From Chryseobacterium sp. CY350 (GTDB lineage Bacteria > Bacteroidota > Bacteroidia > Flavobacteriales > Weeksellaceae): a stretch of DNA of 64,000 nucleotides. The DNA lies in the NCBI RefSeq assembly GCF_027945075.1, contig NZ_CP116034.1, positions 868,001 through 932,000 on the forward strand, given 5' to 3'. Positions 1 through 64,000 of this stretch are shown here, piece by piece. The notes below the pieces were generated by a model. That model had not been told where the DNA came from. It did no database searches and saw only the letters and a list, made by a program, of their open reading frames with translations. Numbering within the stretch: position 1 is the stretch's first letter; the number at the start of each line of letters is the position of its first letter. The translations under genes were made by a program, and so were the position numbers.

Positions 1-23
1 TAATTTTGGGGAAAATATTAAAA

Positions 24-530
24 ATGAAATTAAAATCCATATTATTTTTAGTTGCAATCAGTGCTTCTTCTTTGGCATTCTCTCAGGAACAGAAAAAATC
101 TGGCCCGCCTGCCGGAAATGCAATCGTAGGTGATACTTACGGATCTGTAGTTACTTCACCGGAATCGAAAGCAATGACTGTTGATAAATTGGCCAAAAAG
201 CTAAAAAAAGACAGCAAAAAAGTTGAGAATGTTGCGATCAAAGGAAAAGTGGTAGACGTTTGTGATAAAAAAGGTTGTTGGCTGACGATTCAGACGGAAG
301 ATGACACACAGTTTTTCGTAAAAATGAAGGATTATGGGTTTTTCGTACCAACTGCTTTGAAGGGTAAAAATGTAGTTTTAGAAGGTAACGCAGAAAGAAA
401 AGTAACTTCTATCGACGAACAAAAGCACTATGCTGAAGATGCTAAAAAGCCTCAAGCCGAAATCGACGCGATCACAAAACCAAAAGAAGAAATCAGATTT
501 GTTGCCAACGGAATTAAAGTTGTTAACTAA
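24..530 (+). CDS. DUF4920 family secreted protein
   Basis: Predicted 168-residue exported protein. Residues 1-20 form a signal peptide (basic MKLK, hydrophobic stretch, ending near AFSQ). The mature part has a beta-rich core with the family-type motif VCDKKGCWL, placing Cys80 and Cys85 close together, which may bind metal or form a disulphide. The ATG at 24 is preferred over an in-frame TTG at 6 because it begins the signal peptide directly. The family is common in Bacteroidota and has no firmly established function. It ends at a strong bidirectional terminator shared with the convergent M14 peptidase gene. Family assignment is by recognition of the Cys motif and overall pattern. Confidence 0.75.
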   Translation: MKLKSILFLVAISASSLAFSQEQKKSGPPAGNAIVGDTYGSVVTSPESKAMTVDKLAKKLKKDSKKVENVAIKGKVVDVCDKKGCWLTIQTEDDTQFFVKMKDYGFFVPTALKGKNVVLEGNAERKVTSIDEQKHYAEDAKKPQAEIDAITKPKEEIRFVANGIKVVN

Positions 531-550
531 ATTAAGATAAATTTTAAAGA

Positions 551-585
551 AAAGCGGAACAGTTTATTTGTTCCGCTTTTTTTTA
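551..585. terminator. Bidirectional intrinsic terminator
   Basis: Ten-base inverted repeat (AAAGCGGAAC at 551-560 with GTTCCGCTTT at 570-579) and a nine-base loop. It is followed by T8 on the plus strand and preceded by A-rich sequence that gives T's on the minus strand. It separates two convergent genes. Confidence 0.85.
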
Positions 586-1692
586 TTCTTCAATTTTAAA
601 ACTGACTTCCGCATCCAATTTGGGATATTTTGTATCGCTTACAAATCTTTTTCCTGTACAATCGATCTCCAGCCAACCTTTTCTTTTAGTGACATCTCCA
701 ACTTCCATCACAAAAGGAATAAATGAAATTTCTTCTTTTCCTTCCTCCAAAATTTCTTTAAACTGAACGGCAATATCAAGAATGCATTCGTGCTCAGTAT
801 TCAATTTCACATTTCTGTAGATAATATCGTAATGTGTTTCCAGATTTTCCGGTATTTCAAGATACTTTTCCCATCCTGTAGTTTCAGATTTTAATTCGCT
901 GATGGCTTTTAATGCGTAATAAAGAGCAATCGTATAATATTTTCTCGTTCCTTTACGTGTATAGTCATCTATAAAATGTCCTCCTTCGAAAAGAATCGTC
1001 GGCATTCCTGCCTTGATGAAATTATCACCTGTAGAAGTGGGATAGAACTCATCGGTATATCTTCCGATCTGATTAGGAATCAATTCTTTTAAATGGTCGT
1101 AAATCTGACCGATTACTGCCATACATTTCTTTCTATTTTCCGTAACCGATCTTTCTTCATTTTCTGAAGGAGCTAAAAACGAGAGTGTCGCAGGATGAAC
1201 ACCGTCTGTTGTGAAAATCGTGCGTTGCTCGTGGAGATTAAGAGCGTAATCATATTTTTTATCAAAAGCCAGACTTTTCAGAATTTTAATTTCTGTACTT
1301 GCTTCATTATGGAAATCACGGTTCAGATCAATTTCCTCAGCAGTAAGTCTCGTCCATCTTTCAGAACCGTCAGGATTTAGCATAAAGATAAAATCTAAAC
1401 TTATCCGACTGAAAAGTTCATCCTTCAATTCATGAGCTTTATCCAATGTCACTAAAAGATCAAGCATTGCATGAGTTGCGTTCGATTCGTTTCCATGCAT
1501 TTGAGACCACGCCAAAACTTTTGTTTTTCCAGTTCCAAGAGTCAATTTATAAATTGGCTTACCTAAGAAAGATCTACCTATCTCCACAATAGACTCGCTG
1601 AGATTGGCATGTAGGTAAGAATATAATTTTTCAGGAGAAATGTAGCGATTTAGGAAATCGGGATTTTGGATATACAAATGTTCAAAATTCAT
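583..1692 (-). CDS. M14-family zinc carboxypeptidase-like protein
   Basis: 369-residue protein with the M14 metallopeptidase signature in order. HGNE (His66, Glu69) supplies two zinc ligands, DLNRDF carries the substrate-binding Arg125, LNLHEQ carries the third zinc ligand His154, and ILFEGGHF carries the probable catalytic Glu236. It should cleave C-terminal residues, or related amide bonds, from small peptides. No signal peptide is seen, so a cytoplasmic role is likely; the C-terminal ~100 residues look like a small accessory domain. The gene stands alone, convergent with the DUF4920 gene. A TTACA-NN-TGTAA-like dyad lies about 50 bp upstream of its start (1745-1758). Confidence 0.85.
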   Translation of the reverse strand: MNFEHLYIQNPDFLNRYISPEKLYSYLHANLSESIVEIGRSFLGKPIYKLTLGTGKTKVLAWSQMHGNESNATHAMLDLLVTLDKAHELKDELFSRISLDFIFMLNPDGSERWTRLTAEEIDLNRDFHNEASTEIKILKSLAFDKKYDYALNLHEQRTIFTTDGVHPATLSFLAPSENEERSVTENRKKCMAVIGQIYDHLKELIPNQIGRYTDEFYPTSTGDNFIKAGMPTILFEGGHFIDDYTRKGTRKYYTIALYYALKAISELKSETTGWEKYLEIPENLETHYDIIYRNVKLNTEHECILDIAVQFKEILEEGKEEISFIPFVMEVGDVTKRKGWLEIDCTGKRFVSDTKYPKLDAEVSFKIEE

Positions 1693-2232
1693 TTAACTCA
1701 ATTTACAAGAGTCAAAATTAATGATTTTTGACAACAAATTAAAATTTACATTTGTAATAATGCTAAACAATGATAATTGCCAAAAAGTCTGTTAGTTAAA
1801 TTGTGGATTGCGAAAAATTTAAATATACTACTTTAAAAAACTTTTAATCAACCATTTACATTATTTATATCAAGTAAAATTTTATAATTACTTTAAGTGT
1901 AGATTATCGTATATAACTGGAAATGAGTGTTATTTTGCTAAACATTCTAATTGTGGATTAACCATAAAATCAGGTAAATTACACAAATGTAAATTGGTGT
2001 AATTTTTCAATATTTCATCTACTTAAACACCTAAAATGTGCTTTACCGGTCTGATGTAATTGTTTTGATTAGTATTGAAAGAATGGTATAAAATCTTAGT
2101 CTAAATATTTTGTTAAAATTGCTATGGATTGCGGTTTCCTGGAAAATATTTAACCAAGAGAACTTTCAATATACGTATTTAACTGATATAACCAGGTAGA
2201 TAGACTCTCTCCCACTCTATACAGATATAGGT

Positions 2233-2290
2233 GGCGATTTACTTCTGAAAGATATATTAAGTCTTTTTAAACTGTAAAATCGCCAAAATT
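2233..2290 (+). other. Dyad with T-run, possible terminator or small-RNA 3' end
   Basis: GGCGATTTAC (2233-2242) pairs with GTAAAATCGCC (2274-2284) with one bulged base and a 31-nt loop, followed by AAAATTTTT. This is terminator-like, but no coding gene lies upstream on the plus strand. A short non-coding transcript ending here is one explanation; chance is another. Confidence 0.35.
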
Positions 2291-2430
2291 TTTACTTAGA
2301 ATAATTTGTTAACAATCTTATCTCGAGGTTTACTTTAAGTCTAAAGACGAAGGATACGAGTTCAAATTGTTTGCGACAGTAATTTGGAGTTATCAACAAA
2401 TAATACTTAAGCAGTTGATCTACAGTCAGT

Positions 2431-2518
2431 TTTACAGTTTACTTTTGTATATTCATTTTCGTTTTGTTTATTTACATTTGTATTTTGCAATTGTAAACAT
2501 TATTTTTACATTTGTAAC
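2431..2518 (+). promoter_or_regulatory. Operator-like array and promoter of the XRE regulator
   Basis: Three copies of TTTAC-N3-TTGTA occur at 2438-2450, 2471-2483 and 2505-2517, plus a related dyad TTGCAATTGTAA at 2485-2496. The last copy is a near-perfect palindrome (TTACA-TT-TGTAA). The words contain TAnnTTTG, the Bacteroidota -7 element. The copy at 2507-2514 has TTG 19 bp upstream (2485-2487), giving a good promoter about 25 bp ahead of the ATG at 2539. The repetition suggests operators for autoregulation laid over the promoter. Confidence 0.5.
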
Positions 2519-2538
2519 AATATTTAAAAGCTTATTTT

Positions 2539-3075
2539 ATGAGTTTAAATGAAAGAATTTCAAAGGTTATCGAGTATTCACAATTAAGTTCTTCAGAATT
2601 TGCAGATGAAATTGATGTGCAAAGATCATCGATTTCGCACATTACTTCGGGACGGAATAAACCTTCCCTCGAATTTATTATAAAGATAAAATCAAGATTT
2701 CCTGAAATTTTGTGGGATTGGTTGGTGAATGGCGAAGGTGAAATGTTAAAATCTGATTTGCCGGAAACAGATACTATAAATGCTGAAGAAAATTCAGAGG
2801 AGAAAACAAAACCAACATCACTTCCCGATTTATTCACAATGATGAATGATGATGGAGATTTTGGAAGCGATGAAAAAAATATAGAAGAAATTCCGGTGTT
2901 GCGAGAATCTGTTATTTCGAATCAGAGTAAAGCTGAAGAAAAAATATCCGATTCTCAGCGATTAGCAAAATCAAATGAAGAAATTATCAGTCAAGTTATT
3001 GAAAACCAAACAAATAAAATAAAACGAATCGTATTGTTCTACGAAAACGGAAAATTTGAAAGTTTTGAACCATAA
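2539..3075 (+). CDS. XRE-type helix-turn-helix transcriptional regulator
   Basis: 178-residue protein. Residues 1-70 form an XRE/Cro-type HTH: five predicted helices, with the recognition part near DVQRSSISHITSGRNKPS and a WDWLVNGEGEM ending typical of flavobacterial repressor-like regulators. The remaining ~105 residues are acidic and Lys/Glu rich and look flexible or coiled-coil, with no recognisable ligand or peptidase domain, so it is not a LexA/CI-type protease repressor. It follows the 846-bp gap and an array of palindromic words that could be its own operators. It is convergent with proline dehydrogenase. The target regulon is unknown. Confidence 0.8.
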   Translation: MSLNERISKVIEYSQLSSSEFADEIDVQRSSISHITSGRNKPSLEFIIKIKSRFPEILWDWLVNGEGEMLKSDLPETDTINAEENSEEKTKPTSLPDLFTMMNDDGDFGSDEKNIEEIPVLRESVISNQSKAEEKISDSQRLAKSNEEIISQVIENQTNKIKRIVLFYENGKFESFEP

Positions 3076-3081
3076 AATAAA

Positions 3082-3108
3082 AAATCTGACCATTTCTGAT
3101 CAGACTTT
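3082..3108. terminator. Terminator between convergent genes
   Basis: TCTGA (3085-3089) pairs with TCAGA (3100-3104). AAA and TTT arms extend the stem around one bulge, and there are A/T-rich runs on both sides. It serves the XRE gene and/or the minus-strand proline dehydrogenase gene. Confidence 0.55.
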
Positions 3109-3125
3109 AATTTATTTTAAAAAAA

Positions 3126-4292
3126 TTATTTTCTTCGTCTATCAAGTTCTTTTTTGATCAAACCTAATTCTCTTCCGGTTTGTCCGGCCACAGAAGTATT
3201 TTCTCTTGCTCTTCTCGTTAGATACGGCACAACATCTTTTACGGGTCCGTATGGTAGATATTTAGCTACATTATATCCTTTATCCGACAAATAAAAACTA
3301 ATGTTATCGCTCATCCCATAAAGCTGTCCAAAGTAGATGTGAGGATTATCATTTTCCAAACCTTTCGCTTTCATCTTGTCCATGACCAACTCAGATGAAA
3401 CTTCATTATGGGTTCCGAAGAACGCAGAAACTTTATCCAGATGATTCAATACGAAATCAATTCCTGCATTATAATTTTTATCTGAAGCGTCTTTATTTGG
3501 CTGAATAGGATCAGCGTAGCCTTTTTCTGTAGCTCTGGCTCTTTCTTTTTCCATGTAAGCACCTCGAACGATCTTGTAACCGATAAAATAGTTGCGTTCT
3601 CTTGCTTTCAGAAGGTTTTCTTCCATGTATTCAAGACGGTGAGTTCTGTACATCTGAATGGTATTCCATACTATTGGTTTTTCCTGGTTGTACTTTTCCA
3701 TCATCTTTTCGCAAAGACTGTCTGCAGCGTCCTGCATCCAGGATTCTTCGGCGTCAATCATCACTTTTTTATCATGCTCATGACAAAGTTTACAGACTTC
3801 ATCAAATCTTTTCACGACTCTCGCCCATTCTTCTTGTTGGCTTGAGGTAAGTTCTGCATTTTTCCCGACAGCTTCGTATAAATCGATTCTTCCGAAAGCG
3901 GTAGGCTTAAATACAATAAAGGGAATTGCAGGATTTCCTACTGAAAATTTAATGATATCTTTAATTTCCTGACAGACAGCATCAAAAGTCTCTTCATCTT
4001 CTTTTCCTTCTATCGAGTAATCGAAAATACTTCCTACACCTCTTTTGAAAAGCTGCTTCACCGCTTTCATGCTTTCTTCACGGGTTTCACCACCAACAAA
4101 CTGCTCAAAAAGAGTGCTTTTTACAATTCCGTTGACGAACGGGAAGTTATTGTGAACTGTGAAATTAAGCAGAGAAGTTCCGATATTAGTCAAAGCAGGC
4201 TGTTCAATCATTTTAAACATCCAGTACGCTTTTCTTAACTGTGCATCTGTTTTATCAGCAAACGCAACTTTGGTATCGTTAAAAATGGGCAT
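3126..4292 (-). CDS. Proline dehydrogenase
   Basis: 388-residue monofunctional proline dehydrogenase (FAD enzyme oxidising proline to pyrroline-5-carboxylate, first step of proline catabolism). It shows a TIM-barrel layout and the C-terminal signatures GQLYGMSD and YLTRRARENTSV; the two Arg residues and the EN of the latter are the substrate carboxylate/FAD-binding region. The P5C dehydrogenase partner is not adjacent, as expected for the split Bacteroidota form rather than the fused PutA. Length matches the family. It is transcribed alone, and no regulator of the putA type is nearby apart from the unrelated XRE gene. Confidence 0.92.
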   Translation of the reverse strand: MPIFNDTKVAFADKTDAQLRKAYWMFKMIEQPALTNIGTSLLNFTVHNNFPFVNGIVKSTLFEQFVGGETREESMKAVKQLFKRGVGSIFDYSIEGKEDEETFDAVCQEIKDIIKFSVGNPAIPFIVFKPTAFGRIDLYEAVGKNAELTSSQQEEWARVVKRFDEVCKLCHEHDKKVMIDAEESWMQDAADSLCEKMMEKYNQEKPIVWNTIQMYRTHRLEYMEENLLKARERNYFIGYKIVRGAYMEKERARATEKGYADPIQPNKDASDKNYNAGIDFVLNHLDKVSAFFGTHNEVSSELVMDKMKAKGLENDNPHIYFGQLYGMSDNISFYLSDKGYNVAKYLPYGPVKDVVPYLTRRARENTSVAGQTGRELGLIKKELDRRRK

Positions 4293-4355
4293 TCTTTATT
4301 AGATTTAGATTTTGGCAAATGTAAGAATAACCGTCGCGTTATTAAAATATATTTT

Positions 4356-5285
4356 CTACAATTTACCTTCGATTCCGTTGAGCAACATTGCAATAATGCC
4401 GACAAAAACCCAAAACCGTAATGTGTTGATTGTGAAAAACTTACTCTTTTTAGAATAATTTAAAATAAAATAAATACATAAAATCATCACAAACAATCCT
4501 GCAGAAAAGTAGTAAGACATGAATCCTGAAATCCCCGTTTTTGCAATCAGCTTCATGGAAACTGCCATTGTAAGAATAATCAGAAAAATAATGACTAATT
4601 TTGCCGTTTTATCTTTGAAGGAATTTGGAATTGTTTTGTATCCAAAAATTTTATCTGCGCTTTTCGTAAGTGTATCTTTTACAATATCTATACATAGGAG
4701 CATGAGAAATAAAAAAATGGCCATCAAGAGAACTTTTTTAGAGAAAGTTTCATAATAAACCATCATTCCGAAGAAAGGATATAATGTAAGACTTACAAAC
4801 GTAAGATTATTTAAAATTAAAACCCGACTCAATTTATGACTGTAAAACCACATAAAGAACTGGTAAACAATGAAAAAGATTAAAACTCTGTAAGAAATAA
4901 AACTCGCAACACCCAAAGAAATTACCGTAAGAGCAAGATAAGCATAAAGGAAATATTTCTGTTTCAAAAAGCTCTGGATCCGTGTTCTGAAAGGTTTAAC
5001 AACAAAGTCTTTTTCAAAATCATAAAACTGGTTGATAATTCCTCCGGCAAGTATTGAGAGAACTGTACAGAAAATTATACCATGAACTTTAAAATCGAAA
5101 ACAAATTTTCGGAAAGTTTCGTCCTGATTAAAGAGGAAAAATGTAGAAACATATAAGGCAAAAGTGAGCAAAAGTGCCACAAAAAATCTTGCGCCTATCA
5201 AAAAACCGACAAATTGTGAGAGTCTGTAATATAAAGATTTGGAAACAAAATTCTTTTCCTGGAAACTTTCTTTTTCAGAATTCAT
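4356..5285 (-). CDS. UbiA-family prenyltransferase
   Basis: 309-residue integral membrane protein with about eight to nine hydrophobic segments. The first UbiA motif is N85-x3-D89-x3-D93 (in NQFYDFEKD) and the second is D200-x3-D204 with D211 (in DIVKDTLTKSAD); both bind the Mg-diphosphate of the prenyl donor. It transfers a polyprenyl group to an acceptor. Flavobacterial members are often annotated as geranylgeranylglycerol-phosphate-type transferases, but the acceptor cannot be read from sequence. It lies 10 bp downstream of the GHMP kinase on the same strand, so the two are probably co-transcribed, linking it to isoprenoid synthesis. Confidence 0.88.
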   Translation of the reverse strand: MNSEKESFQEKNFVSKSLYYRLSQFVGFLIGARFFVALLLTFALYVSTFFLFNQDETFRKFVFDFKVHGIIFCTVLSILAGGIINQFYDFEKDFVVKPFRTRIQSFLKQKYFLYAYLALTVISLGVASFISYRVLIFFIVYQFFMWFYSHKLSRVLILNNLTFVSLTLYPFFGMMVYYETFSKKVLLMAIFLFLMLLCIDIVKDTLTKSADKIFGYKTIPNSFKDKTAKLVIIFLIILTMAVSMKLIAKTGISGFMSYYFSAGLFVMILCIYFILNYSKKSKFFTINTLRFWVFVGIIAMLLNGIEGKL

Positions 5286-5295
5286 TTCTGAAATA

Positions 5296-6222
5296 TTAAA
5301 ACCTATAGATCACTTCTTTATGAAAACCATCGAGCATTTTTTCGGCTTTTTCGTAATCTTTAGTAAAACCTAAGATATATCCGCCACCGCCGCTTCCGCA
5401 GAGTTTAAGATAATAAGCATTAGAATCAAGACCTTTTTTCCAAATGTTAAAAATACTTTCAGGAATCATAGGACGGAAATGTTCGTATGCCCAATGGGAA
5501 AGCTTTTTCAGATTTCTAAAGAAAGGATTCATATCTTTTTTCAGGAAAGAATCAATGCAGGCATTGTTGTATCGAATAAATTCTTCTTTCAAAGTCTTAC
5601 GGAAACCTTCGGTCTTCATTTTTTCAAAGAAAATCTGAATCATCGGTCCGGTTTCTCCTGTAATTCCAGAATCGATAAGGAAAATTGCTCCTTTTCCTTC
5701 TTCACCTTTTGGCATGGCAACTTTACCTAGATTTTCTTTGTTTTCGATAAGAATAGGAAGATTCATGTAGCAAATTAAAGGATCCATTCCTGAACTTTTA
5801 CCATGAAAATAGCTTTCCATTTCACCAAAAATAGCTTTGATATTTTTCAGATCGTTTCTGGAAATATTTTCAGGATCATGTTTTGTGAAACAGTATTTTT
5901 CGAAAATAGCTGCTACCAATGCTCCGGAACTTCCCACTCCATATCCTTGTGGAATGTTTGAATCAAAGAAAAGTCCTTTAGAAATATCTTCTTTAAATCT
6001 TGAAACGTCTAAAGAAAAGTTTTCCGGTAAATTTAAATTAACTAGGAAATCTGAATATTTCTGCAAATGTTGATTAGATTTTTTCTCAAATTCAGATTCA
6101 GAATCAGAGAATTTCAATGTGCCTTTATAGAAACTGTAAGGAACTACAAGACCCTGAGAATCTTCTATCATTCCATATTCTCCGAAAAGAATAATTTTAG
6201 CGTAAAATAAAGGGTTTGTCAT
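5296..6222 (-). CDS. GHMP kinase, probable mevalonate kinase
   Basis: 308-residue GHMP-family kinase. It has an N-terminal KIILFGEYG substrate loop (residues 9-17), the ATP loop PQGYGVGSSGAL (91-102), KSSGMDPL carrying a probable catalytic Asp, and the C-terminal glycine motif LCGSGGGGYILG. Bacteroidota use the mevalonate route, and the UbiA prenyltransferase follows at once, so mevalonate kinase is the best reading; other mevalonate-pathway GHMP kinases are possible. An upstream TTG at 6243 would add seven residues, but the ATG at 6222 fits better because a TAnnTTTG element (6241-6248, minus strand) overlaps that extension and would leave only a short leader. Confidence 0.82.
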   Translation of the reverse strand: MTNPLFYAKIILFGEYGMIEDSQGLVVPYSFYKGTLKFSDSESEFEKKSNQHLQKYSDFLVNLNLPENFSLDVSRFKEDISKGLFFDSNIPQGYGVGSSGALVAAIFEKYCFTKHDPENISRNDLKNIKAIFGEMESYFHGKSSGMDPLICYMNLPILIENKENLGKVAMPKGEEGKGAIFLIDSGITGETGPMIQIFFEKMKTEGFRKTLKEEFIRYNNACIDSFLKKDMNPFFRNLKKLSHWAYEHFRPMIPESIFNIWKKGLDSNAYYLKLCGSGGGGYILGFTKDYEKAEKMLDGFHKEVIYRF

Positions 6223-6240
6223 TGATAATAAATCTTTTTG

Positions 6241-6272
6241 CAAAGTTAATGCATTCTGCTCAATATTAACAA
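6241..6272 (-). promoter_or_regulatory. Promoter for GHMP kinase-UbiA pair
   Basis: Minus strand reads TTG (6272-6270), 21 bp, then TAACTTTG (6248-6241), matching the Bacteroidota -33/-7 pattern. Predicted transcription begins about 14-18 nt before the ATG at 6222. Confidence 0.5.
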
Positions 6273-6284
6273 ATTTTAAGCCAT

Positions 6285-7775
6285 TTACAAGGTGTCTCTG
6301 TTTTTAATCATGTTTACTTTCAGAAAACGTATCAATACCAATCCTGCAGCGAAGAAAACAGTCATAGAAAGAGCAGCATAACGCATATTATTAAACTGAT
6401 CAATAAGTGTTGCGAAGATGAATGTACCTACAATGATCGCCAATTTTTCCAGTACATCATAGAAACTGAAGTAGGTTGTGTTCTCCATAGAATTTTCCGG
6501 AAGAAGTTTTGAGTATGTAGATCTCGACATCGCCTGAAGACCGCCCATTACCAAACCTACAACTGCAGCTACACCATAAAACTGATACTCTACATTAGGA
6601 TTTTCTTTATTCAGAAAATAAGCCCAGATACAGGCAACGATCCATAATACGATTGCAATTGAAATAACGTTTTTATTCCCTATTTTTCTTGAAAGTCTTG
6701 AGAATAAAATAGCTCCGATAATCGCTTCTATCTGGATGATTAATAGTGTGCCGATCAGCTTATCCTGTGCAAGGTTGATTTCGCTTTTTCCAAATAATGT
6801 TGCCATCAGGAATATAGTCTGCATGCCTACACTGTAAAAGAAAAAACTTGACAAGAAATATTTTAGATTTTTATCTTTAAACAATTCATTCCCCACTTTG
6901 AAAAGTTCGTTGAAGCTTTCCTTGGCAACGTCTTTATAGAAGCTTATATTGTCTTTCAGAACTCCAAAGAAACCACCTTGCTCTTCGTGTCTTTTAAAGA
7001 TATTTTTATAATTTAATAAAACAAGATCTTTCGGAAGCTTTTCTTTAACGTCCCCAAACTGAGGCAAATGTTTGAAAGTATATTGTGAGAAACCGAACCA
7101 CCAAGCTCCGGTTAAGAGAAAAGTAATTCTTGTAAAAATCAGTTTCTGCTCTTCTCCTTTTGCTAAAAACATAATTAAAACCAGACAAAGAACCACCAAA
7201 ACTACAGAACCTATATATCCATAAACATATCCTTTTGCAGAAAGCGCATCCTGTTTGTCTCTCGTCGCAATATCCGGAAGAAATGAATTATAAAATACGA
7301 GACTTCCCCAGAAACCGACACTGGCGGTAATGCTGAAAAGCAGTCCCAGAAAAACATTGTGCATACCGGTAAACATTGCCAATCCCATACAAGAGGTAGC
7401 ACCAAGGTAACAGAAAAACTGTAAAAAAGATTTCTTATTCCCTATCGTATCTGCTAACGACGATAAAAATGGTGATAGCAACACGACGATGAAAAATGAT
7501 ATTGTGAGCGAATATCCGTAGACCGCATCCGGCTGATATTCTTTTCCGAAAATTCTGATGAGATGCCTTACGGGTACATCAATATATTTCCCGGTTGCCG
7601 CAACATATTCTTTCTGCTCAAATTTTGTAGTGATGATAGAATAATAGATGGGAAATATGGTAGACGTGATTACCAGAGAATACACCGAGTTTGCCCAGTC
7701 GTACACTGCCCAGGCTTTCATGATCTTCGGATTGTTCTTGATATTATTTGTGGTTTGAATTTCTGTTTCAGACAT
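6285..7775 (-). CDS. UMF1/Atg22-like MFS transporter
   Basis: 496-residue polytopic membrane protein with about twelve hydrophobic segments. The N-terminal WAVYDWANSVYSLVI motif is characteristic of the UMF1 (Atg22-like) branch of the major facilitator superfamily, and GLVMGGLQAMSRSTYSKLLP is typical of the second half. The substrate is unknown; yeast Atg22 exports amino acids from the vacuole, but this does not transfer safely. The ATG at 7775 is favoured over a GTG at 7796, because a TATTTTTG element lies just upstream and gives a leader of about 16 nt. It is a single gene, separated from the GHMP kinase by about 60 bp. Confidence 0.85.
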   Translation of the reverse strand: MSETEIQTTNNIKNNPKIMKAWAVYDWANSVYSLVITSTIFPIYYSIITTKFEQKEYVAATGKYIDVPVRHLIRIFGKEYQPDAVYGYSLTISFFIVVLLSPFLSSLADTIGNKKSFLQFFCYLGATSCMGLAMFTGMHNVFLGLLFSITASVGFWGSLVFYNSFLPDIATRDKQDALSAKGYVYGYIGSVVLVVLCLVLIMFLAKGEEQKLIFTRITFLLTGAWWFGFSQYTFKHLPQFGDVKEKLPKDLVLLNYKNIFKRHEEQGGFFGVLKDNISFYKDVAKESFNELFKVGNELFKDKNLKYFLSSFFFYSVGMQTIFLMATLFGKSEINLAQDKLIGTLLIIQIEAIIGAILFSRLSRKIGNKNVISIAIVLWIVACIWAYFLNKENPNVEYQFYGVAAVVGLVMGGLQAMSRSTYSKLLPENSMENTTYFSFYDVLEKLAIIVGTFIFATLIDQFNNMRYAALSMTVFFAAGLVLIRFLKVNMIKNRDTL

Positions 7776-7952
7776 TTTCAATCGAATTAGTTGCACAAAA
7801 ATAGAAAAACCGCTGAATGTTCGGTCGTTTTTTGTTTTTTATTTTTACTATTTAGCTAAGAATTAATAATGAGAATTATTTTTCATTCCAAATTTTCATT
7901 TTACAACAGGTCTGGTTATAAGATAAATCGGCCACAGTTTCGGGTTTTCTCC

Positions 7953-8172
7953 GTCGGAACTTCCGACGAGCATTCCTAATTCGGGTTTGCCCTGTCGGAA
8001 GTTCCGAAAGCTTCCCCTGGTTTTGGTTCTCTCCGTCGGAACTTCCGACAGCCTTTCCTAAAGTGGATTCATGTCGTCGGAAGTTCCGACGGCGTCCCCG
8101 GAAGTGGATTCGGGTCGTCGGAACTTCCGACGGTCTTATCCTTTTTGGGTTTCGATTGTCGGGACTTCCGCT
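7953..8172. repeat. Six-unit tandem array of 15-bp palindromes, exact 41-bp period
   Basis: Palindromic cores GTCGGAA(C/G)TTCCGAC start at 7953, 7994, 8035, 8076, 8117 and 8158, exactly 41 bp apart. The central base alternates C, G, C, G, C, C; core 2 ends in A instead of C, and core 6 is degenerate (GTCGGGACTTCCGCT). The 26-bp intervals are related to each other, sharing pieces such as AAGTGGATTC in intervals 3 and 4, so this is a diverged tandem repeat with a strongly conserved core. It is visibly GC-richer than its flanks. 41 is not a multiple of three and there is no ORF, so it is not coding. Confidence 0.9.
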
Positions 8173-8305
8173 GGAGGGTATTTTTATCGACCTCCAAATT
8201 TTTATTTAATATTATAAAGTTTATTGAGAGATTAGTACGTGATAAATTGATTAAAACCTTCTTTATAGAGATAGCATCATTTTTTTAGATTTGATTTAAA
8301 CAAAA

Positions 8306-8337
8306 AAAAGCCAAAAACACGGATGCTTTTGGCTTTT
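8306..8337 (-). terminator. Intrinsic terminator
   Basis: AAAAGCCAAAA pairs with TTTTGGCTTTT around a short loop. On the minus strand it runs into T8, just after the stop of the 69-residue membrane protein gene. Confidence 0.85.
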
Positions 8338-8356
8338 AAATTTATTGTAAGTGGTT

Positions 8357-8566
8357 CTATTTATTTAAAAAATCTTTAAATCTACGATTCGTCACAAGTT
8401 TAAAAATAATTAACAGAATTCCTAAACATTGGATAACAGTACCTATCGTCAAGCAAATATTACCATTAATGGCCCTAAGTGAAATATGGGTAATTTTCAG
8501 CCAGGCTCCGAATAAATTGATTAAGAAACCTGCTAAAAAAATCATGATGGCATATTTTGCTTTCAT
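8357..8566 (-). CDS. Small two-TM membrane protein (unknown)
   Basis: 69-residue protein with two hydrophobic helices (about 5-24 and 36-57) and a short basic tail (KLVTNRRFKDFLNK). The GFLINLFGAWLKI segment loosely resembles the N-terminal transmembrane part of GldL-like proteins, but this is too short for a functional claim. It starts 6 bp after the thiolase stop and has a terminator right behind it, so it is the last gene of the thiolase transcript. No function is recognised. Confidence 0.65.
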   Translation of the reverse strand: MKAKYAIMIFLAGFLINLFGAWLKITHISLRAINGNICLTIGTVIQCLGILLIIFKLVTNRRFKDFLNK

Positions 8567-8572
8567 ACGATC

Positions 8573-9751
8573 TTACATATTTTCGATAACAATAGCCGAA
8601 GCTCCACCACCACCGTTACAGATAGCTGCAGCACCGTATTTACCGTTATTTTGCTTCAAAACGTTAATCAAAGTAACAATAATTCTAGAACCTGAACTTC
8701 CCAGCGGATGTCCCAAAGCTACCGCTCCACCATTTACGTTTACTTTAGCAGCATCCAATCCTAAGATTTTATTGTTTGCCAAACCAACGACAGAAAACGC
8801 TTCATTAAACTCGAAGAAATCAATATCAGTAAGTTCTAATCCCGCCTTTTTAAGAGCAATCGGTAGAGCTTTTGAAGGTGCCGTTGTAAAGTTTTCCGGC
8901 TCCTGAGCAGCATCAGCATAAGATATTATCTTTGCTAAAGGTTTCAACCCTAATTCTTCCATTTTCTCTTTAGAAACCAGAATTAAAGCAGAAGCACCGT
9001 CATTTAAAGTTGATGCATTGGCTGCAGTAACGGTTCCGTCTTCTTTTTTGAAAACTGTAGGAAGTGTAGGAAGTCTGTCAAAATTAACAGCTTTGTACTC
9101 TTCGTCTTCAGCAAATATAATTGGGTCTCCTTTTCTCTGAGGAATTGATACAGGAACTACTTCTTCAGCGAATTTCCCTTCGCTCCATGCATTTGCAGAT
9201 CTTTTGTAAGATTGTGTTGCAAAATTATCCTGATCTTCTCTTGAAAAACCATAGTCTGCCGCACACTTTTCTGCGCAAACTCCCATGTGAACTTTATTGT
9301 AAACGTCTGTAAGACCGTCTAAAACCATTCCGTCCTGCATTTTTACATCACCTAATTTGGTAGCGTTTCTTGCATTATAATAATGAGGAACTGCAGACAT
9401 ATTTTCCATACCTCCTGCAACGATAACGTCTGCATCACCCGCTTTGATCGCCTGTGCAGCCATTGTCACCGCTTTCATTCCTGAAGCGCAAACTTTATTG
9501 ATTGTAGTAGACGGAGTTTCATTTGAAAGTCCCGCGCCTAATGCCACCTGACGTGCCGGAGCCTGCCCTTCACCAGCCTGTAAAACGTTACCCATATAAA
9601 TTTCCTGAACGTTTTTAGGATCAAGATTAATTTTGTCTAAGGCTCCTTTTACTGCCGTTGCTCCCAATTTTGTAGCAGGAACTGTAGATAAGCTTCCCAT
9701 AAAACTCCCGATCGGTGTTCTTACTGCGGAAACAATGAATACTTCTTTCAT
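8573..9751 (-). CDS. Acetyl-CoA C-acyltransferase (thiolase)
   Basis: 392-residue type II thiolase. The acyl-accepting Cys88 is in INKVCASGMKAV, NEAF lies before the catalytic His348 in GHPLGSSGSR, and Cys378 is in CNGGGGAS. It condenses two acetyl-CoA to acetoacetyl-CoA or runs the reverse cleavage. Length and motifs match biosynthetic thiolases of the AtoB/PhaA type. In this organism it could supply the first step of the mevalonate pathway, whose kinase lies about 2.4 kb away, or act in fatty acid or ketone degradation. No 3-hydroxyacyl-CoA dehydrogenase partner is adjacent. Confidence 0.93.
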   Translation of the reverse strand: MKEVFIVSAVRTPIGSFMGSLSTVPATKLGATAVKGALDKINLDPKNVQEIYMGNVLQAGEGQAPARQVALGAGLSNETPSTTINKVCASGMKAVTMAAQAIKAGDADVIVAGGMENMSAVPHYYNARNATKLGDVKMQDGMVLDGLTDVYNKVHMGVCAEKCAADYGFSREDQDNFATQSYKRSANAWSEGKFAEEVVPVSIPQRKGDPIIFAEDEEYKAVNFDRLPTLPTVFKKEDGTVTAANASTLNDGASALILVSKEKMEELGLKPLAKIISYADAAQEPENFTTAPSKALPIALKKAGLELTDIDFFEFNEAFSVVGLANNKILGLDAAKVNVNGGAVALGHPLGSSGSRIIVTLINVLKQNNGKYGAAAICNGGGGASAIVIENM

Positions 9752-9775
9752 TTTATATATTTATTTAATTTTTAA

Positions 9776-10177
9776 TTACTCTATTTTTTCGAGGACAATT
9801 TCCTCCTTTTTATTATAGTTTATAGTTTCTATTTTGATAAACTGATGATCTGTTTCCAGAACTTTATAGGTAACGACGTCACCAATTCTCATAGGATATT
9901 TCCCGTCTGTTTTTGCAGTGACTGTTGCTTTGTACATGCAATTATCAAGAAAGTCAATTTTATATTTGATATAATCTTTATTGTTGTTAAAATATTCTCT
10001 CTGCGAATCTTTTTTAATCACAATGTTCCACTTTTTGGCAGATTCACCTTCTTTTATGAATTTTCCTTCTTTTATAAGATTACATTTTGTGGGCGAATCG
10101 GGTAACAAAAAATGTTCCTGAGCTTTCATTTTAGAAGAACAAAAAATAAAGATTAGTATTAGAAATGCCGCTTTCAT
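9776..10177 (-). CDS. Secreted hypothetical protein
   Basis: 133-residue protein with a signal peptide (residues 1-19, ending near KMKAQ). The rest is basic and predicted beta-rich, with a C-terminal repeat of short strands (DVVTYKVLETDHQFIKIET). No family is recognised. Its start overlaps the stop of the upstream membrane-protein gene by 4 bp (ATGA), so translation is probably coupled and the pair functions together. The thiolase starts 24 bp beyond its stop and may be co-transcribed. Confidence 0.65.
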   Translation of the reverse strand: MKAAFLILIFIFCSSKMKAQEHFLLPDSPTKCNLIKEGKFIKEGESAKKWNIVIKKDSQREYFNNNKDYIKYKIDFLDNCMYKATVTAKTDGKYPMRIGDVVTYKVLETDHQFIKIETINYNKKEEIVLEKIE

Positions 10178-10557
10178 ATTTTTTTCTTCGTTGCAAATAA
10201 CATAATTGCTGCTCCCAAAAATTCAATTGCCCAACCCCATTTTAGCTTCACCGTTGCGGCTAAAGTTTCTGTCCATGATTTGAATGGCAGAAAACTGAAA
10301 TAACTGAAAGCCTGATATTTTGTAGCGAAAATGGTGAACAGAAATAATAGAATCAATAATACAGCAAATGTTTTAACGATTTTCGGACTGTTGTTCAAAA
10401 TTCCGAATAAGGCGATCCCCGAGAAAAGCCAGCACGCGACTGCTAAATAATGATCTACTTGCCAGTAATTCCAGTTACCGATGATAGGAACATGAACAAG
10501 TGGCAGGAAACTTCCTACAACCACCAAAATCAATCCGACTAACTGTATATTTTTCAT
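10174..10557 (-). CDS. Hypothetical four-TM membrane protein
   Basis: 127-residue protein with four hydrophobic segments (about 4-24, 36-53, 62-81 and 106-122) and a basic C-terminus (ATKKKI). The first helix with VVGSFLPLVHVPIIG resembles small Bacteroidota membrane proteins of unknown role. It is the first gene of a two-gene unit with the secreted protein that overlaps its stop. Confidence 0.65.
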   Translation of the reverse strand: MKNIQLVGLILVVVGSFLPLVHVPIIGNWNYWQVDHYLAVACWLFSGIALFGILNNSPKIVKTFAVLLILLFLFTIFATKYQAFSYFSFLPFKSWTETLAATVKLKWGWAIEFLGAAIMLFATKKKI

Positions 10558-10593
10558 GTTTTTATCTCGTTCTTAGAATGCCAAAATACAAAA

Positions 10594-10621
10594 AAAAACA
10601 CACTTATTCAAGGTGTGTTTT
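10594..10621 (-). terminator. Intrinsic terminator of the barrel protein gene
   Basis: AAACACAC pairs with GTGTGTTT (one bulge near the loop). On the minus strand it is followed by a run of T's. It closes the sigma/anti-sigma/barrel operon, about 95 bp after the last stop. Confidence 0.75.
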
Positions 10622-10715
10622 AAAATTAAATAATTGAAGATTAGCAAATACTATTAATAAATTATTTAATGAAGAATTAATTATAATTTAATGAAAATTA
10701 ATTTTTTATAAACAA

Positions 10716-11798
10716 TTAAAAATTTAGATATAATAATTCTAAACCAATTTGAAAACCATATTTGTTGTTTATTTTCACATTATCACCAAAAAATGGTGTG
10801 AAATCTTTTTTAACAAAAACATTAAGCGCGCCAAAACCTACCGATATTTTTCCTCCAAATAAAAAGTCATTTACCATATCCGGAATGTTTTCGCGGTCTA
10901 CAACCCTATGATTGTCAGCATTTTTATAAATAATCTGATTTTGGGTTAAAACTCGCAAACCGCCATACACGCCTGCTGTTACCCTGAAGTTACCTTTGGT
11001 ATTATCCAGCATTTTTTCACCGTTTTCTACCGTATATTTAGGATTCAGAACAAATACAAAGTCTAACGGCGCTACAATGTAATGATTTGTAAATCGCGAT
11101 TTTTTCAAATGACCCAGAGTAAAATCCGTAAGAGAAATTTCATTATTATTAAAATCAGCTATCTGAGAATTTTTTGGGACAAATGTGTCGCCTCTGTATC
11201 CAAAACCGAATCGATAAAATACGGGTGAAGTTAACGATCCCAACTGTCTTGTAAATCTGAACTCTGTAACAGCGGATACTGATTTGCCAAATCTCATTTG
11301 AGAAGACTCACCTCCCAAAGCGAATGACGACGCCGATTTTGTAAGATCGATGTAACCAAAAGCAATATTTACGTCAAATGTTTTTAATATTTCTTTTTTT
11401 GTACGTTTAGAATCTTTAAAACTTATCAATGCATTATTCTGTGCAAATCCTATTTGGTCAGTAGATTTGTCTTTGCCAAGAACCGAATTTTTCACAATTT
11501 CTTTCGTTGCGTCTTCAAGATCAGATTTCTCATTATCCACTTTTTCATTGATAATTTCTTCATATTTCAAAGCCACTTCTTTTTTTTGTTTTTGCTTTTC
11601 GTCAGAAGATATTTTGTTGTTTTTAAAACTTTCTTCTAAAGCATCAAGCTCAACATTCATTTTAGATTTTTCGGAAACGATGATGCTGTCAATTTTTTTT
11701 GAATAGTTTCTCATTCTGGCGTCAGTGTAAGAATTTTCCTGAGCATTTGCATAAGACATTGCTGTAATGGCAGCGAATAAGGCAATTTTTGTTTTCAT
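10716..11798 (-). CDS. Outer-membrane barrel protein with periplasmic coiled coil
   Basis: 360-residue protein. Residues 1-19 are a signal peptide ending ANA-Q. Residues ~25-105 are a charged helical region rich in Lys/Glu (coiled-coil-like). From ~140 on, the pattern is alternating aromatic/aliphatic strands with turns and a terminal LYLNF aromatic end, as expected for an outer-membrane beta-barrel. It follows the anti-sigma gene by 78 bp on the same strand and is probably the third gene of that operon. The known arrangement of ECF sigma, anti-sigma and envelope protein in Bacteroidota suggests an envelope-stress module; this protein's exact role is unknown. Confidence 0.7.
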   Translation of the reverse strand: MKTKIALFAAITAMSYANAQENSYTDARMRNYSKKIDSIIVSEKSKMNVELDALEESFKNNKISSDEKQKQKKEVALKYEEIINEKVDNEKSDLEDATKEIVKNSVLGKDKSTDQIGFAQNNALISFKDSKRTKKEILKTFDVNIAFGYIDLTKSASSFALGGESSQMRFGKSVSAVTEFRFTRQLGSLTSPVFYRFGFGYRGDTFVPKNSQIADFNNNEISLTDFTLGHLKKSRFTNHYIVAPLDFVFVLNPKYTVENGEKMLDNTKGNFRVTAGVYGGLRVLTQNQIIYKNADNHRVVDRENIPDMVNDFLFGGKISVGFGALNVFVKKDFTPFFGDNVKINNKYGFQIGLELLYLNF

Positions 11799-11876
11799 AT
11801 TCAGTAATTATTTTTAGACATTATTTTACTTCTGCATACAATTGTTGCAGTTTTTTCACTTCAAAAACTTTATTTG

Positions 11877-12566
11877 TTATCTGGGATCTACGTACACACT
11901 CACTCCCAAAACAGTAACATTGTGAAAATTAGGAAGAACTTTGTCAAGATGTATAACGCCAAATTTTTTCTTCTCCACATTGGCATTTTCACGGGATCTA
12001 TCCAGCTCTCTCCCAAGTAGTAAATCGTTTGCACTCACATAACTGATCTTTTTTGTTTCGGAAATTACAGGATTGCTCTTTTCAATAATTTCAGGATGTT
12101 CACTTTGATTTTCAGGTTGATTAATAACAATTATCGGTTGTGTTTGTTCTGAAATTTGGGATTTAATAAGTTCTTTTTGAGGTTTAAAATCTTTTTTAAT
12201 AATCGGTTTATTTTTTGTTGCAGTTTCAGTGATCATTTTCGGAGCTGTTTTTTCGATTAAATTCTCCTCGTGAACCATTATTTGAGCAGGATTTTCAATT
12301 TTAATCAATTCTTTCTCTAAATTCTTTTTTACAAGATGATCTGTTTTCTCTGTGTTAGAATCTCCTGTAAAGTAGATCACTGTGCCGAAAGAAATTAGCA
12401 GTAAGACAATCGCCGCATATTTCAACCAGCCAAAAGATGAAGAGGATTTAACTGAAAGTTCAGATCCTTTCTCCAAAGCCGAATCTAATTGATCCCAAAG
12501 ATCCGCAGAAGGCTTTATTTGAAGCTCCTCGTAATCAGATTTTAATTGTTTTATGTTTTTTTTCAT
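11877..12566 (-). CDS. Single-pass anti-sigma-like protein
   Basis: 229-residue protein with a cytoplasmic N-terminal region (1-46, including KPSADLWDQLDSALEKG, a segment shared by flavobacterial anti-sigma-like proteins), one transmembrane helix (about 48-66) and a ~160-residue low-complexity periplasmic part. There is no classical zinc-binding anti-sigma motif (HxxxCxxC). The gene overlaps the upstream ECF sigma gene by 32 bp, which argues strongly for a functional pair; it would hold the sigma factor at the membrane. It could instead be a simple linker protein of the operon. Confidence 0.7.
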   Translation of the reverse strand: MKKNIKQLKSDYEELQIKPSADLWDQLDSALEKGSELSVKSSSSFGWLKYAAIVLLLISFGTVIYFTGDSNTEKTDHLVKKNLEKELIKIENPAQIMVHEENLIEKTAPKMITETATKNKPIIKKDFKPQKELIKSQISEQTQPIIVINQPENQSEHPEIIEKSNPVISETKKISYVSANDLLLGRELDRSRENANVEKKKFGVIHLDKVLPNFHNVTVLGVSVYVDPR

Positions 12567-13086
12567 TTTCCTTAGATTTTAAATAATCAGCGATCCATTT
12601 TTTAGCTTTATTCAGTTGACTTTTGCTTGTGCCTTCCGAAATCGTAAGAATTTCGGCAATTTCCTGATGTTTTTTTTCTTCGAAAATGTAGAGATTAAAG
12701 ATCAGTCTGTAGCCTTCAGGCATTTTAGAAAATATTTCTTCAATATTAATGTCAATCAGCTCTTCATCGAAGTCTTCATCAGAAATATGATCTACGATTT
12801 CTATGTCTGCATAAAGAATATTTCTATTTTTCCTGAAAAAAGTAATGGAATCGTTCACCACAATTTTCCTCAGCCAAAAGGGAAAACTCTTCCACTCCTT
12901 GCAATCTGCGATTTTATTAAAACACTTTAGAAAAGAGTTTAATATGATATCTTCAGCATCATGAATGTTATTGGTATAAGAATTTGCAATCGCCAGCATT
13001 TTAGCTGAAAACAAATCGTAAAGAGCTTTCTGGGCTCTCCGATCCTGTTTTTTGGCAAGTTTAAAATTCTCTTCTAAATTCTTCAT
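12535..13086 (-). CDS. ECF RNA polymerase sigma factor
   Basis: 183-residue sigma-70 family protein of ECF type. Region 2 contains AKMLAIANSYTNNIHDAEDIILNSF (core binding and -10 recognition) followed by FPFWLRKIVVND. Region 4 contains IFSKMPEGYRLIFNLYIFEEK, then HQEIAEILTISEGTSKSQ, the -35-binding helix-turn-helix. The next gene encodes a membrane anti-sigma-like protein and overlaps it by 32 bp. A possible autoregulated promoter (GGGCAACC, 15 bp, CGTCTTATAG) sits immediately upstream. Confidence 0.93.
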   Translation of the reverse strand: MKNLEENFKLAKKQDRRAQKALYDLFSAKMLAIANSYTNNIHDAEDIILNSFLKCFNKIADCKEWKSFPFWLRKIVVNDSITFFRKNRNILYADIEIVDHISDEDFDEELIDINIEEIFSKMPEGYRLIFNLYIFEEKKHQEIAEILTISEGTSKSQLNKAKKWIADYLKSKENEKKHKTIKI

Positions 13087-13100
13087 GTATCAGTTTCTAT

Positions 13101-13133
13101 CTATAAGACGGTAAAAATTTGAAATGGTTGCCC
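13101..13133 (-). promoter_or_regulatory. Candidate ECF-type autoregulatory promoter
   Basis: Minus strand reads GGGCAACC (13133-13126), 15 bp, CGTCTTATAG (13110-13101), ending 15 bp from the sigma gene's ATG. ECF promoters generally have an AAC-type -35 box and a CGTC/GTCT-type -10 box about 16 bp apart. No TAnnTTTG element is seen here. It is therefore a candidate site for the sigma factor on its own operon. Confidence 0.5.
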
Positions 13134-13148
13134 TAAAATAAAAAAAAA

Positions 13149-13172
13149 TTGCACTTTTTTTCAAAAGTGCAA
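13149..13172 (-). terminator. Intrinsic terminator of the M43 protease gene
   Basis: TTGCACTTTT (13149-13158) pairs with AAAAGTGCAA (13163-13172), with a run of T's on the minus strand, 23 bp after the protease stop. Confidence 0.85.
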
Positions 13173-13194
13173 TAATATAGTTGAAGAAAGAAAA

Positions 13195-14169
13195 TTATTG
13201 TGCGAAAGAATACCTTGGTCCGCCAGACTGGAAAACAGCTAACATCCTGCTTTTCTGATCATTTGAAAACATATACATTGCTCTGTCATCTACATAATCC
13301 ATATAGTTCATAGTCATTTCTACAGGATTTCCGGCGCAAGTGCTGTAATGCGGATACGCAGGCGCACCATAATTTGCAGTATTGTGTGAAGGTGTATCAG
13401 CAACAAGATCGTTTCCGCATGTGGTATCTCCCCAAATATGACGTAGATTCATCCAGTGACCAATTTCGTGTGTGGCAGTTCGCCCTAAGTTAAACGGATA
13501 AACAGCAGTTCCTGTACTTCCAAAATATTTAGAATCGATAACAACACCGTCGGTTGCGCTAGATCCTCCGGGAAACTGTGCATATCCTAAAGTACCATTA
13601 CCGATTGTACAAACCCAAAGATTAAGTTTTGTGGTTGCCGATATAGGATTTAAACCTCCTTGATTACTTTTTTTCATTGCGTCTCTTGTTCCCCAAGACG
13701 TCTTATTTGTTGATTTTCTTACGACCTGATCTAATACGAAGCGAATACCAACATTTGCTTTAACAGTAGAAAATGCTGCTGGAACATTATTGAAATCGCT
13801 ATTTGTAGCATTAAAATCTTTATTTAAAATATCAATTTGCGATTGTATCTGAGTTTGAGAAATATTTTCTGCAGTCGTTTTATAAAGTACATTTACAACA
13901 ACTGGGATCTCAATGACACCATTCACAAGCCTTGACTGAAAGTTTTCGCTTATTTTTGATTGGGTGAAATTTTCTATTTGCATCATTCTCGCCTTTAGCT
14001 GAGGATCATTTGCCATCTGTTCCTTTAAAACTTCATCAGAAGCGCAGCCACGATGTGCAACAGAATTGGAAATTTGATTTTCTTCTGATAAGTTTTCTCT
14101 TTTCTCATCCGACTCGCAGCTGATCAAAAATGCACTTGCTATTCCTAGCATAAAAATTGTTTTTCTCAT
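13195..14169 (-). CDS. M43 (pappalysin/cytophagalysin) zinc metalloprotease lipoprotein
   Basis: 324-residue metzincin. The N-terminus is a lipoprotein signal peptide with lipobox LISC (Cys18). The zinc site is HEIGHWMNLRH (His234, Glu235, His238, His244) and the Met-turn is NYMDY (Met290). Paired Cys residues (C251, C278 and others) fit a secreted fold. The M43 family includes pappalysin and cytophagalysin; this should be a surface- or periplasm-anchored protease. There is no C-terminal T9SS domain, so anchoring is by lipid. It is a single gene with its own terminator. Confidence 0.9.
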   Translation of the reverse strand: MRKTIFMLGIASAFLISCESDEKRENLSEENQISNSVAHRGCASDEVLKEQMANDPQLKARMMQIENFTQSKISENFQSRLVNGVIEIPVVVNVLYKTTAENISQTQIQSQIDILNKDFNATNSDFNNVPAAFSTVKANVGIRFVLDQVVRKSTNKTSWGTRDAMKKSNQGGLNPISATTKLNLWVCTIGNGTLGYAQFPGGSSATDGVVIDSKYFGSTGTAVYPFNLGRTATHEIGHWMNLRHIWGDTTCGNDLVADTPSHNTANYGAPAYPHYSTCAGNPVEMTMNYMDYVDDRAMYMFSNDQKSRMLAVFQSGGPRYSFAQ

Positions 14170-14247
14170 ATTATATTTTTATTTAAATGTTTAAAAAGCT
14201 ATGTAATTCTTAATAAAATCACATTTCTTTAACAAATATAAAAATAA

Positions 14248-14275
14248 AACACACAAAAAAAACTTTTTATGTGTT
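14248..14275 (-). terminator. Terminator of the nucleoside transporter gene
   Basis: AACACACAAAAA pairs with TTTTTATGTGTT with one mismatch. On the minus strand it is followed by TTTTATTTTTATA. It lies about 90 bp downstream of the transporter stop. Confidence 0.55.
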
Positions 14276-14363
14276 AAAAATAAATATTTTATTACAATTC
14301 CTATTAAATCAAGGAAAATTCTTCATTAAAATAAGATTTTAACTTATTTATGGAACTTAGAGA

Positions 14364-15623
14364 TCAATGATTGATGCTTGAAAGTTCATTAGGATCGTGT
14401 TTATGTTTAAAAAAGATAGCAAATAGAATGGTTATGATCAAGGCATAACCTGCAAAGATCAGCCAGATCTCATGCCACATTTTATCGCCATTTTCGAGGG
14501 TAAAGAAATTTGAGATAATCCATCCGCTGCCGAAGCTTCCCGCAATTGCTCCAAAACCGTTGGTCATCATCATGAAGAGACCTTGTGCTGAAGAACGTAT
14601 TTTATAATCTGTAGTCGTTTCAACAAATAGCGAACCTGAAACATTGAAGAAATCGAATGCCATACCGTAAACGATACAGGAAAGTATGATTAAACCAAGT
14701 CCAAACCCGTAAGGATCGCCATAAGCAAAGAATGCAAAACGTAAAACCCAGGCAAACATCGAAATAAGCATCACATTTTTGATTCCGAATCTTTTTAAGA
14801 AGAAAGGAATTGCCAGAATAAATGCAGTCTCAGAAAATTGTGAGATCGACATAATTAAAGTAGATCTCTTTACTACAAAACTATCTGCATAAGCGGGATT
14901 TTTACCAAAATCTGACAGAAAAACATCACCATACATATTCGTTAATTGCAATGCAGCACCCAAAAACATTGAGAAAATAAAAAATAAAGCTAGTTTATAG
15001 TTGCCAAAAAGTCTAAAAGCATTTAAACCTAATTTCTCAGATAATGATGCATCTTTGGGAATTAAACTCTGTGGTTTGCAAGCCGGCAAAGTGAATGAAT
15101 AAATAGCCAAAATTACGGCAAAAGCTGCTGCAATATAAAACTGATTTGCTGAGGCTTTGTTACCCGTTAAATTCGTGATCCACATGGCAGCTATAAAGCC
15201 TAGAGTTCCCCAAACACGTATTGGCGGGAAAACCTTAACCACGTCAAAATTATTATTCTTTAAAACATAATAAGCGATAGAATTTGAAAGCGAAATTGTA
15301 GGCATGTAGAAAAGCATTGCCACCAACATCACCCAAAAGAATGTTGTTGGATTATCCACCTGGGGCAAATAAAGCAATGTAATAGCGTATCCCAAATGTA
15401 GAATTCCGTACAGCTTTTCGGCGTTCATCCATCGGTCGGCAATGATTCCTGTAACGGCCGGCATGATGATGGAAGCGATTCCTAATGTCATGAAAACAAT
15501 CCCAAATTGTTCTCCGCCCCACTGCATGGTACCAAACCAATAATTGGCAAAGGTGATAAGCCAGGCTCCCCAGACAAAAAACTGCAGAAAGCTTAGTATG
15601 GTCAATCGTAATTTTAAATTCAT
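14364..15623 (-). CDS. NupG-type nucleoside MFS transporter
   Basis: 419-residue protein with about twelve transmembrane segments. The start LRLTILSFLQFFVWGAWL and the following ANYWF/GIADRW segments are typical of the NupG/XapB nucleoside:proton symporter branch of the MFS. DFFNVSGSLFVE in the second half also fits the family. It should import nucleosides through the inner membrane. It lies 18 bp downstream of the bifunctional-nuclease-family gene on the same strand and is probably co-transcribed with it. Confidence 0.85.
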   Translation of the reverse strand: MNLKLRLTILSFLQFFVWGAWLITFANYWFGTMQWGGEQFGIVFMTLGIASIIMPAVTGIIADRWMNAEKLYGILHLGYAITLLYLPQVDNPTTFFWVMLVAMLFYMPTISLSNSIAYYVLKNNNFDVVKVFPPIRVWGTLGFIAAMWITNLTGNKASANQFYIAAAFAVILAIYSFTLPACKPQSLIPKDASLSEKLGLNAFRLFGNYKLALFFIFSMFLGAALQLTNMYGDVFLSDFGKNPAYADSFVVKRSTLIMSISQFSETAFILAIPFFLKRFGIKNVMLISMFAWVLRFAFFAYGDPYGFGLGLIILSCIVYGMAFDFFNVSGSLFVETTTDYKIRSSAQGLFMMMTNGFGAIAGSFGSGWIISNFFTLENGDKMWHEIWLIFAGYALIITILFAIFFKHKHDPNELSSINH

Positions 15624-15640
15624 TATGTATTTATAAAATC

Positions 15641-16240
15641 TTAATCAATTTTCTTTTTTCTTCTTTTGATCTCTTCCTGAATCTCAAGAGCGGTATCAAA
15701 ATCTTCTTCTTTTACTGCGTCATCCAGCAACTTTTGAAGTTCTTCCATAGAAATATTTTTCAGGCTATCTTCATCCTGAATAGTTTCAGAAAAAACATCA
15801 TCCTCTTTGGCTGTTTCTTCTAATTCAAGAAGAATTCCTGCTTCGTTCAATACTTGCTGAGTTGTGAAAATAGGAGCATCGAATCTTACCGCCATTGCAA
15901 CGGCATCAGAAGTACGCGCATCTAAAATCAGCTCTTCTTCGTTAAGTTTATTTTTAAAATTGATATTTGAAAAGAAAACTCCGTCAACGATCTGATAAAT
16001 GATCACAGAAACCAATTCAAACTGTGCAGAAACTATAAATTTTGTAAATAAATCGTGAGTAAGCGGTCGCGGCGGATGAATGTCTTTTTCAAGGCCTAAT
16101 GAGATGGATTGTGCCTCGAAATTTCCTATAACAACAGGTAATTTAATGTGTGTTTCTTCATGTTCCAATAACAAAGCGTACGCTCCCGATTGAGTCTGGC
16201 TGTACGATATTCCGCGAATGATTAGCTGTTTATAATCCAT
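15641..16240 (-). CDS. Bifunctional nuclease (BFN/DUF151) family protein with UvrB/C-type tail
   Basis: 199-residue protein. Residues 1-140 match the BFN/DUF151 domain, including LPVVIGNFEAQSISLGLE and LDARTSDAVAMAVRFDAPIF. Residues ~160-195 (LQKLLDDAVKEEDFDTALEIQ) form a UvrB/UvrC-interaction-type helical hairpin. Plant homologues are reported to have nuclease activity; the bacterial role is uncertain. This domain pairing is common in Bacteroidota. It is the first gene of a unit with the nucleoside transporter. Confidence 0.88.
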   Translation of the reverse strand: MDYKQLIIRGISYSQTQSGAYALLLEHEETHIKLPVVIGNFEAQSISLGLEKDIHPPRPLTHDLFTKFIVSAQFELVSVIIYQIVDGVFFSNINFKNKLNEEELILDARTSDAVAMAVRFDAPIFTTQQVLNEAGILLELEETAKEDDVFSETIQDEDSLKNISMEELQKLLDDAVKEEDFDTALEIQEEIKRRKKKID

Positions 16241-16291
16241 GACTACAAATATAAATTAATTTTTTATTGTAGGTTTTACTTTTTAGACAAA

Positions 16292-16320
16292 AATAAAAGC
16301 CCGGAAGCCGAGCTTTTATT
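16292..16320 (-). terminator. Intrinsic terminator after etfA
   Basis: AATAAAAGC pairs with GCTTTTATT around a GC-rich loop that can pair further (CGG/CCG). T's follow on the minus strand, and the gene end lies about 97 bp upstream. Confidence 0.7.
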
Positions 16321-16416
16321 GTATATATTTTAATTGTGAATACTCAAATGTCAATTCACTTCGTTGTCAATTTTAAAAAAATCACTATTGACTTGCGAAG
16401 CAAAATTCACAATTGC

Positions 16417-17364
16417 CTATCCTTTAATTGCTTTTATTTTTTCTGTTAAAGCAGGAAGAATCTGGAAAGCATCTCCTACAACACCATAATCAGCTGATTT
16501 GAAGAATGGAGCTTCAGCATCACTGTTGATTACAACAATAGTTTTAGAAGAGTTGACTCCAGCCAAATGCTGAATTGCCCCCGAAATACCGATTGCGATA
16601 TATAAATTTGGCGAAATTGCTTTCCCAGTTTGTCCAACGTGTTCTGTGTGAGGTCTCCATCCGATGTCAGAAACTGGTTTTGAACAAGCGGTAGCAGCGC
16701 CCAAAACGTTTGCTAAATCTTCTACCATTCCCCAGTTTTCAGGGCCCTTCATTCCTCTACCGGCAGAAACTACCACTTCAGCTTCTTTTAGGTCTAATTT
16801 ACCCGAACTCTGCTCGTGAGAAATCACTTTTGTATCTTCATTGGCCACTGAAAGATTTTTAACTTCTTCGGAACCAGAAACTGCATTTTCTTTCACACCA
16901 AAAGCATTCTGAGAAACTGTAACAATTACTCCGCTTCCTTCAGCTTTTGCGTGCATAAAACCTTTTCCTGAAAATGCTCTTCTTTTAACCTGAAATGGAG
17001 ACTGGCTTTCCGGAGCTTCCAAAACGTTTGTAATTAAAGAAAAATTCTTCATTACCGCCAACATTGGTGCAACAGAAGATGCATCTGTAGTATGAGGAAA
17101 AACGATTGTATTTCCATCTAAAACTTCACTTACCGCCTGCGCATAAGCTTTTGCTGAGAAATTCTTAAGACCTTCGTCTTTGATATTGATAACGTTTGTT
17201 GCTCCATATTTATACAATAAATCTGAAGAATCTGTAGGGTTCACAGAGATTGCAGTAACGGTTTCACCCGCTTGATCTGCTACTGCTTTTGCATAAGAAA
17301 CTGCTTCAAAAGCTGCTTTTTTGTAAACTCCGTTTATATTTTCTGCGTATACGAATACTGCCAT
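16417..17364 (-). CDS. etfA: Electron transfer flavoprotein alpha subunit
   Basis: 315-residue FAD-binding subunit of ETF. The C-terminal half contains the FAD site: SAGRGMKGPENW, then GWRPHTEHVGQTGKAISPNLYI and AIGISGAIQH. ETF takes electrons from acyl-CoA dehydrogenases and passes them to ETF-quinone oxidoreductase. The gene follows etfB by 42 bp, the usual order, and length is normal. No acyl-CoA dehydrogenase is adjacent in this window. Confidence 0.96.
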   Translation of the reverse strand: MAVFVYAENINGVYKKAAFEAVSYAKAVADQAGETVTAISVNPTDSSDLLYKYGATNVINIKDEGLKNFSAKAYAQAVSEVLDGNTIVFPHTTDASSVAPMLAVMKNFSLITNVLEAPESQSPFQVKRRAFSGKGFMHAKAEGSGVIVTVSQNAFGVKENAVSGSEEVKNLSVANEDTKVISHEQSSGKLDLKEAEVVVSAGRGMKGPENWGMVEDLANVLGAATACSKPVSDIGWRPHTEHVGQTGKAISPNLYIAIGISGAIQHLAGVNSSKTIVVINSDAEAPFFKSADYGVVGDAFQILPALTEKIKAIKG

Positions 17365-17406
17365 TGTTTTAAAATTAAATGATTAAGAAATTTAATGGTT
17401 AAAAGA

Positions 17407-18153
17407 TTAGATAACTTTAGCTTCCTCGTGAAGTAATCTTACCAATTCATCTAAATTATCCGGAGAAACCATCTTCACTGCTGCTCTCGGAGGAACAGAA
17501 TCGTAAGAAACTCCCTGAACTTTCACTTCTGAAGACGTAGGCTCTACAACCTGCAAAGGCTTTGTTCTTGCAGACATAATCCCTCTCATGTTTGGAATGA
17601 TTAAATCTTTCTCATCCACTAAACCTTTTTGTCCAGCAAATACCGCCGGAAGTTTTACTGAAATTGTCTCTTTGCCACCTTCTATTTCTCTAACAGCAGT
17701 AGCTTCGTTGCCATTAATATCTAAACCTACCGATGCATTTACGAAAGGCTGACTTAGTAACTGAGCTACCATTCCCGGTACAGAACCACCATTATAATCA
17801 ATAGATTCTTTGCCACAAAGAACCAAATCGTAACCTCCGTTTTGAGCAACAGAAGCAATTTCTTTTGCTGTAGAATAACTGTCTTTGGGATCTAGATTTA
17901 CTCTCACCGCATCATTTGCGCCAATGGCCAAAGCTTTTCTTATCACAGGCTCTGTCGTAGCATCACCAACATTCAATACTGTTACAGTTGCTCCCTGAGA
18001 TTCCTGTAACTTGATTGCTTTTGTTAAAGCAAATTCATCAAGAGGATTAATCACCCACTGAATTCCGTTTTTGTCGAATGCAGATTTGTCTGCAGTAAAG
18101 TTAATTTTAGAAGTAGTATCAGGAACACTACTAATGCAAACTAATATTTTCAT
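17407..18153 (-). CDS. etfB: Electron transfer flavoprotein beta subunit
   Basis: 248-residue beta subunit (AMP-binding) of ETF. Motifs are ICISSVPDT at the N-terminus, WVINPLDEFALTKAIKL, and GKESIDYNGGSVPGMVAQLL in the nucleotide-binding fold. The C-terminal arm is typical in length. It is the first gene of an etfB-etfA operon. Upstream lies a 185-bp gap with an 18-bp palindrome that could be an operator or a terminator of the upstream gene. Confidence 0.96.
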   Translation of the reverse strand: MKILVCISSVPDTTSKINFTADKSAFDKNGIQWVINPLDEFALTKAIKLQESQGATVTVLNVGDATTEPVIRKALAIGANDAVRVNLDPKDSYSTAKEIASVAQNGGYDLVLCGKESIDYNGGSVPGMVAQLLSQPFVNASVGLDINGNEATAVREIEGGKETISVKLPAVFAGQKGLVDEKDLIIPNMRGIMSARTKPLQVVEPTSSEVKVQGVSYDSVPPRAAVKMVSPDNLDELVRLLHEEAKVI

Positions 18154-18286
18154 ATGTTGTTTTAATTATTTATTTAAAATATGCTTTTCAATTTACTTTG
18201 ATAACAAATTCTTCCGCTTACAATATCTATAAAAATGATAGAAACAAATTTTGTTTGTTAAGTTTTGTAAATATAATTAAAAAATA

Positions 18287-18304
18287 TATTATGCATGCAT
18301 AATA
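18287..18304. promoter_or_regulatory. 18-bp perfect palindrome upstream of etfBA
   Basis: TATTATGCATGCATAATA is a perfect dyad with no separate loop, a form more like a dimeric-regulator operator than a terminator. It lies 134 bp upstream of the etfB start and about 35 bp after the SDR stop on the minus strand. T-rich sequence follows on the minus strand, so a weak terminator for the SDR gene remains possible. Confidence 0.4.
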
Positions 18305-18338
18305 CTTATTTAATTATTATTCAGCGCATTATAAGTTT

Positions 18339-19046
18339 CTAACTCTTTGGTTTTGTTGCTCTAAACTCTATTTTGCTTGGTAGAACACGAGGATTCATTT
18401 TTAAAATATCTAAGACTAAGTTCCCCATATCTTCAGGCTGTATTTTCCAATTATCTTTTTCTGAAGGTTCGTTTCCGTTAAAATGAGTTGCTACAGAACC
18501 GGGCATAATGACCGTAGATTTAATATTGTATTTTCTCAAATCAATCATTGCAGCTTGAGCAAAACCTACCACACCAAATTTTGACGCATTGTAGCCAGTT
18601 CCGTTCTCAAAGAAGTTGGCTCCTGCCAAGCTTGAAATAGTGATATAATATCCTTCACTCTTTTTCAATTCTCCAACTGACGCTTTTAACGTATGGAAAA
18701 CCCCTGTAAGATTGGTCTCTATCATAGAATTCCACTCTGCAGAAGTTAATTCGTCGACTGGTTTGAAAATTCCTAATCCTGCGTTAGCAATTACAAAATC
18801 TAACTTCCCAAATTTATTTACAATACTTTGAACTGCTTTTTCTTCGTTATCTAAATTTCTCACATCCGACACAATCCCTAAAACCTGTGCAGAATACTTT
18901 TGCAATTCTTTTTCCGCTTCAACAACGTCTTCTTCTTTTCTACCAGAAAATGCCACTGAAATTCCATTTTCCAGTAATGTTTTAGCAATTCCGAATCCAA
19001 TACCTTTTGTCCCTCCTGTAATGTACGCTACTTTATTTTCTATCAT
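18339..19046 (-). CDS. Short-chain dehydrogenase/reductase
   Basis: 235-residue classical SDR. The NAD(P)-binding TGGTKGIG is at 10-17, NAG at 88-90, and the catalytic Tyr152-x3-Lys156 is in GYNASKFG with Ser138/139 before it. Arg at SGRKEED after beta-2 suggests NADPH preference. The substrate cannot be predicted; it resembles 3-ketoacyl reductase-like enzymes of general type. It is a single gene, between the T9SS-protein terminator and the etf promoter region. Confidence 0.9.
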   Translation of the reverse strand: MIENKVAYITGGTKGIGFGIAKTLLENGISVAFSGRKEEDVVEAEKELQKYSAQVLGIVSDVRNLDNEEKAVQSIVNKFGKLDFVIANAGLGIFKPVDELTSAEWNSMIETNLTGVFHTLKASVGELKKSEGYYITISSLAGANFFENGTGYNASKFGVVGFAQAAMIDLRKYNIKSTVIMPGSVATHFNGNEPSEKDNWKIQPEDMGNLVLDILKMNPRVLPSKIEFRATKPKS

Positions 19047-19074
19047 ATTTTTAAATTTATTCTCTAAAATAACA

Positions 19075-19098
19075 AAAACGCCCCAATTGGAGCGTTTT
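19075..19098 (-). terminator. Intrinsic terminator of the T9SS protein gene
   Basis: AAAACGC (19075-19081) pairs with GCGTTTT (19092-19098), with an inner CC/GG extension and A/T-rich flanks. It lies 24 bp after the stop on the minus strand. Confidence 0.8.
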
Positions 19099-19121
19099 AA
19101 TTTATTAAGATCTATAAGTTC

Positions 19122-20126
19122 TTATTTTTTGATGAATTTTTCTGTTGAAATACCATCTTTAGTTTCAACGTTGATTAAATAAGTTCCAGCAGAAAGACCT
19201 GAAACATCAACTTTATTAACATCTAATTTTACATTTACTTTTCTACCTGTCATATCAGAAACAGATACTGCATTGATTTTTGAATCTGTCTTGATGTTTA
19301 AGATTTCTGAAGTTGGATTTGGGTAAATTGAGATACTTCTTTTATTAATTTCAACAGTTTTCACATCATTTATTGACAAAGTACCTGAATTTCCAAACTG
19401 AGAAATTATATTATCAACTCCTGCCGTATTACTAGAGGTATTGCCTGTTAAAGTAAGGTTTTGGATGTATATGTCTTTTGCAATCATTCCCGAAATCTGA
19501 TCAGGATCGGTTGAAACAGAAGTTCCGCCACCAGGCCAAGACCATGACATAGCTCCATTAGTCTTATTATATGTAAAAGTTACAGAAACCCAAGTATTTA
19601 CCGGGAAAACAGGTGCACTTGCATCAGCTAAAATTAAATATAGAGTAGGAACTCCACTAGCATTATTGAAAGTTCCTAATCCATTCAACTTCTTCGTTGT
19701 GAAATTGTATGTCAAACCTCCAAGAACTGATGCTGTAGTACTCGTTGAGCTGGTGTTTCCAACTACCGCAAACCTAAATTCACCTGCACCACTTGAAGAT
19801 CCTGTATAAATTTCCGCACTTGCTTGTATAATATTATTTGAAGCAGTAGCTGTTATAGCAGGTTGTCTTGCAGCAGTTCTATTATTTGGATTTGAAGCAG
19901 CAGCATAACCGTTACCACTAGTAGTAGTCAACGATAAACCATGTGCTGCATCAATAGAAACTACTTGATAATCAACAGCAGTACCTCCTCCTGTTAACCA
20001 TGAGTTTTGACTTCCTAAATTACCTGCTGTCAATGAATTAAAATTTTCGTTGATTAGAATCTGAACCTGCCCAAACATCATCATTGTTGCAGAAGTCAAC
20101 AATAAAGAAGATAGAATTTTTTTCAT
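19122..20126 (-). CDS. Secreted protein with T9SS type A sorting domain
   Basis: 334-residue protein. A signal peptide covers residues 1-19. The middle region (~25-250) is Ser/Thr/Asn/Gly rich and predicted to be a beta-sandwich (lectin/concanavalin-like in appearance, not confirmed). Residues 266-334 form a T9SS type A C-terminal domain, beginning SIYPNPTSEILNIK and ending in GTYLINVETKDG and EKFIKK. It should be exported across the outer membrane by the type IX system. The ligand is unknown. It is a single gene with its own terminator. Confidence 0.85.
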   Translation of the reverse strand: MKKILSSLLLTSATMMMFGQVQILINENFNSLTAGNLGSQNSWLTGGGTAVDYQVVSIDAAHGLSLTTTSGNGYAAASNPNNRTAARQPAITATASNNIIQASAEIYTGSSSGAGEFRFAVVGNTSSTSTTASVLGGLTYNFTTKKLNGLGTFNNASGVPTLYLILADASAPVFPVNTWVSVTFTYNKTNGAMSWSWPGGGTSVSTDPDQISGMIAKDIYIQNLTLTGNTSSNTAGVDNIISQFGNSGTLSINDVKTVEINKRSISIYPNPTSEILNIKTDSKINAVSVSDMTGRKVNVKLDVNKVDVSGLSAGTYLINVETKDGISTEKFIKK

Positions 20127-20207
20127 AAAATTAATTTTAAATTATTTAATGTAAATATAATAAAGTTTAGCAAACTGAATTAAAAAATATTGTTAAAATA
20201 TAAAAAA

Positions 20208-20231
20208 TCCTCAAGAAAAACTTCCTGAGGA
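20208..20231 (-). terminator. Intrinsic terminator of the M20 dipeptidase gene
   Basis: TCCTCA (20208-20213) pairs with TGAGGA (20226-20231) with an inner AAG/CTT step. On the minus strand it runs into T6. Confidence 0.85.
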
Positions 20232-20241
20232 CTTATTATCG

Positions 20242-21621
20242 TTATTTAGAATAATTTTCGAAGAATAGAGGTATACTTTCAATTCCTTTGTAAAAGTTGA
20301 ATAAGCCGTAATGCTCATTAGGTGAGTGAATTGCATCCGAATCTAATCCAAAGCCCATTAATACAGATTTTGCATCCAAAACCTTCTCAAACATAGATGT
20401 GATAGGAATACTTCCACCGCTTCTATACGGAAGAACTTCTTTACCGAAAGCTGTTTCCATTGCTTTTTTAGCGGCTAAAAATTCTTTTGTATCGCTTGGT
20501 AAAACATAAGGCATTCCTCCATGATGAGGAGTTACTTTTACTTTTACATTGCTAGGAGCTATTTTTTCAAAATACTTTGTAAATTTTTCTGTAATTTCTT
20601 CCGGAGTCTGATAAGGAACCAAACGCATAGAAATTTTCGCAGAAGCCTTCGAAGGAATTACCGTTTTTGCTCCTTCTCCAGTGTAACCGCCCCAAATTCC
20701 GTTACAGTCTAATGTTGGGCGAATAGATGTTCTCTCAAGCGTTGTGTAACCTTCTTCACCTTCAACGCCCCTTAAACCAATTGATTTTTTAAATTCTTCA
20801 GGATTATCTTTCAGCTTATTCATTTCAGCTCTTTCTTCGTCCGAAACATCTTCGACGTTATCATAAAATCCATCAATGGTGATTTGTCCGTCTTCATCAA
20901 TCAATTTTGCAATCATTCTGGAAAGTACGTGAATAGGATTCGGAACTGCCCCGCCATAAAGACCTGAATGCAAATCTCTGTTAGGACCTTCCACTTCTAC
21001 TTCTACATAACTTAAACCTCTTAGACCTGTCGTTACAGTAGGTTGTTCATTACTGTAAATATGAGTATCTGAAATTAAAATACAGTCACAAGACAATTTT
21101 TCTTTAAACTCATTAACAAAATCACCTAAGCTCACAGATCCCACTTCTTCTTCACCTTCAAAAATAAATTTAATATTACAAGGAAGAGAATCTGTTTTCA
21201 TCATCGCTTCAAAAGCCTTGATCTGCATAAAAAACTGACCTTTATCATCCGCTGAACCTCTAGCAAAAATTGCTCCTTCAGGGTGAAGTTCCGTTTTCTC
21301 AATATAAGGTTCGAAAGGTGGTTTTCTCCACAATTCTAAAGGATCTGGCGGCTGAACGTCGTAATGACCGTATACTAAAATTGTTGGTAAACTATTATCA
21401 ATGATTTTTTCTCCGAAAACGATAGGGTAACCTTTGGTCTGGCAAACTTCTACATTGTCTGCTCTTGCATTTTTAAGATGTTCTGCAACTTTATCAGCGC
21501 AAAGGAGTACTTCATTTTTATAAGCCGGATCTGCTGATATTGAAGCAATTCTCAGTAATTCAAATAATTCATCTACAAAACGAAGTTTGTTTTCGTTGAT
21601 GTAATTTAATGTCTCTTGCAT
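20242..21621 (-). CDS. M20-family dipeptidase
   Basis: 459-residue di-zinc peptidase. Visible ligands and catalytic residues are His86 and Asp88 in YGHYDVQPP, Asp125 in ARGSADDKGQ, the catalytic Glu in FEGEEEVGS (157-159), Asp185 in ISDTH, and a C-terminal His in DAIHSPNEH. The lid domain contains HSGLYGG. No signal peptide is present, so it should be a cytosolic carnosinase-like dipeptidase (M20 A/F type). Length is normal. Confidence 0.93.
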   Translation of the reverse strand: MQETLNYINENKLRFVDELFELLRIASISADPAYKNEVLLCADKVAEHLKNARADNVEVCQTKGYPIVFGEKIIDNSLPTILVYGHYDVQPPDPLELWRKPPFEPYIEKTELHPEGAIFARGSADDKGQFFMQIKAFEAMMKTDSLPCNIKFIFEGEEEVGSVSLGDFVNEFKEKLSCDCILISDTHIYSNEQPTVTTGLRGLSYVEVEVEGPNRDLHSGLYGGAVPNPIHVLSRMIAKLIDEDGQITIDGFYDNVEDVSDEERAEMNKLKDNPEEFKKSIGLRGVEGEEGYTTLERTSIRPTLDCNGIWGGYTGEGAKTVIPSKASAKISMRLVPYQTPEEITEKFTKYFEKIAPSNVKVKVTPHHGGMPYVLPSDTKEFLAAKKAMETAFGKEVLPYRSGGSIPITSMFEKVLDAKSVLMGFGLDSDAIHSPNEHYGLFNFYKGIESIPLFFENYSK

Positions 21622-21709
21622 GTAATTTAATTTGGATAAATTTAAAAAAATTGAACAGCTTCAACAAACAAAACACCTGTTTTATCTCGAAAAAGCTCTG
21701 AAACAAAAA

Positions 21710-21729
21710 ATCCCGCCAAAGAGCAGGAT
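21710..21729 (-). terminator. Terminator of the small lipoprotein gene
   Basis: ATCC and GC pair with GC and GGAT around a six-base loop (one mismatch). On the minus strand T6 follows (TTTTTTGTTTC). It lies about 25 bp after the stop. Confidence 0.7.
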
Positions 21730-21751
21730 CATAATATTTTTCTTAAAACTA

Positions 21752-22036
21752 TTAGTGTTGTTCAGCGGAAGGTTTTTCTAAGCCTGAAGTTGTAACCTCA
21801 GGAGATTTCTGAGTATTTGTACTGTCAGATTTAGGAGTTTCAGCCTTATGCTCTTCATGCAAAACATCCGTATGCTTTTCTGCAAGATCTTCTTCTTTTC
21901 CGCTTGTTTGCTCATCATCAGAATATCTTTCTACACCTTCTTCAAGTTTTAGGGTATTTTTATTACCTCCTGCCTGAATTTTTTTACAGCTTACTGCAAC
22001 CGAAGCAATTGCCAAACATATAATTAGTTTTTTCAT
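21752..22036 (-). CDS. Small acidic lipoprotein, unknown
   Basis: 94-residue protein with a lipoprotein signal peptide (lipobox AVSC, Cys17). The mature part is highly charged (Glu, Lys, Thr, His), low in hydrophobics and probably disordered. No family is recognised. It lies between the methyltransferase gene and the M20 gene and has its own terminator. Confidence 0.65.
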   Translation of the reverse strand: MKKLIICLAIASVAVSCKKIQAGGNKNTLKLEEGVERYSDDEQTSGKEEDLAEKHTDVLHEEHKAETPKSDSTNTQKSPEVTTSGLEKPSAEQH

Positions 22037-22091
22037 TTCTAAATTTTTGATTGCCCAAAAGTAAGAAATATTGCATTTTTTGGCAACATTT

Positions 22092-23240
22092 TTATACTGA
22101 TTTTAAGATTATTTTACCTTTTTTGGACTGAGTAAAAATTAGATAATCATTTCCTCCGTCTTTCAAGCCATATTTTTTCTTAATTTCCTCAGGTTTCAGA
22201 GGATAATTTTTAGAAATTATATTAAACTGGCTTTTCTTTTTAATCTCCTTACCATCAATCACTTCCATCTCAAAAACTCTACCCGGAAAATTATTTATCT
22301 TGTTTTCTGAAGTATAAATATGAGTATTTGGATGGAGTTTTTTCAGATTAAATTTTTTTGAAATTAAATTGAAAATCCCTGCTTTCAAAATTGTATTATT
22401 AGGAATATAAATGAATTTTTCAGGTTCCGAAAATTCCGAATGGGCATTTTCTTCGCTACCGAACTCGAAAATAAGGTCAGATTCTTCACTTTCCAGATTA
22501 ATACAGTGACATTTAATATGTTGAGAATTTTCTTTTGATAAAAAAACAACGACTTCTTTCACATCATTTTTAACCGCAATAATATCAATTCTAGCAACAT
22601 TTTTTAAAACAGAGGTAAGATATTTCAAATCAATAAGCGGAGACAACTTCACCACAACTTGCTTGGATAATGAAAGCAGTTTATCCTGAATGTCGAGAAT
22701 GTTGGGCGACAGATGTTCTAATAGGAAAACTTTGTTTCTGTTAAGATCTCTACGCGCAGGATCAAGATAGATCACATCAAAATTTTCGGTATTTTCATTT
22801 AAAAAATCTTCTAGTTTTTGATTGATAAACCTTGCTTTTTTATGTAAAACATTCCAATTATGCTCTACTAAATTTAAAAGTTCAGTATTTTGCTCAACCA
22901 AAGTAACATCTTCGAAATTTTTTGAAAGATAAAAGGCGTCAATCCCAAAACCACTGGTAAGGTCAATGAATTTCTTTCCTTTTAAAATATTAGATTTATA
23001 AAAAGCTGTTTTATCCGATGAAGACTGCTCTAAACTAAGTTGTGGCGGAAAAACGATTCCATCTTTCAATAAAAAAGGAAATTTTTTCTGTGCCACCTGT
23101 TTTCCTTTAATTTGCTGAACAATTTCCTGAATTGAAACATCGGTAAAAGGCGATTTTTTCAACAACAAAGAATGCATATCTGAATTTAGATTGGCAGCAA
23201 TATATTTCTGAACATCTCTATGGAGAACTGGAATTTCCAA
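22092..23240 (-). CDS. Class I SAM-dependent methyltransferase, THUMP-like
   Basis: 382-residue protein. A SAM-binding motif DLTSGFGIDAFYLSK is followed by VEQN, IYLDPARRD and VVVKLSPLIDL. The DPARR signature and the C-terminal domain are typical of the THUMP-like methyltransferase family seen in Bacteroidota. The N-terminal ~80 residues are helical. It probably methylates RNA, but the target is not established. It starts 4 bp after the DinB-family gene, so both appear to be co-transcribed. Confidence 0.82.
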   Translation of the reverse strand: MEIPVLHRDVQKYIAANLNSDMHSLLLKKSPFTDVSIQEIVQQIKGKQVAQKKFPFLLKDGIVFPPQLSLEQSSSDKTAFYKSNILKGKKFIDLTSGFGIDAFYLSKNFEDVTLVEQNTELLNLVEHNWNVLHKKARFINQKLEDFLNENTENFDVIYLDPARRDLNRNKVFLLEHLSPNILDIQDKLLSLSKQVVVKLSPLIDLKYLTSVLKNVARIDIIAVKNDVKEVVVFLSKENSQHIKCHCINLESEESDLIFEFGSEENAHSEFSEPEKFIYIPNNTILKAGIFNLISKKFNLKKLHPNTHIYTSENKINNFPGRVFEMEVIDGKEIKKKSQFNIISKNYPLKPEEIKKKYGLKDGGNDYLIFTQSKKGKIILKSV

Positions 23241-23244
23241 ATAA

Positions 23245-23685
23245 TTATCTTTTATAAAAAATATAATCCGTTAAAATCGGTTGAATTCCCTTTTGTTTTA
23301 ATAGCGAGTTAATTTGTCCGCGGTGATAGGTAGAATGGTTGATTGCCTGAAAAAGCATTTCAAAAACAGTATTTTCAAATCTTTCACCTCTCGAATTCTG
23401 ATATTCTATTTTTTCATCTAAATCCGAATTTTCAACAATTAAAATACTCTTTTGGAGATTGTGCTTGTTTATTTCTTCTAATTTTTCAATCGGATAAATT
23501 TGCCAGACTTCAAAAGATTTTTCGTTTAAAATTCGTGAGTTCCAAACTTGTTGAGCGCTTAAAGTATGATTGATCAAACTGATTGTTTTCTCTTCTACTT
23601 CAGAAATTTTTTCAGAAATAACTTCTATTATTTTGCTGTTATAATGATACGTATATTCGAATAGATCAATTAGTTTTTCCTTCAT
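23245..23685 (-). CDS. DinB-family protein
   Basis: 146-residue four-helix-bundle protein with the DinB/YfiT-type metal ligands: one His in LINHTLSAQQVWN and two in INHSTYHRGQI. Members often act as thiol (bacillithiol/mycothiol-type) transferases, but the role in Bacteroidota is not settled. It lies 12 bp after the mutase-subunit gene and 4 bp before the methyltransferase gene. Confidence 0.85.
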   Translation of the reverse strand: MKEKLIDLFEYTYHYNSKIIEVISEKISEVEEKTISLINHTLSAQQVWNSRILNEKSFEVWQIYPIEKLEEINKHNLQKSILIVENSDLDEKIEYQNSRGERFENTVFEMLFQAINHSTYHRGQINSLLKQKGIQPILTDYIFYKR

Positions 23686-23697
23686 TCCAGCAAAAAA

Positions 23698-24861
23698 TTA
23701 TTCAAACATTTCAGCCCAACGAACTGCTTTAATTTCCTTTTCGTTATAAAGTTCTTGAACGGATTTTTTAACGTCTAACTTTGGATATAGATTAACACCA
23801 ATCAGTTTAATTTTTCCTTCCTCAACCCATTTTTGTTCTTCAACAGCTCGATCGTAGATTTGTTTCTGAAGAATTCCTTGTTTTAAATTTTCCAGATAAC
23901 CTCCGGAATTTTCAATTTCTAAAAAGAATTGCCACGATATTTTCGCTATTTGCTCAGTAATGTCTTCGATATAATAACTTCCGTTTGATGCATCTTCAAA
24001 AACATTAATAATACTTTCGTAAGCCAAAACGATCTGTTGCTTGAATGAAATTTCCTCAGAATTCTCCGTATTATTTCCTATCTGATAATTGGTGCTGAAA
24101 ACTGCATCTGCGCCGCCAATCATTGCCGCTGCAAGCTCTAAGGTTGAACGGATCAAATTATTTTCACTGTCAGAAACTGATTTATTTCTTGAAGACGTTT
24201 CAGCAAAAATATACGGAATATCATCTAAACCATACTCTTTTGAAAGCTGATTAAAAACGAGTTTAAAAGCACGTATTTTAGAAATCTCGAAGAAATAATT
24301 TGCACCGATTGCCAATTTAAAAATTAATTTGTTTAAGATTTCCGCTCCGTAATCTTCAACCAGTTCTTTTGTTTTTGCCAAAGCAATTCCTAACTGCTGA
24401 ACAATTGATGCTCCGGAATTTTGATGAAGTGAAACATCAACACAGACATTTCTTTTAAAATCTTTTGCTAATAATTCTTTAACCAACTGATCATCAATTA
24501 TTCCGTTTTTTTCATCAAAAACATCAATAAGAGAAAAATATTGGTCTTCATCCTGCGGACTGATATGTTCTGCCAGATCTTTATTATTGACAAAAATAGT
24601 TTTACTTACCAAATTTTCCACATTTTCGTTCAGTAAAAATGCAAAGACATCTTCTTCCAAAGTTTCATGATACGTCGCTACTAAATGCGTGCTTTCTTCT
24701 ACCTTAGGAAGATTTACCAACGGCTTTTCTACTGAATCGTAAAAAGGCTTTACATCAATTCCCTCCAAATTTTCTTTTTTCAGAATCGTGTAAATATCAT
24801 CAGTTTTTAGCTGTTTTTTAACGAGCTGTTCCCAATTAGAAAAGTTTTCTGTATATGGCAT
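23698..24861 (-). CDS. Methylmalonyl-CoA mutase small (beta) subunit, short form
   Basis: 387-residue protein matching the TIM-barrel part of the non-catalytic mutase small subunit (ENFSNWEQLVKKQLK near the N-terminus and FAETSSRNKSVSDSENNLIR with AAAMIGGADAVF in the barrel). The C-terminal B12-binding domain present in full-length small subunits is absent, and the protein ends after the barrel's last helix. The B12-dependent large subunit is not adjacent, which is unusual, since mutA-mutB pairs are the rule. Instead, DinB-family and methyltransferase genes follow. The reading frame is intact, so this is a short form, not a pseudogene. Confidence 0.82.
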   Translation of the reverse strand: MPYTENFSNWEQLVKKQLKTDDIYTILKKENLEGIDVKPFYDSVEKPLVNLPKVEESTHLVATYHETLEEDVFAFLLNENVENLVSKTIFVNNKDLAEHISPQDEDQYFSLIDVFDEKNGIIDDQLVKELLAKDFKRNVCVDVSLHQNSGASIVQQLGIALAKTKELVEDYGAEILNKLIFKLAIGANYFFEISKIRAFKLVFNQLSKEYGLDDIPYIFAETSSRNKSVSDSENNLIRSTLELAAAMIGGADAVFSTNYQIGNNTENSEEISFKQQIVLAYESIINVFEDASNGSYYIEDITEQIAKISWQFFLEIENSGGYLENLKQGILQKQIYDRAVEEQKWVEEGKIKLIGVNLYPKLDVKKSVQELYNEKEIKAVRWAEMFE

Positions 24862-24908
24862 AAATTATGGGTAATAAGTATTGAGAAATTTTTAATTTAA
24901 AAAAAAGC

Positions 24909-24932
24909 GAATTGACAAATATCTTGTCATTC
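24909..24932 (-). terminator. Terminator after divIC
   Basis: GAATTGACAA (24909-24918) pairs with TTGTCATTC (24924-24932) with one bulge. On the minus strand it runs into T8. It separates divIC from the mutase unit. Confidence 0.65.
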
Positions 24933-24937
24933 CGAAA

Positions 24938-25294
24938 TTATTTTTTTGCAATATTTGCGCTGTCTACCACCAAAATAAAGATCTCCTCATTTGGTTTCTT
25001 CATAAAGTAGTTTTCTCTGGCGTATTTTTCTTTCTCAGATTTATTATTCATCAGCTTTTTGTAGAATTGATCATTCTTTTCGTATTCTGATTTATAGTAA
25101 GCAAGCTGCTCTTCGTACTTACCAATTTCACCATTCAGCTCATTGATTACTAAAAACGAAGTCTTATCGAAAAAAATCATCCAAACCAAAAAAAGACAAA
25201 TTGCTATCACATATTTATTAAATACATAATTCTGAAGAAACTTTACAGTCTCCGATTTGGGTTGAATATCTTTGATTAATTCTTTCTCAGCCAT
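24938..25294 (-). CDS. FtsB/DivIC-type septum formation protein
   Basis: 118-residue protein with one transmembrane helix (about 28-46), followed by a coiled coil (NELNGEIGKYEEQLAYYKSE) and a C-terminal motif (EKYARENYFMKKPNEEIFIL) typical of FtsB/DivIC. It should sit in the divisome beside FtsL. It starts 3 bp after the uridine kinase stop, so the two are probably co-transcribed. The Bacteroidota gene order udk-divIC is common. Confidence 0.85.
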   Translation of the reverse strand: MAEKELIKDIQPKSETVKFLQNYVFNKYVIAICLFLVWMIFFDKTSFLVINELNGEIGKYEEQLAYYKSEYEKNDQFYKKLMNNKSEKEKYARENYFMKKPNEEIFILVVDSANIAKK

Positions 25295-25297
25295 TTT

Positions 25298-25912
25298 TTA
25301 ATGTTTTCTCAATGAATTTTTAATTACGGTCGTCAGAAAATCTATCGCTACAGAATTTTGCTTCATATTGGGAATAATTAAATCTGCATCATTTTTTGAA
25401 GGCTCAATAAATTCCTGATGCATCGGCTTCAAAGTCGTCTGATAACGGTGTAATACTTCATTTAGATCTCTTCCTCTTTCCTGCGTATCTCTTCTGATTC
25501 TTCTAATCAGTCTTTCGTCGGAATCTGCATGTACAAAGACTTTCAGATCAAATTCCTTCAGCAATTCTTTGTTCGTGAGAACCAAAATTCCTTCTACTAC
25601 CAAAACGTTTTTTGGCTCAACGGTTACGTGATCACCAGTTCTTGAATGCGTAACGAAACTATACACGGGCTGTTCGATTGATTCGTTATTTTTTAATGCT
25701 TTTACGTGTTTCAGCATGAGTTCAAAATCTATTGACTTAGGATGATCGTAATTTAACGCTTCTCTTTCCGTCAGTGTAAGATTATGATTATCATGATAAT
25801 AATTATCCTGAGATAATATATTCATTCCCTCAATGTCAAGCTGTTGAATGATTTTATCGACAACCGTAGTTTTGCCGGATCCTGTTCCTCCCGCAATTCC
25901 TATTACAAGCAT
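25298..25912 (-). CDS. udk: Uridine kinase
   Basis: 204-residue P-loop kinase. Walker A GGTGSGKTT is at 8-16, the substrate site includes LSQDNYYHD and HPKSIDFELM, and RDTQERGRDLNEVL is the lid region. It phosphorylates uridine/cytidine to the monophosphate (pyrimidine salvage). Length is as expected. It is the first gene of a two-gene unit with divIC. Confidence 0.95.
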   Translation of the reverse strand: MLVIGIAGGTGSGKTTVVDKIIQQLDIEGMNILSQDNYYHDNHNLTLTEREALNYDHPKSIDFELMLKHVKALKNNESIEQPVYSFVTHSRTGDHVTVEPKNVLVVEGILVLTNKELLKEFDLKVFVHADSDERLIRRIRRDTQERGRDLNEVLHRYQTTLKPMHQEFIEPSKNDADLIIPNMKQNSVAIDFLTTVIKNSLRKH

Positions 25913-25992
25913 TTAATATAGTTTTTACAAATATACTATTTTAGATGAAATTTAATCTCAAAAATAATACTAGAGTTTACTTTAGAATTAAA

Positions 25993-26016
25993 AAACTCCG
26001 GCAATTGCCAGAGTTT
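25993..26016 (-). terminator. Intrinsic terminator after clpS
   Basis: AAACTC-GGCAATTGCC-GAGTTT forms a nested dyad just after the clpS stop. On the minus strand it is followed by T's (TTTTTAATTC). Confidence 0.8.
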
Positions 26017-26019
26017 ATA

Positions 26020-26325
26020 TTATACGATTTCGCTTGTTAAGCTTCTTGAAATTAATTTCTCATGCATAGGTTTCAAAACATCCATCGAGCCAGTTTTTAC
26101 CGTGCATTTACCTTTATAATGTACGAGCATTGTACACTGCTCGGCTTGTATAAGGTCATGTTTACAAATTTCTATCAGTGCTTCTATGACATCATCAAAA
26201 GTATGGATATCATCATTATGCAAAATTAATTTGTAAACTTCATCCGTTTCATCCAAAACAAGAACTTCTTCTTCATACTGACGTTTCGGATTTTCGTAAT
26301 CTTTTATGCTATTATAAAAAATCAT
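26020..26325 (-). CDS. clpS: ClpS adaptor of ClpAP protease
   Basis: 101-residue ClpS-family protein. The substrate-binding LHNDDIHTFDDVIEALI is near 35-51, the HYKGKC stretch is near 69-74, and the C-terminal LISRSLTSEIV is preserved. The N-terminal ~25 residues are extended and likely contact ClpA. It delivers N-degron substrates to ClpAP. It lies 12 bp behind the CNNM-family gene on the same strand, followed by a terminator. Confidence 0.93.
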   Translation of the reverse strand: MIFYNSIKDYENPKRQYEEEVLVLDETDEVYKLILHNDDIHTFDDVIEALIEICKHDLIQAEQCTMLVHYKGKCTVKTGSMDVLKPMHEKLISRSLTSEIV

Positions 26326-26337
26326 TTTATCAAAATT

Positions 26338-27699
26338 TTAATCTTCTCCAAATTTATCTAAAATATCATCTACGATATTATTAGGTTCATTATAAATCAA
26401 TTCTACCATCTCAACACTCTTATTATTCATTTTTAAGATCTTGAAGTGGTAATTCTCTAAGTCAAACTCCTGGTTTTCTTCAGGAATATCTTCTAAGGCG
26501 TGCAAAATAAATCCTGCCAAAGTATTGTATTCACTTTCTTCAGAAACAGTTAGTTTTTTAGGTAAAGATTCGTTAATCTCATCTAATGGCTGTGTAGCTT
26601 TTACCCAAAAAATATTATCTCCTACTTTGTCAACGAGCTTTTCTTCATCATCTTCCTCATCCTGAATTTCGCCAACCAGTTCTTCTAAAATATCTTCAAG
26701 AGTAATAATTCCTTCTGTACCACCAAACTCGTCAATAACGATTGCCAAATGCTGTTTTTTCTGCTGGAAAATTTTCAATAAGTCTGAAATCTTCTTACTT
26801 CCTACCACAAAAAAAGATTCCCGCATCAATTCTCGCAGATCTTCATGGCTTAATTCTCCTTTTCTTTTAACAAATTCTCGGATGATTTCTTTAGTATAAA
26901 AAACACCAATTATGTTATCAATAGAATTTTCATAAACAGGAATCCTTGAGTAACCGCTTTCCATGATCTTATTAATGATTTCATTTAAATCATCTGCAAA
27001 ATCAATCGACGTAATATTTTGTCTTGGAACCATGATCTGTTTCGCAGAGTGATCTGTAAAATCGAATGCATTTTTAATGATCTCATAGTTTTCTTCTTCA
27101 ATTTCACCGCTGTCTGCACTTTGTTTTACCAAAAGCTGAAGCTCTTCTGTAGAGTGAATTTCCTGCTCTGAAGCCGGATGGATTTTCATCAAACGCAAAA
27201 CTCCATTAGACATTAAATTCATTAACCAGATAAATGGTTTGAAAACCGTATAAAACACTCTTAAAGGAACTGCAGTTGCCATTGTGGTTGCTTCTGCCTT
27301 TCTGATGGCGATCGATTTAGGAATCAATTCACCAAAAACGATGTGCATAACTGTGATAATCAGAAAACTGATGACAATCGAAATAGTTGTAACAGTAGAT
27401 TCGCTAAAATTGATATTTAGGGAATGAAATAAATTATCAATTACGTGATGCATCGCACTTTCGCCAACCCAACCTAAAGCAAGTGATGCTAAAGTAATCC
27501 CAAGTTGCGTGGCAGAGAGATATTCATCAAGATGTTTGATTATATGTTCAGCTTGTTTTGCCATAGAATCACCTTCGGCGGCTTTAAGCTGAATTTGAGA
27601 ATAACGAACTTTAACAATTGAAAATTCTGCGGCTACGAAAAAGCCATTTAATAATACAAGAAACAAAGCTAATAGTAGCCTGACTATGTCCGAGTCCAT
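26338..27699 (-). CDS. CNNM/CorC-type hemolysin-family membrane protein
   Basis: 453-residue protein with an N-terminal DUF21 membrane domain (about four transmembrane segments, residues 1-190), two CBS domains (about 200-330, with IMVPRQNITSIDF and FGGTEGIITLEDILEELVG) and a C-terminal CorC/HlyC domain (about 345-445). Such proteins act in magnesium/cobalt efflux or as membrane sensors. The annotation 'hemolysin' is historical. It is co-transcribed with clpS, which it precedes by 12 bp. Confidence 0.88.
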   Translation of the reverse strand: MDSDIVRLLLALFLVLLNGFFVAAEFSIVKVRYSQIQLKAAEGDSMAKQAEHIIKHLDEYLSATQLGITLASLALGWVGESAMHHVIDNLFHSLNINFSESTVTTISIVISFLIITVMHIVFGELIPKSIAIRKAEATTMATAVPLRVFYTVFKPFIWLMNLMSNGVLRLMKIHPASEQEIHSTEELQLLVKQSADSGEIEEENYEIIKNAFDFTDHSAKQIMVPRQNITSIDFADDLNEIINKIMESGYSRIPVYENSIDNIIGVFYTKEIIREFVKRKGELSHEDLRELMRESFFVVGSKKISDLLKIFQQKKQHLAIVIDEFGGTEGIITLEDILEELVGEIQDEEDDEEKLVDKVGDNIFWVKATQPLDEINESLPKKLTVSEESEYNTLAGFILHALEDIPEENQEFDLENYHFKILKMNNKSVEMVELIYNEPNNIVDDILDKFGED

Positions 27700-27750
27700 T
27701 TAAAAATTATAATTTATTACGCAAAGATATACAAAATAAAACTAACAAAA

Positions 27751-27775
27751 AAAGCACCGAAGTTATCGATGCTTT
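27751..27775 (-). terminator. Terminator of the ATP synthase operon
   Basis: AAAGCA and CGA pair with TCG and TGCTTT around a five-base loop. The minus strand continues into T7. It lies 20 bp after the atpG stop. Confidence 0.8.
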
Positions 27776-27795
27776 AATATTCTTTGAAAATTTTA

Positions 27796-28665
27796 TTACG
27801 AGTTTTTCAAAGCTTCTGCTCCTGATACGATTTCTAAGATCTCGTTTGTAATGGCAGCCTGTCTTGCTTTGTTGTAGAAAATAACTAAATCATTCTTTAG
27901 TTCCTGTGCATTATCTGTTGCTTTGTGCATGGCTGTCATTCTGGCACCGTGCTCTGAAGCTACAGAATCTAAAACCGCTTTGAAAACCTGAGTTTTGATA
28001 GATTTCGGAATTAAATTGTCCAAAATTTCGTTTCTGTTTGGCTCAAAAATATAATCTGTTTCAACCTGAGTTTCCGCAGCATCGGTTTCTACCATAGAAA
28101 TAGGGAGAACTTTTTCTGTCATTACTTCCTGAGTAGCAGCATTGATAAATTTATTGTAAATTACATAAACTTCGTCAAATTTACCTTCTCTAAAGTTGCT
28201 CATTACCGTTTCGGTAACATTTGAAACAACGTCAAAACTTAGCTTATCAAAAACATTACTTTCATTAGAGAAAACGGTACGCCCTCTTCTCACAGCATCG
28301 TAAGCCTTTTTACCAATGGTAAGAACTTCAATTTCGTACTGAGAATTGTTTTGGAACTGAATATTCAGTTCTTTCACAACATTAGAGTTAAAGGCACCTG
28401 CCAAACCTCTGTTTGAAGTTACAGCAATAAAAAGTACTTTTTTAACCTCTCTTTTTTGAGCATAAATAGAAACCTGATCAGGATCTGAACTAGAATTCAC
28501 ATTCTGGATGATTTCCTGCAGTTTTTCAGAATACGGTCTCAACATTACGATGGCATCCTGTGCTTTTTTAAGTTTCGCTGCCGAAACCATTTTCATTGCA
28601 CGTGTGATCTGCATCGTAGATGAAATCGAACTGATTCTTCCTCGTATTTCTTTTAAGTTTGCCAT
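27796..28665 (-). CDS. atpG: ATP synthase F1 gamma subunit
   Basis: 289-residue gamma subunit with the conserved N-terminal coiled coil (LKEIRGRISSISSTMQITRAMKMVSAAKLKKAQ) and the C-terminal helix (ITNEILEIVSGAEALKN). It forms the central rotor stalk. It is the last gene of the F0F1 operon; the beta and epsilon genes (atpD, atpC) are not in this window. An inverted repeat lies in the 84-bp gap from atpA. Confidence 0.97.
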   Translation of the reverse strand: MANLKEIRGRISSISSTMQITRAMKMVSAAKLKKAQDAIVMLRPYSEKLQEIIQNVNSSSDPDQVSIYAQKREVKKVLFIAVTSNRGLAGAFNSNVVKELNIQFQNNSQYEIEVLTIGKKAYDAVRRGRTVFSNESNVFDKLSFDVVSNVTETVMSNFREGKFDEVYVIYNKFINAATQEVMTEKVLPISMVETDAAETQVETDYIFEPNRNEILDNLIPKSIKTQVFKAVLDSVASEHGARMTAMHKATDNAQELKNDLVIFYNKARQAAITNEILEIVSGAEALKNS

Positions 28666-28671
28666 ATTGGG

Positions 28672-28747
28672 TTAGTTGTTGGTTGTCGGTTGTTGGTTGC
28701 TAGTTTTAGAAAATTCTGTCAACTATCAACCAACAATCATCAACTAA
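28672..28747 (-). repeat. Inverted repeat between atpA and atpG
   Basis: TTGTTGGTTG (28690-28699) pairs with CAACCAACAA (28727-28736), and outside it TTAGTTG (28672-28678) pairs with CAACTAA (28741-28747). The interior is TTGGTTG-rich low complexity. It is a large RNA stem in the only long intergenic gap within the second half of the operon, and may affect processing or translation of atpG. Confidence 0.65.
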
Positions 28748-28749
28748 TT

Positions 28750-30327
28750 TTAGTTATATTTTGAAGCTAAATCCTGAGCTGCCTGCTTAAGAACAGAAGT
28801 AATATCATTATCGATTTTACCTGCTTTGATTGCAGCCATTGTTTCAGGGTGCTTAGATCTTAAGAAAGCGATATATTCTACCTGGAATTCTTTTACCTTT
28901 TTGATAGGAACGTTTCTCATCAAGTTTTCTGTACCAGCGTAAATCATCGCAACCTGAGTATCTACAGGAAGTGGTGAGTTTACCGGCTGCTTCAACAACT
29001 CTACGTTTCTTTCTCCTTTAGAAATAACTGCTAAAGTAGAAGCATCAAGGTCTGAACCGAATTTAGCAAACGCTTCCAATTCTTTATATTGAGCCTGGTC
29101 TAATTTAAGAGTACCAGAAACTTTCTTCATTGATTTGATCTGAGCATTACCACCAACTCTCGATACAGAGATTCCTACGTTGATCGCAGGACGTACCCCA
29201 GAGTTGAATAGATCAGACTCCAAGAAGATCTGTCCGTCTGTAATAGAGATTACGTTCGTTGGAATATATGCAGAAACGTCACCCGCCTGAGTTTCAATAA
29301 TCGGAAGTGCAGTTAATGAACCACCACCTTTTACGATTGGCTTTAATGAATCTGGTAAGTCATTCATTTGGCTAGCAATAGTATCGTCAGCAATCACTTT
29401 GGCAGCTCTCTCCAATAATCTTGAGTGAAGATAGAAAACGTCTCCTGGGTAAGCTTCACGGCCCGGTGGTCTTCTCAAAAGTAGAGAAAGCTCACGGTAA
29501 GCAACCGCTTGTTTAGACAAATCATCATAAATGATCAATGCCGGTCTACCAGTGTCTCTGAAGAACTCACCGATAGATGCACCAGCCATTGCAGAATAAA
29601 CCTGCATAGGAACTGGGTCTGAAGCATTCGCAGCAACAATTACAGTATACGCTAAAGCTCCTTTATCAGAAAGCGTTTTAACGATTTGAGCTACTGTAGA
29701 TGCTTTTTGCCCGATTGCAACATATATACAATATACAGTATTTCCCGCATCAAAAAATTCTCTTTGGTTAATGATCGTATCAATAGCAACAGTAGTTTTA
29801 CCTGTCTGTCTGTCACCAATAATCAACTCTCTCTGACCTCTTCCTACAGGAATCATTGAGTCAATCGCAACAATACCAGTTTGTAAAGGCTCAGTAACCG
29901 GCTGTCTGTAGATAACACCCGGAGCTTTTCTTTCCAATGGCATTTCGTACAATTCACCTTCGATAGGACCTTTACCATCGATAGGGTTACCTAGAGTATC
30001 AACTACTCTACCCAACATACCTTCTCCTACTTTGATAGAAGAGATTCTGTTTGTTCTTCTTACTGTATCTCCTTCTCTTACCAATTTACTTTCACCTAAA
30101 AGAGCCACACCTACGTTGTCTTCTTCTAAGTTTAGTACGATACCTTCTACATCGCTAGCAAATTTTACCAACTCACCGTACTGTACATTTTCTAACCCGT
30201 ATACACGAGCAATACCATCACCGATGGTTAAAACTGTACCTACTTCCTCAACGTTTGATTGAGTGTCGAAGTTGGCCAACTGTTGTTTTAAGATCGCAGA
30301 TACTTCTGCCGGATTTATTTCTGCCAT
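28750..30327 (-). CDS. atpA: ATP synthase F1 alpha subunit
   Basis: 525-residue non-catalytic nucleotide-binding subunit. P-loop GDRQTGKT is at 171-178, and other conserved stretches include [33 protein letters not shown]. The C-terminal domain is normal in length. It starts 18 bp after atpH on the minus strand. Part of the F1 head with the beta subunit (not in this window). Confidence 0.98.
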
Positions 30328-30345
30328 TATATGGTTGTTTTTTTC

Positions 30346-30885
30346 TTAATTTAAATGAAAATCTTTTTTGATATTATTAAGCTTAGATTTCACAGATGCA
30401 TCGATCTGCTGATCTCCAACTCTTAAAATATATCCTCCTAAAATATCAGGATTGATGGTAAGATTTAAGTCAAAGTTTGAACCCGCTTTTACCAAATCTG
30501 TAGATTTTAAAATCTGATCAATATTTTCTTTAGAAAGCTGAGTCGCTGTAGTAAGAGTGATTCTCTGTACCCCATTGATATCTTCAACTTTGTTGATGAA
30601 TTCCTGAGCAATATTTTTCAATTGATTTTCACGACCGTGTCTGATCACTAAAGTAATCAAATTTTGAGAAACCGGTGAAAAACCTTTAAAAATCTCTTTT
30701 GCAACGTCTTCTTTCTTTTTTGCATCAATGTAAGGCGTCTTGAAAAATTTGTTTAAATCCTCAGATTCAGACATCACTTTCTTAACATCTTTCATTTCTG
30801 AAAATACAGCAGCAGTCTGTCCGGATTCGTTTGTGAAATCCAGCAAACCTTGTGCGTATCTTTTAGCTACTTTAGATGTAAGCAT
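30346..30885 (-). CDS. atpH: ATP synthase F1 delta subunit
   Basis: 179-residue delta (OSCP-type) subunit. It begins LTSKVAKRYAQGLLDFT, typical of the N-terminal helical domain, and has LGGYILRVGDQQIDASVKSKL near the C-terminus. It links the peripheral stalk to the F1 head. It begins 2 bp after the atpF stop (30888), so the two are translationally close. Confidence 0.95.
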   Translation of the reverse strand: MLTSKVAKRYAQGLLDFTNESGQTAAVFSEMKDVKKVMSESEDLNKFFKTPYIDAKKKEDVAKEIFKGFSPVSQNLITLVIRHGRENQLKNIAQEFINKVEDINGVQRITLTTATQLSKENIDQILKSTDLVKAGSNFDLNLTINPDILGGYILRVGDQQIDASVKSKLNNIKKDFHLN

Positions 30886-30887
30886 TC

Positions 30888-31382
30888 TTAGTTAAGATTA
30901 GATTTATTTAAATAATTTTGAACCAACTCGTCCTGAGCCTCAGTTTTCTCTAAATTTTTCTGCAAGATAGATTCTGCAATATTTACAGATAAAGCACCAA
31001 TCTGAGTTCTGATTTCTGACATTGCAGCATTTTTCTCAGTCTGAATAGTTTGCTTAGCAGCATCAATGATTTTATCACCTTCAGCTTTAGCAACATCTTT
31101 AGCCTCACCTACAATTCTGTCTTTAATTTCTCTAGCTTCTTTAAGAATAGAATCTCTTTCAATTTTAGCTTCACGAATAATTCTTTCGTTATCAGATTTA
31201 AGATCTTCCATTTCTTTTTTAGCCAATTTAGCCTGATTTAAAGCATCAACGATAGAAGCTTCTCTGTCATTTACTGCATTTACAATTGGTTTCCAGGCAA
31301 ATTTCGCAAGGATAAATAATAGGATAGCGAATGTAAGCGTCATCCAAAACAAAAGTCCAATTCCAGGTTCTATAATTCCCAT
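30888..31382 (-). CDS. atpF: ATP synthase F0 b subunit
   Basis: 164-residue peripheral-stalk subunit with one N-terminal transmembrane helix (about 8-28, GLLFWMTLTFAILLFILAKF) followed by a long charged coiled coil. It lies between atpE and atpH; the 104-bp spacing to atpE is longer than elsewhere in the operon. Confidence 0.95.
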   Translation of the reverse strand: MGIIEPGIGLLFWMTLTFAILLFILAKFAWKPIVNAVNDREASIVDALNQAKLAKKEMEDLKSDNERIIREAKIERDSILKEAREIKDRIVGEAKDVAKAEGDKIIDAAKQTIQTEKNAAMSEIRTQIGALSVNIAESILQKNLEKTEAQDELVQNYLNKSNLN

Positions 31383-31486
31383 ATCTGTAATTCTTTTTTT
31401 AATGTAATAATTTATGGATATCTTTTTTAAAAATCCTTAGCAGCAGCCAACCGCTTCACTGCTAAGAATATTTTCTCTGAGGATAA

Positions 31487-31705
31487 TTACTTGATGAAAG
31501 CACCAAAGATGATCGCGATAAGACCAGCACCTTCGATAAGACCTGCAGCAATAAGCATTGCTCCTTGAATCTTACCAGCTTGTTCTGGCTGTCTAGCGAT
31601 AGCATCCATAGCATGCCCACCGATTTTACCAATACCAAGACCTACTCCTAATACTGCTAAACCGATTCCTACGTAAATTAATCCTAATCCAGTTGATGGT
31701 TCCAT
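31487..31705 (-). CDS. atpE: ATP synthase F0 c subunit
   Basis: 72-residue two-helix proteolipid. The polar loop is ARQPEQ (38-43) and the ion-binding Glu58 is in AAGLIEGAGL. There is a Gly-rich first helix (GIGLAVLGVGLGIGKIGG). The absence of a Ser/Thr just after the Glu points to proton rather than sodium coupling, although this is only suggestive. It forms the rotating c-ring. Confidence 0.96.
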   Translation of the reverse strand: MEPSTGLGLIYVGIGLAVLGVGLGIGKIGGHAMDAIARQPEQAGKIQGAMLIAAGLIEGAGLIAIIFGAFIK

Positions 31706-31745
31706 AATAAATAAATATTTAGTTAAAATTATTTTTTTTGTTTAA

Positions 31746-32897
31746 TTAAGCTACCATTGTGTCGTGACCTACACTGTCATCATCGTTGTGCGCATGATCG
31801 TGATCGTGTTCTGCAACCGCGATACCGATAAACAATGCTGATAATACTGTAAAGATATAAGCCTGCAATGCTGCAACTAAAAGTTCCAATACTGAAACAA
31901 ATAATGCCAATGGTACAGATGCAAATCCTAAAAATGGTGATTTAAAGATAAAGATCAAAGAGACAATTGCTAAGATCATAATGTGACCTGCAGTAATATT
32001 TGCGAAAAGTCGCATCATTAAAGCGAAAGGTTTTGTAAAGATTCCTATGATCTCGATTGGAACCATAATTGGGTATAACAATAATGGAACCGGTGGCATA
32101 AAGATGTGTTTCCAGTAATCTTTATTTGCACTGAATAATGTAATTAATAAAGTAATGATTGCCAAAACTGAAGTGATTGCAATATTTCCTGTCAAGTTAG
32201 CTCCACCAGGAAAGAAAGGAATCAATCCGAATAAGTTATTGAACCAGATAAAGAAAAATGCAGTTAATAAGTAAGGCATAAATCTTTTATACTTTACTGA
32301 ACCAATATTTGGAATAGCCACTTCATCTCTGATAAATACAATAACAGGTTCTAATAATTTTCCAGCTCCTTTCGGTAATTGAGATTTTTTATAATTTTTA
32401 GCCATTCCTAGGAAAATAATCAGCATAAAAATTACTGATAAAAACATTGAAGCCGTATTCTTTGTAATTGACATATCAAAAAACACATCGCTTGCCTTTT
32501 GTTTTCCTGAAATCACAGCAAAAAGAGTTGCTTTTTCGATCCCTTTAGTTGAGACTACCTGACCTTCATGTAAAGTATAGCCATCATGTTCGTGACCGTG
32601 TGCAATATCTTTAGATAAGAAAGTATGCCATCCTGTATTGTCCTTGATAATGATTGGTAATGGTATTGAAAAATGATCTTCCTTTCCGTTTTCATCTTTA
32701 GTAGTCCATAAATGCCATTCGTTTGAATCACTAATGTGTTCCATGATCATCTTTGTAGCATTAAAGGGCTTATCGCCTTCTGCATGCTCTACCTTTTCAG
32801 CTGATTTTTCACCTTCAGTCTCGTGCTGTGCAGCGGCAAAACTGCTCATAAACACAAATAAAAATGCGAAAAATAATGAAGAAACTTTTCTGTTCAT
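31746..32897 (-). CDS. atpB: ATP synthase F0 a subunit, extended form
   Basis: 383-residue subunit a. The conserved membrane core includes PFALMMRLFANITAGH, whose Arg is the essential residue facing the c-ring. Compared with the ~270-residue E. coli protein, it has an extra N-terminal signal peptide (residues 1-23) and ~120-residue region (His/Glu rich, then WHLWTTKDENGKEDHFS), and a C-terminal His/Asp-rich tail (HDHDHAHNDDD). The N-terminal extension is typical of Bacteroidota, while the tail could bind divalent metal. First main gene of the operon after a small membrane-protein gene. Confidence 0.95.
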   Translation of the reverse strand: MNRKVSSLFFAFLFVFMSSFAAAQHETEGEKSAEKVEHAEGDKPFNATKMIMEHISDSNEWHLWTTKDENGKEDHFSIPLPIIIKDNTGWHTFLSKDIAHGHEHDGYTLHEGQVVSTKGIEKATLFAVISGKQKASDVFFDMSITKNTASMFLSVIFMLIIFLGMAKNYKKSQLPKGAGKLLEPVIVFIRDEVAIPNIGSVKYKRFMPYLLTAFFFIWFNNLFGLIPFFPGGANLTGNIAITSVLAIITLLITLFSANKDYWKHIFMPPVPLLLYPIMVPIEIIGIFTKPFALMMRLFANITAGHIMILAIVSLIFIFKSPFLGFASVPLALFVSVLELLVAALQAYIFTVLSALFIGIAVAEHDHDHAHNDDDSVGHDTMVA

Positions 32898-32979
32898 ATC
32901 TCTTTTTTAATCGTGTGCAAATATATTGATTTTATTAAACTCTACCAATATTAAAAATTGATATTTATCATCAAAAATA

Positions 32980-33249
32980 TCAGGATTTGTTAATTTGCTT
33001 TATTACCGGCATATATATAGTAATAGATGCAATAATAAAGCAGATGATAATCAATAAAAAATTAGCTTTAGTCTTTTCTATTATCAATAATGAAATAATC
33101 AGCCATAATAGATCTTTCGAAATATTAAGTACAATAAATCTCATTGCGGCATTTTCTTTCCCGTACAGATATTTTTTAAATATTATAAATACAATAATAT
33201 TCAAAATTGCTATCAGAGAAATGACAATAAAGCTATCCCAAAAATTCAT
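32980..33249 (-). CDS. Small membrane protein upstream of atpB (AtpI-like by position)
   Basis: 89-residue protein with three to four hydrophobic segments (about 5-23, 40-60 and 65-82). It is located 82 bp before atpB on the same strand, where AtpI/AtpZ-type assembly factors often lie, but the sequence shows no clear AtpI signature. It is therefore called by position only. An overlapping plus-strand ORF of similar length is rejected as its antisense shadow. Confidence 0.6.
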   Translation of the reverse strand: MNFWDSFIVISLIAILNIIVFIIFKKYLYGKENAAMRFIVLNISKDLLWLIISLLIIEKTKANFLLIIICFIIASITIYMPVIKQINKS

Positions 33250-33326
33250 TTTGCAAAAATAGGATTATAATTTACATTCAAAACAAATCTCTTAATACTA
33301 TATATGATAAATTATTAAAAATTCCT

Positions 33327-33334
33327 TATTTTTG
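33327..33334 (+). promoter_or_regulatory. -7 element of ffh promoter
   Basis: TATTTTTG at 33327-33334 fits the Bacteroidota -7 element (TAnnTTTG), 22 bp before the ffh ATG. No clear TTG is seen at the -33 distance. Confidence 0.45.
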
Positions 33335-33356
33335 CACACTATAATTTATAATCAAT

Positions 33357-34718
33357 ATGTTCAATAGTTTACAGGATAAATTAGACAAAGCACTTCACAA
33401 TCTTTCCGGACGCGGAAAAATTACCGAAATCAACGTTGCGGAAACCGTAAAAGAGATCCGTAGAGCATTGGTAGATGCCGACGTTAATTATAAAGTTGCT
33501 AAAGATCTTACGAAAAGAGTTCAGGATAAAGCATTAGGCGAAAACGTTCTTACTTCGCTTACACCAGGACAGTTGATGACAAAGATTGTTCATGATGAGT
33601 TGGTAGATTTGATGGGAGGTTCTCAGGAGGGAATTAATCTTTCAGGAAAACCATCTGTAATTCTGATCGCCGGTCTTCAGGGTTCTGGTAAAACTACTTT
33701 TTCGGGAAAGCTTGCTAACTATTTAAAAACTAAAAAGAATAAAAAACCTTTATTGATAGCGTGTGACGTTTATCGTCCTGCAGCAATCGATCAGTTGAAA
33801 GTTCTTGGCGGACAACTCGGAGTTCCTGTTTATACTGAAGAAGGCGCAACAAATCCTTCGACTATTGCAGAAAACGGAATCAATTTCGCAAAGCAAAATG
33901 GTCATGATGTGGTGATCGTCGATACGGCAGGTCGTCTTGCGATTGATGAGCAGATGATGAGCGAGATTAAATCTGTTCATTATTTCATCAAACCAAGCGA
34001 AACTTTATTTGTTGTTGACGCAATGACAGGTCAGGATGCTGTAAATACGGCGAAAGCTTTCAACGAAGCTTTGAATTTTGACGGAGTTGTTTTAACTAAA
34101 TTAGACGGTGATACTCGTGGTGGAGCCGCTCTTACTATTCGTTCAGTAGTTGAAAAACCAATCAAATTTATCTCTACCGGAGAAAAAATGGAAGCTTTAG
34201 ATCTTTTCTACCCGGAAAGGATGGCCGACAGAATCCTAGGAATGGGAGACGTTGTTTCTTTGGTAGAAAGAGCTCAGGAACAATTTGATGAAGAGGAAGC
34301 AAAAAAGCTTCATAAGAAAATTGCTAAAAATGAATTTGGTTTTGATGATTTCTTGAAGCAAATTAATCAGATCAAAAAAATGGGAAATATGAAAGACTTG
34401 ATGGGAATGATTCCCGGAGTTGGAAAAGCCATTAAAGATGTTGAGATTAGCGATGATGCATTTAAACATATTGAAGCCATTATTTATTCGATGACTCCTG
34501 AGGAAAGAAGAAGACCTTCGATCATTAATACTCAGAGAAAAAGCAGAATTGCCAAAGGTGCAGGAAGAAAAATTGAAGATGTGAATGCATTAATGAAACA
34601 GTTTGACCAGATGGGAAAAATGATGAAAATGATGCAGGGACCACAAGGAAAACAAATGATGCAGATGATGAGCAAAATGCCAAACATGCCTGGAATGGGC
34701 GGAATGTTCGGGAAATAG
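33357..34718 (+). CDS. ffh: Signal recognition particle protein
   Basis: 453-residue SRP54-type GTPase. The N domain is at the start (1-~90), GTPase G1 GLQGSGKT is at 106-113, then DTAGR and TKLDGDTRGG. The M domain at the C-terminus is Met-rich and ends in PNMPGMGGMFGK. It binds signal peptides together with 4.5S RNA and delivers nascent chains to FtsY. It is transcribed alone, divergent from the ATP synthase operon. No SRP RNA gene was recognised nearby. Confidence 0.98.
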   Translation: MFNSLQDKLDKALHNLSGRGKITEINVAETVKEIRRALVDADVNYKVAKDLTKRVQDKALGENVLTSLTPGQLMTKIVHDELVDLMGGSQEGINLSGKPSVILIAGLQGSGKTTFSGKLANYLKTKKNKKPLLIACDVYRPAAIDQLKVLGGQLGVPVYTEEGATNPSTIAENGINFAKQNGHDVVIVDTAGRLAIDEQMMSEIKSVHYFIKPSETLFVVDAMTGQDAVNTAKAFNEALNFDGVVLTKLDGDTRGGAALTIRSVVEKPIKFISTGEKMEALDLFYPERMADRILGMGDVVSLVERAQEQFDEEEAKKLHKKIAKNEFGFDDFLKQINQIKKMGNMKDLMGMIPGVGKAIKDVEISDDAFKHIEAIIYSMTPEERRRPSIINTQRKSRIAKGAGRKIEDVNALMKQFDQMGKMMKMMQGPQGKQMMQMMSKMPNMPGMGGMFGK

Positions 34719-34740
34719 TCAAAAAAAATTTAAAAAACAT

Positions 34741-34772
34741 AAACTCTCAGAATTATTTCTGGGAGTTTTTTT
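34741..34772 (+). terminator. Intrinsic terminator of ffh
   Basis: AAACTC-CAGA pairs with TCTG-GAGTTT with one bulge, followed by T8, right after the ffh stop. Confidence 0.85.
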
Positions 34773-34804
34773 TGTTTGTGAGTTTGACTTAAATTTTTAA
34801 AAAA

Positions 34805-34834
34805 AAAGTTCTAAGAAATTAATCTTAGAACTTT
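34805..34834 (-). terminator. Intrinsic terminator of the first barrel gene
   Basis: AAAGTTCTAAGA (34805-34816) pairs perfectly with TCTTAGAACTTT (34823-34834). On the minus strand it runs into T's, about 27 bp after the barrel gene stop. Confidence 0.85.
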
Positions 34835-34860
34835 CTTTATGAATAATATTTTGCTGTTAA

Positions 34861-35475
34861 TTACTTAGCAAATACATATTTAACACCGATACCAACGTTA
34901 GCTAGGTTTAAACCGAAGTTGAAGTTATTTGTATTTTGAGCACCTTCAACATCCCATTTAGTAGTATTGTAACCAAATTCACCGATTGTAGCTTCAATAG
35001 TCCAGTTTTTATTTAAGAAATAATCTAAACCTGGCTTCACAGAAACTCCGAATGAATTGTATTTAACTTTGTCAGAAAGTGAAGTGTTGTTTTCAGTTTC
35101 TTCATATTTTGAATTTCCGAATTCCATTGGAACTGAAAGCTGACCAAAGATATATAATTTATCTCCTAAAGTCCAGTATTTTCTTACGAAAGGTTCTACA
35201 ACGAATGCAGATAAAGTTGCTTTTTCGAAACCGTCATTGTAAGTAGCCTTTTCACTGCTTGAAGCATAACCAACTCCTACTCCAATAGCCAAGTTAGGTG
35301 CAACAAAATAACCTACAGTTGGGATAATTCTGAAGTCTTCAGTTTTTGTATCGTCATTATTATCTTCAGTAGAAGAATAAGCAGCAGTTCCTGATAGATA
35401 TACAGTTCCTTTAGCAATTTGAGCGTTTGATAAACCGAAAAGTGCAACAGCACTTGCAATTAATAATTTTTTCAT
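34861..35475 (-). CDS. Outer-membrane beta-barrel protein
   Basis: 204-residue protein with a signal peptide (residues 1-18, ending GLSNAQ), followed by repeated amphipathic strands (TVYLSGTAAYSS, TVGYFVAPNLAIGVGVGY, and others) and a final aromatic-type strand (GVGVKYVFAK). This is typical of porin-family/OmpA-like barrels of Bacteroidota. No ligand can be named. It is the first of three tandem minus-strand barrel genes, each with its own terminator. Confidence 0.78.
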   Translation of the reverse strand: MKKLLIASAVALFGLSNAQIAKGTVYLSGTAAYSSTEDNNDDTKTEDFRIIPTVGYFVAPNLAIGVGVGYASSSEKATYNDGFEKATLSAFVVEPFVRKYWTLGDKLYIFGQLSVPMEFGNSKYEETENNTSLSDKVKYNSFGVSVKPGLDYFLNKNWTIEATIGEFGYNTTKWDVEGAQNTNNFNFGLNLANVGIGVKYVFAK

Positions 35476-35637
35476 TTTGAATAATTTTATACTTTCTTGG
35501 CTGCAAATGTATAATGACGAAATCTAATATTAAAATTTGTTAACATGATAAAAATCACCCATGAACATTGACTTTTTTGGATTAAAATCAAATCAGGGAG
35601 AATTACTTAAATAAAATTTAAAAATATTAAATAAAAA

Positions 35638-35659
35638 ACTCCAATTTTGCAATTGGAGC
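35638..35659 (-). terminator. Terminator of the second barrel gene
   Basis: CTCCAATT (35639-35646) pairs with AATTGGAG (35651-35658). T6 follows on the minus strand. Confidence 0.85.
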
Positions 35660-35684
35660 TTAATATGACTTATTTAAAAATATT

Positions 35685-36206
35685 TTACTTTAAAAAGAAA
35701 TTGACCCCAAAGTTGATCGCTCCGAAATTATTATCTATTCTTTCTCTGTCAAAATCTCTTCTGCTTCCGACAGTTTGATATCCAATATATAATTCAGCTT
35801 TCGGCATTTGATAACCAAATTTCGGCTGCGCGTATAAACCACCATCTACTCCATCTTTCACTGAAATTGCGTATCCTAAATCTAAAGCAACGAAAATAGG
35901 CGCTTTTGCAAATCTATATTTCCCTGCAACAGCAATGGGTATGAAGCCAAAATCATCAGATTTATAACGGTTACCTCTAAATTCATAATCTTTACCTACA
36001 AAATGTGAGTAACCTGTAGCCACACCAAGATCGAAGTTTTTTGCGATGTTCCACATATAAGCTCCGTCTACACCAAAGGTAAAAGAAGAATAACTGCTTG
36101 CATCTCCCACAGGAACGCCGATGTGACCACCAAGTTTTAGTCCTTCCTGTGCGTGAGCTGCGCCTCCAAACAATGCGAATGCACCTAATAAAAGTAATTT
36201 TTTCAT
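35685..36206 (-). CDS. Outer-membrane beta-barrel protein
   Basis: 173-residue protein. The ATG at 36206 is chosen over one at 36245 because it starts a clean signal peptide (MKKLLLLGAFALFGGAAHAQ) with a basic N-region. The mature part has eight to ten amphipathic strands (FGVDGAYMWNIAKNFDLG, VAGKYRFAKAPIFVALDLGYAI) and a final GVNFFLK strand. It is similar in layout to its neighbours but divergent in sequence. No function is assigned. Confidence 0.76.
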   Translation of the reverse strand: MKKLLLLGAFALFGGAAHAQEGLKLGGHIGVPVGDASSYSSFTFGVDGAYMWNIAKNFDLGVATGYSHFVGKDYEFRGNRYKSDDFGFIPIAVAGKYRFAKAPIFVALDLGYAISVKDGVDGGLYAQPKFGYQMPKAELYIGYQTVGSRRDFDRERIDNNFGAINFGVNFFLK

Positions 36207-36288
36207 TTTTATTGATTTAAAGTTTATTATGACTAATGATTTCACATGAATAGCAAATTAGATGCCGCTTGGTACCACATCACAAAAA

Positions 36289-36311
36289 AAGCAGGACAAA
36301 ATGCCCTGCTT
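36289..36311 (-). terminator. Terminator of the third barrel gene
   Basis: AAGCAGG (36289-36295) pairs with CCTGCTT (36305-36311). T-rich sequence follows on the minus strand. Confidence 0.8.
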
Positions 36312-36334
36312 ATATCTTTGGAAAATGTAAATTC

Positions 36335-36997
36335 TTAGTTTCCTCCAAATTTGAAACCTACACCAACTTGTAAGAAGCTGTTTGTAAGTTTTTCTCCATT
36401 TGCAGCATCTTTAGCTAAATTAGATACACCCATATTATATCTCGCGTCGAAAAACAATCCATTCTCAAGCATATATTCAGCACCGATGAAGGGAGCAATA
36501 TTTAAAGTATTTGTTTGATCTTTAATATCAACTTCATCACCAATCGAAATTCCTACTCCTGGTAAATTAATTCCGGCATTCACTTCATACTTTGTTTTAG
36601 CAGAAATTATAATTCCGAAACTTGCTCCTGCAGAAAATGATAAATTTTCAGTTGCAAAGTATTTAGCAGAAATTGGAACTAACACAGTACCAAAATTAAT
36701 TTTTGCTTGAGCAGCAATAAATGTGTTTTGGTCAACTTCAACAGCTTCATCGATTTTACCACCCAACGGAGAATATAAAACTTCTCCTTGAAGACCAAAT
36801 TTATCACTTATTTTGTGCTCAACAACACCACCAACATAGAAAGTATGTAATGGATCGGAACTTTCAGATCCTTCATTAGATTTAGCTTTTAAAGTTGACA
36901 TAGAATAACCTGCTTTAACACCAAATCTTGTTTCTTGCGCTTTCACAGCTACAGAACCAAACATTGCCAAAGAAGCAACCAATAATAATTTTTTCAT
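36335..36997 (-). CDS. Outer-membrane beta-barrel protein (porin family)
   Basis: 220-residue protein with a signal peptide (1-20, ending AVKAQ) and PorT/OMP-barrel-type strands (ETRFGVKAGYSMSTLKAK, FGLQGEVLYSPLGGKI, and a final LQVGVGFKFGGN strand). This matches the porin family of Bacteroidota. Third member of the tandem. The neighbouring PhoH gene starts further upstream on the same strand and ends only 95 bp before it. Confidence 0.8.
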   Translation of the reverse strand: MKKLLLVASLAMFGSVAVKAQETRFGVKAGYSMSTLKAKSNEGSESSDPLHTFYVGGVVEHKISDKFGLQGEVLYSPLGGKIDEAVEVDQNTFIAAQAKINFGTVLVPISAKYFATENLSFSAGASFGIIISAKTKYEVNAGINLPGVGISIGDEVDIKDQTNTLNIAPFIGAEYMLENGLFFDARYNMGVSNLAKDAANGEKLTNSFLQVGVGFKFGGN

Positions 36998-37092
36998 AGT
37001 TTAAAGTTTTAACAAATTTTAAGACTCCAAATATATCACTTTTTATAGAATGGCAAAATATTTTCAAAAAAATATTAAAACTTAAAAAAAAC

Positions 37093-38049
37093 TTATTCTT
37101 TTGACCTCTTGTCTTCCTCATTGTAAGCAAGAATAATTTTCTTTACAACAGGATGCCTTACGACATCTTCTTCAGTAAGATAAACAAAACCGATCTCTTT
37201 TACATCTTTCAATATTCTCATGGCCTCTTTTAATCCGGAATGCTGTTTCGGAGGTAAATCTATCTGTGTAGGGTCACCGGTAATGATAAACTTAGCATTC
37301 ATCCCCATTCTAGTCAGAAACATTTTCATCTGTGCGTGCGTAGTATTTTGAGCTTCATCCAGAATTACAAATGCGTCATCAAGAGTTCTCCCTCTCATGA
37401 AAGCAAGCGGAGCAACCTCAATTACCTTTTTTTCCATGAAACCTTCCAGTTTCTCATGCGGAATCATATCCCGAAGTGCATCATATAAAGGCTGTAAATA
37501 AGGATCAAGTTTTTCTTTAAGATCACCCGGCAAAAACCCAAGACTTTCCCCTGCTTCAACGGCCGGTCTTGTTAATACAATCCTTTTCACCTCTTTATCT
37601 CGTAAAGCTTTTGCTGCTAAAGCGACACTCGTATATGTTTTACCTGTTCCTGCCGGTCCGATGGCGAAAACCATATCTTTTTTCTCGGTTTCTTTCACAA
37701 GTCTTTTAAGATTGGTAGTTTTTGCCTTTATTATTTTTCCGTTGACACCTTTTACGATGATGTCCTGATCAAAAACGAGATGTTTTTCATTTTCATCTTT
37801 AAGATTAAGAAAGTTTTCTACATCTTTAAGACCGATAGAATTATTTTTTGAAATAAACGACACGATGTCGTCTAGTTTTAGTTTAAATATATCAAGAGCT
37901 TCCTGATTTCCCATCGCAAAAATATGGTGATCTCTGCCGGTAATTTTAAGAGTTGGAAAGCTGGATTTTATTAAATTGAAATATTGGTTATTAACTCCGT
38001 AAAAGTTTTTTGCATCAATACCTTCTAAATCATACGTTAATTCAAACAT
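37093..38049 (-). CDS. PhoH-family ATPase
   Basis: 318-residue protein. N-terminal KH-like part (~1-110), then the PhoH ATPase with Walker A GPAGTGKTYT (131-140), the DEAQN Walker B-type motif, and the sensor region ITGDPTQIDLP. It is a cytoplasmic RNA/nucleotide-linked ATPase, induced in other bacteria by phosphate starvation; the role here is not shown by the sequence. It is divergent from the SAM-hydroxide adenosyltransferase-family gene, with 128 bp between starts. Confidence 0.92.
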   Translation of the reverse strand: MFELTYDLEGIDAKNFYGVNNQYFNLIKSSFPTLKITGRDHHIFAMGNQEALDIFKLKLDDIVSFISKNNSIGLKDVENFLNLKDENEKHLVFDQDIIVKGVNGKIIKAKTTNLKRLVKETEKKDMVFAIGPAGTGKTYTSVALAAKALRDKEVKRIVLTRPAVEAGESLGFLPGDLKEKLDPYLQPLYDALRDMIPHEKLEGFMEKKVIEVAPLAFMRGRTLDDAFVILDEAQNTTHAQMKMFLTRMGMNAKFIITGDPTQIDLPPKQHSGLKEAMRILKDVKEIGFVYLTEEDVVRHPVVKKIILAYNEEDKRSKE

Positions 38050-38177
38050 GCAAATATTTTTATTGTTTAGATTTTAAATTTAAAAGTTTTTTTTCAGATT
38101 TAAACCAAATTCTTATCCACATTATTTATTTCTTTCCTTTTATTTTAGATAAATTTGCAGTTCTATCAGATTTATTC

Positions 38178-39005
38178 ATGTCAATTATTACCCTCACCTC
38201 AGATTTCGGACGTTTAGATTACAGAGTTTCGGCTATGAAAGGGAAAATACTGTCTTTGAATCCTGAAGTCGACAGTATTGATATCAGCCATGACATTCAG
38301 GCATATAACCTTATTCAGACGTCCTATATTGTAAGAAATGCATACCGATATTTTCCAAAAGGAACCATTCATATTATTGCCGTAGACAGCTTTTTTCACA
38401 AATCAAGAAAAAATATTTTGTATAAAGCTGACGGATCTTATTTTATTGCAGCCGACAATGGATTGTTGAGTTTGATTTTTTTTGATATTAAACCTGAAGC
38501 GATTTATGAAATTACTCTTAACAACAGATTTGATGATGTTGTAAATTTTACTTCAACGGATGTCTTTGTTCCTGTGGCAGTACATTTGGCGAATGGCGGA
38601 CTTCCTGAAGTGATCGGAAGAAAGATAGAATCTGCAAAACAGCTTTTATTTCCAAAACCTGTTTATAATGAATCTGAAAAGATGATCATTGGTGAAGTAA
38701 TGTACATTGATAATTTCGGAAACATAATATCAAATATTAGTAAGGAATTCTTTGAAACTCTAGCCAAAGGTTTCGAAAAGTTTACAATAAAGTTCAGAAA
38801 TTTGAGTTTATCGAAAATCTACTCAAGCCACACGGAAGTTGTAACAGACTGGGACAGAGAAACCGAGTACCACGGGCAATCCGCAGCAATTTTCAACGAC
38901 AGCCAACAATTGGAATTAACCATTTACAAAGGCAGTAAAAAGAACGGTGCCAAAACACTTTTCGGATTAAACGTCGGAGAAAATATTTACATCGAATTTT
39001 TCTAA
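38178..39005 (+). CDS. SAM hydrolase/SAM-dependent halogenase family protein
   Basis: 275-residue DUF62-type protein. The start LTSDFGRLDYRVSAMKG carries the family N-terminal motif (TDFG-like), DISHDIQ follows, and ADNGLL matches the family. The usual VDPGVG motif is changed to VDSFF, with the Asp kept. Family members hydrolyse S-adenosylmethionine to adenosine and methionine. The ATG at 38178 is chosen because the 56 upstream in-frame codons are low-complexity and overlap the divergent promoter region; a TAAATTTG -7 element sits at 38150-38157. Confidence 0.85.
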   Translation: MSIITLTSDFGRLDYRVSAMKGKILSLNPEVDSIDISHDIQAYNLIQTSYIVRNAYRYFPKGTIHIIAVDSFFHKSRKNILYKADGSYFIAADNGLLSLIFFDIKPEAIYEITLNNRFDDVVNFTSTDVFVPVAVHLANGGLPEVIGRKIESAKQLLFPKPVYNESEKMIIGEVMYIDNFGNIISNISKEFFETLAKGFEKFTIKFRNLSLSKIYSSHTEVVTDWDRETEYHGQSAAIFNDSQQLELTIYKGSKKNGAKTLFGLNVGENIYIEFF

Positions 39006-39040
39006 AATTATCTATTTCATAAAAAAACCGATTTTTTTTA

Positions 39041-39048
39041 TATATTTG
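39041..39048 (+). promoter_or_regulatory. -7 element of the E2 gene
   Basis: TATATTTG at 39041-39048 matches TAnnTTTG, 20 bp before the ATG of the E2 gene. Confidence 0.45.
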
Positions 39049-39068
39049 TCAAAATCTAAAATTAGAAA

Positions 39069-40388
39069 ATGGCAGAATACAAATTATTGCTTCCTTCTAT
39101 GGGTGAAGGCGTGATGGAAGCTACGGTGATCACTTGGTTATTCAATGAAGGTGATCAGGTAAAAGAAGATGATTCGGTAGTAGAAATTGCAACAGATAAG
39201 GTAGATTCGGATGTTCCGACACCAGTTTCGGGGAAAATTGTAAAAATCCTGAAACAGAAAGACGAAGTTGCAAAAGTAGGTGAAGCCATTGCTATTTTAG
39301 AAATTGAAGGAGAAGGCGGAAGTACAGATGCACAAGAAGCTAAAACAGAAACTTCAACTCCGGACGCGGAAACCATCAAAGCAATTGAAGAGCCTTTAAA
39401 TCCAACAACTACTTCTCACGTAGAATTTTCGGGAGACCTTTATTTGTCACCTCTTGTAAAATCGATCGCTCAACAGGAAAATATTTCTGAATCTGAACTA
39501 AAAACCATTAAAGGAAGCGGTTTAGAAGGAAGAATTACCAAAGAAGATATTTTAGCACACGTTTCCAACAGAGGAAATCAGCCACAAAAAGAAACTCAGC
39601 AACAAGCTACTCCGGTTCAGGCAGCTTCTACTCCACCAGCGGCAACGTCAGCTCCGGCTTCTACAATTTCTGTAGCTGCAGGTGACGAAATCATTCCAAT
39701 GGACAGAATGAGAAAAATCATTGCTGAAAACATGGTGAAAGCAAAACACATCGCGCCTCACGTTACCTCTTTCATCGAGACAGACGTTACCAACGTTGTA
39801 AAATGGAGAGCGAAAAACAAAGATATGTTTGAAAAACGTGAAGGTGAAAAACTGACTTTCATGCCTATTTTTGTGAAAGCGATTGTGAAAGCAATTCAGG
39901 ATTTCCCGATGATCAACGTTTCTATCAACGGTGACAATATCATAAAGAAGAAAAATATCAATATCGGTATGGCAACTGCTTTACCAGACGGAAACTTGAT
40001 TGTTCCAGTAATTAAAAATGCTGATCAGTTATCATTATCAGGTTTGGCAAAAGCAATCAACGATTTGGCTTACAGAGCAAGAAATAAAAAATTAAGACCA
40101 GAAGATACTCAGGGAGCAACATACACAATTTCTAACGTAGGAAGTTTTGGCAACTTGATGGGAACTCCAATTATTCCTCAACCGCAGGTTGCCATTATGG
40201 CAATCGGAGCGATCGTTAAAAAACCTGCAGTTCTTGAAACTAAGGATGGTGATGTTATCGCAATCCGTCAGTTGATGTTCATGTCTCACTCTTACGATCA
40301 CAGAGTTGTTGACGGTTCTCTAGGTGGAATGATGCTAAAACACGTTCATGATTACCTTCAAAACTGGGACTTGAATACTGAAATATAA
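39069..40388 (+). CDS. 2-oxo acid dehydrogenase E2 (branched-chain type)
   Basis: 439-residue dihydrolipoyl acyltransferase. Lipoyl domain at 1-78 with lipoyl-Lys44 in ATDKVDSD; E3/E1-binding domain at about 123-165 (LSPLVKSIAQQENISESELK); catalytic core with His411 and Asp415 in DHRVVDG. The linkers are Ala/Pro/Thr rich. Its sequence is distinct from sucB in this window and resembles branched-chain or pyruvate-type E2. No E1 or E3 gene is adjacent, so it is an isolated subunit gene. Confidence 0.9.
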   Translation: MAEYKLLLPSMGEGVMEATVITWLFNEGDQVKEDDSVVEIATDKVDSDVPTPVSGKIVKILKQKDEVAKVGEAIAILEIEGEGGSTDAQEAKTETSTPDAETIKAIEEPLNPTTTSHVEFSGDLYLSPLVKSIAQQENISESELKTIKGSGLEGRITKEDILAHVSNRGNQPQKETQQQATPVQAASTPPAATSAPASTISVAAGDEIIPMDRMRKIIAENMVKAKHIAPHVTSFIETDVTNVVKWRAKNKDMFEKREGEKLTFMPIFVKAIVKAIQDFPMINVSINGDNIIKKKNINIGMATALPDGNLIVPVIKNADQLSLSGLAKAINDLAYRARNKKLRPEDTQGATYTISNVGSFGNLMGTPIIPQPQVAIMAIGAIVKKPAVLETKDGDVIAIRQLMFMSHSYDHRVVDGSLGGMMLKHVHDYLQNWDLNTEI

Positions 40389-40414
40389 GTAATGAGTAAT
40401 GGGCAATGAGTAAT
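40389..40414 (+). repeat. Short low-complexity direct repeats after the E2 gene
   Basis: Three overlapping copies of a GAGTAAT-like word follow the E2 stop. It is a small tandem-like stretch of unknown role. Confidence 0.5.
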
Positions 40415-40418
40415 TTTT

Positions 40419-40475
40419 GCCGATTTCAAAATATAACCTTCGAATTTTTTCGGAGGTTTTTTGTTTGAAATCGGC
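40419..40475. terminator. Terminator nested inside a 12-bp outer inverted repeat
   Basis: Inner hairpin AACCT-CGAA (40435-40444) with TTCG-AGGTT (40449-40458) is followed by T6 and acts as terminator of the E2 gene. An outer perfect repeat GCCGATTTCAAA (40419-40430) with TTTGAAATCGGC (40464-40475) encloses it. Confidence 0.8.
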
Positions 40476-40567
40476 TGTAACATTTTATAATAAATACGAA
40501 TAAAAAATGTAATAGAATAAGCTTTTCAGCTGTCTTACATTAGAACAAGAAATAAGATTCTCAAAAT

Positions 40568-41998
40568 ATGAAACAAATTTTCTTAACAGCTATAGCTTTA
40601 AATATTTCTGTTGCAGTTTTCTCACAGCAAACCAATCAGTTTAAATTAATTGACAATTATGTAAAAGAAGCTATTAAAGCAAACCAAATTCCCGGATTAG
40701 CTGTTGGTGTTATAAAAGATGGTAAAATAATTTTTGAACAATATTATGGAGTAGAAAATCTAGAAGACCTTAAAAAAGTAAGTCCATCTTCAATGTTCAG
40801 AATATATTCCACCTCAAAATTAATGACCAACGTGGGCATCTTTCAATTAATCGAACAAGGAAAATTATCTTTGGAAGATGATATCTCAAAGTATGTTGAC
40901 AATCTCCCAAAAGACTGGCAGAATGTAAAACTAAAGAATCTCCTTACACATTCGTCAGGAATACCTAATTTTATAGAATTTAGCGATATTTTGCCTGAAT
41001 ACTCAAGTTTTAAAACAATTGAGCGTTTAAGTAAAGAGAAAATGGATTTTACAACAGGAAATCAATATAGGTATAATCAAACAAATTATATGCTTCTTGC
41101 TATGATTATTGAGAAAATTACAGGACAATATTTTGAAAATTTCATTCTTAAAAATCAGTTTCCAGATGTTAAAAATCAAGTAGTTTTTTCTTCAAATGCT
41201 CTTGAAAAAATTCCGAACCGTATTATAAAGTATAATTACAATTCAGAAACGAAAGAATATCAAAAGTCTACGGATATTGAAGGGAAGAAGGCGTATCCGG
41301 GAAATGGATTAGCAATTACTCTTCCCGCCTTTTTAAAATGGAGCAGTCATTTAATCAAGAATGATTTTCTGAATCAAAAAACGAAAGATATAATGTGGCA
41401 ATCCTTTGATTATGGCAATAAAAAAGATGTCTTTGGATATGGTTGGGAAATCAGCAAAGCAAATAATATTCCGTCTTATGGCTTTTCTGGCGGGAATGTA
41501 AGTGCGTATAGAATCTTCCCACAAAATAATATGGCAATTGTCTTGATGTCGAACGGATATAATTTTTTCCCAGCTCAATATCAGATCGTTAATCATATTG
41601 CAGCAATTATTGATAGAAATTTAACTGATGAATATTCTTTAGCTGAAGAATCCGTCATTTTCGAATTTTCTAAAAAAGATAATCCCAATGCAGAAAAGAA
41701 TTATTATAATATTAAAGAAAAAAATCCGAAATGGAATTTCGAAGATACATTGAATAACACTGGATACATTTTATTGAGAACTTCAAGAATTAATGAGGCA
41801 CTAAAAGTTTTTGTGTTAAATGCCAAAGAAAATCCTCAATCGGCAAATGCTTTTGACAGTTTGGGTGAAGCATATCTTTCAATTAAAAACTATCCTTTGG
41901 CTATAGAAAGCTATAAAAAATCTTTAGTATTAAATCCTGAAAATACAAACGCTTCCAATATGATCAACAAAATACAGGATTTAATGAAAAAAAAGTAA
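40568..41998 (+). CDS. Serine hydrolase (class C beta-lactamase-like) with TPR-type tail
   Basis: 476-residue protein. A signal peptide covers 1-19 (ending VFSQ). Residues ~25-360 are a beta-lactamase/penicillin-binding-like serine hydrolase with Ser81-x-x-Lys84 in STSKL and a second-motif Tyr in YRYNQTNY. Residues ~395-470 form about two tetratricopeptide-like repeats (SANAFDSLGEAYLSIKNYPLAIESYKKSL). Exported to the periplasm or outer membrane. This domain pairing is common in Flavobacteriia. Beta-lactam hydrolysis is not implied; most of these are peptidase/esterase-like proteins. Confidence 0.87.
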   Translation: MKQIFLTAIALNISVAVFSQQTNQFKLIDNYVKEAIKANQIPGLAVGVIKDGKIIFEQYYGVENLEDLKKVSPSSMFRIYSTSKLMTNVGIFQLIEQGKLSLEDDISKYVDNLPKDWQNVKLKNLLTHSSGIPNFIEFSDILPEYSSFKTIERLSKEKMDFTTGNQYRYNQTNYMLLAMIIEKITGQYFENFILKNQFPDVKNQVVFSSNALEKIPNRIIKYNYNSETKEYQKSTDIEGKKAYPGNGLAITLPAFLKWSSHLIKNDFLNQKTKDIMWQSFDYGNKKDVFGYGWEISKANNIPSYGFSGGNVSAYRIFPQNNMAIVLMSNGYNFFPAQYQIVNHIAAIIDRNLTDEYSLAEESVIFEFSKKDNPNAEKNYYNIKEKNPKWNFEDTLNNTGYILLRTSRINEALKVFVLNAKENPQSANAFDSLGEAYLSIKNYPLAIESYKKSLVLNPENTNASNMINKIQDLMKKK

Positions 41999-42033
41999 CA
42001 TTCATTATAAAATAGATATTTCAATAAAAAGTT

Positions 42034-42059
42034 AATCCTGACTAGAGTTGGGATTTTTA
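42034..42059 (+). terminator. Candidate terminator
   Basis: AATCC and ACT pair with AGT and GGATT, followed by TTTTATTT. It lies about 35 bp after the serine hydrolase stop. Confidence 0.55.
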
Positions 42060-42110
42060 TTTGTAAAATATCATTAAATAATTTTATTTTTATATCTCCA
42101 AAACAAATAG

Positions 42111-43475
42111 ATGCTGAAAATTTTCACTCTCTTACGAAAAAGTCTTAAAAAATCCTTCGACAATATCCGAAACGAGCAGCTGAAGAATAATCTTCTCCAG
42201 GCGATTCCTTTCTGGATCGGCTCTGTGATTACAGGCTTTTTTGCGGTGATGTATGCCAAAATTTTTGCTTGGGGAGAAAAATTGTTAGACTTAATGCTGA
42301 ATTGGAATGACTGGATGATTTTCTTTGTCGCTCCAATCGGATTTGTACTGTCGTGGTGGCTGGTCAAAGAATTTGCTCCTAATGCAAAAGGCAGCGGAAT
42401 TCCACAGGTAATGGCAGCTGTGGAGCTTGCGAATCCAAAAGAACATACTAAAATCAGAAGTCTTTTAAGCTTAAAAATTATTGTTTTTAAAATTATCTCA
42501 TCGGTAGTTTTAGTAATTGGCGGCGGTGCAGTAGGGCGAGAAGGTCCGACTATCCAGATTGCGGGTTCTATTTTCAGGAAAGTGAATGAATATTTACCAG
42601 ATTGGTGGCCAAAGATCTCAAAGAAAAACATGATCATGACAGGAGCTGCGGCAGGATTGGCAGCGGCTTTTAATACACCACTCGGCGGAATTGTATTTGC
42701 CGTAGAAGAACTTTCAAAAACGCACATTAATTATTTTAAAACAGCTCTCTTTACGGCTGTAATTATTGCGGGTTTAACGGCTCAGACATTAGCAGGCTCA
42801 TATTTATATTTAGGATATCCAAAGACAAATGATGTTTCGCTAATGGTGATGTTTCCAATTATTTTAGTCGGAGGAATTGCAGGAATTTTAGCAAGTCAGC
42901 TTTCGGTTACAATGTTAAAAATTAATGATTGGAAAAAGAGAAAACTAAAAACCGACAGAGCGAACGTCGCTTTTTTAATATTGTGCGCTTTGTTTATAGC
43001 ATGCATCTCCTTTTTTATCAGCCGTGAAGTTTTAGGTTCAGGAAAAGAAATCATGGAACGCGTACTTTTCACTCAGGATAAACACGAAGATTGGTATGTT
43101 CCCATATTAAGAATGCTTGGCCCTGCCCTATCTTTTACTTCCGGTGGCGCAGGCGGAATTTTCGCTCCGGCTTTGACGGCGGGCGCAAGTATTGGTTCGG
43201 TAATTTCAGGGGCGATACATTTAACACCAAATGAAACCAATGTTGTGATTCTTGCAGGAATGGTTGCATTTCTTACAGGAATTACAAGAGCTCCGTTTAC
43301 GTCTGCTATCATTGTATTGGAAATGACGGACAGACATTCTTTAATTTTCCATCTGATGTTGGCAGGAATGGTTTCCTCAATTGCTTCAATTTTAGTGAGC
43401 AGACATTCCTTATATGATGTTTTGAAAGTGAATTTTCTTGTTGAAATCAGAAACAAAAAAAATGAAGCTGTTTAA
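42111..43475 (+). CDS. ClC-family chloride/proton antiporter-like protein
   Basis: 454-residue polytopic membrane protein. Conserved ClC motifs are GSGIP (94-98), GREGP with the gating Glu144 (142-146), the inner VEEL with Glu199/200, and GGAGGIFAPAL. Presence of both the external and internal Glu points to a Cl-/H+ exchanger rather than a channel. It lacks CBS domains. An antisense ORF of 217 codons lies across its start and is rejected. Confidence 0.93.
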   Translation: MLKIFTLLRKSLKKSFDNIRNEQLKNNLLQAIPFWIGSVITGFFAVMYAKIFAWGEKLLDLMLNWNDWMIFFVAPIGFVLSWWLVKEFAPNAKGSGIPQVMAAVELANPKEHTKIRSLLSLKIIVFKIISSVVLVIGGGAVGREGPTIQIAGSIFRKVNEYLPDWWPKISKKNMIMTGAAAGLAAAFNTPLGGIVFAVEELSKTHINYFKTALFTAVIIAGLTAQTLAGSYLYLGYPKTNDVSLMVMFPIILVGGIAGILASQLSVTMLKINDWKKRKLKTDRANVAFLILCALFIACISFFISREVLGSGKEIMERVLFTQDKHEDWYVPILRMLGPALSFTSGGAGGIFAPALTAGASIGSVISGAIHLTPNETNVVILAGMVAFLTGITRAPFTSAIIVLEMTDRHSLIFHLMLAGMVSSIASILVSRHSLYDVLKVNFLVEIRNKKNEAV

Positions 43476-43539
43476 ATTTAATTTAAAATGATAGAAATGA
43501 TTTCATTTGAATTTATTTCATCATAATACCGCTCATTTA

Positions 43540-43570
43540 TTGTGTATTATAAATATAATTCATATTTTTG
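43540..43570 (+). promoter_or_regulatory. Promoter of the rpsF-rpsR genes
   Basis: TTG (43540-43542), 20 bp, TATTTTTG (43563-43570), matching the Bacteroidota consensus. Predicted leader is about 28-30 nt to the rpsF ATG at 43605. Confidence 0.65.
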
Positions 43571-43604
43571 CACCTCGAAATAATTAACAAATTCATTTAA
43601 CATT

Positions 43605-43946
43605 ATGAACAATTACGAAACTGTTTTCATTTTAACTCCCGTTCTATCTGAAGCTCAGGTGGAGGAAGCAGTGAACAAGTATGTAGATCTTTTAAAAGAA
43701 AAGAACTGTGAAATTGTCACTAGAGAAAATTGGGGATTAAAGAAATTAGCTTATCCGATTCAATTGAAAAAGAACGGATTTTACACTTTAATCGAGTTTA
43801 AAGGTGAAGGAACTGTAGTTGCTGACTTAGAATTAGCATTCAAACGTGACGAAAGAGTAATTCGTTACCTTACTACAAAACTAGACAAGCATGCAATTGA
43901 CTATGCGGTAACTAGAAGATCTAAACTTAAAGCTTCAAGAGCTTAA
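43605..43946 (+). CDS. rpsF: Ribosomal protein S6
   Basis: 113-residue S6 protein beginning [15 protein letters not shown], with the typical ferredoxin-like fold and [21 protein letters not shown] in the middle. It binds S18 in the central domain of the small subunit. It has a good TTG-20 bp-TATTTTTG promoter. rpsR follows after 31 bp. Confidence 0.97.
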
Positions 43947-43977
43947 TTACTAACCCAAATTTAAAAAAGACAACGAC

Positions 43978-44280
43978 ATGGCAATAGATGATATGGCTAA
44001 ACAAGCCTCTGCTGGAGGTGAATCTGAAGTAAAATTTCTTACTCCACTTGATATCAATACAAAAACTGATAAAAAGTACTGTAGATTCAAAAAATTCGGA
44101 ATCAAGCACGTTGATTACAAAGACGCTGATTTCTTATTACAGTTCGTGAACGAACAAGGTAAAATTTTACCAAGAAGATACACTGGTACTTCTTTAAAAT
44201 ACCAAAGAAAAGTTTCTTCGGCGATCAAAAGAGCAAGACACCTTGCTATGATGCCTTACGTAGCTGACTTACTAAAATAA
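43978..44280 (+). CDS. rpsR: Ribosomal protein S18
   Basis: 100-residue S18 with a ~25-residue N-terminal extension, then [20 protein letters not shown] and the conserved [29 protein letters not shown]. It partners S6 in the 30S platform and is encoded directly after rpsF. A terminator-like hairpin follows. Confidence 0.97.
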
Positions 44281-44300
44281 GACAAAAAGAAACAAGAGAA

Positions 44301-44335
44301 AAGAGAAAAGATTTCTGGTCTTTTTCTCTTTTTTT
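44301..44335 (+). terminator. Terminator-like hairpin after rpsR
   Basis: AAGAGAAAAGA pairs with TCTTTTTCTCTT with one extra T and a seven-base loop, followed by T's. It may limit read-through to rplI, which begins 127 bp later. Confidence 0.6.
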
Positions 44336-44461
44336 AAGTTGCTGAATAAATAATTAATTCTAACGATTTTTAGATTGAAGAAAAGAAATAATTTTTAAGA
44401 CAACAGTCTTTCTTCTTTTTTCTTTATTCTTTTCTCTAAAACTAAAAAACGGACAACAACA

Positions 44462-44980
44462 ATGGAAATTATCCTTAAAAAAGACGTAGAAAACTTAGGT
44501 CTTGAATTCGATACAGTAAATGTAAAACCAGGTTATGCAAGAAACTTCTTGTTACCTCAGGGAATCGCTCTTTTAGCTACACCAAAAAACAAAGCTACTT
44601 TAGAAGCTACTTTGGAAGCTAGAAAAGAAGAAGAAGCTAAATTAATCGCTACAGCAAACGGTGTGGTTGATCAATTGAAGAAAACTTCTATCACTATTCC
44701 TGCAAAAGTAGGTTCTGGTGACAAGTTATTCGGATCTATCAACAATGCAGATCTTTCTGCAGCATTGGCTAAAGCTGGTGTACAAGTTGAGAAAAAATAC
44801 ATCAAAATCCCAGGAAACACAATTAAGAGAACTGGTAAAGTAACTGCAGTAGTTAGACTTCACAGAAATGTAGAGTACAACTTCGAGTTTGATGTAGTAT
44901 CTGATGCACCGGTAGAAGCTCCTAAACCAGCTGCTCCTAAAAAAGTTGCAGTAGAAGAAACTCCTTCTGAAGAAGCTTAA
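44462..44980 (+). CDS. rplI: Ribosomal protein L9
   Basis: 172-residue L9. It starts MEIILKKDVENLGLEFD, carries the GYARNFLLPQGIALLAT motif, and ends in an Ala/Pro/Glu-rich tail (PKPAAPKKVAVEETPSEEA) that is longer than in E. coli. It binds 23S rRNA near the L1 stalk. In many bacteria it is in one operon with rpsF-rpsR, and a read-through arrangement is possible here. Confidence 0.97.
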   Translation: MEIILKKDVENLGLEFDTVNVKPGYARNFLLPQGIALLATPKNKATLEATLEARKEEEAKLIATANGVVDQLKKTSITIPAKVGSGDKLFGSINNADLSAALAKAGVQVEKKYIKIPGNTIKRTGKVTAVVRLHRNVEYNFEFDVVSDAPVEAPKPAAPKKVAVEETPSEEA

Positions 44981-45006
44981 GATCTTAAGAGACCTTTTCA
45001 AATATA

Positions 45007-45034
45007 AACCACTTCTGTCGAAGTGGTTTTTTTA
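45007..45034 (+). terminator. Intrinsic terminator of rplI
   Basis: AACCACTTC (45007-45015) pairs with GAAGTGGTT (45020-45028), followed by T7. Confidence 0.9.
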
Positions 45035-45250
45035 TTTGTATTTTGATTTATTTAGTAAACGTGGTTATAATAAATATCGCTTCACATAATTTAAAATCAG
45101 CAGTATTATTAATCACATTTAGGAACATAGAACGCCCTTCTTTAGATTTAATCATGATAAATAATATCTAAATGTCATAAAATCTAACAGAACCAAAAAC
45201 TGCTAAATATTGATCTTCGATGATCCGATAGGAGTTTTTCTGTAAACTAA

Positions 45251-45274
45251 AAAACCGAGAGAACTCTCGGTTTT
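45251..45274 (-). terminator. Intrinsic terminator of the thioredoxin-like gene
   Basis: AAAACCGAGAG (45251-45261) pairs with CTCTCGGTTTT (45264-45274). It lies immediately after the stop at 45278 on the minus strand. Confidence 0.85.
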
Positions 45275-45277
45275 ATG

Positions 45278-45859
45278 TTATGATTTTGTTGTCCATTTGT
45301 TGAAAAAATCTTTTACTTTTTCGAGACTACAACCTTTACCTTCTTCCAGTACATCACTTTGCTGTACATGCACCATCTTGCCATTTTGATCTAGAACAAT
45401 GAAAACTGGATAGCCAAATTTATCTCCAGGATTTCCATATTTCTCAAAAACTTTTTCGTTCTTGTTATCTGGTGAATAATTGAGGTGATAGTAAAGATAA
45501 TTATCATCCACCAATTTTTTAAGCTCAGGAGTAGTTTGTACATATTGGTTGAATCTCAAGCACCATATACACCAGTTTCCCCCGGCCTGAATCATAATAT
45601 TCTTCTTTTCCTTTTTAGCTCTGGCCACCAAATTCTGAATGTCTTTATCAGCATCAGCCTTCGGATCATAAGGTTTAGGAAGTTTGGCTTTCTCTTCAGC
45701 AGCCTTTTTCTTAGCATCAAGTTCCTGATGATCTGCTTTTACTATTAAAGCTTTATCATCAGAATTTTTTACAGAATTTTCTTTTATATTTTGCGCGAAA
45801 GACAAACTTCCGACTGACAGAAATCCTAGAATTGCTATGTTTTTTGAAATCTTTTTCAT
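45278..45859 (-). CDS. Exported thioredoxin-fold protein
   Basis: 193-residue protein. Signal peptide at 1-22 (ending LSFAQ). Residues ~70-190 are a thioredoxin-like domain with the redox motif CIWC (Cys97, Cys100) in GGNWCIWCLRF, and a cis-Pro in GYPVFIV. The region between (about 30-70) is highly charged. Probable periplasmic thiol-disulphide reductase, of the Bacteroidota DUF255/thioredoxin-like group. Partner unknown. Confidence 0.87.
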   Translation of the reverse strand: MKKISKNIAILGFLSVGSLSFAQNIKENSVKNSDDKALIVKADHQELDAKKKAAEEKAKLPKPYDPKADADKDIQNLVARAKKEKKNIMIQAGGNWCIWCLRFNQYVQTTPELKKLVDDNYLYYHLNYSPDNKNEKVFEKYGNPGDKFGYPVFIVLDQNGKMVHVQQSDVLEEGKGCSLEKVKDFFNKWTTKS

Positions 45860-45922
45860 TATATAAATTTAAAAAAATAATACTTATTCGAAGCAAAAAT
45901 GAAACCGTAATTTTATTATTAC

Positions 45923-45930
45923 TAAATTTG
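45923..45930 (+). promoter_or_regulatory. -7 element placed 8 bp from the acyltransferase ATG
   Basis: TAAATTTG (45923-45930) fits TAnnTTTG. The start codon at 45939 follows at once, so transcription would begin at or within a few bases of the ATG, predicting a leaderless mRNA. A clear TTG at -33 is not seen. Confidence 0.4.
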
Positions 45931-45938
45931 TAGACTTT

Positions 45939-46823
45939 ATGAATTTTCTGATCAAAATACTCTACTTAATTTCGAAACTGCCGCTTAAAATATTATATAT
46001 TTTTTCGGACATTATTTTCTTTTTAAACTATTATTTTGTAGGCTACAGAAAGAAGATAATTACTCAGAATCTTAAGAAATCATTCCCGGAAAAAACGGCA
46101 GAAGAAATTTCCGAAATCAGGAAAAAATTTTATTTAAATTTTTCAGATTATCTTGCTGAAACCGTCAAATCTTTTACAATGTCTAAGACAGAGACGCGGG
46201 TGAGAATGCAGCACATTAATCAACATCTTTTTCACGAAGCTAAAGCTGAAGGTAAAAATATCATCCTTTTGGCTGGTCACGTATTTAACTGGGAATGGAT
46301 GAATGCTTTGGCTACAGTGGTTCCGCAAAAAAACTGTCATCCTGTTTATCGTAAAGTAAATAGTGAATTTTGGGAAAAACAGATGAAAAAAGTAAGAAGC
46401 AAGTTCGGAAATGATGCTTTGGAAGCCAATGAAGTTATTCTCAATATTTTCAGGAATAAAAATGACGGAGATTCTATCTATCTTTTTGTTGCTGATCAAA
46501 CTCCTCATTCTTCCCATGTCAATTATGGTTTAGAGTTTTTGAATCAAAAAACTCCCGCTTTTATCGGTTATGATAAATTGGCAACGAGAATGGATCTGAT
46601 TTTCCTTTACACTGAAATGAAGAAGGTAAAACGAGGTCATTATCAAATCAATTATTCAAGAATAGAGCCTGACGGAGAAAAATTTACCAACAACGAAGTC
46701 GTGAGAAAGTTTCACCGCTTACTGGAAAATACAATCAAAAGAAGACCAGACAATTACCTTTGGTCACATCGAAAATGGAAGTATCAGGATTCTATCAAAA
46801 CATTTGATTCTGAAAAAATTTAA
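45939..46823 (+). CDS. LpxL-like lysophospholipid/lipid A acyltransferase
   Basis: 294-residue inner-membrane acyltransferase. Two hydrophobic stretches are near the N-terminus (residues 1-35), and the HX4(D/E) catalytic motif reads GHVFNWEW. The second substrate motif lies around DQTPHSSHVNYG, and the C-terminal NYLWSHRKWK is typical of LpxL/HtrB-type enzymes. It adds secondary acyl chains to lipid A precursors, or to a lipid relative. The GT2 gene begins 5 bp later, so the two form a unit with the exonuclease gene likely included. Confidence 0.87.
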   Translation: MNFLIKILYLISKLPLKILYIFSDIIFFLNYYFVGYRKKIITQNLKKSFPEKTAEEISEIRKKFYLNFSDYLAETVKSFTMSKTETRVRMQHINQHLFHEAKAEGKNIILLAGHVFNWEWMNALATVVPQKNCHPVYRKVNSEFWEKQMKKVRSKFGNDALEANEVILNIFRNKNDGDSIYLFVADQTPHSSHVNYGLEFLNQKTPAFIGYDKLATRMDLIFLYTEMKKVKRGHYQINYSRIEPDGEKFTNNEVVRKFHRLLENTIKRRPDNYLWSHRKWKYQDSIKTFDSEKI

Positions 46824-46828
46824 CATCA

Positions 46829-47818
46829 ATGTCTGAAAATTTAGCAATCGTCATACTCAACTGGAACGGTAAACACTGGCTGGAAAAATTTCTTCCGAGC
46901 GTTATTCAGTACGCCCAAAATGCTGAAGTTTATGTTATTGATAATTGTTCTACGGATGATTCTATAAAACTTCTTCAGACACAGTTTTCTACGGTTAAAA
47001 TCGTTCTCAACAACAAAAATTATGGTTTTGCAGGCGGTTACAATGAAGGTTTACGATCAATCCGGGCAGAATTTTACTGTCTTTTGAATTCTGATGTTGA
47101 AGTCACAGAAAACTGGATTGATCCTGTTTTGAATTTGTTTAAAACGGATTCTAAAATTGCAGCCATTCAGCCAAAAATTTTATCATTTAACAATCATAAA
47201 TTTTTCGAATTTGCGGGAGCGGGAGGCGGACTGATAGATAATTTAGGATATCCGTACTGCAGAGGACGAGTTTTTGATGACGTAGAAGAAGATAAAGGTC
47301 AATATGATGATGAAGCAGAAATTTTCTGGGCATCCGGCTGTTGTTTATTTATCAGATCTAAAGATTTTTGGGAGCAGAATGGTTTTGACGCTAGATTTTT
47401 TGCTCATCAGGAAGAAATCGATTTATGTTGGAGAATGAAAAATTCCGGCAAAAAAATATATTATACAGGAAAATCAAAGGTTTATCACGTTGGTGGTGGA
47501 ACATTAAACAAACAAAGTCCTCAAAAAACCTTTTTAAACATCAGAAATAACCTCTCGATGATGCTTAAAAATTTGCCCTTTCCAGATTTAATCTGGGTAC
47601 TTTTTTTAAGAATGATTCTCGATGGAGCGGCATCTTTTTACTTCGCTTATAAAAACGGCATATCGCATCTTTGGGCTGTATTAAGAGGACATTATGGCTT
47701 TTATGCTCACATTCCGGGAACCTGGAAGCTTAGAAAGGAAAATCAGATGAAAAAATATTACCAAACAAAATGGCTCATTTTCAAACATTTTTTAGGAGGT
47801 AAAAAAAATAATTATTAA
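46829..47818 (+). CDS. Glycosyltransferase family 2
   Basis: 329-residue GT-A enzyme. Nucleotide-binding start AIVILNWNGKHWLEKFLPSV, the DxD-like LNSDVEV near residues 90-95, WASGCCLFIRSKDF in the acceptor region and HQEEIDLCWRMKNSG, a signature of the rhamnosyl/GT2 subgroup. There is a hydrophobic segment near the C-terminus (LIWVLFLRMILDGAASFYFAY) that could associate with the membrane. Cell-envelope polysaccharide synthesis is the likely role. The donor sugar is unknown. Confidence 0.9.
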   Translation: MSENLAIVILNWNGKHWLEKFLPSVIQYAQNAEVYVIDNCSTDDSIKLLQTQFSTVKIVLNNKNYGFAGGYNEGLRSIRAEFYCLLNSDVEVTENWIDPVLNLFKTDSKIAAIQPKILSFNNHKFFEFAGAGGGLIDNLGYPYCRGRVFDDVEEDKGQYDDEAEIFWASGCCLFIRSKDFWEQNGFDARFFAHQEEIDLCWRMKNSGKKIYYTGKSKVYHVGGGTLNKQSPQKTFLNIRNNLSMMLKNLPFPDLIWVLFLRMILDGAASFYFAYKNGISHLWAVLRGHYGFYAHIPGTWKLRKENQMKKYYQTKWLIFKHFLGGKKNNY

Positions 47819-47847
47819 TACAAATTACTTATCATTTACGCTAAATT

Positions 47848-48402
47848 ATGGATTTCTGCGCAATAGATTTTGAAACAGCTACCCACGAGAGACATTCTGC
47901 TTGTGAATTAGGAATCTGTGTGGTAGAAAATTCACAGATTGTCTCAACAAAAACATGGCTCATCAAGCCGCCGAGTTTTCCCTACTTTAATCAGAGAAAT
48001 ATGGATGTACACGGTATTTTACCTCACGATGTGAAAGACTCACCTACCTTTGATGAAATATGGTACGAGGTACAGGAAATGATGTATGGAACTTTAATGA
48101 TTGCGCACAATGCGAGTTTTGATGCAGGCGTTTTACGCAGCTGTCTTGATTATTATGGAATGTTTAAACCTAATCTAAATTATCTTTGCAGCATTCAACT
48201 TGCAAAAAAATCATGGAATTATCTTCCAAAATATGGTCTGAAACATTTAGCAGAAACACATCAAATTAAATTTAATCACCACAGAGCGGGAGACGACGCA
48301 GAAGCTTGTGCGAGAATTTCATTATTGGCTTTCGAAAAACTATTTATAACCAGAAACGAGGAAATTAGCGAAAGTTTCCAAAGTAAGATGAAAAAATTAT
48401 AA
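47848..48402 (+). CDS. DEDDh 3'-5' exonuclease (DnaQ-like)
   Basis: 184-residue exonuclease. Motif I is DFETA (Asp7, Glu9), motif II is IAHNASFDAGVL, and motif III is HHRAGDDAEACA with the His and Asp of the DEDDh class. Resembles the DNA polymerase III epsilon family without its C-terminal binding segment, so a stand-alone repair or RNA-processing nuclease is as likely as a polymerase subunit. It lies 29 bp after the GT2 gene. Confidence 0.9.
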   Translation: MDFCAIDFETATHERHSACELGICVVENSQIVSTKTWLIKPPSFPYFNQRNMDVHGILPHDVKDSPTFDEIWYEVQEMMYGTLMIAHNASFDAGVLRSCLDYYGMFKPNLNYLCSIQLAKKSWNYLPKYGLKHLAETHQIKFNHHRAGDDAEACARISLLAFEKLFITRNEEISESFQSKMKKL

Positions 48403-48405
48403 TAA

Positions 48406-48792
48406 TTAGTTGATCAAAACCGTTGACAGCAGATTAAATTTCGGAATATCAATCTCAAAATTTTCTTGTGTCTCTTCGTTTCTTACTAAATATTTCCCAC
48501 TCATATTCCCAACGCCTGAACGAAGCATAACATTAGAAAAATAAGCAAATTCATCAGTAGGAGGAATTTCAGGAGTAAGTCCGATAACGCCATCACCCAC
48601 AACTTCTGTAAAACCGAAACCTACATCAAAAATCAACCATTTTCTCTTCAGAATTTTTATCGGAAAATCACCATCGTTTTCAATCACGATATTGTATTTA
48701 AAAACAAATCGGTTTTCGGAAGGATAACTATTTTTGCTATCATACTCAGGTGTAACAGACACCTTGATATTCGAAGTAATTTTAGAAAACAT
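48406..48792 (-). CDS. apaG: ApaG-family protein
   Basis: 128-residue beta-sandwich protein of the ApaG/FN3-like family, with VSVTPEYDS near the start, NRFVFKYNIVIEN, and GVGNMSGKYLVRNEETQENFEIDIP near the end. Linked to cation efflux and Ap4A metabolism in other bacteria, mechanism unsettled. Convergent with the exonuclease gene, leaving only 3 bp between the stops, so neither terminator is visible there. Confidence 0.92.
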   Translation of the reverse strand: MFSKITSNIKVSVTPEYDSKNSYPSENRFVFKYNIVIENDGDFPIKILKRKWLIFDVGFGFTEVVGDGVIGLTPEIPPTDEFAYFSNVMLRSGVGNMSGKYLVRNEETQENFEIDIPKFNLLSTVLIN

Positions 48793-48816
48793 TTTGTTCT
48801 TTTTTTAATTTGATAC

Positions 48817-48850
48817 AAAAATCTCGCCCTTTTTTCGAAGGCGAGATTTT
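48817..48850 (-). terminator. Intrinsic terminator of sucB
   Basis: AAAATCTCGCC (48817-48827) pairs with GGCGAGATTTT (48840-48850). On the minus strand T's follow. It also lies just upstream of the apaG start. Confidence 0.85.
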
Positions 48851-48872
48851 AAATTTATATTGGCATGATCGA

Positions 48873-50123
48873 TTAAAGTTCTAGACCTTTCTTCTCATCA
48901 CCTCCAAGCAAGAACTCAACTGGATTGTCGATACCTTCTTTTACAGCGACCAAAAAGCCTACAGACTCTTTTCCGTCAATAATTCTGTGGTCATACGACA
49001 TAGCAACATACATCATAGGACGAATCACAACCTGCCCGTCAACCGCAACCGGTCGTTGGATGATATTGTGCATTCCTAAAATTGCAGACTGCGGCGGGTT
49101 AATAATAGGGGTTGACAACATAGATCCGAAAGTACCACCGTTTGTAATAGTGAAAGTACCACCAGTCATTTCATCAACAGTAATTTTACCGTCTCTTACT
49201 TTTACTGCTAAATCTTTGATATTAGCTTCAACACCTTTGAAAGACATATTTTCAGCGTTTCTCAATACCGGAACCATTAATCCTTTCGGACCTGAAACTG
49301 CAATTGAAATATCGCAGAAATCATAATTGATCTTAAAATCTCCGTCAATAGATGCATTAACATCCGGATATAATTTAAGAGCTCTTGTAACCGCTTTGGT
49401 GAAGAAAGACATGAAACCAAGTCCTACCCCATGTTTTTGAGCAAATTCTTCCTTATATTGTTTTCTTAATCTGAAAATTTCAGACATATCAACTTCATTG
49501 AAAGTCGTCAACATTGCAGTTTCGTTCTTCACAGAAACCAATCTCTGCGCGATTTTTCTTCTAAGAACAGAAAGCTTTGTTGTCGTTGTAGATCTTGAAC
49601 CGGTAGCCGTAAGAGAACTTCCGCCCATTGCAGGAACAGCAGCCAATTCAGCATCAGTTTTAGTGATTCTACCGTCTCTTCCCTGTCCTGAAACCTGAGA
49701 AGCGTCAATTCCTTTTTCGTCAAGAATTTTCTTTGCAGCAGGAGAAGGAGAACCTGTAGCATAAGATTGAGGAGCAGCTGGAGCCGGTTTTGGAGCTTCC
49801 TGTTTTACAGGTTCTGCAGCTTTAGGTGCTTCTTCCTGTTTTGGAGCTTCTGCAGCCGGAGCGGCAGCACCTGCTGGCTTAGCAGCATCCATATCAATTA
49901 AACAAACTACCTGACCTACCTGTACAACGTCACCTTCTTCAGCTTTTAAAGTGATGATACCACTTTGTTCTGCAGGCAATTCAAGAGTTGCTTTGTCTGA
50001 ATCTACTTCAGCGATAGGTTGATCTTTTTCTACGTAATCACCATCTTTTACAAGCCAAGTTGCAATTTCAACTTCTGTAATTGATTCGCCCGGTGAAGGA
50101 ACTTTCATTTCTAAAATTGACAT
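48873..50123 (-). CDS. sucB: 2-oxoglutarate dehydrogenase E2 (dihydrolipoyl succinyltransferase)
   Basis: 416-residue E2. Lipoyl domain with Lys44 in [11 protein letters not shown]1/E3-binding domain at about 125-165 ([25 protein letters not shown]); catalytic core with His379 and Asp383 in DHRIIDG. A long Ala/Pro/Glu-rich linker lies between. It is the second enzyme of the 2-oxoglutarate dehydrogenase complex and is encoded 38 bp after sucA. Confidence 0.96.
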
Positions 50124-50161
50124 ATGAGTATTTTTTATTTTTTAATTGAATATTATCTAAA

Positions 50162-52978
50162 TTAAGCGGTAACAGGTCTTTTTGCGGGAGCATCATCTCT
50201 GTCAAAAACTCTGTTGATTACTAAGTTTTGGTTTTTCTCAAACATTTTGTGACTTCCGGGAGCCGGTGCACCACTTGCTACCGGAGAAATTACCTGAATT
50301 CCTGTATCTCTGAAGTTTCTTAAAATATACGACCAAGCTCCCATATTTTCCGGTTCTTCCTGAGCCCAAACGATTGACGTTTTGTTTCCATATTTAGCAA
50401 ATACAGCTTCGATAGCATCATTTTGAAGAGGATATAATTGCTCAAATCTCACCAAAGCAACATTTTCGCAGTTCAACTCTTCTTTTTTAGCTAATAATTC
50501 GAAATATAATTTACCTGAACACAATACTAATTTTTCAACCTTTGCCGGATCAGCAGTAGGATCATCTAAAATGGGCTGGAATCCTTTTTCTGAGAAATCT
50601 TCAAGCGGCGAAACCACTTTTGGATGTCTTAATAAAGATTTCGGACTCATCACTATCAATGGTTTTCTGAATCCCCATTTCAATTGTCTTCTTAAAAGGT
50701 GGAAGTAATTGGCAGGTGAAGTAATATTTGCCACAACCATATTTTCGTTCGCACAAAGCGTTAAAAATCTTTCCAGTCTTGCTGAAGAGTGTTCTGCACC
50801 TTGTCCCTCGGATCCGTGAGGTAACAACATCACCAAGCCATCCTGGATCTTCCATTTTTCTTCTGCTGCAGCCAAATATTGATCAACAATAATCTGCGCA
50901 CCATTCACGAAATCACCAAACTGAGCTTCCCAAATCGTTAAAGTATTCGGAGACGCCATCGCGTAACCGTAATCGAATCCTAAAACTCCGTACTCTGAAA
51001 GATGAGAGTTGAATACATCAAATCTATTCTCAGAAACATGTCTTAATGGAATATATTCTTCTTCAGTATCTTCAGTTTTAATGACTGCATGTCTGTGAGA
51101 AAAAGTTCCTCTTTCAACATCTTCACCAGAAATTCTGATATTGTGACCTTCTGTAAGCAAAGTTGCATAAGCCAACCATTCACCCAATGCCCAATCCAGA
51201 GAATTGGCATCAATTGCTTTCAGACGGTTATCAAAAAGTCTTGTAATTTTATTTATGAATTTTTTATCAGCTGGAAGAGTTGACATTTTAACTGCCAATT
51301 CTTTAAGTTTAGCTAAATCATATTTAGTATCAACCGCATTCTGAACCGCTCCTCTTTTTGCAAGCGGGAAATCCGTCCAGTCTTCTGACATAAACAAATC
51401 CATTACATTTTTCTCAATCTCTTTGGACGCATCAAAATCTTTATCTAAAAGTGCTTTAAAGTCAGTTTCCATCGTTTTAAGAACGTCACTTGAGATCACA
51501 CTGTCCTGAATCAATTTATCTTTATAAATTTCTCTAGGATTAGGATGTTTTGAGATTAATTTATACAAATTGGGCTGTGTAAATCTTGGCTCATCCCCTT
51601 CGTTGTGACCATATTTTCTGTATCCCAATAAATCGATATAAACATCTTTACCAAATTTAGCTCTGAAATCTGCTGCAAAATGAATCGCATGCACTACTGC
51701 TTCAGCATCATCTGCATTTACGTGCATTACAGGAGATTCTGTAACTTTAGCAATATCTGTACAATATGTTGAAGATCTCGCATCAGCGTAATTTGTAGTA
51801 AACGAAACCTGATTGTTCACAACAATATGAACTGTTCCACCAGTTTTGTACCCTTCCAAAGTCATCATCTGAGCAACTTCATAAGCGATACCCTGACCTG
51901 CAAGAGCTCCGTCACCATGAATAACGATTGGTAAAATCTTAGAAAAATCACCTTTGTACTTATCATCTACTTTTGCACGGCAAATACCTTCTACCAAAGC
52001 AGAAACGGTTTCTAAGTGAGACGGATTCGGTGTAAGGTTAATTGAAACTTCTTCTCCTGATGCCGTTTTTATTTTTTTAGATGAACCTAAGTGATATTTC
52101 ACATCACCTGAGAATACATCTTCTTCAAATTCTTTTCCTTCAAATTCTGAGAAAATCTGCTTGTAAGACTTCCCAAAGATATTAGATAAAACATTCAATC
52201 TTCCTCTGTGAGCCATCCCAAGAACAACCTCATCTACACCTAATTGAGAAGATCTTGAAATCAATTGATCCAATGCAGGGATTAACGTTTCGCCACCTTC
52301 AAGAGAAAATCTTTTCTGACCTACAAATTTTGTGTGAAGATAGTTTTCAAATGCTACAGCCTGATTTAGTTTTAATAAAATCTCAGTTTTTTCATTAGCA
52401 TTAAGGCTTGGATGATTTTCGTTTACCTGAAGCCACTGCTTGATAAATTCTTTTTCCTCAATATTATTGATATAAGTATACTCTACCCCGATCGAATCGC
52501 AGTAAATATTATCTAGATGTCTGATAAGCTCCTCCAAAGTCGCGGGACCTTTCATCCCGGTTTCTGTAGCGCAATTGAATTTTGTATTTAAATCTGATTT
52601 ATCTAAACCGAAATTTTCTATGTCTAAAGTCGGTGTATAATGCCTTCTTTCACGGACAGGATTAGTTTTTGTAAACAAGTGACCTCTCGTTCTGTAAGCT
52701 TCGATAAGATTTACAACCTTAAATTCCTTTTTGATGTGCTCAGGAACTTCTCCGTTGGCTGCTGCCTGAGAAATTTGCTGAATTGCGGGTGCAGAAGTCA
52801 CAGAATTTTGAACAAATTCTATTCTCTCGTCATCGTTGTAATTCTCCAACGCAAAATCAAAACCTTGAAAAAAGGCTTTCCATGATGGTTCTAAAGAATC
52901 CGGGAATTTTAAATATTGTTGGTATAAATCCTCAATTAACTGAGAATGAGCTGCGTTTAGGAATGAAAATCTGTCCAT
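50162..52978 (-). CDS. sucA: 2-oxoglutarate dehydrogenase E1
   Basis: 938-residue thiamine diphosphate enzyme. N-terminal LNAAHSQLIEDLYQQYLKFP, the TPP/Mg-binding GDGALAGQGIAYE and GHNEGDEPRFTQP, and the C-terminal domain with WAQEEPENMGAWSY are all typical of SucA/OdhA. It decarboxylates 2-oxoglutarate in the TCA cycle and passes the succinyl group to sucB, which follows directly. The length (~930) is normal. The E3 gene is not in this window. Confidence 0.97.
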   Translation of the reverse strand: MDRFSFLNAAHSQLIEDLYQQYLKFPDSLEPSWKAFFQGFDFALENYNDDERIEFVQNSVTSAPAIQQISQAAANGEVPEHIKKEFKVVNLIEAYRTRGHLFTKTNPVRERRHYTPTLDIENFGLDKSDLNTKFNCATETGMKGPATLEELIRHLDNIYCDSIGVEYTYINNIEEKEFIKQWLQVNENHPSLNANEKTEILLKLNQAVAFENYLHTKFVGQKRFSLEGGETLIPALDQLISRSSQLGVDEVVLGMAHRGRLNVLSNIFGKSYKQIFSEFEGKEFEEDVFSGDVKYHLGSSKKIKTASGEEVSINLTPNPSHLETVSALVEGICRAKVDDKYKGDFSKILPIVIHGDGALAGQGIAYEVAQMMTLEGYKTGGTVHIVVNNQVSFTTNYADARSSTYCTDIAKVTESPVMHVNADDAEAVVHAIHFAADFRAKFGKDVYIDLLGYRKYGHNEGDEPRFTQPNLYKLISKHPNPREIYKDKLIQDSVISSDVLKTMETDFKALLDKDFDASKEIEKNVMDLFMSEDWTDFPLAKRGAVQNAVDTKYDLAKLKELAVKMSTLPADKKFINKITRLFDNRLKAIDANSLDWALGEWLAYATLLTEGHNIRISGEDVERGTFSHRHAVIKTEDTEEEYIPLRHVSENRFDVFNSHLSEYGVLGFDYGYAMASPNTLTIWEAQFGDFVNGAQIIVDQYLAAAEEKWKIQDGLVMLLPHGSEGQGAEHSSARLERFLTLCANENMVVANITSPANYFHLLRRQLKWGFRKPLIVMSPKSLLRHPKVVSPLEDFSEKGFQPILDDPTADPAKVEKLVLCSGKLYFELLAKKEELNCENVALVRFEQLYPLQNDAIEAVFAKYGNKTSIVWAQEEPENMGAWSYILRNFRDTGIQVISPVASGAPAPGSHKMFEKNQNLVINRVFDRDDAPAKRPVTA

Positions 52979-53101
52979 TATTACAGTTTATCTATTATTA
53001 AATTTTGTTAGTAATATTAATCTTCAAATTTAATAAAAAAAACCGACTTTGGGCAGAACCAAACTATTAAAAAAAATATAATGAACTGATTTGTATCATA
53101 T

Positions 53102-54142
53102 TTATTTATAAACAGATAGAGACAGCTTAATATTCACATCTTTATCTGCCACAGGCTGTTCTATAAAAGTCTGATAAATATCTCCGTACCGCATTTCGTC
53201 TGTTTTTGCTTTTTGCATCAACTGCTGAATTGCTTTTACTCTTCCGGCATATGTACCTTTATAATACATCACATAATTTTGAGTTGGGCTCACAGATCTG
53301 AAACTAAAATTATTATCGTTAACTCCTGATTTTTTAGACAAAGGAATTCCAAAATAATATGAGACTTCATTATCCTTAAAATTATCGGCATCTGTAATCA
53401 AAACCGGATAGCCAAATTCATCATCTTTTTTGCCTAAATCCATCGTTACAAAATTGTAAATCTTATTGTAATTCATCACAATATTTCTGTATAAAGCATC
53501 TTTTTTGTTGGATGTGCTTACGCTGATTCCTAAAAGCATTCTGGCTTCTTCTTTCTCAACCATCAGGCTGTCGTACTTTATTGATGCCATTAGATTGTCT
53601 TTTGAAACTTTATTACCCAGCACATTTTTAAGATTCACCATACTTTTTTCGATATTGTCGGTAAATTTATCTTCAGTCCAGAAGTTTTGAGCTCTTGTCA
53701 AAACCGATAATTTCGGAGTATGAACAAACCATGTTATTTTGGTTTTTTCTGCAGATACAGGAGTAAATTTTACGTCGATTAAAGTCGGATTTTCATCCTC
53801 ATCTTCAAAAAGCTGATATCGTAATGTTTTGTTTGGATTTTCGTATCTGATGAACATTTCACCGCCATCTTCGCTCTTCGGATCATTATAGCTGATAGCA
53901 CTACCTTGTCCTTCGTATGGCGTGTAATAATCGATAGTAATGGTTTTTGAACTCGTAAAGAAATTATTCCATCGGGTAAAATGCTGGAGATTATTAAATT
54001 GATTAAAAACTTTCTCTAAAGGAAAATCAACCTCTTTTTCAACTTTGAAACTTTTGCTTTCGTCAACAAAATAATACATAGAAGCAGCATAAGCTCCTAC
54101 AAGCAAGGTGATTATTATGGCTATGATTTTGAAAAAACGCAT
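53102..54142 (-). CDS. Membrane-anchored SRPBCC/START-type protein with extra C-terminal domain
   Basis: 346-residue protein. An N-terminal hydrophobic helix (about 4-22, IIAIIITLLVGAYAASMYYF) anchors it. Residues ~30-175 are an SRPBCC/polyketide-cyclase-like fold (FPLEKVFNQFNNLQHFTRWNN at its start). The C-terminal ~170 residues may be a second, GyrI-like effector-binding domain. The ligand is unknown. The ATG at 54142 is chosen over a TTG at 54160, because a full -33/-7 promoter (54177-54147) overlaps that extension and the mRNA would start at this ATG. Confidence 0.7.
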   Translation of the reverse strand: MRFFKIIAIIITLLVGAYAASMYYFVDESKSFKVEKEVDFPLEKVFNQFNNLQHFTRWNNFFTSSKTITIDYYTPYEGQGSAISYNDPKSEDGGEMFIRYENPNKTLRYQLFEDEDENPTLIDVKFTPVSAEKTKITWFVHTPKLSVLTRAQNFWTEDKFTDNIEKSMVNLKNVLGNKVSKDNLMASIKYDSLMVEKEEARMLLGISVSTSNKKDALYRNIVMNYNKIYNFVTMDLGKKDDEFGYPVLITDADNFKDNEVSYYFGIPLSKKSGVNDNNFSFRSVSPTQNYVMYYKGTYAGRVKAIQQLMQKAKTDEMRYGDIYQTFIEQPVADKDVNIKLSLSVYK

Positions 54143-54146
54143 CGCA

Positions 54147-54177
54147 CAAAAGTAAGACAAATAAAAAAAGTGACCAA
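54147..54177 (-). promoter_or_regulatory. Promoter for the SRPBCC gene, predicted leaderless
   Basis: Minus strand reads TTG (54177-54175), 20 bp, TACTTTTG (54154-54147), then TGCG and the ATG at 54142. With this spacing, transcription begins at about the first base of the ATG. The promoter overlaps the glgC terminator hairpin. Confidence 0.6.
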
Positions 54178-54189
54178 TATATGATCACT
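54169..54189 (-). terminator. Intrinsic terminator of glgC
   Basis: AGTGA (54169-54173) pairs with TCACT (54185-54189), inner bases partly pairing, then T7 on the minus strand. It lies about 25 bp after the glgC stop and overlaps the next promoter. Confidence 0.65.
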
Positions 54190-54213
54190 CTTGTTTGTTA
54201 TGTTTTTAACATC

Positions 54214-55482
54214 TTAGCCAATATGAGTTCCCGGCAGCAAAACCGCACCTTTCTTCACGCAGACAATACCATCCTGAACAGAATATGTTCCGTAATCTCC
54301 GTCATTAAGATGTTTTCCGCCGATGATTCTTACATTATCACCAATGTAACAATTTTTGTCTAAAATAGCTTTTTCAATATAGCAATATTTCCCGATTCCC
54401 ATATTGGGTAAACCCTGACTGTCATTGCTTACAATTTCTTGGGTGTTTTGATAAAAATCTGCTCCCATCACATAAGAATTTACAATGGTACTTCCTTTGT
54501 CTATTCTGGTTCTGTTACCAATAACAGAGTTTTCGACTTTATCTGCTAAAATGATACATCCGTCACCAAAAACAGCTTTACTCACGTACGAACCATTAAT
54601 TTTCGAAGGCGGAAGCATTCTCGCTCTGGTGTAAATAGGTGAAGATGAAAATAGATTAAATTGCGGAAAATCCTGGCACAGATCAATATTCGCTTCGTAG
54701 AAAGATTCGATTGTCCCGATATCCGTCCAATATCCTTCATATTGGTAACTCAAAGTACTGTATTTCCCGATCGAGCTTGGGATGATATCTTTACCAAAAT
54801 CATCTCCCGCACCATCTTCAAACATTTTTTTCAAAATAGATTTGGTGAAAATATAAATTCCCATTGAAGCAAGATATTCTTTTCCCTCAGATTTATTTTT
54901 ATCAGAAACTTCAGACTGCAAACCATCCAAAAGTTCATAGCTTGGTTTTTCAATAAATGACGTAATATTGCCTTCGTCATCAGATTTCAGAATTCCAAAA
55001 CCTGTAGCATCTTTGGCATTTACAGGAATTGTTGCAATGGTAACGTCTCCTCCTTTTTCGATATGGAAATCGAGCATCGCATTAAAATCCATCTGATATA
55101 ATTGGTCTCCTGACAGGATCAAGATATATTCATAATCATATTTTTCAAGATGTTTCATAGACTGACGTACAGCATCCGCAGTTCCTTGAAACCAGCTGTC
55201 GTTTTCAACATTCTGCTCTGCGGCTAAAATATCTACAAAACCTTTACTGAAAATGTCAAAATGATATGAATTTTTGATATGTGCATTCAACGATGCAGAA
55301 TTGAACTGTGTAAGTACAAGAATTTTATTTAATCCCGAATTTAAACAGTTTGAAATCGGAATATCAACCAATCTGTATTTTCCGGCAATTGGTACAGCAG
55401 GTTTTGATCTTGAATATGTTAACGGAAAAAGTCTTGTACCTCTTCCTCCTCCTAAAACGATTGAAATAACATTTGGATTCAT
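54214..55482 (-). CDS. glgC: Glucose-1-phosphate adenylyltransferase
   Basis: 422-residue ADP-glucose pyrophosphorylase. Nucleotide-binding GGGRGTRLFPLT, the SKPAVPIAGKYRLVDI active-site region, LSGDQLYQMD with the catalytic Asp, and the glucose-1-P site around FIEKP. The C-terminal half is a left-handed beta-helix. It makes ADP-glucose, the donor for glycogen synthase (glgA), which lies 128 bp upstream in the same direction. Confidence 0.96.
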   Translation of the reverse strand: MNPNVISIVLGGGRGTRLFPLTYSRSKPAVPIAGKYRLVDIPISNCLNSGLNKILVLTQFNSASLNAHIKNSYHFDIFSKGFVDILAAEQNVENDSWFQGTADAVRQSMKHLEKYDYEYILILSGDQLYQMDFNAMLDFHIEKGGDVTIATIPVNAKDATGFGILKSDDEGNITSFIEKPSYELLDGLQSEVSDKNKSEGKEYLASMGIYIFTKSILKKMFEDGAGDDFGKDIIPSSIGKYSTLSYQYEGYWTDIGTIESFYEANIDLCQDFPQFNLFSSSPIYTRARMLPPSKINGSYVSKAVFGDGCIILADKVENSVIGNRTRIDKGSTIVNSYVMGADFYQNTQEIVSNDSQGLPNMGIGKYCYIEKAILDKNCYIGDNVRIIGGKHLNDGDYGTYSVQDGIVCVKKGAVLLPGTHIG

Positions 55483-55610
55483 AAATTAATTTGTGGTTTA
55501 TCTCTATTATTAGTATTATTTTTTGACTTTATTATATTTCAATCATTACTAAATGTGAAAAATTAAAGATTTAATATTTGCACTGAACATTTGATTCTTA
55601 GAATCTAAAA

Positions 55611-57017
55611 TTAGTTCTTGTATAAAGCTAAATATTTTTCCGCAGATTTCTCCCATGCAAAATCAAAGTTCATGTTTGAAAGTACAAGTTCTTCCATCGC
55701 CTTTTTCTGATTAAATATTGCGAGACCGCGAATCATTGCATGAATAATATCATCAACTCCCGGATAAGTAAAATTTAATCCTGAACCGCCAGTTGAAATA
55801 TCTTTAACAGTATCTCTCAATCCGCCTGTGTAGCTTACGACAGGCACTGTCCCGTAACGCATCGCGTACATCTGATTCAGTCCGCAAGGCTCTACTCTTG
55901 ATGGCATCAACAAAAAATCTGCCGAAGCGTATATTTTGTGCGACAAATGTTCCTTATATCCGATATCTGTAGCGAAATTTGCGTAGACATAATCTAATTC
56001 CTTTAGTTTATCTTCAATATAAGAGTTGCCAGAACCCAAAATCATTATATTCAGCGAACCGTATGTTTGTTTTATACTTCGCCATACAACTTCGGGAAGC
56101 AGGTCTGCACCTTTTTCTGTAGCAAATCTTCCGATAAATGCGAATAAGGGTAAATCTGGGTTTAAACCATACTCTTTGCAAAGTTTCTGCTTGTTCTTCT
56201 TTTTTATTTTAAGTACATTTTTTTTATTGAAATTGAAATCAAGCATAGAATCGGTTTCAGGATTCCAAACGTCGGAATCAATACCGTTGATAATTCCATA
56301 AGCTTTACCAAATTCATCTCTTACCAAACTTTCAAGACCTCTGAAACTTACAAATAATTCTTCGAGATATCCTTCAGAAACGGTAGTGAAAGCGTGCGAG
56401 CACTTTATCATACTAGCTAAAGGATTGATGAAGCCATTCCAGTCTAGAAGTCCCCATTTATGATGATCAAATGATGGCATAAAATGAATCATATCCCAAC
56501 GCATCATCCCTTGGTATTCTCCATTGTGTATTGTTCCGATGGTTTTAACACCTTTTAAAAAATCAAACTCCGGACAGTGCTCTACCATAAAAGGAACCAA
56601 TCCTGTGTGATAATCGTGGCAATGCAATACATCGGGACGAATCTGCATCGCAGTCAGCCAATGTAAAACTCCGTGTTGAAATGCCAAAAACTGAAAGCTT
56701 TCATCCTGATAACCATAAGGATTTTCGCGGTCAAGAAGCCCGGGAATTTTCACTAAAAACAATTCAAATCCTAATGTGTCAGATTTTTCTTTCATTACCT
56801 GAACCTGAAGCATATTTTGCCCCTGATGAATAAAGCCGTCAAAAACCACTTCAAACTCATGATCATAGATAAAAGATTTATTGTACCAAGGCATCACCAC
56901 TTTGGCATCAACATCTTTCATTTTGTTCTGATATTTCGGTAGCGCTCCTACAACATCTGCCAAACCTCCAACTTTGGCTACGGGATAACATTCTGTGCTA
57001 AGGTGATAAACTGTCAT
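55611..57017 (-). CDS. glgA: Glycogen synthase
   Basis: 468-residue GT5-family starch/glycogen synthase. The N-terminal VAKVGGLADVVGALP with Lys15 of KVGGL binds ADP-glucose. The C-terminal Rossmann half has FIGRFATEKG and MPSRVEPCGLNQMYAMRYG (the conserved E-x7-E acceptor region). It extends alpha-1,4 glucan chains. Only 1 bp separates it from the glgB stop, so translation is likely coupled. Confidence 0.96.
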   Translation of the reverse strand: MTVYHLSTECYPVAKVGGLADVVGALPKYQNKMKDVDAKVVMPWYNKSFIYDHEFEVVFDGFIHQGQNMLQVQVMKEKSDTLGFELFLVKIPGLLDRENPYGYQDESFQFLAFQHGVLHWLTAMQIRPDVLHCHDYHTGLVPFMVEHCPEFDFLKGVKTIGTIHNGEYQGMMRWDMIHFMPSFDHHKWGLLDWNGFINPLASMIKCSHAFTTVSEGYLEELFVSFRGLESLVRDEFGKAYGIINGIDSDVWNPETDSMLDFNFNKKNVLKIKKKNKQKLCKEYGLNPDLPLFAFIGRFATEKGADLLPEVVWRSIKQTYGSLNIMILGSGNSYIEDKLKELDYVYANFATDIGYKEHLSHKIYASADFLLMPSRVEPCGLNQMYAMRYGTVPVVSYTGGLRDTVKDISTGGSGLNFTYPGVDDIIHAMIRGLAIFNQKKAMEELVLSNMNFDFAWEKSAEKYLALYKN

Positions 57018-57018
57018 T

Positions 57019-58968
57019 TTATTTTTTGTGTTGTTTTATTCTTGGTGTTTTATATTTTCTGTCTTTTTTCATTTTTAGAACGACTCCGGCGAGCGGCGGA
57101 AGTTTCAGGTAAATACATTTCGGACGATTCATCCATTCTTCTTGATCTTCTCTGAAAACTGTGCTTTCTACTCCACTACCATTATATTTTTTATGATCAG
57201 AATTAAAAATTACTTCCCACTGCGCTCCTTTATCTACTCCTACTTTGTAATCAAAGACATTCGGAGTAAGGTTTAAAATAACCATTACAACATTATCCTT
57301 CCTTTTTCCTTTTCGCAGATAAACGAGAACTGAATTATCTGTATCATCAGCTTCTACCCATTCAAAACCATCCGGATTAAATTGATTTTCGTAAAAAGCC
57401 GTTTCACTTCTATACAAATGATTTAAATCTTTCACTAAATTCTGCAAACCTTTGTGAATAGGAAAATCAAGTAAGTGCCAATCTAAACTCTGTTTGAAAT
57501 TCCATTCGCCGGTTTGCCCAAACTCATCTCCCATAAACAGTAATTTTGCTCCCGGATGAGTAAACATATACACATATAAAGCTCGGAGGTTAGCAAATTT
57601 TTGCCATTCGTCGCCTTTCATTTTGTAAATTAAACTTGCCTTACCATGCACTACTTCGTCATGAGACAACGGCATCATATAATTTTCATTATACATGTAC
57701 ATCGATGCGAATGTCAATTTATGATGATGGTGTTTTCTGTCGCCGTATTCTTCTTTAAAATAATCTAAAGTATCGTGCATCCAACCCATCATCCACTTCA
57801 TTCCGAAACCTACTCCGCCATCATGCACAGGCTTTGTAATTAGAGGAAAATCTGAACTTTCCTCAGCAATCGTCATGATACTGTTCCCAAATTCTTTATA
57901 AACTGCTGTATTAAATTCCTGTAAAAATAATTTAGCTTCGAGGTTCACATTAGTTCCCAAAACATTCGGCTCCCACTCACCCTCATTTCTTGAATAATCG
58001 AGATGCAACATTGAAGTCACCGCATCAACACGCAAACCGTCAGCGTGATATCGATCCAACCAAAACATTGCATTAGAAATAAGGAAAGATTTCACCTCAT
58101 TTCTGCCATAATTAAAGATATAAGATTTCCAGTCGGGATGAAAACCTTTTCTGGGATCTTCATGCTCATAAAGATAACTTCCGTCGAAACGGTGCAATCC
58201 GTTGGCATCACCCGGAAAATGAGAAGGAACCCAGTCAAGAATTACTCCGATCTCATTTTTATGAAGTTCATTGATTAAAAACATCAGATCCTGCGGCGAA
58301 CCAAAACGTGAGGTTGCAGCAAAAAAACCAGTGATTTGATATCCCCAACTTGGATCATAAGGAAATTCCATCACCGGCATGAATTCTACATGAGTAAAAC
58401 CCAAATCTAAGATATAAGGCAGTAATTTCGCAGCTATTTCTCTATAATTTAAAAATCTTTTCGGATTTTCAGTATCTCTTATCCATGAACCAAGATGCAA
58501 TTCGTAAACTGAGATGGGCGAATCTAAGCTGTTATTTTTCCAGCGTTTTTCCAGCCACTCTTCGTCATCCCATTCGTACCAAGTCGTAGAAACCAGAGAG
58601 GCAGCCTGCAAATTCTGCTCCCAACTTAAAGCGTAAGGATCACTCTTCTCCAAAATCTCTCCCTGACTTTCGATAGCGTATTTGTAAAGCGTTCCCCAAG
58701 TAAGACCTGAAATGAAGCCTTCCCAGATTCCTGAACCATCCCATCGCTGAAAAAGAATATGGTCCTGATGATTCCAATTATTAAAATTTCCGATCACAGA
58801 AACTTTTTTGGCATTTGGAGCCCACACTGAAAAATAAACGCCCTTCACACCGTCTTTCTCAACAGAGTGAGCGCCAAATTTTTCGTACAATCGATAGTGT
58901 TTACCTTCTTTGAAAAGGTAAATATCGTGATCCGTGAAAAGAGTATAGGTTTTTACCGAGTTCATCAT
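57019..58968 (-). CDS. glgB: 1,4-alpha-glucan branching enzyme
   Basis: 649-residue GH13 branching enzyme. An N-terminal CBM48 part at about 30-110 includes NFNNWNHQDHILFQ; catalytic Asp315 is in GLRVDAVTSMLH, the acid/base Glu at 369-370 in TIAEESSDF, and a second Asp in PLSHDEVVHGK. Introduces alpha-1,6 branches into glycogen. First gene of the glgB-glgA-glgC operon. Divergent from the E-set esterase gene, separated by 216 bp. Confidence 0.96.
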   Translation of the reverse strand: MMNSVKTYTLFTDHDIYLFKEGKHYRLYEKFGAHSVEKDGVKGVYFSVWAPNAKKVSVIGNFNNWNHQDHILFQRWDGSGIWEGFISGLTWGTLYKYAIESQGEILEKSDPYALSWEQNLQAASLVSTTWYEWDDEEWLEKRWKNNSLDSPISVYELHLGSWIRDTENPKRFLNYREIAAKLLPYILDLGFTHVEFMPVMEFPYDPSWGYQITGFFAATSRFGSPQDLMFLINELHKNEIGVILDWVPSHFPGDANGLHRFDGSYLYEHEDPRKGFHPDWKSYIFNYGRNEVKSFLISNAMFWLDRYHADGLRVDAVTSMLHLDYSRNEGEWEPNVLGTNVNLEAKLFLQEFNTAVYKEFGNSIMTIAEESSDFPLITKPVHDGGVGFGMKWMMGWMHDTLDYFKEEYGDRKHHHHKLTFASMYMYNENYMMPLSHDEVVHGKASLIYKMKGDEWQKFANLRALYVYMFTHPGAKLLFMGDEFGQTGEWNFKQSLDWHLLDFPIHKGLQNLVKDLNHLYRSETAFYENQFNPDGFEWVEADDTDNSVLVYLRKGKRKDNVVMVILNLTPNVFDYKVGVDKGAQWEVIFNSDHKKYNGSGVESTVFREDQEEWMNRPKCIYLKLPPLAGVVLKMKKDRKYKTPRIKQHKK

Positions 58969-59184
58969 AGTGTTTCTTTAACCGACAGCATCATTAACTT
59001 TAAGACTGAACAAACCCAAACAAACATAATGCTAAATTAGTTTGTCTGAGAGTTGTGATGACTATCAAATATAAACATTTTTCATTTGGTAACCTCTCTT
59101 TTTTATTAATTTTAAACAACTTATATAAAAAGATTTTTTATACTTTTATGGGTTAAATTAAAATACAATTATTTTAACACAAAT

Positions 59185-60306
59185 ATGAAGTTTACCCTTT
59201 ACACAGAAGAAGCTGATGAAAGACCAATATATATAACAGGGAATTTCAATGCATGGAACCCGAAAGACTCTCGCTTTCAGCTTTTACAAATCGATCCGAA
59301 TAATTATTATATTGACATCCCGAATGATTTTCTTAATGAAATTATTGAATTTAAATTCACGAAAGGAGGATGGGAAAACGTAGAACTCGATCGATACGGA
59401 AACATTACGCCCAATAAAAAAGTCCTGAAATCTGAGAATGAATTTTCGCATACTGTTGAAAAATGGAGATTCAATTGGGGACCTTTCAAAAAGGAATTCT
59501 TTCCGATTGTAGAGATTATATCGGAAGAATTTTATATTCCGCAGCTGGAGCGTCATCGGAAAGTCTGGGCGCTTTTACCTTACGATTACTATGTTTCAGA
59601 CAAGAATTATCCTGTACTTTATCTTCAGGATGCACAAAATTTATTTAATGAAGGAAGTCCGTACGGAAACTGGGAGATCGATAAAAAGCTATCGATCCTT
59701 GCGGAATATGGCCGTGGAGATGTGATTATTATCGCCATTGAACACGGGAGTGAAGAGAGAATAAAAGAATATATCTTTGATAACGATAACGTTGCAAACG
59801 GTTCTGAAGGCAAAAAATACATTCGTTTTATCACAGATACCTTAAAACCATTTGTGGATGAACATTACCGAACCAAAAAGGATCGTGACAACACTGGAAT
59901 TGGCGGAAGTTCTCTGGGCGCACTGATCAGTATTTATAGCGGATTTTTATACCCTGAAGTTTACTCCAAACTTTTGATCTTTTCTCCGTCACTTTGGGTA
60001 GAGCCAGATAACAATTTTCCGATGATGAGCTTTAGAGTTCCGTTTAAGACTAAAATTTACTTATACGGCGGCGAACAGGAAGGTTCAAAAATGGTAAAAC
60101 GAATTCAGGTTTTTGAAAATTATCTGAAAAAATGGGAAAAGAAAAATCTTTTTGATTTTGAATTTAAAACCAATATCAATCCCGAAGGTTCTCACAGTGA
60201 ATTCTATTGGTCGCAGGAATTTCCGAGAGCAATCGAATGGTTATTTTACAACAATACAGAAAATCCTGTGGAAGTTACGCCGCATCAGGACACTATAGAA
60301 AACTAA
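59185..60306 (+). CDS. Esterase with N-terminal CBM48/E-set-like domain
   Basis: 373-residue protein. Residues ~1-95 resemble a CBM48/E-set glycan-binding module (ITGNFNAWNP at 18-27, similar to the same region in glgB). Residues ~115-355 are an esterase of the Fes/enterochelin-esterase-like alpha/beta hydrolase type, with Ser243 in GGSSLGAL and a candidate His337 in GSHSEFYW. No signal peptide is seen, so it acts in the cytoplasm. It is divergent from glgB. A polysaccharide or acyl-sugar ester is a possible substrate, but this is inference. Confidence 0.82.
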   Translation: MKFTLYTEEADERPIYITGNFNAWNPKDSRFQLLQIDPNNYYIDIPNDFLNEIIEFKFTKGGWENVELDRYGNITPNKKVLKSENEFSHTVEKWRFNWGPFKKEFFPIVEIISEEFYIPQLERHRKVWALLPYDYYVSDKNYPVLYLQDAQNLFNEGSPYGNWEIDKKLSILAEYGRGDVIIIAIEHGSEERIKEYIFDNDNVANGSEGKKYIRFITDTLKPFVDEHYRTKKDRDNTGIGGSSLGALISIYSGFLYPEVYSKLLIFSPSLWVEPDNNFPMMSFRVPFKTKIYLYGGEQEGSKMVKRIQVFENYLKKWEKKNLFDFEFKTNINPEGSHSEFYWSQEFPRAIEWLFYNNTENPVEVTPHQDTIEN

Positions 60307-60396
60307 AATAATATTTAATCGCCAGGTTTTCAAACACCAAAATCGTTGAAGGTAAGGCCATAACATATGACCATAAAAAATAATAACTATTAAGAT

Positions 60397-61812
60397 ATGA
60401 AACTATTAAATAAAAGAAATAAAAATTATGCGCAGATTTTTGAATTGTTCACAGAAGAATCATGGTCAGAAAATCGCAAAAAATATAATAAAAACATCTC
60501 TCTTCTTTTTTCAGGAAAGAAAAATGAGATTTTTGTTGAAGCCAAAGAAGAAAGCATTACCTATTTTATCGGATTAGGAAAATCAAACCTGCAGAATTAT
60601 GAATTCCAGCAAGTTGCTACTAAATTTTCCCAAAGTCAAAAGAAAAATTTTCAAACGGTTTCCACTTTAATTTTGGCAGATTTTATTAATGAAAAGCAAT
60701 TTCAAGAATTTGTAAAGGGACTTTTTCTCGGTACCTATAATTATCCTTTTGAGAAAAATCATCCTTTTTGGAATGATACATTTGAATTTCATTTTGGAAA
60801 TTTAAGTCAGAAAAAACTTGACAATATTTTCACTAAATCGAATGCGATTTGTGAGGGACAAAGTGCTTGTCAGGATTGGCTCAATAAGCCAGCCAACTTA
60901 AAAAGACCAGATGCTCTTAACGATTATCTGAAAAATTTAGCTAAAAAAAATCAGCTTAAATATACCGTTTTCAATAGAAAAAAATGTGACGAAATAGGTC
61001 TGGGAGCCTTTCTTGCAGTGAATCAAGGAAGTGCTTACGATGCCGCTTTTACAATTTTAGAATATAAAACTACGGTTAAAAATGCCAAAACTTTTGGTCT
61101 GGTCGGCAAATGCGTATTGTTTGATACTGGCGGAATTTCCATTAAAGGCTCAGACAACATGCATTACATGAAATCTGACATGGGTGGTGCTACAGCCGTC
61201 ATCGGAGCTTTAATTTACGCTTCACAAATGCAATTGCCCGTTAACATTACCGCGATTTTGCCCATTACCGATAATGCTGTTTCCGAAAAAGCGTATCTGC
61301 CGAGCGACGTTATCACCGCGTACAACGGGAAAACTATTGAAGTTCTGAATACCGATGCCGAGGGCAGAATGACTTTGGCTGACGGACTTTCTTACATGGC
61401 TAAAAATTACAAAACTGACGTCCTGATCGATCTTGCCACATTAACAGGAAGTTCCGTCAGAATGTTTGGAGATACCTGTGGAGCAATGTTTTCTAATAAT
61501 GATGAATTAAAAAATTTATTGATTAAAACCGGAGATAAAACCAATCAGAGATTATGGAATTTACCTCTTTGGGATATCTGGAAAGAAGACTTCAAATCTG
61601 ATGTTGCAGATTTCAAAAATATATCAATGAAACCAATAGGCGACTGCATCATCGCTGCAAAATTTTTAGAAGAATTTATCGAAGGACACGACAAATGGGC
61701 TCACCTGGATATTGCCGGCGTGGCCTTTGGAAATGTAGGATATGCAAAAGATAAAGCTGCAACGGGTTATGGCGTTCAGTTATTAGCCGATTTAATTGAA
61801 AATTATCATTAA
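60397..61812 (+). CDS. M17 leucyl aminopeptidase family protein
   Basis: 471-residue di-metal aminopeptidase. The catalytic domain has FDTGGISIKGSDNMHYMKSD (Lys and Asp ligands), then the family signature NTDAEGRMTLADGL. The N-terminal ~150 residues are a less conserved regulatory domain. It removes N-terminal residues from peptides or cleaves dipeptides, in the cytoplasm. It lies 90 bp after the esterase and is followed by a long hairpin, so it is probably the end of a transcript. Confidence 0.92.
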   Translation: MKLLNKRNKNYAQIFELFTEESWSENRKKYNKNISLLFSGKKNEIFVEAKEESITYFIGLGKSNLQNYEFQQVATKFSQSQKKNFQTVSTLILADFINEKQFQEFVKGLFLGTYNYPFEKNHPFWNDTFEFHFGNLSQKKLDNIFTKSNAICEGQSACQDWLNKPANLKRPDALNDYLKNLAKKNQLKYTVFNRKKCDEIGLGAFLAVNQGSAYDAAFTILEYKTTVKNAKTFGLVGKCVLFDTGGISIKGSDNMHYMKSDMGGATAVIGALIYASQMQLPVNITAILPITDNAVSEKAYLPSDVITAYNGKTIEVLNTDAEGRMTLADGLSYMAKNYKTDVLIDLATLTGSSVRMFGDTCGAMFSNNDELKNLLIKTGDKTNQRLWNLPLWDIWKEDFKSDVADFKNISMKPIGDCIIAAKFLEEFIEGHDKWAHLDIAGVAFGNVGYAKDKAATGYGVQLLADLIENYH

Positions 61813-61868
61813 AAATTAGTTTATCTCGAAAAATCTCTGTATAATTGATTAGCAATTTTCAAATACGC

Positions 61869-61923
61869 ATTGTTTATTGATTTTTAACATTAAAACATCA
61901 ATAAACAATTGCTTTTATTTTTG
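61869..61923 (+). terminator. Long hairpin between the M17 and ATP-grasp genes
   Basis: ATTGTTTATTGAT (61869-61881) pairs perfectly with ATCAATAAACAAT (61897-61909), and the loop adds TTTTAA/TTAAAA pairing. It is followed by TTTTATTTTTG (61913-61923), which contains a -7-type element (TATTTTTG, 61916-61923). It is either a terminator or a dyad laid over the ATP-grasp gene's promoter. Confidence 0.65.
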
Positions 61924-61952
61924 AATATTCATCAAAAATTAAAAAACATTAT

Positions 61953-63164
61953 ATGGAGGAGAAAACTATTGTATGCATTTCGTGCTATTACAAAGGGTAT
62001 GATTTTATGGACGAGATGAAAAAACTCGGCAATAAAATAATCCTGGTAACATCCGAAAACCTTAAAGGAAAAGATTGGCCTTGGCATGCCATTGATGAGG
62101 TTTTCTATATGCCCGAAGTGAAACCGTCTGTCTGGAATCTTGATCATCTTGTTCAGGGATTTTCACATCTGATGAAAACACGGAAAGTAGATGCTGTCAT
62201 TGCATTAGATGATTATGATGTAGAAAAAGCAGCATTAATTCGCGAGACATTTCGTATTCCCGGGATGGGACAGACTACACACCGTTATTTTAGAGATAAA
62301 TTGGCAATGCGTCAAAAAGCCAAAGATTCGGGGATTAATGTCCCAGAGTTTACTGCAGTCTTCAATGATCAGGAAGTAGAAAACTTCACCAACAAAGTCA
62401 GTGCACCGTGGGTTCTAAAGCCAAGATCTGAAGCCTCTGCCTCCGGAATCAAAAAACTTAACAACAAAGAAGATCTTTGGACAGCTCTGGAAACATTGGG
62501 TGAAGAACGTCATCTTTTTCTTCTGGAAAGCTTCAAGCCCGGTGATGTTTATCATGTTGACAGTCTTACATTCAATAAAAAAATTGTTTTCACATCAGCC
62601 TCAAAATATCTGGCTCCGCCGATGGAAGTTTCACATGAAGGGGGTGTTTTCAGAACCAAAACTTTAGGAAGATATTCTGATGAATTTATCGCATTAGATG
62701 AAGCCAATTCTAAGGTTCTGATGAACTTTGGCTTGATGAATGGTGCGACGCATACAGAATTTATTCGTGGTAAAGAAGATGGAAAATGGTATTTTCTTGA
62801 AACAGCCTCAAGAGTTGGCGGTGCGCATATACCAGATCTTGTGGAAGCATCTAGTAATATTAATATATGGAGAGAATGGGCAAGAATAGAAGACGCATTG
62901 CTAAAAGGCAAAAACTATGAAGTCGCAAAACCTACGGGATATTATTCAGGATTGATCGTTGCATTAATTAAAGATAAACAGCCAGATTATGATCAGTTTC
63001 AATGTGAAGAAGTGGTAAAATTTCTTCCAATTGATTATCACGTGGGAATCGTTTACAAATCAAAAGATTCTGAAAAAGTGGTAGAAAGATTAGATCGTGC
63101 TGCTGAAAAGATTTATTCACATCTGCTCAATATTATTCCACCAAAAGAAAAACCAACAGCTTAA
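61953..63164 (+). CDS. ATP-grasp domain protein
   Basis: 403-residue ATP-grasp enzyme of the biotin-carboxylase/L-amino acid ligase-like type. N-terminal Rossmann-like part (TIVCISCYYKGYDFMDEMKK), the ATP site including WVLKPRSEASASGIKKL, and the Mg-binding FLETASRVGGAHIPDLVE. No biotinylation or carboxylase partner is seen, so it probably ligates a carboxylic acid to an amine (amino acid, peptide or small molecule). The ATG at 61953 is preceded by a short AT-rich leader. Neighbours (aminopeptidase, two esterases) suggest a shared pathway, possibly an amide or ester conjugate. Confidence 0.85.
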   Translation: MEEKTIVCISCYYKGYDFMDEMKKLGNKIILVTSENLKGKDWPWHAIDEVFYMPEVKPSVWNLDHLVQGFSHLMKTRKVDAVIALDDYDVEKAALIRETFRIPGMGQTTHRYFRDKLAMRQKAKDSGINVPEFTAVFNDQEVENFTNKVSAPWVLKPRSEASASGIKKLNNKEDLWTALETLGEERHLFLLESFKPGDVYHVDSLTFNKKIVFTSASKYLAPPMEVSHEGGVFRTKTLGRYSDEFIALDEANSKVLMNFGLMNGATHTEFIRGKEDGKWYFLETASRVGGAHIPDLVEASSNINIWREWARIEDALLKGKNYEVAKPTGYYSGLIVALIKDKQPDYDQFQCEEVVKFLPIDYHVGIVYKSKDSEKVVERLDRAAEKIYSHLLNIIPPKEKPTA

Positions 63165-63297
63165 AGATTAGTTATTATTAAATTAATTGAAATTCAGAAA
63201 CTTATTAATTTAAAATGAATTAATTTGGAACCTAAATGACGATTCAGTTAAAATAACCATATAAAAATTCAGAAATAAAACTAAAAATCTATAGTAC

Positions 63298-64000
63298 ATG
63301 CCACATATAGAACACACAGATTATTACTCACATATATTAGGAATTAGCCTTAAAGTTGAAGTTACGGGACATTTCGGTTATCCGATCATTATGTTTCCGA
63401 CTTCGCAGGGACAATACACTCAGAATCATGATTTTCACCTAAACAGCAGCATAGACTGGTTTGTTGAGCAGGGAAAAGTAAAATTATACAACATTCAGAC
63501 AATTGATGCATGGAGTTTTTATGATGATAAAATTTCTCCCCAGCAGAGAATCAGAAATTACGAAAAATATGTACAATTTCTCATTCAGGAATTTATACCC
63601 TACATCCAGAAACTTCATGGTACACATCGTGTAGCTGTAGCCGGAGCAAGTTTCGGAGGTTATCATGCATCGAATTTTGCTTTTAGATTTCCCGATGTAG
63701 TTTCTCATTTATTTTCACTCTCGGGAGCGTTCAGCATCAGGAATTTCATGGATGGATATTCTGACGATTTGGTTTATTTCAATTGTCCGAGAGAATTTAT
63801 GAAAAACGATGAAGCCTGGAAATACAAACATATGCATATCGTTCTGTGTACTTCAGATGAAGATATCTGTAGAGACAAAAATATTGAAATGGCAGATATT
63901 CTTCGTGCAAAAGGTATCGACTTTTGGTACGATGAAAAAAGGTGGATCAATCATGACTGGCCGCTTTGGCGAATGGCCTTTCCTAACTTTATCGGAACTT
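63298..64000 (+). CDS. Esterase family protein (partial, cut by window end)
   Basis: Open reading frame starting at ATG 63298 and running off the end of the window; 234 codons are visible. It is an alpha/beta hydrolase with nucleophile Ser in GASFGGYHASN, candidate acid residues in DEDICRDKN, and the catalytic His in NHDWPLW. The sequence MFPTSQGQYTQNHDFHL near the start is typical of an esterase subfamily often seen beside ATP-grasp genes in related bacteria (by recollection, not searched). No signal peptide is seen. It lies 133 bp after the ATP-grasp gene. The C-terminal few residues are missing here. Confidence 0.82.
   Translation, partial: MPHIEHTDYYSHILGISLKVEVTGHFGYPIIMFPTSQGQYTQNHDFHLNSSIDWFVEQGKVKLYNIQTIDAWSFYDDKISPQQRIRNYEKYVQFLIQEFIPYIQKLHGTHRVAVAGASFGGYHASNFAFRFPDVVSHLFSLSGAFSIRNFMDGYSDDLVYFNCPREFMKNDEAWKYKHMHIVLCTSDEDICRDKNIEMADILRAKGIDFWYDEKRWINHDWPLWRMAFPNFIGT

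Follow-up and report, generated by a model that had tools for sequence, protein, structure and literature searches.

What might a row of short palindromes at an exact period be doing in a non-coding gap of a bacterial chromosome, and what could recognise it? The array that raises this question lies in 64,000 nucleotides of Chryseobacterium sp. CY350, the whole of which we refer to as the window, between an MFS-type gene and a thiolase gene, each on the minus strand. The features of the locus are listed below, with the cores as obtained in the core scan; "linked" denotes arrays next to a gene of the Pfam family DUF6261, and "stand-alone" those without.

7927-8172, plus strand (orientation toward DUF6261, as in linked arrays): stand-alone array of six 41-bp units, preceded by a degenerate interval
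7953-7967, no strand: core 1, GTCGGAACTTCCGAC, perfect
7994-8008, no strand: core 2, one mismatch
8035-8049, no strand: core 3, perfect
8076-8090, no strand: core 4, centre G, perfect
8117-8131, no strand: core 5, perfect
8158-8172, no strand: core 6, three mismatches, degenerate end unit
6285-7796, minus strand: flanking gene of the major facilitator family (Pfam ATG22 and MFS_1 matches), its 5' side toward the array
8307-8340, no strand: terminator-like inverted repeat between the array and the gene at 8357-8566, flagged as a hairpin with a T-run
8573-9751, minus strand: flanking gene for an acetyl-CoA acyltransferase (thiolase), the marker of the syntenic locus in our comparisons

A sequence-only reading of this locus had described six cores at an exact 41-bp period, and indeed the 15-bp palindromes start at 7953, 7994, 8035, 8076, 8117 and 8158, a step of exactly 41 bp, with perfect GTCGGAASTTCCGAC in four of the six but one mismatch in core 2 and three in core 6. 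At three mismatches or fewer the window holds eight core matches, compared to a mean of 0.43 in 100 dinucleotide shuffles (sd 0.73, largest 4). The lag-41 self-match of the array tile reached a z of 16.9 among 177 tiles of 360 bp; four other window tiles exceed z 4, at lags 51, 33, 35 and 36. Congruent with the earlier description of the array as non-coding and richer in GC than its flanks, no ORF of at least 60 aa in the ORF list of the window covers it, and its GC content is 0.54-0.56 as compared to 0.21-0.26 outside. Rfam yielded no match over the gathering score in the window. The 26-bp intervals, neighbouring or not, share 8-18 of 26 bases pairwise in one orientation versus 4-10 with reverse complements, and are thus mutually related in a single orientation, as had been proposed. 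The alternating central base is on the other hand a feature of this array (C/G/C/G/C/C) rather than a rule of the class: it is not kept in the second (G/G/C/T/G) and third arrays of the same genome, nor in the orthologue in genome G151 (G/T/T/G/G).

Recurrence of the array in the genome and the genus

Beyond the window array, the core and its 41-bp period recur in two more arrays of the same genome, in 16 of 173 same-genus genomes matched at E <1e-6 by R1, a covariance model of one core, interval and next core, and in syntenic arrays of three other species. This is neither the absence from relatives nor the random duplication devoid of phase that the sequence-only reading had named as grounds against itself, and the search it proposed for the repeat elsewhere in the genome (a single contig of 4.09 Mb) was productive. 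The second array, linked and with the same core as the window array (G000:C1:574716-574894), consists of five units with exact cores and a step of exactly 41 bp, and its near end is separated from the start of the DUF6261 ORF by 42 bp. A looser search recovered the third, at 2629574-2629752, whose core middles vary yet stay symmetric, with the general form GTCGGRNNNYCCGAC. In total, 15 sites lie within one mismatch of GTCGGANNNTCCGAC in the 4.09 Mb.

The distribution across the genus is patchy. Of 148 same-genus genomes searched for exact cores, 7 have them, and a three-unit pattern matches 8 of 173; relaxing R1 to E 0.001 brings its matches to 66 of 173, many of the weaker ones being single 24.9-bit matches that were left out of the count. 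Both flanks of the window array match the flanks of arrays in G151, G169 and G040, each of which carries its own DUF6261-linked array of the same core type; the G169 copy (G169_b) is reduced to two units. Between the window array and its G151 counterpart, identity is 90% in the core arms and 59% in the intervals, and the blastn matches of the flanks at the locus are at 84% and 78%; the values for core arms and intervals of an orthologous pair at mutL are 90% and 63%, with exact 41-bp spacing in both pairs. The core arms and the spacing are kept while the intervals drift. The mutL pair (L018 and L140) is a stand-alone array shared by two species upstream of a mutL-like gene, which we take to be such from its start. 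Shared syntenic positions of stand-alone arrays comprise the MFS locus (four species), mutL (two), truA (five) and a further locus (three). At the window locus, two core-like sites 39-44 bp apart were found in none of 17 same-genus genomes (G001-G017), so the window array too is patchy, and no clean insertion boundary was seen. The MFS-thiolase gap of L080, L139 and L147 holds other palindromes, of the CTCCTACGGAG type, beside or replacing the array, and the otherwise array-free gap of G011 has a lone core-like palindrome, GACGCAACTTGCGAC (three mismatches, L079:2225).

Association of the arrays with DUF6261

In 12 of 38 loci, counting arrays together with weaker R1 matches, a gene of one family adjoins the array, which lies upstream of its start. 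The family is DUF6261 (PF19775), a Pfam family of unknown function, present in 79 of 173 same-genus genomes and in 12 of 395 sampled across the phylum. We divided the same-genus proteins by sequence into subfamilies I, II and III (labels of this analysis), and scored upstream regions for the best 80-base self-match at lags 25-60 against dinucleotide-preserving shuffles. With near-duplicates and regions below 180 bp dropped, 61 of 85 distinct DUF6261 upstream regions gave z>4 at lag 40-43 (24 fail the z>4 test), versus none of 410 control tiles drawn from the window, its array left out, and from flanks; four control tiles exceed z 4 at any lag. The best lag is 41 or 42 in 77 of the 85 regions versus 32 of the 410 tiles, which strengthens the earlier argument that 41 bp is close to four helical turns. 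By group, z>4 was reached in 19/29 (subfamily I), 20/22 (II) and 15/23 (III), and elsewhere in 5/5 Streptococcus, 1/3 Capnocytophaga, 1/1 Taibaiella and 0/2 other regions.

The pairing extends past the genus. Outside it, 5 of 11 loci of the phylum sample show z>4 at 41-42 under mononucleotide shuffles; five of the other six fail and L277 is unscored. A scan of GTDB genomes for subfamily I returned 27 loci, mostly from Chryseobacterium and also from Kaistella, Frigoriflavimonas, Capnocytophaga, Taibaiella and five Streptococcus records, with 22 passing z>4 at lag 41 or 42 (mononucleotide shuffles). All five Streptococcus loci carry an array, with z from 15.1 to 25.5 at lag 41; their cores (e.g. 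GTCGCTCGGAGCGAC) are unlike those of Chryseobacterium, but the layout of GTC-core-GAC and a 26-bp interval is the same. We are highly confident that the pairing of DUF6261 with a 41-42 bp palindrome array is real and functional.

Several loci deserve separate mention. The DUF6261 readings of L259, L261 and L267 are broken by stops or frame changes, and intact relatives exist. In L202, L224 and L226 the 42-bp array is open in one frame and adds 14-aa repeats, probably not translated, to the upstream end of the mechanically called DUF6261 ORF. L304 (MT837725.1), a faecal scaffold of 6318 bp labelled Bacteriophage sp. and putatively a phage, encodes a DUF6261-like protein (24% identity), preceded by a lag-41 repeat (z 9.1, mononucleotide shuffle).

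The core palindrome varies by lineage with matched changes on both arms, and the period stays at 41-42 bp. For 27 arrays of subfamily I and relatives, each represented by one consensus core in the phase giving the best palindrome, 79.6% of core-arm pairs are Watson-Crick versus 41.4% with partners shuffled among arrays, a level reached in 0 of 2000 shuffles; at pair 4-12 all 27 arrays are Watson-Crick, and each of the four pair types occurs there. When the null, more strictly, was also allowed its best phase, the pairs observed out of six were 5.3 vs 4.3 for subfamily I, 5.05 vs 4.3 for II and 5.5 vs 4.4 for III, with p <=0.05 in 19 of 62 single arrays. The class is thus clearly symmetric, and many arrays taken one by one are weakly so.

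The window array belongs here as a stand-alone case, tblastn with DUF6261 proteins revealing no such gene inside the window. It has the period, the palindromic core and the shared core type of the DUF6261-associated arrays and lacks their direct adjacency to the gene. The core type of a stand-alone array tends to be that of the linked array in the genome concerned. Stand-alone arrays of the window type occur in eight of nine genomes whose linked array is of this type versus 5 of 164 others, namely G075, G135, G142, G064 and G154 (Fisher p 7e-10), and those of a second core type (CCCAANTTGGG, two-unit pattern in 7 of 173 genomes) in three of five versus 2 of 168 (Fisher p 1e-4); these matches were counted by hand and both tests ignore shared descent.

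Literature searches, mostly without subscription papers, recovered no account of DUF6261 arrays, nor of these arrays under their core sequence or under Chryseobacterium palindromic repeats; DUF6261/PF19775 was found in one paper only, where the part consulted gives it as a row in a list of Streptococcus oralis mutations (PMC10376253).

Possible roles of the array

The association of DUF6261 with the arrays is strong, and from it we infer binding and purpose. The chances are about even that the array is helically phased DNA which the resident DUF6261 recognises, both beside its own gene and at further places on the chromosome, and whether DUF6261 itself is what binds the array DNA appears similarly balanced. 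The window array would then represent, in stand-alone form, a class of phased palindrome arrays of 41-42 bp period with DUF6261 as the usual partner, and would work as DNA. A period of four helical turns would set every dyad on one face of the helix, where DUF6261, predicted to be all-helical, may bind neighbouring units next to one another, perhaps joined by an HTH protein at loci that encode one. Through the upstream array the protein could regulate its own gene, and it could also occupy extra chromosomal arrays, such as that of the window. Counting against this explanation, the window array and the other stand-alone arrays have no DUF6261 gene beside them, and five genomes have stand-alone arrays of the window type but no linked one of that type. 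The 24 upstream regions below the z threshold, the many arrays whose palindromes are weak when taken singly and the 17 genomes that lack the array at this locus also weigh against it, as does the lack of a significant fold match for DUF6261. The earlier suggestion of a phased, non-random binding or structural array is in any case supported, being favoured by the comparative evidence.

An AlphaFold2 model of C. edaphi DUF6261 is all helical (mean pLDDT 90.6, pTM 0.63), fold searches with it gave no significant structural match, and in Pfam scans DUF6261 was the sole match of the partner protein over the cut-off, with no recognisable transposase family. An HTH gene lies just upstream in 5/24 subfamily I, 14/23 subfamily II and 0/22 subfamily III loci (two-sequence profile, 1.3 kb searched); the two loci checked by Pfam encode HTH_3/HTH_19 proteins. 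As the HTH gene varies among subfamilies, DUF6261 and the array form the constant part.

Would the array rather act as RNA? Its units could be transcribed and DUF6261 bind the hairpins or processed units, as a leader regulator or in the manner of a TIGR-like guide RNA, which we regard as rather unlikely. TAnnTTTG is a flavobacterial-type promoter-like element. Judged by motif matches, 18 of 27 subfamily I rows have it 35-75 bp ahead of the array (four matches and five rows being loci fetched twice), and a sigma-70-like pattern precedes the array in two of five Streptococcus loci; the array would there fall in the leader of the gene. In subfamily III, however, 10 of 15 have the element between array and gene, at -40 to -55 relative to the latter, so the array is not always in a leader. 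The full TTG-spacer-TAnnTTTG pattern precedes the array in 1 of 27 (I) and follows it in 7 of 15 (III). Stem mismatches show no excess of G-T over A-C (32 vs 48; by arrays 17 vs 26), hence no G-U tolerance on the sense strand. Together, promoter-like positions and stem mismatches favour a DNA role over an RNA one. The stand-alone arrays lack a common promoter or terminator side (terminator-like sites downstream in 13/25, on the opposite side in 12/25), only six of 25 have TAnnTTTG within 170 bp upstream, four of these being one orthologous locus, and RNAalifold found no pairs in the A1 alignment. An array by one small protein gene, with a core constant within and different between loci, is reminiscent of TIGR arrays as described (PMC12045711), but hypervariable spacers were not seen.

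That DUF6261 mobilises the arrays, as RAYT is thought to mobilise REPs, with stand-alone arrays as the copies, we consider unlikely. Such copying would fit the patchy distribution, with DUF6261 in 79 of 173 same-genus genomes, its occurrence with an array in Streptococcus, and the core type that stand-alone arrays share with linked ones. The stand-alone arrays nevertheless occupy shared syntenic positions in several species, thus recent movement is not seen; the window locus shows no clean insertion boundary, DUF6261 matches no recognisable transposase family, and copies per genome are few.

It is more doubtful still that the array is an operator of an upstream XRE/HTH repressor, with DUF6261 merely the regulated gene. 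The HTH_3/HTH_19 genes of the two Pfam-checked loci, and the HTH counts in subfamilies I (5/24) and II (14/23), agree with such an arrangement, yet 19 of 24 subfamily I loci have no HTH gene within 1.3 kb and subfamily III has none in 22, many of them carrying arrays nonetheless, and the window array has no HTH gene beside it. Neutral local tandem duplication without function, finally, is hardly credible: some arrays are degenerate (G169_b, with two units) and the window array is absent from 17 of 17 other genomes, but exact spacing and core arms are kept across species while intervals diverge, the period is confined to 41-42 across unrelated sequences, and the arms covary.

Comparison with known systems and meaning

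Iteron and centromere-type arrays consist of tandem sites at multiples of the helical turn, by the gene of the binding protein. The present arrays may be likened to them as tandem helical-turn sites next to the gene of a proposed binding protein, but are chromosomal, with no replication or partition gene beside those examined, and DUF6261, by contrast, has no known DNA-binding fold. CRISPR arrays combine regular palindromic repeats, a likeness to the present arrays, with unique spacers; the intervals of the window array are instead related, 8-18 of 26 bases being identical.

REP/BIME elements with RAYT (REPtrons), as far as the cited descriptions go, share with the arrays the clustering of short intergenic palindromes and their spread away from a presumed protein partner, and BIMEs have alternating orientation (PMC2817692, PMC3733652). 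The partner there is a Y1 transposase and here DUF6261, with few arrays per genome and a strict period of 41-42 bp. The window core is absent from all 35 Y1_Tnp loci (L043-L077), of which L059, in a genome with such arrays, holds a somewhat similar ATCGGAT..ATCCGAT, and 15 sites in 4.09 Mb compare to the more than 100 copies per genome of REP/RAYT. CGTC overlaps the core of several array units; the published CGTC REP families are described with an unpaired tag, AT-starting stems of 8-9 bp and loops of 4-5 bases, unlike the array units (PMC3733652). The same 35 loci, from nine same-genus genomes, have at least two short palindromes of their own within 350-bp flanks in 21 cases, and many of their IS200-like TnpA genes are flanked in this manner; Bacteroidetes subclass 1.2 is, in the portion cited, generally without such flanking palindromes (PMC6006769).

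TIGR-Tas, in the part of its description cited, is similar in that an array lies by one small protein gene, in the two alternating repeat elements per unit, seen in part of the DUF6261-class arrays, and in sequences constant within and different between loci; it differs in its 36-nt unit and 9-nt variable spacers, as opposed to 41-42 bp, and its protein is of the Nop-domain kind (PMC12045711), where the arrays have DUF6261, a protein for which Pfam gave no second match and the fold searches no significant one. Units of about 36 nt with 9-nt variable spacers were not found, the units here being 41-42 bp and similar within an array.

DUF6261 and its array point to an undescribed protein-plus-DNA-array module. 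Tentatively, the two could form a one-protein module, complete in itself, that has passed between Bacteroidota and Firmicutes; DNA recognition by the protein and the core would co-diversify within it while the four-turn layout stays fixed, and it would spread or maintain further arrays on the host chromosome. If the module reading is true, this would be a protein-array system of a new kind, serving regulation, chromosome marking, defence or self-propagation. For a Pfam family whose function is unknown, the association opens a first route to one, tying DUF6261 to a cis element recognisable by its period even where the sequence is unrelated. The natural pairs of protein and core sequence offer a test of how recognition specificity diversifies, and the mutL, truA and MFS sites mark places at which a common trans-acting factor may be active.
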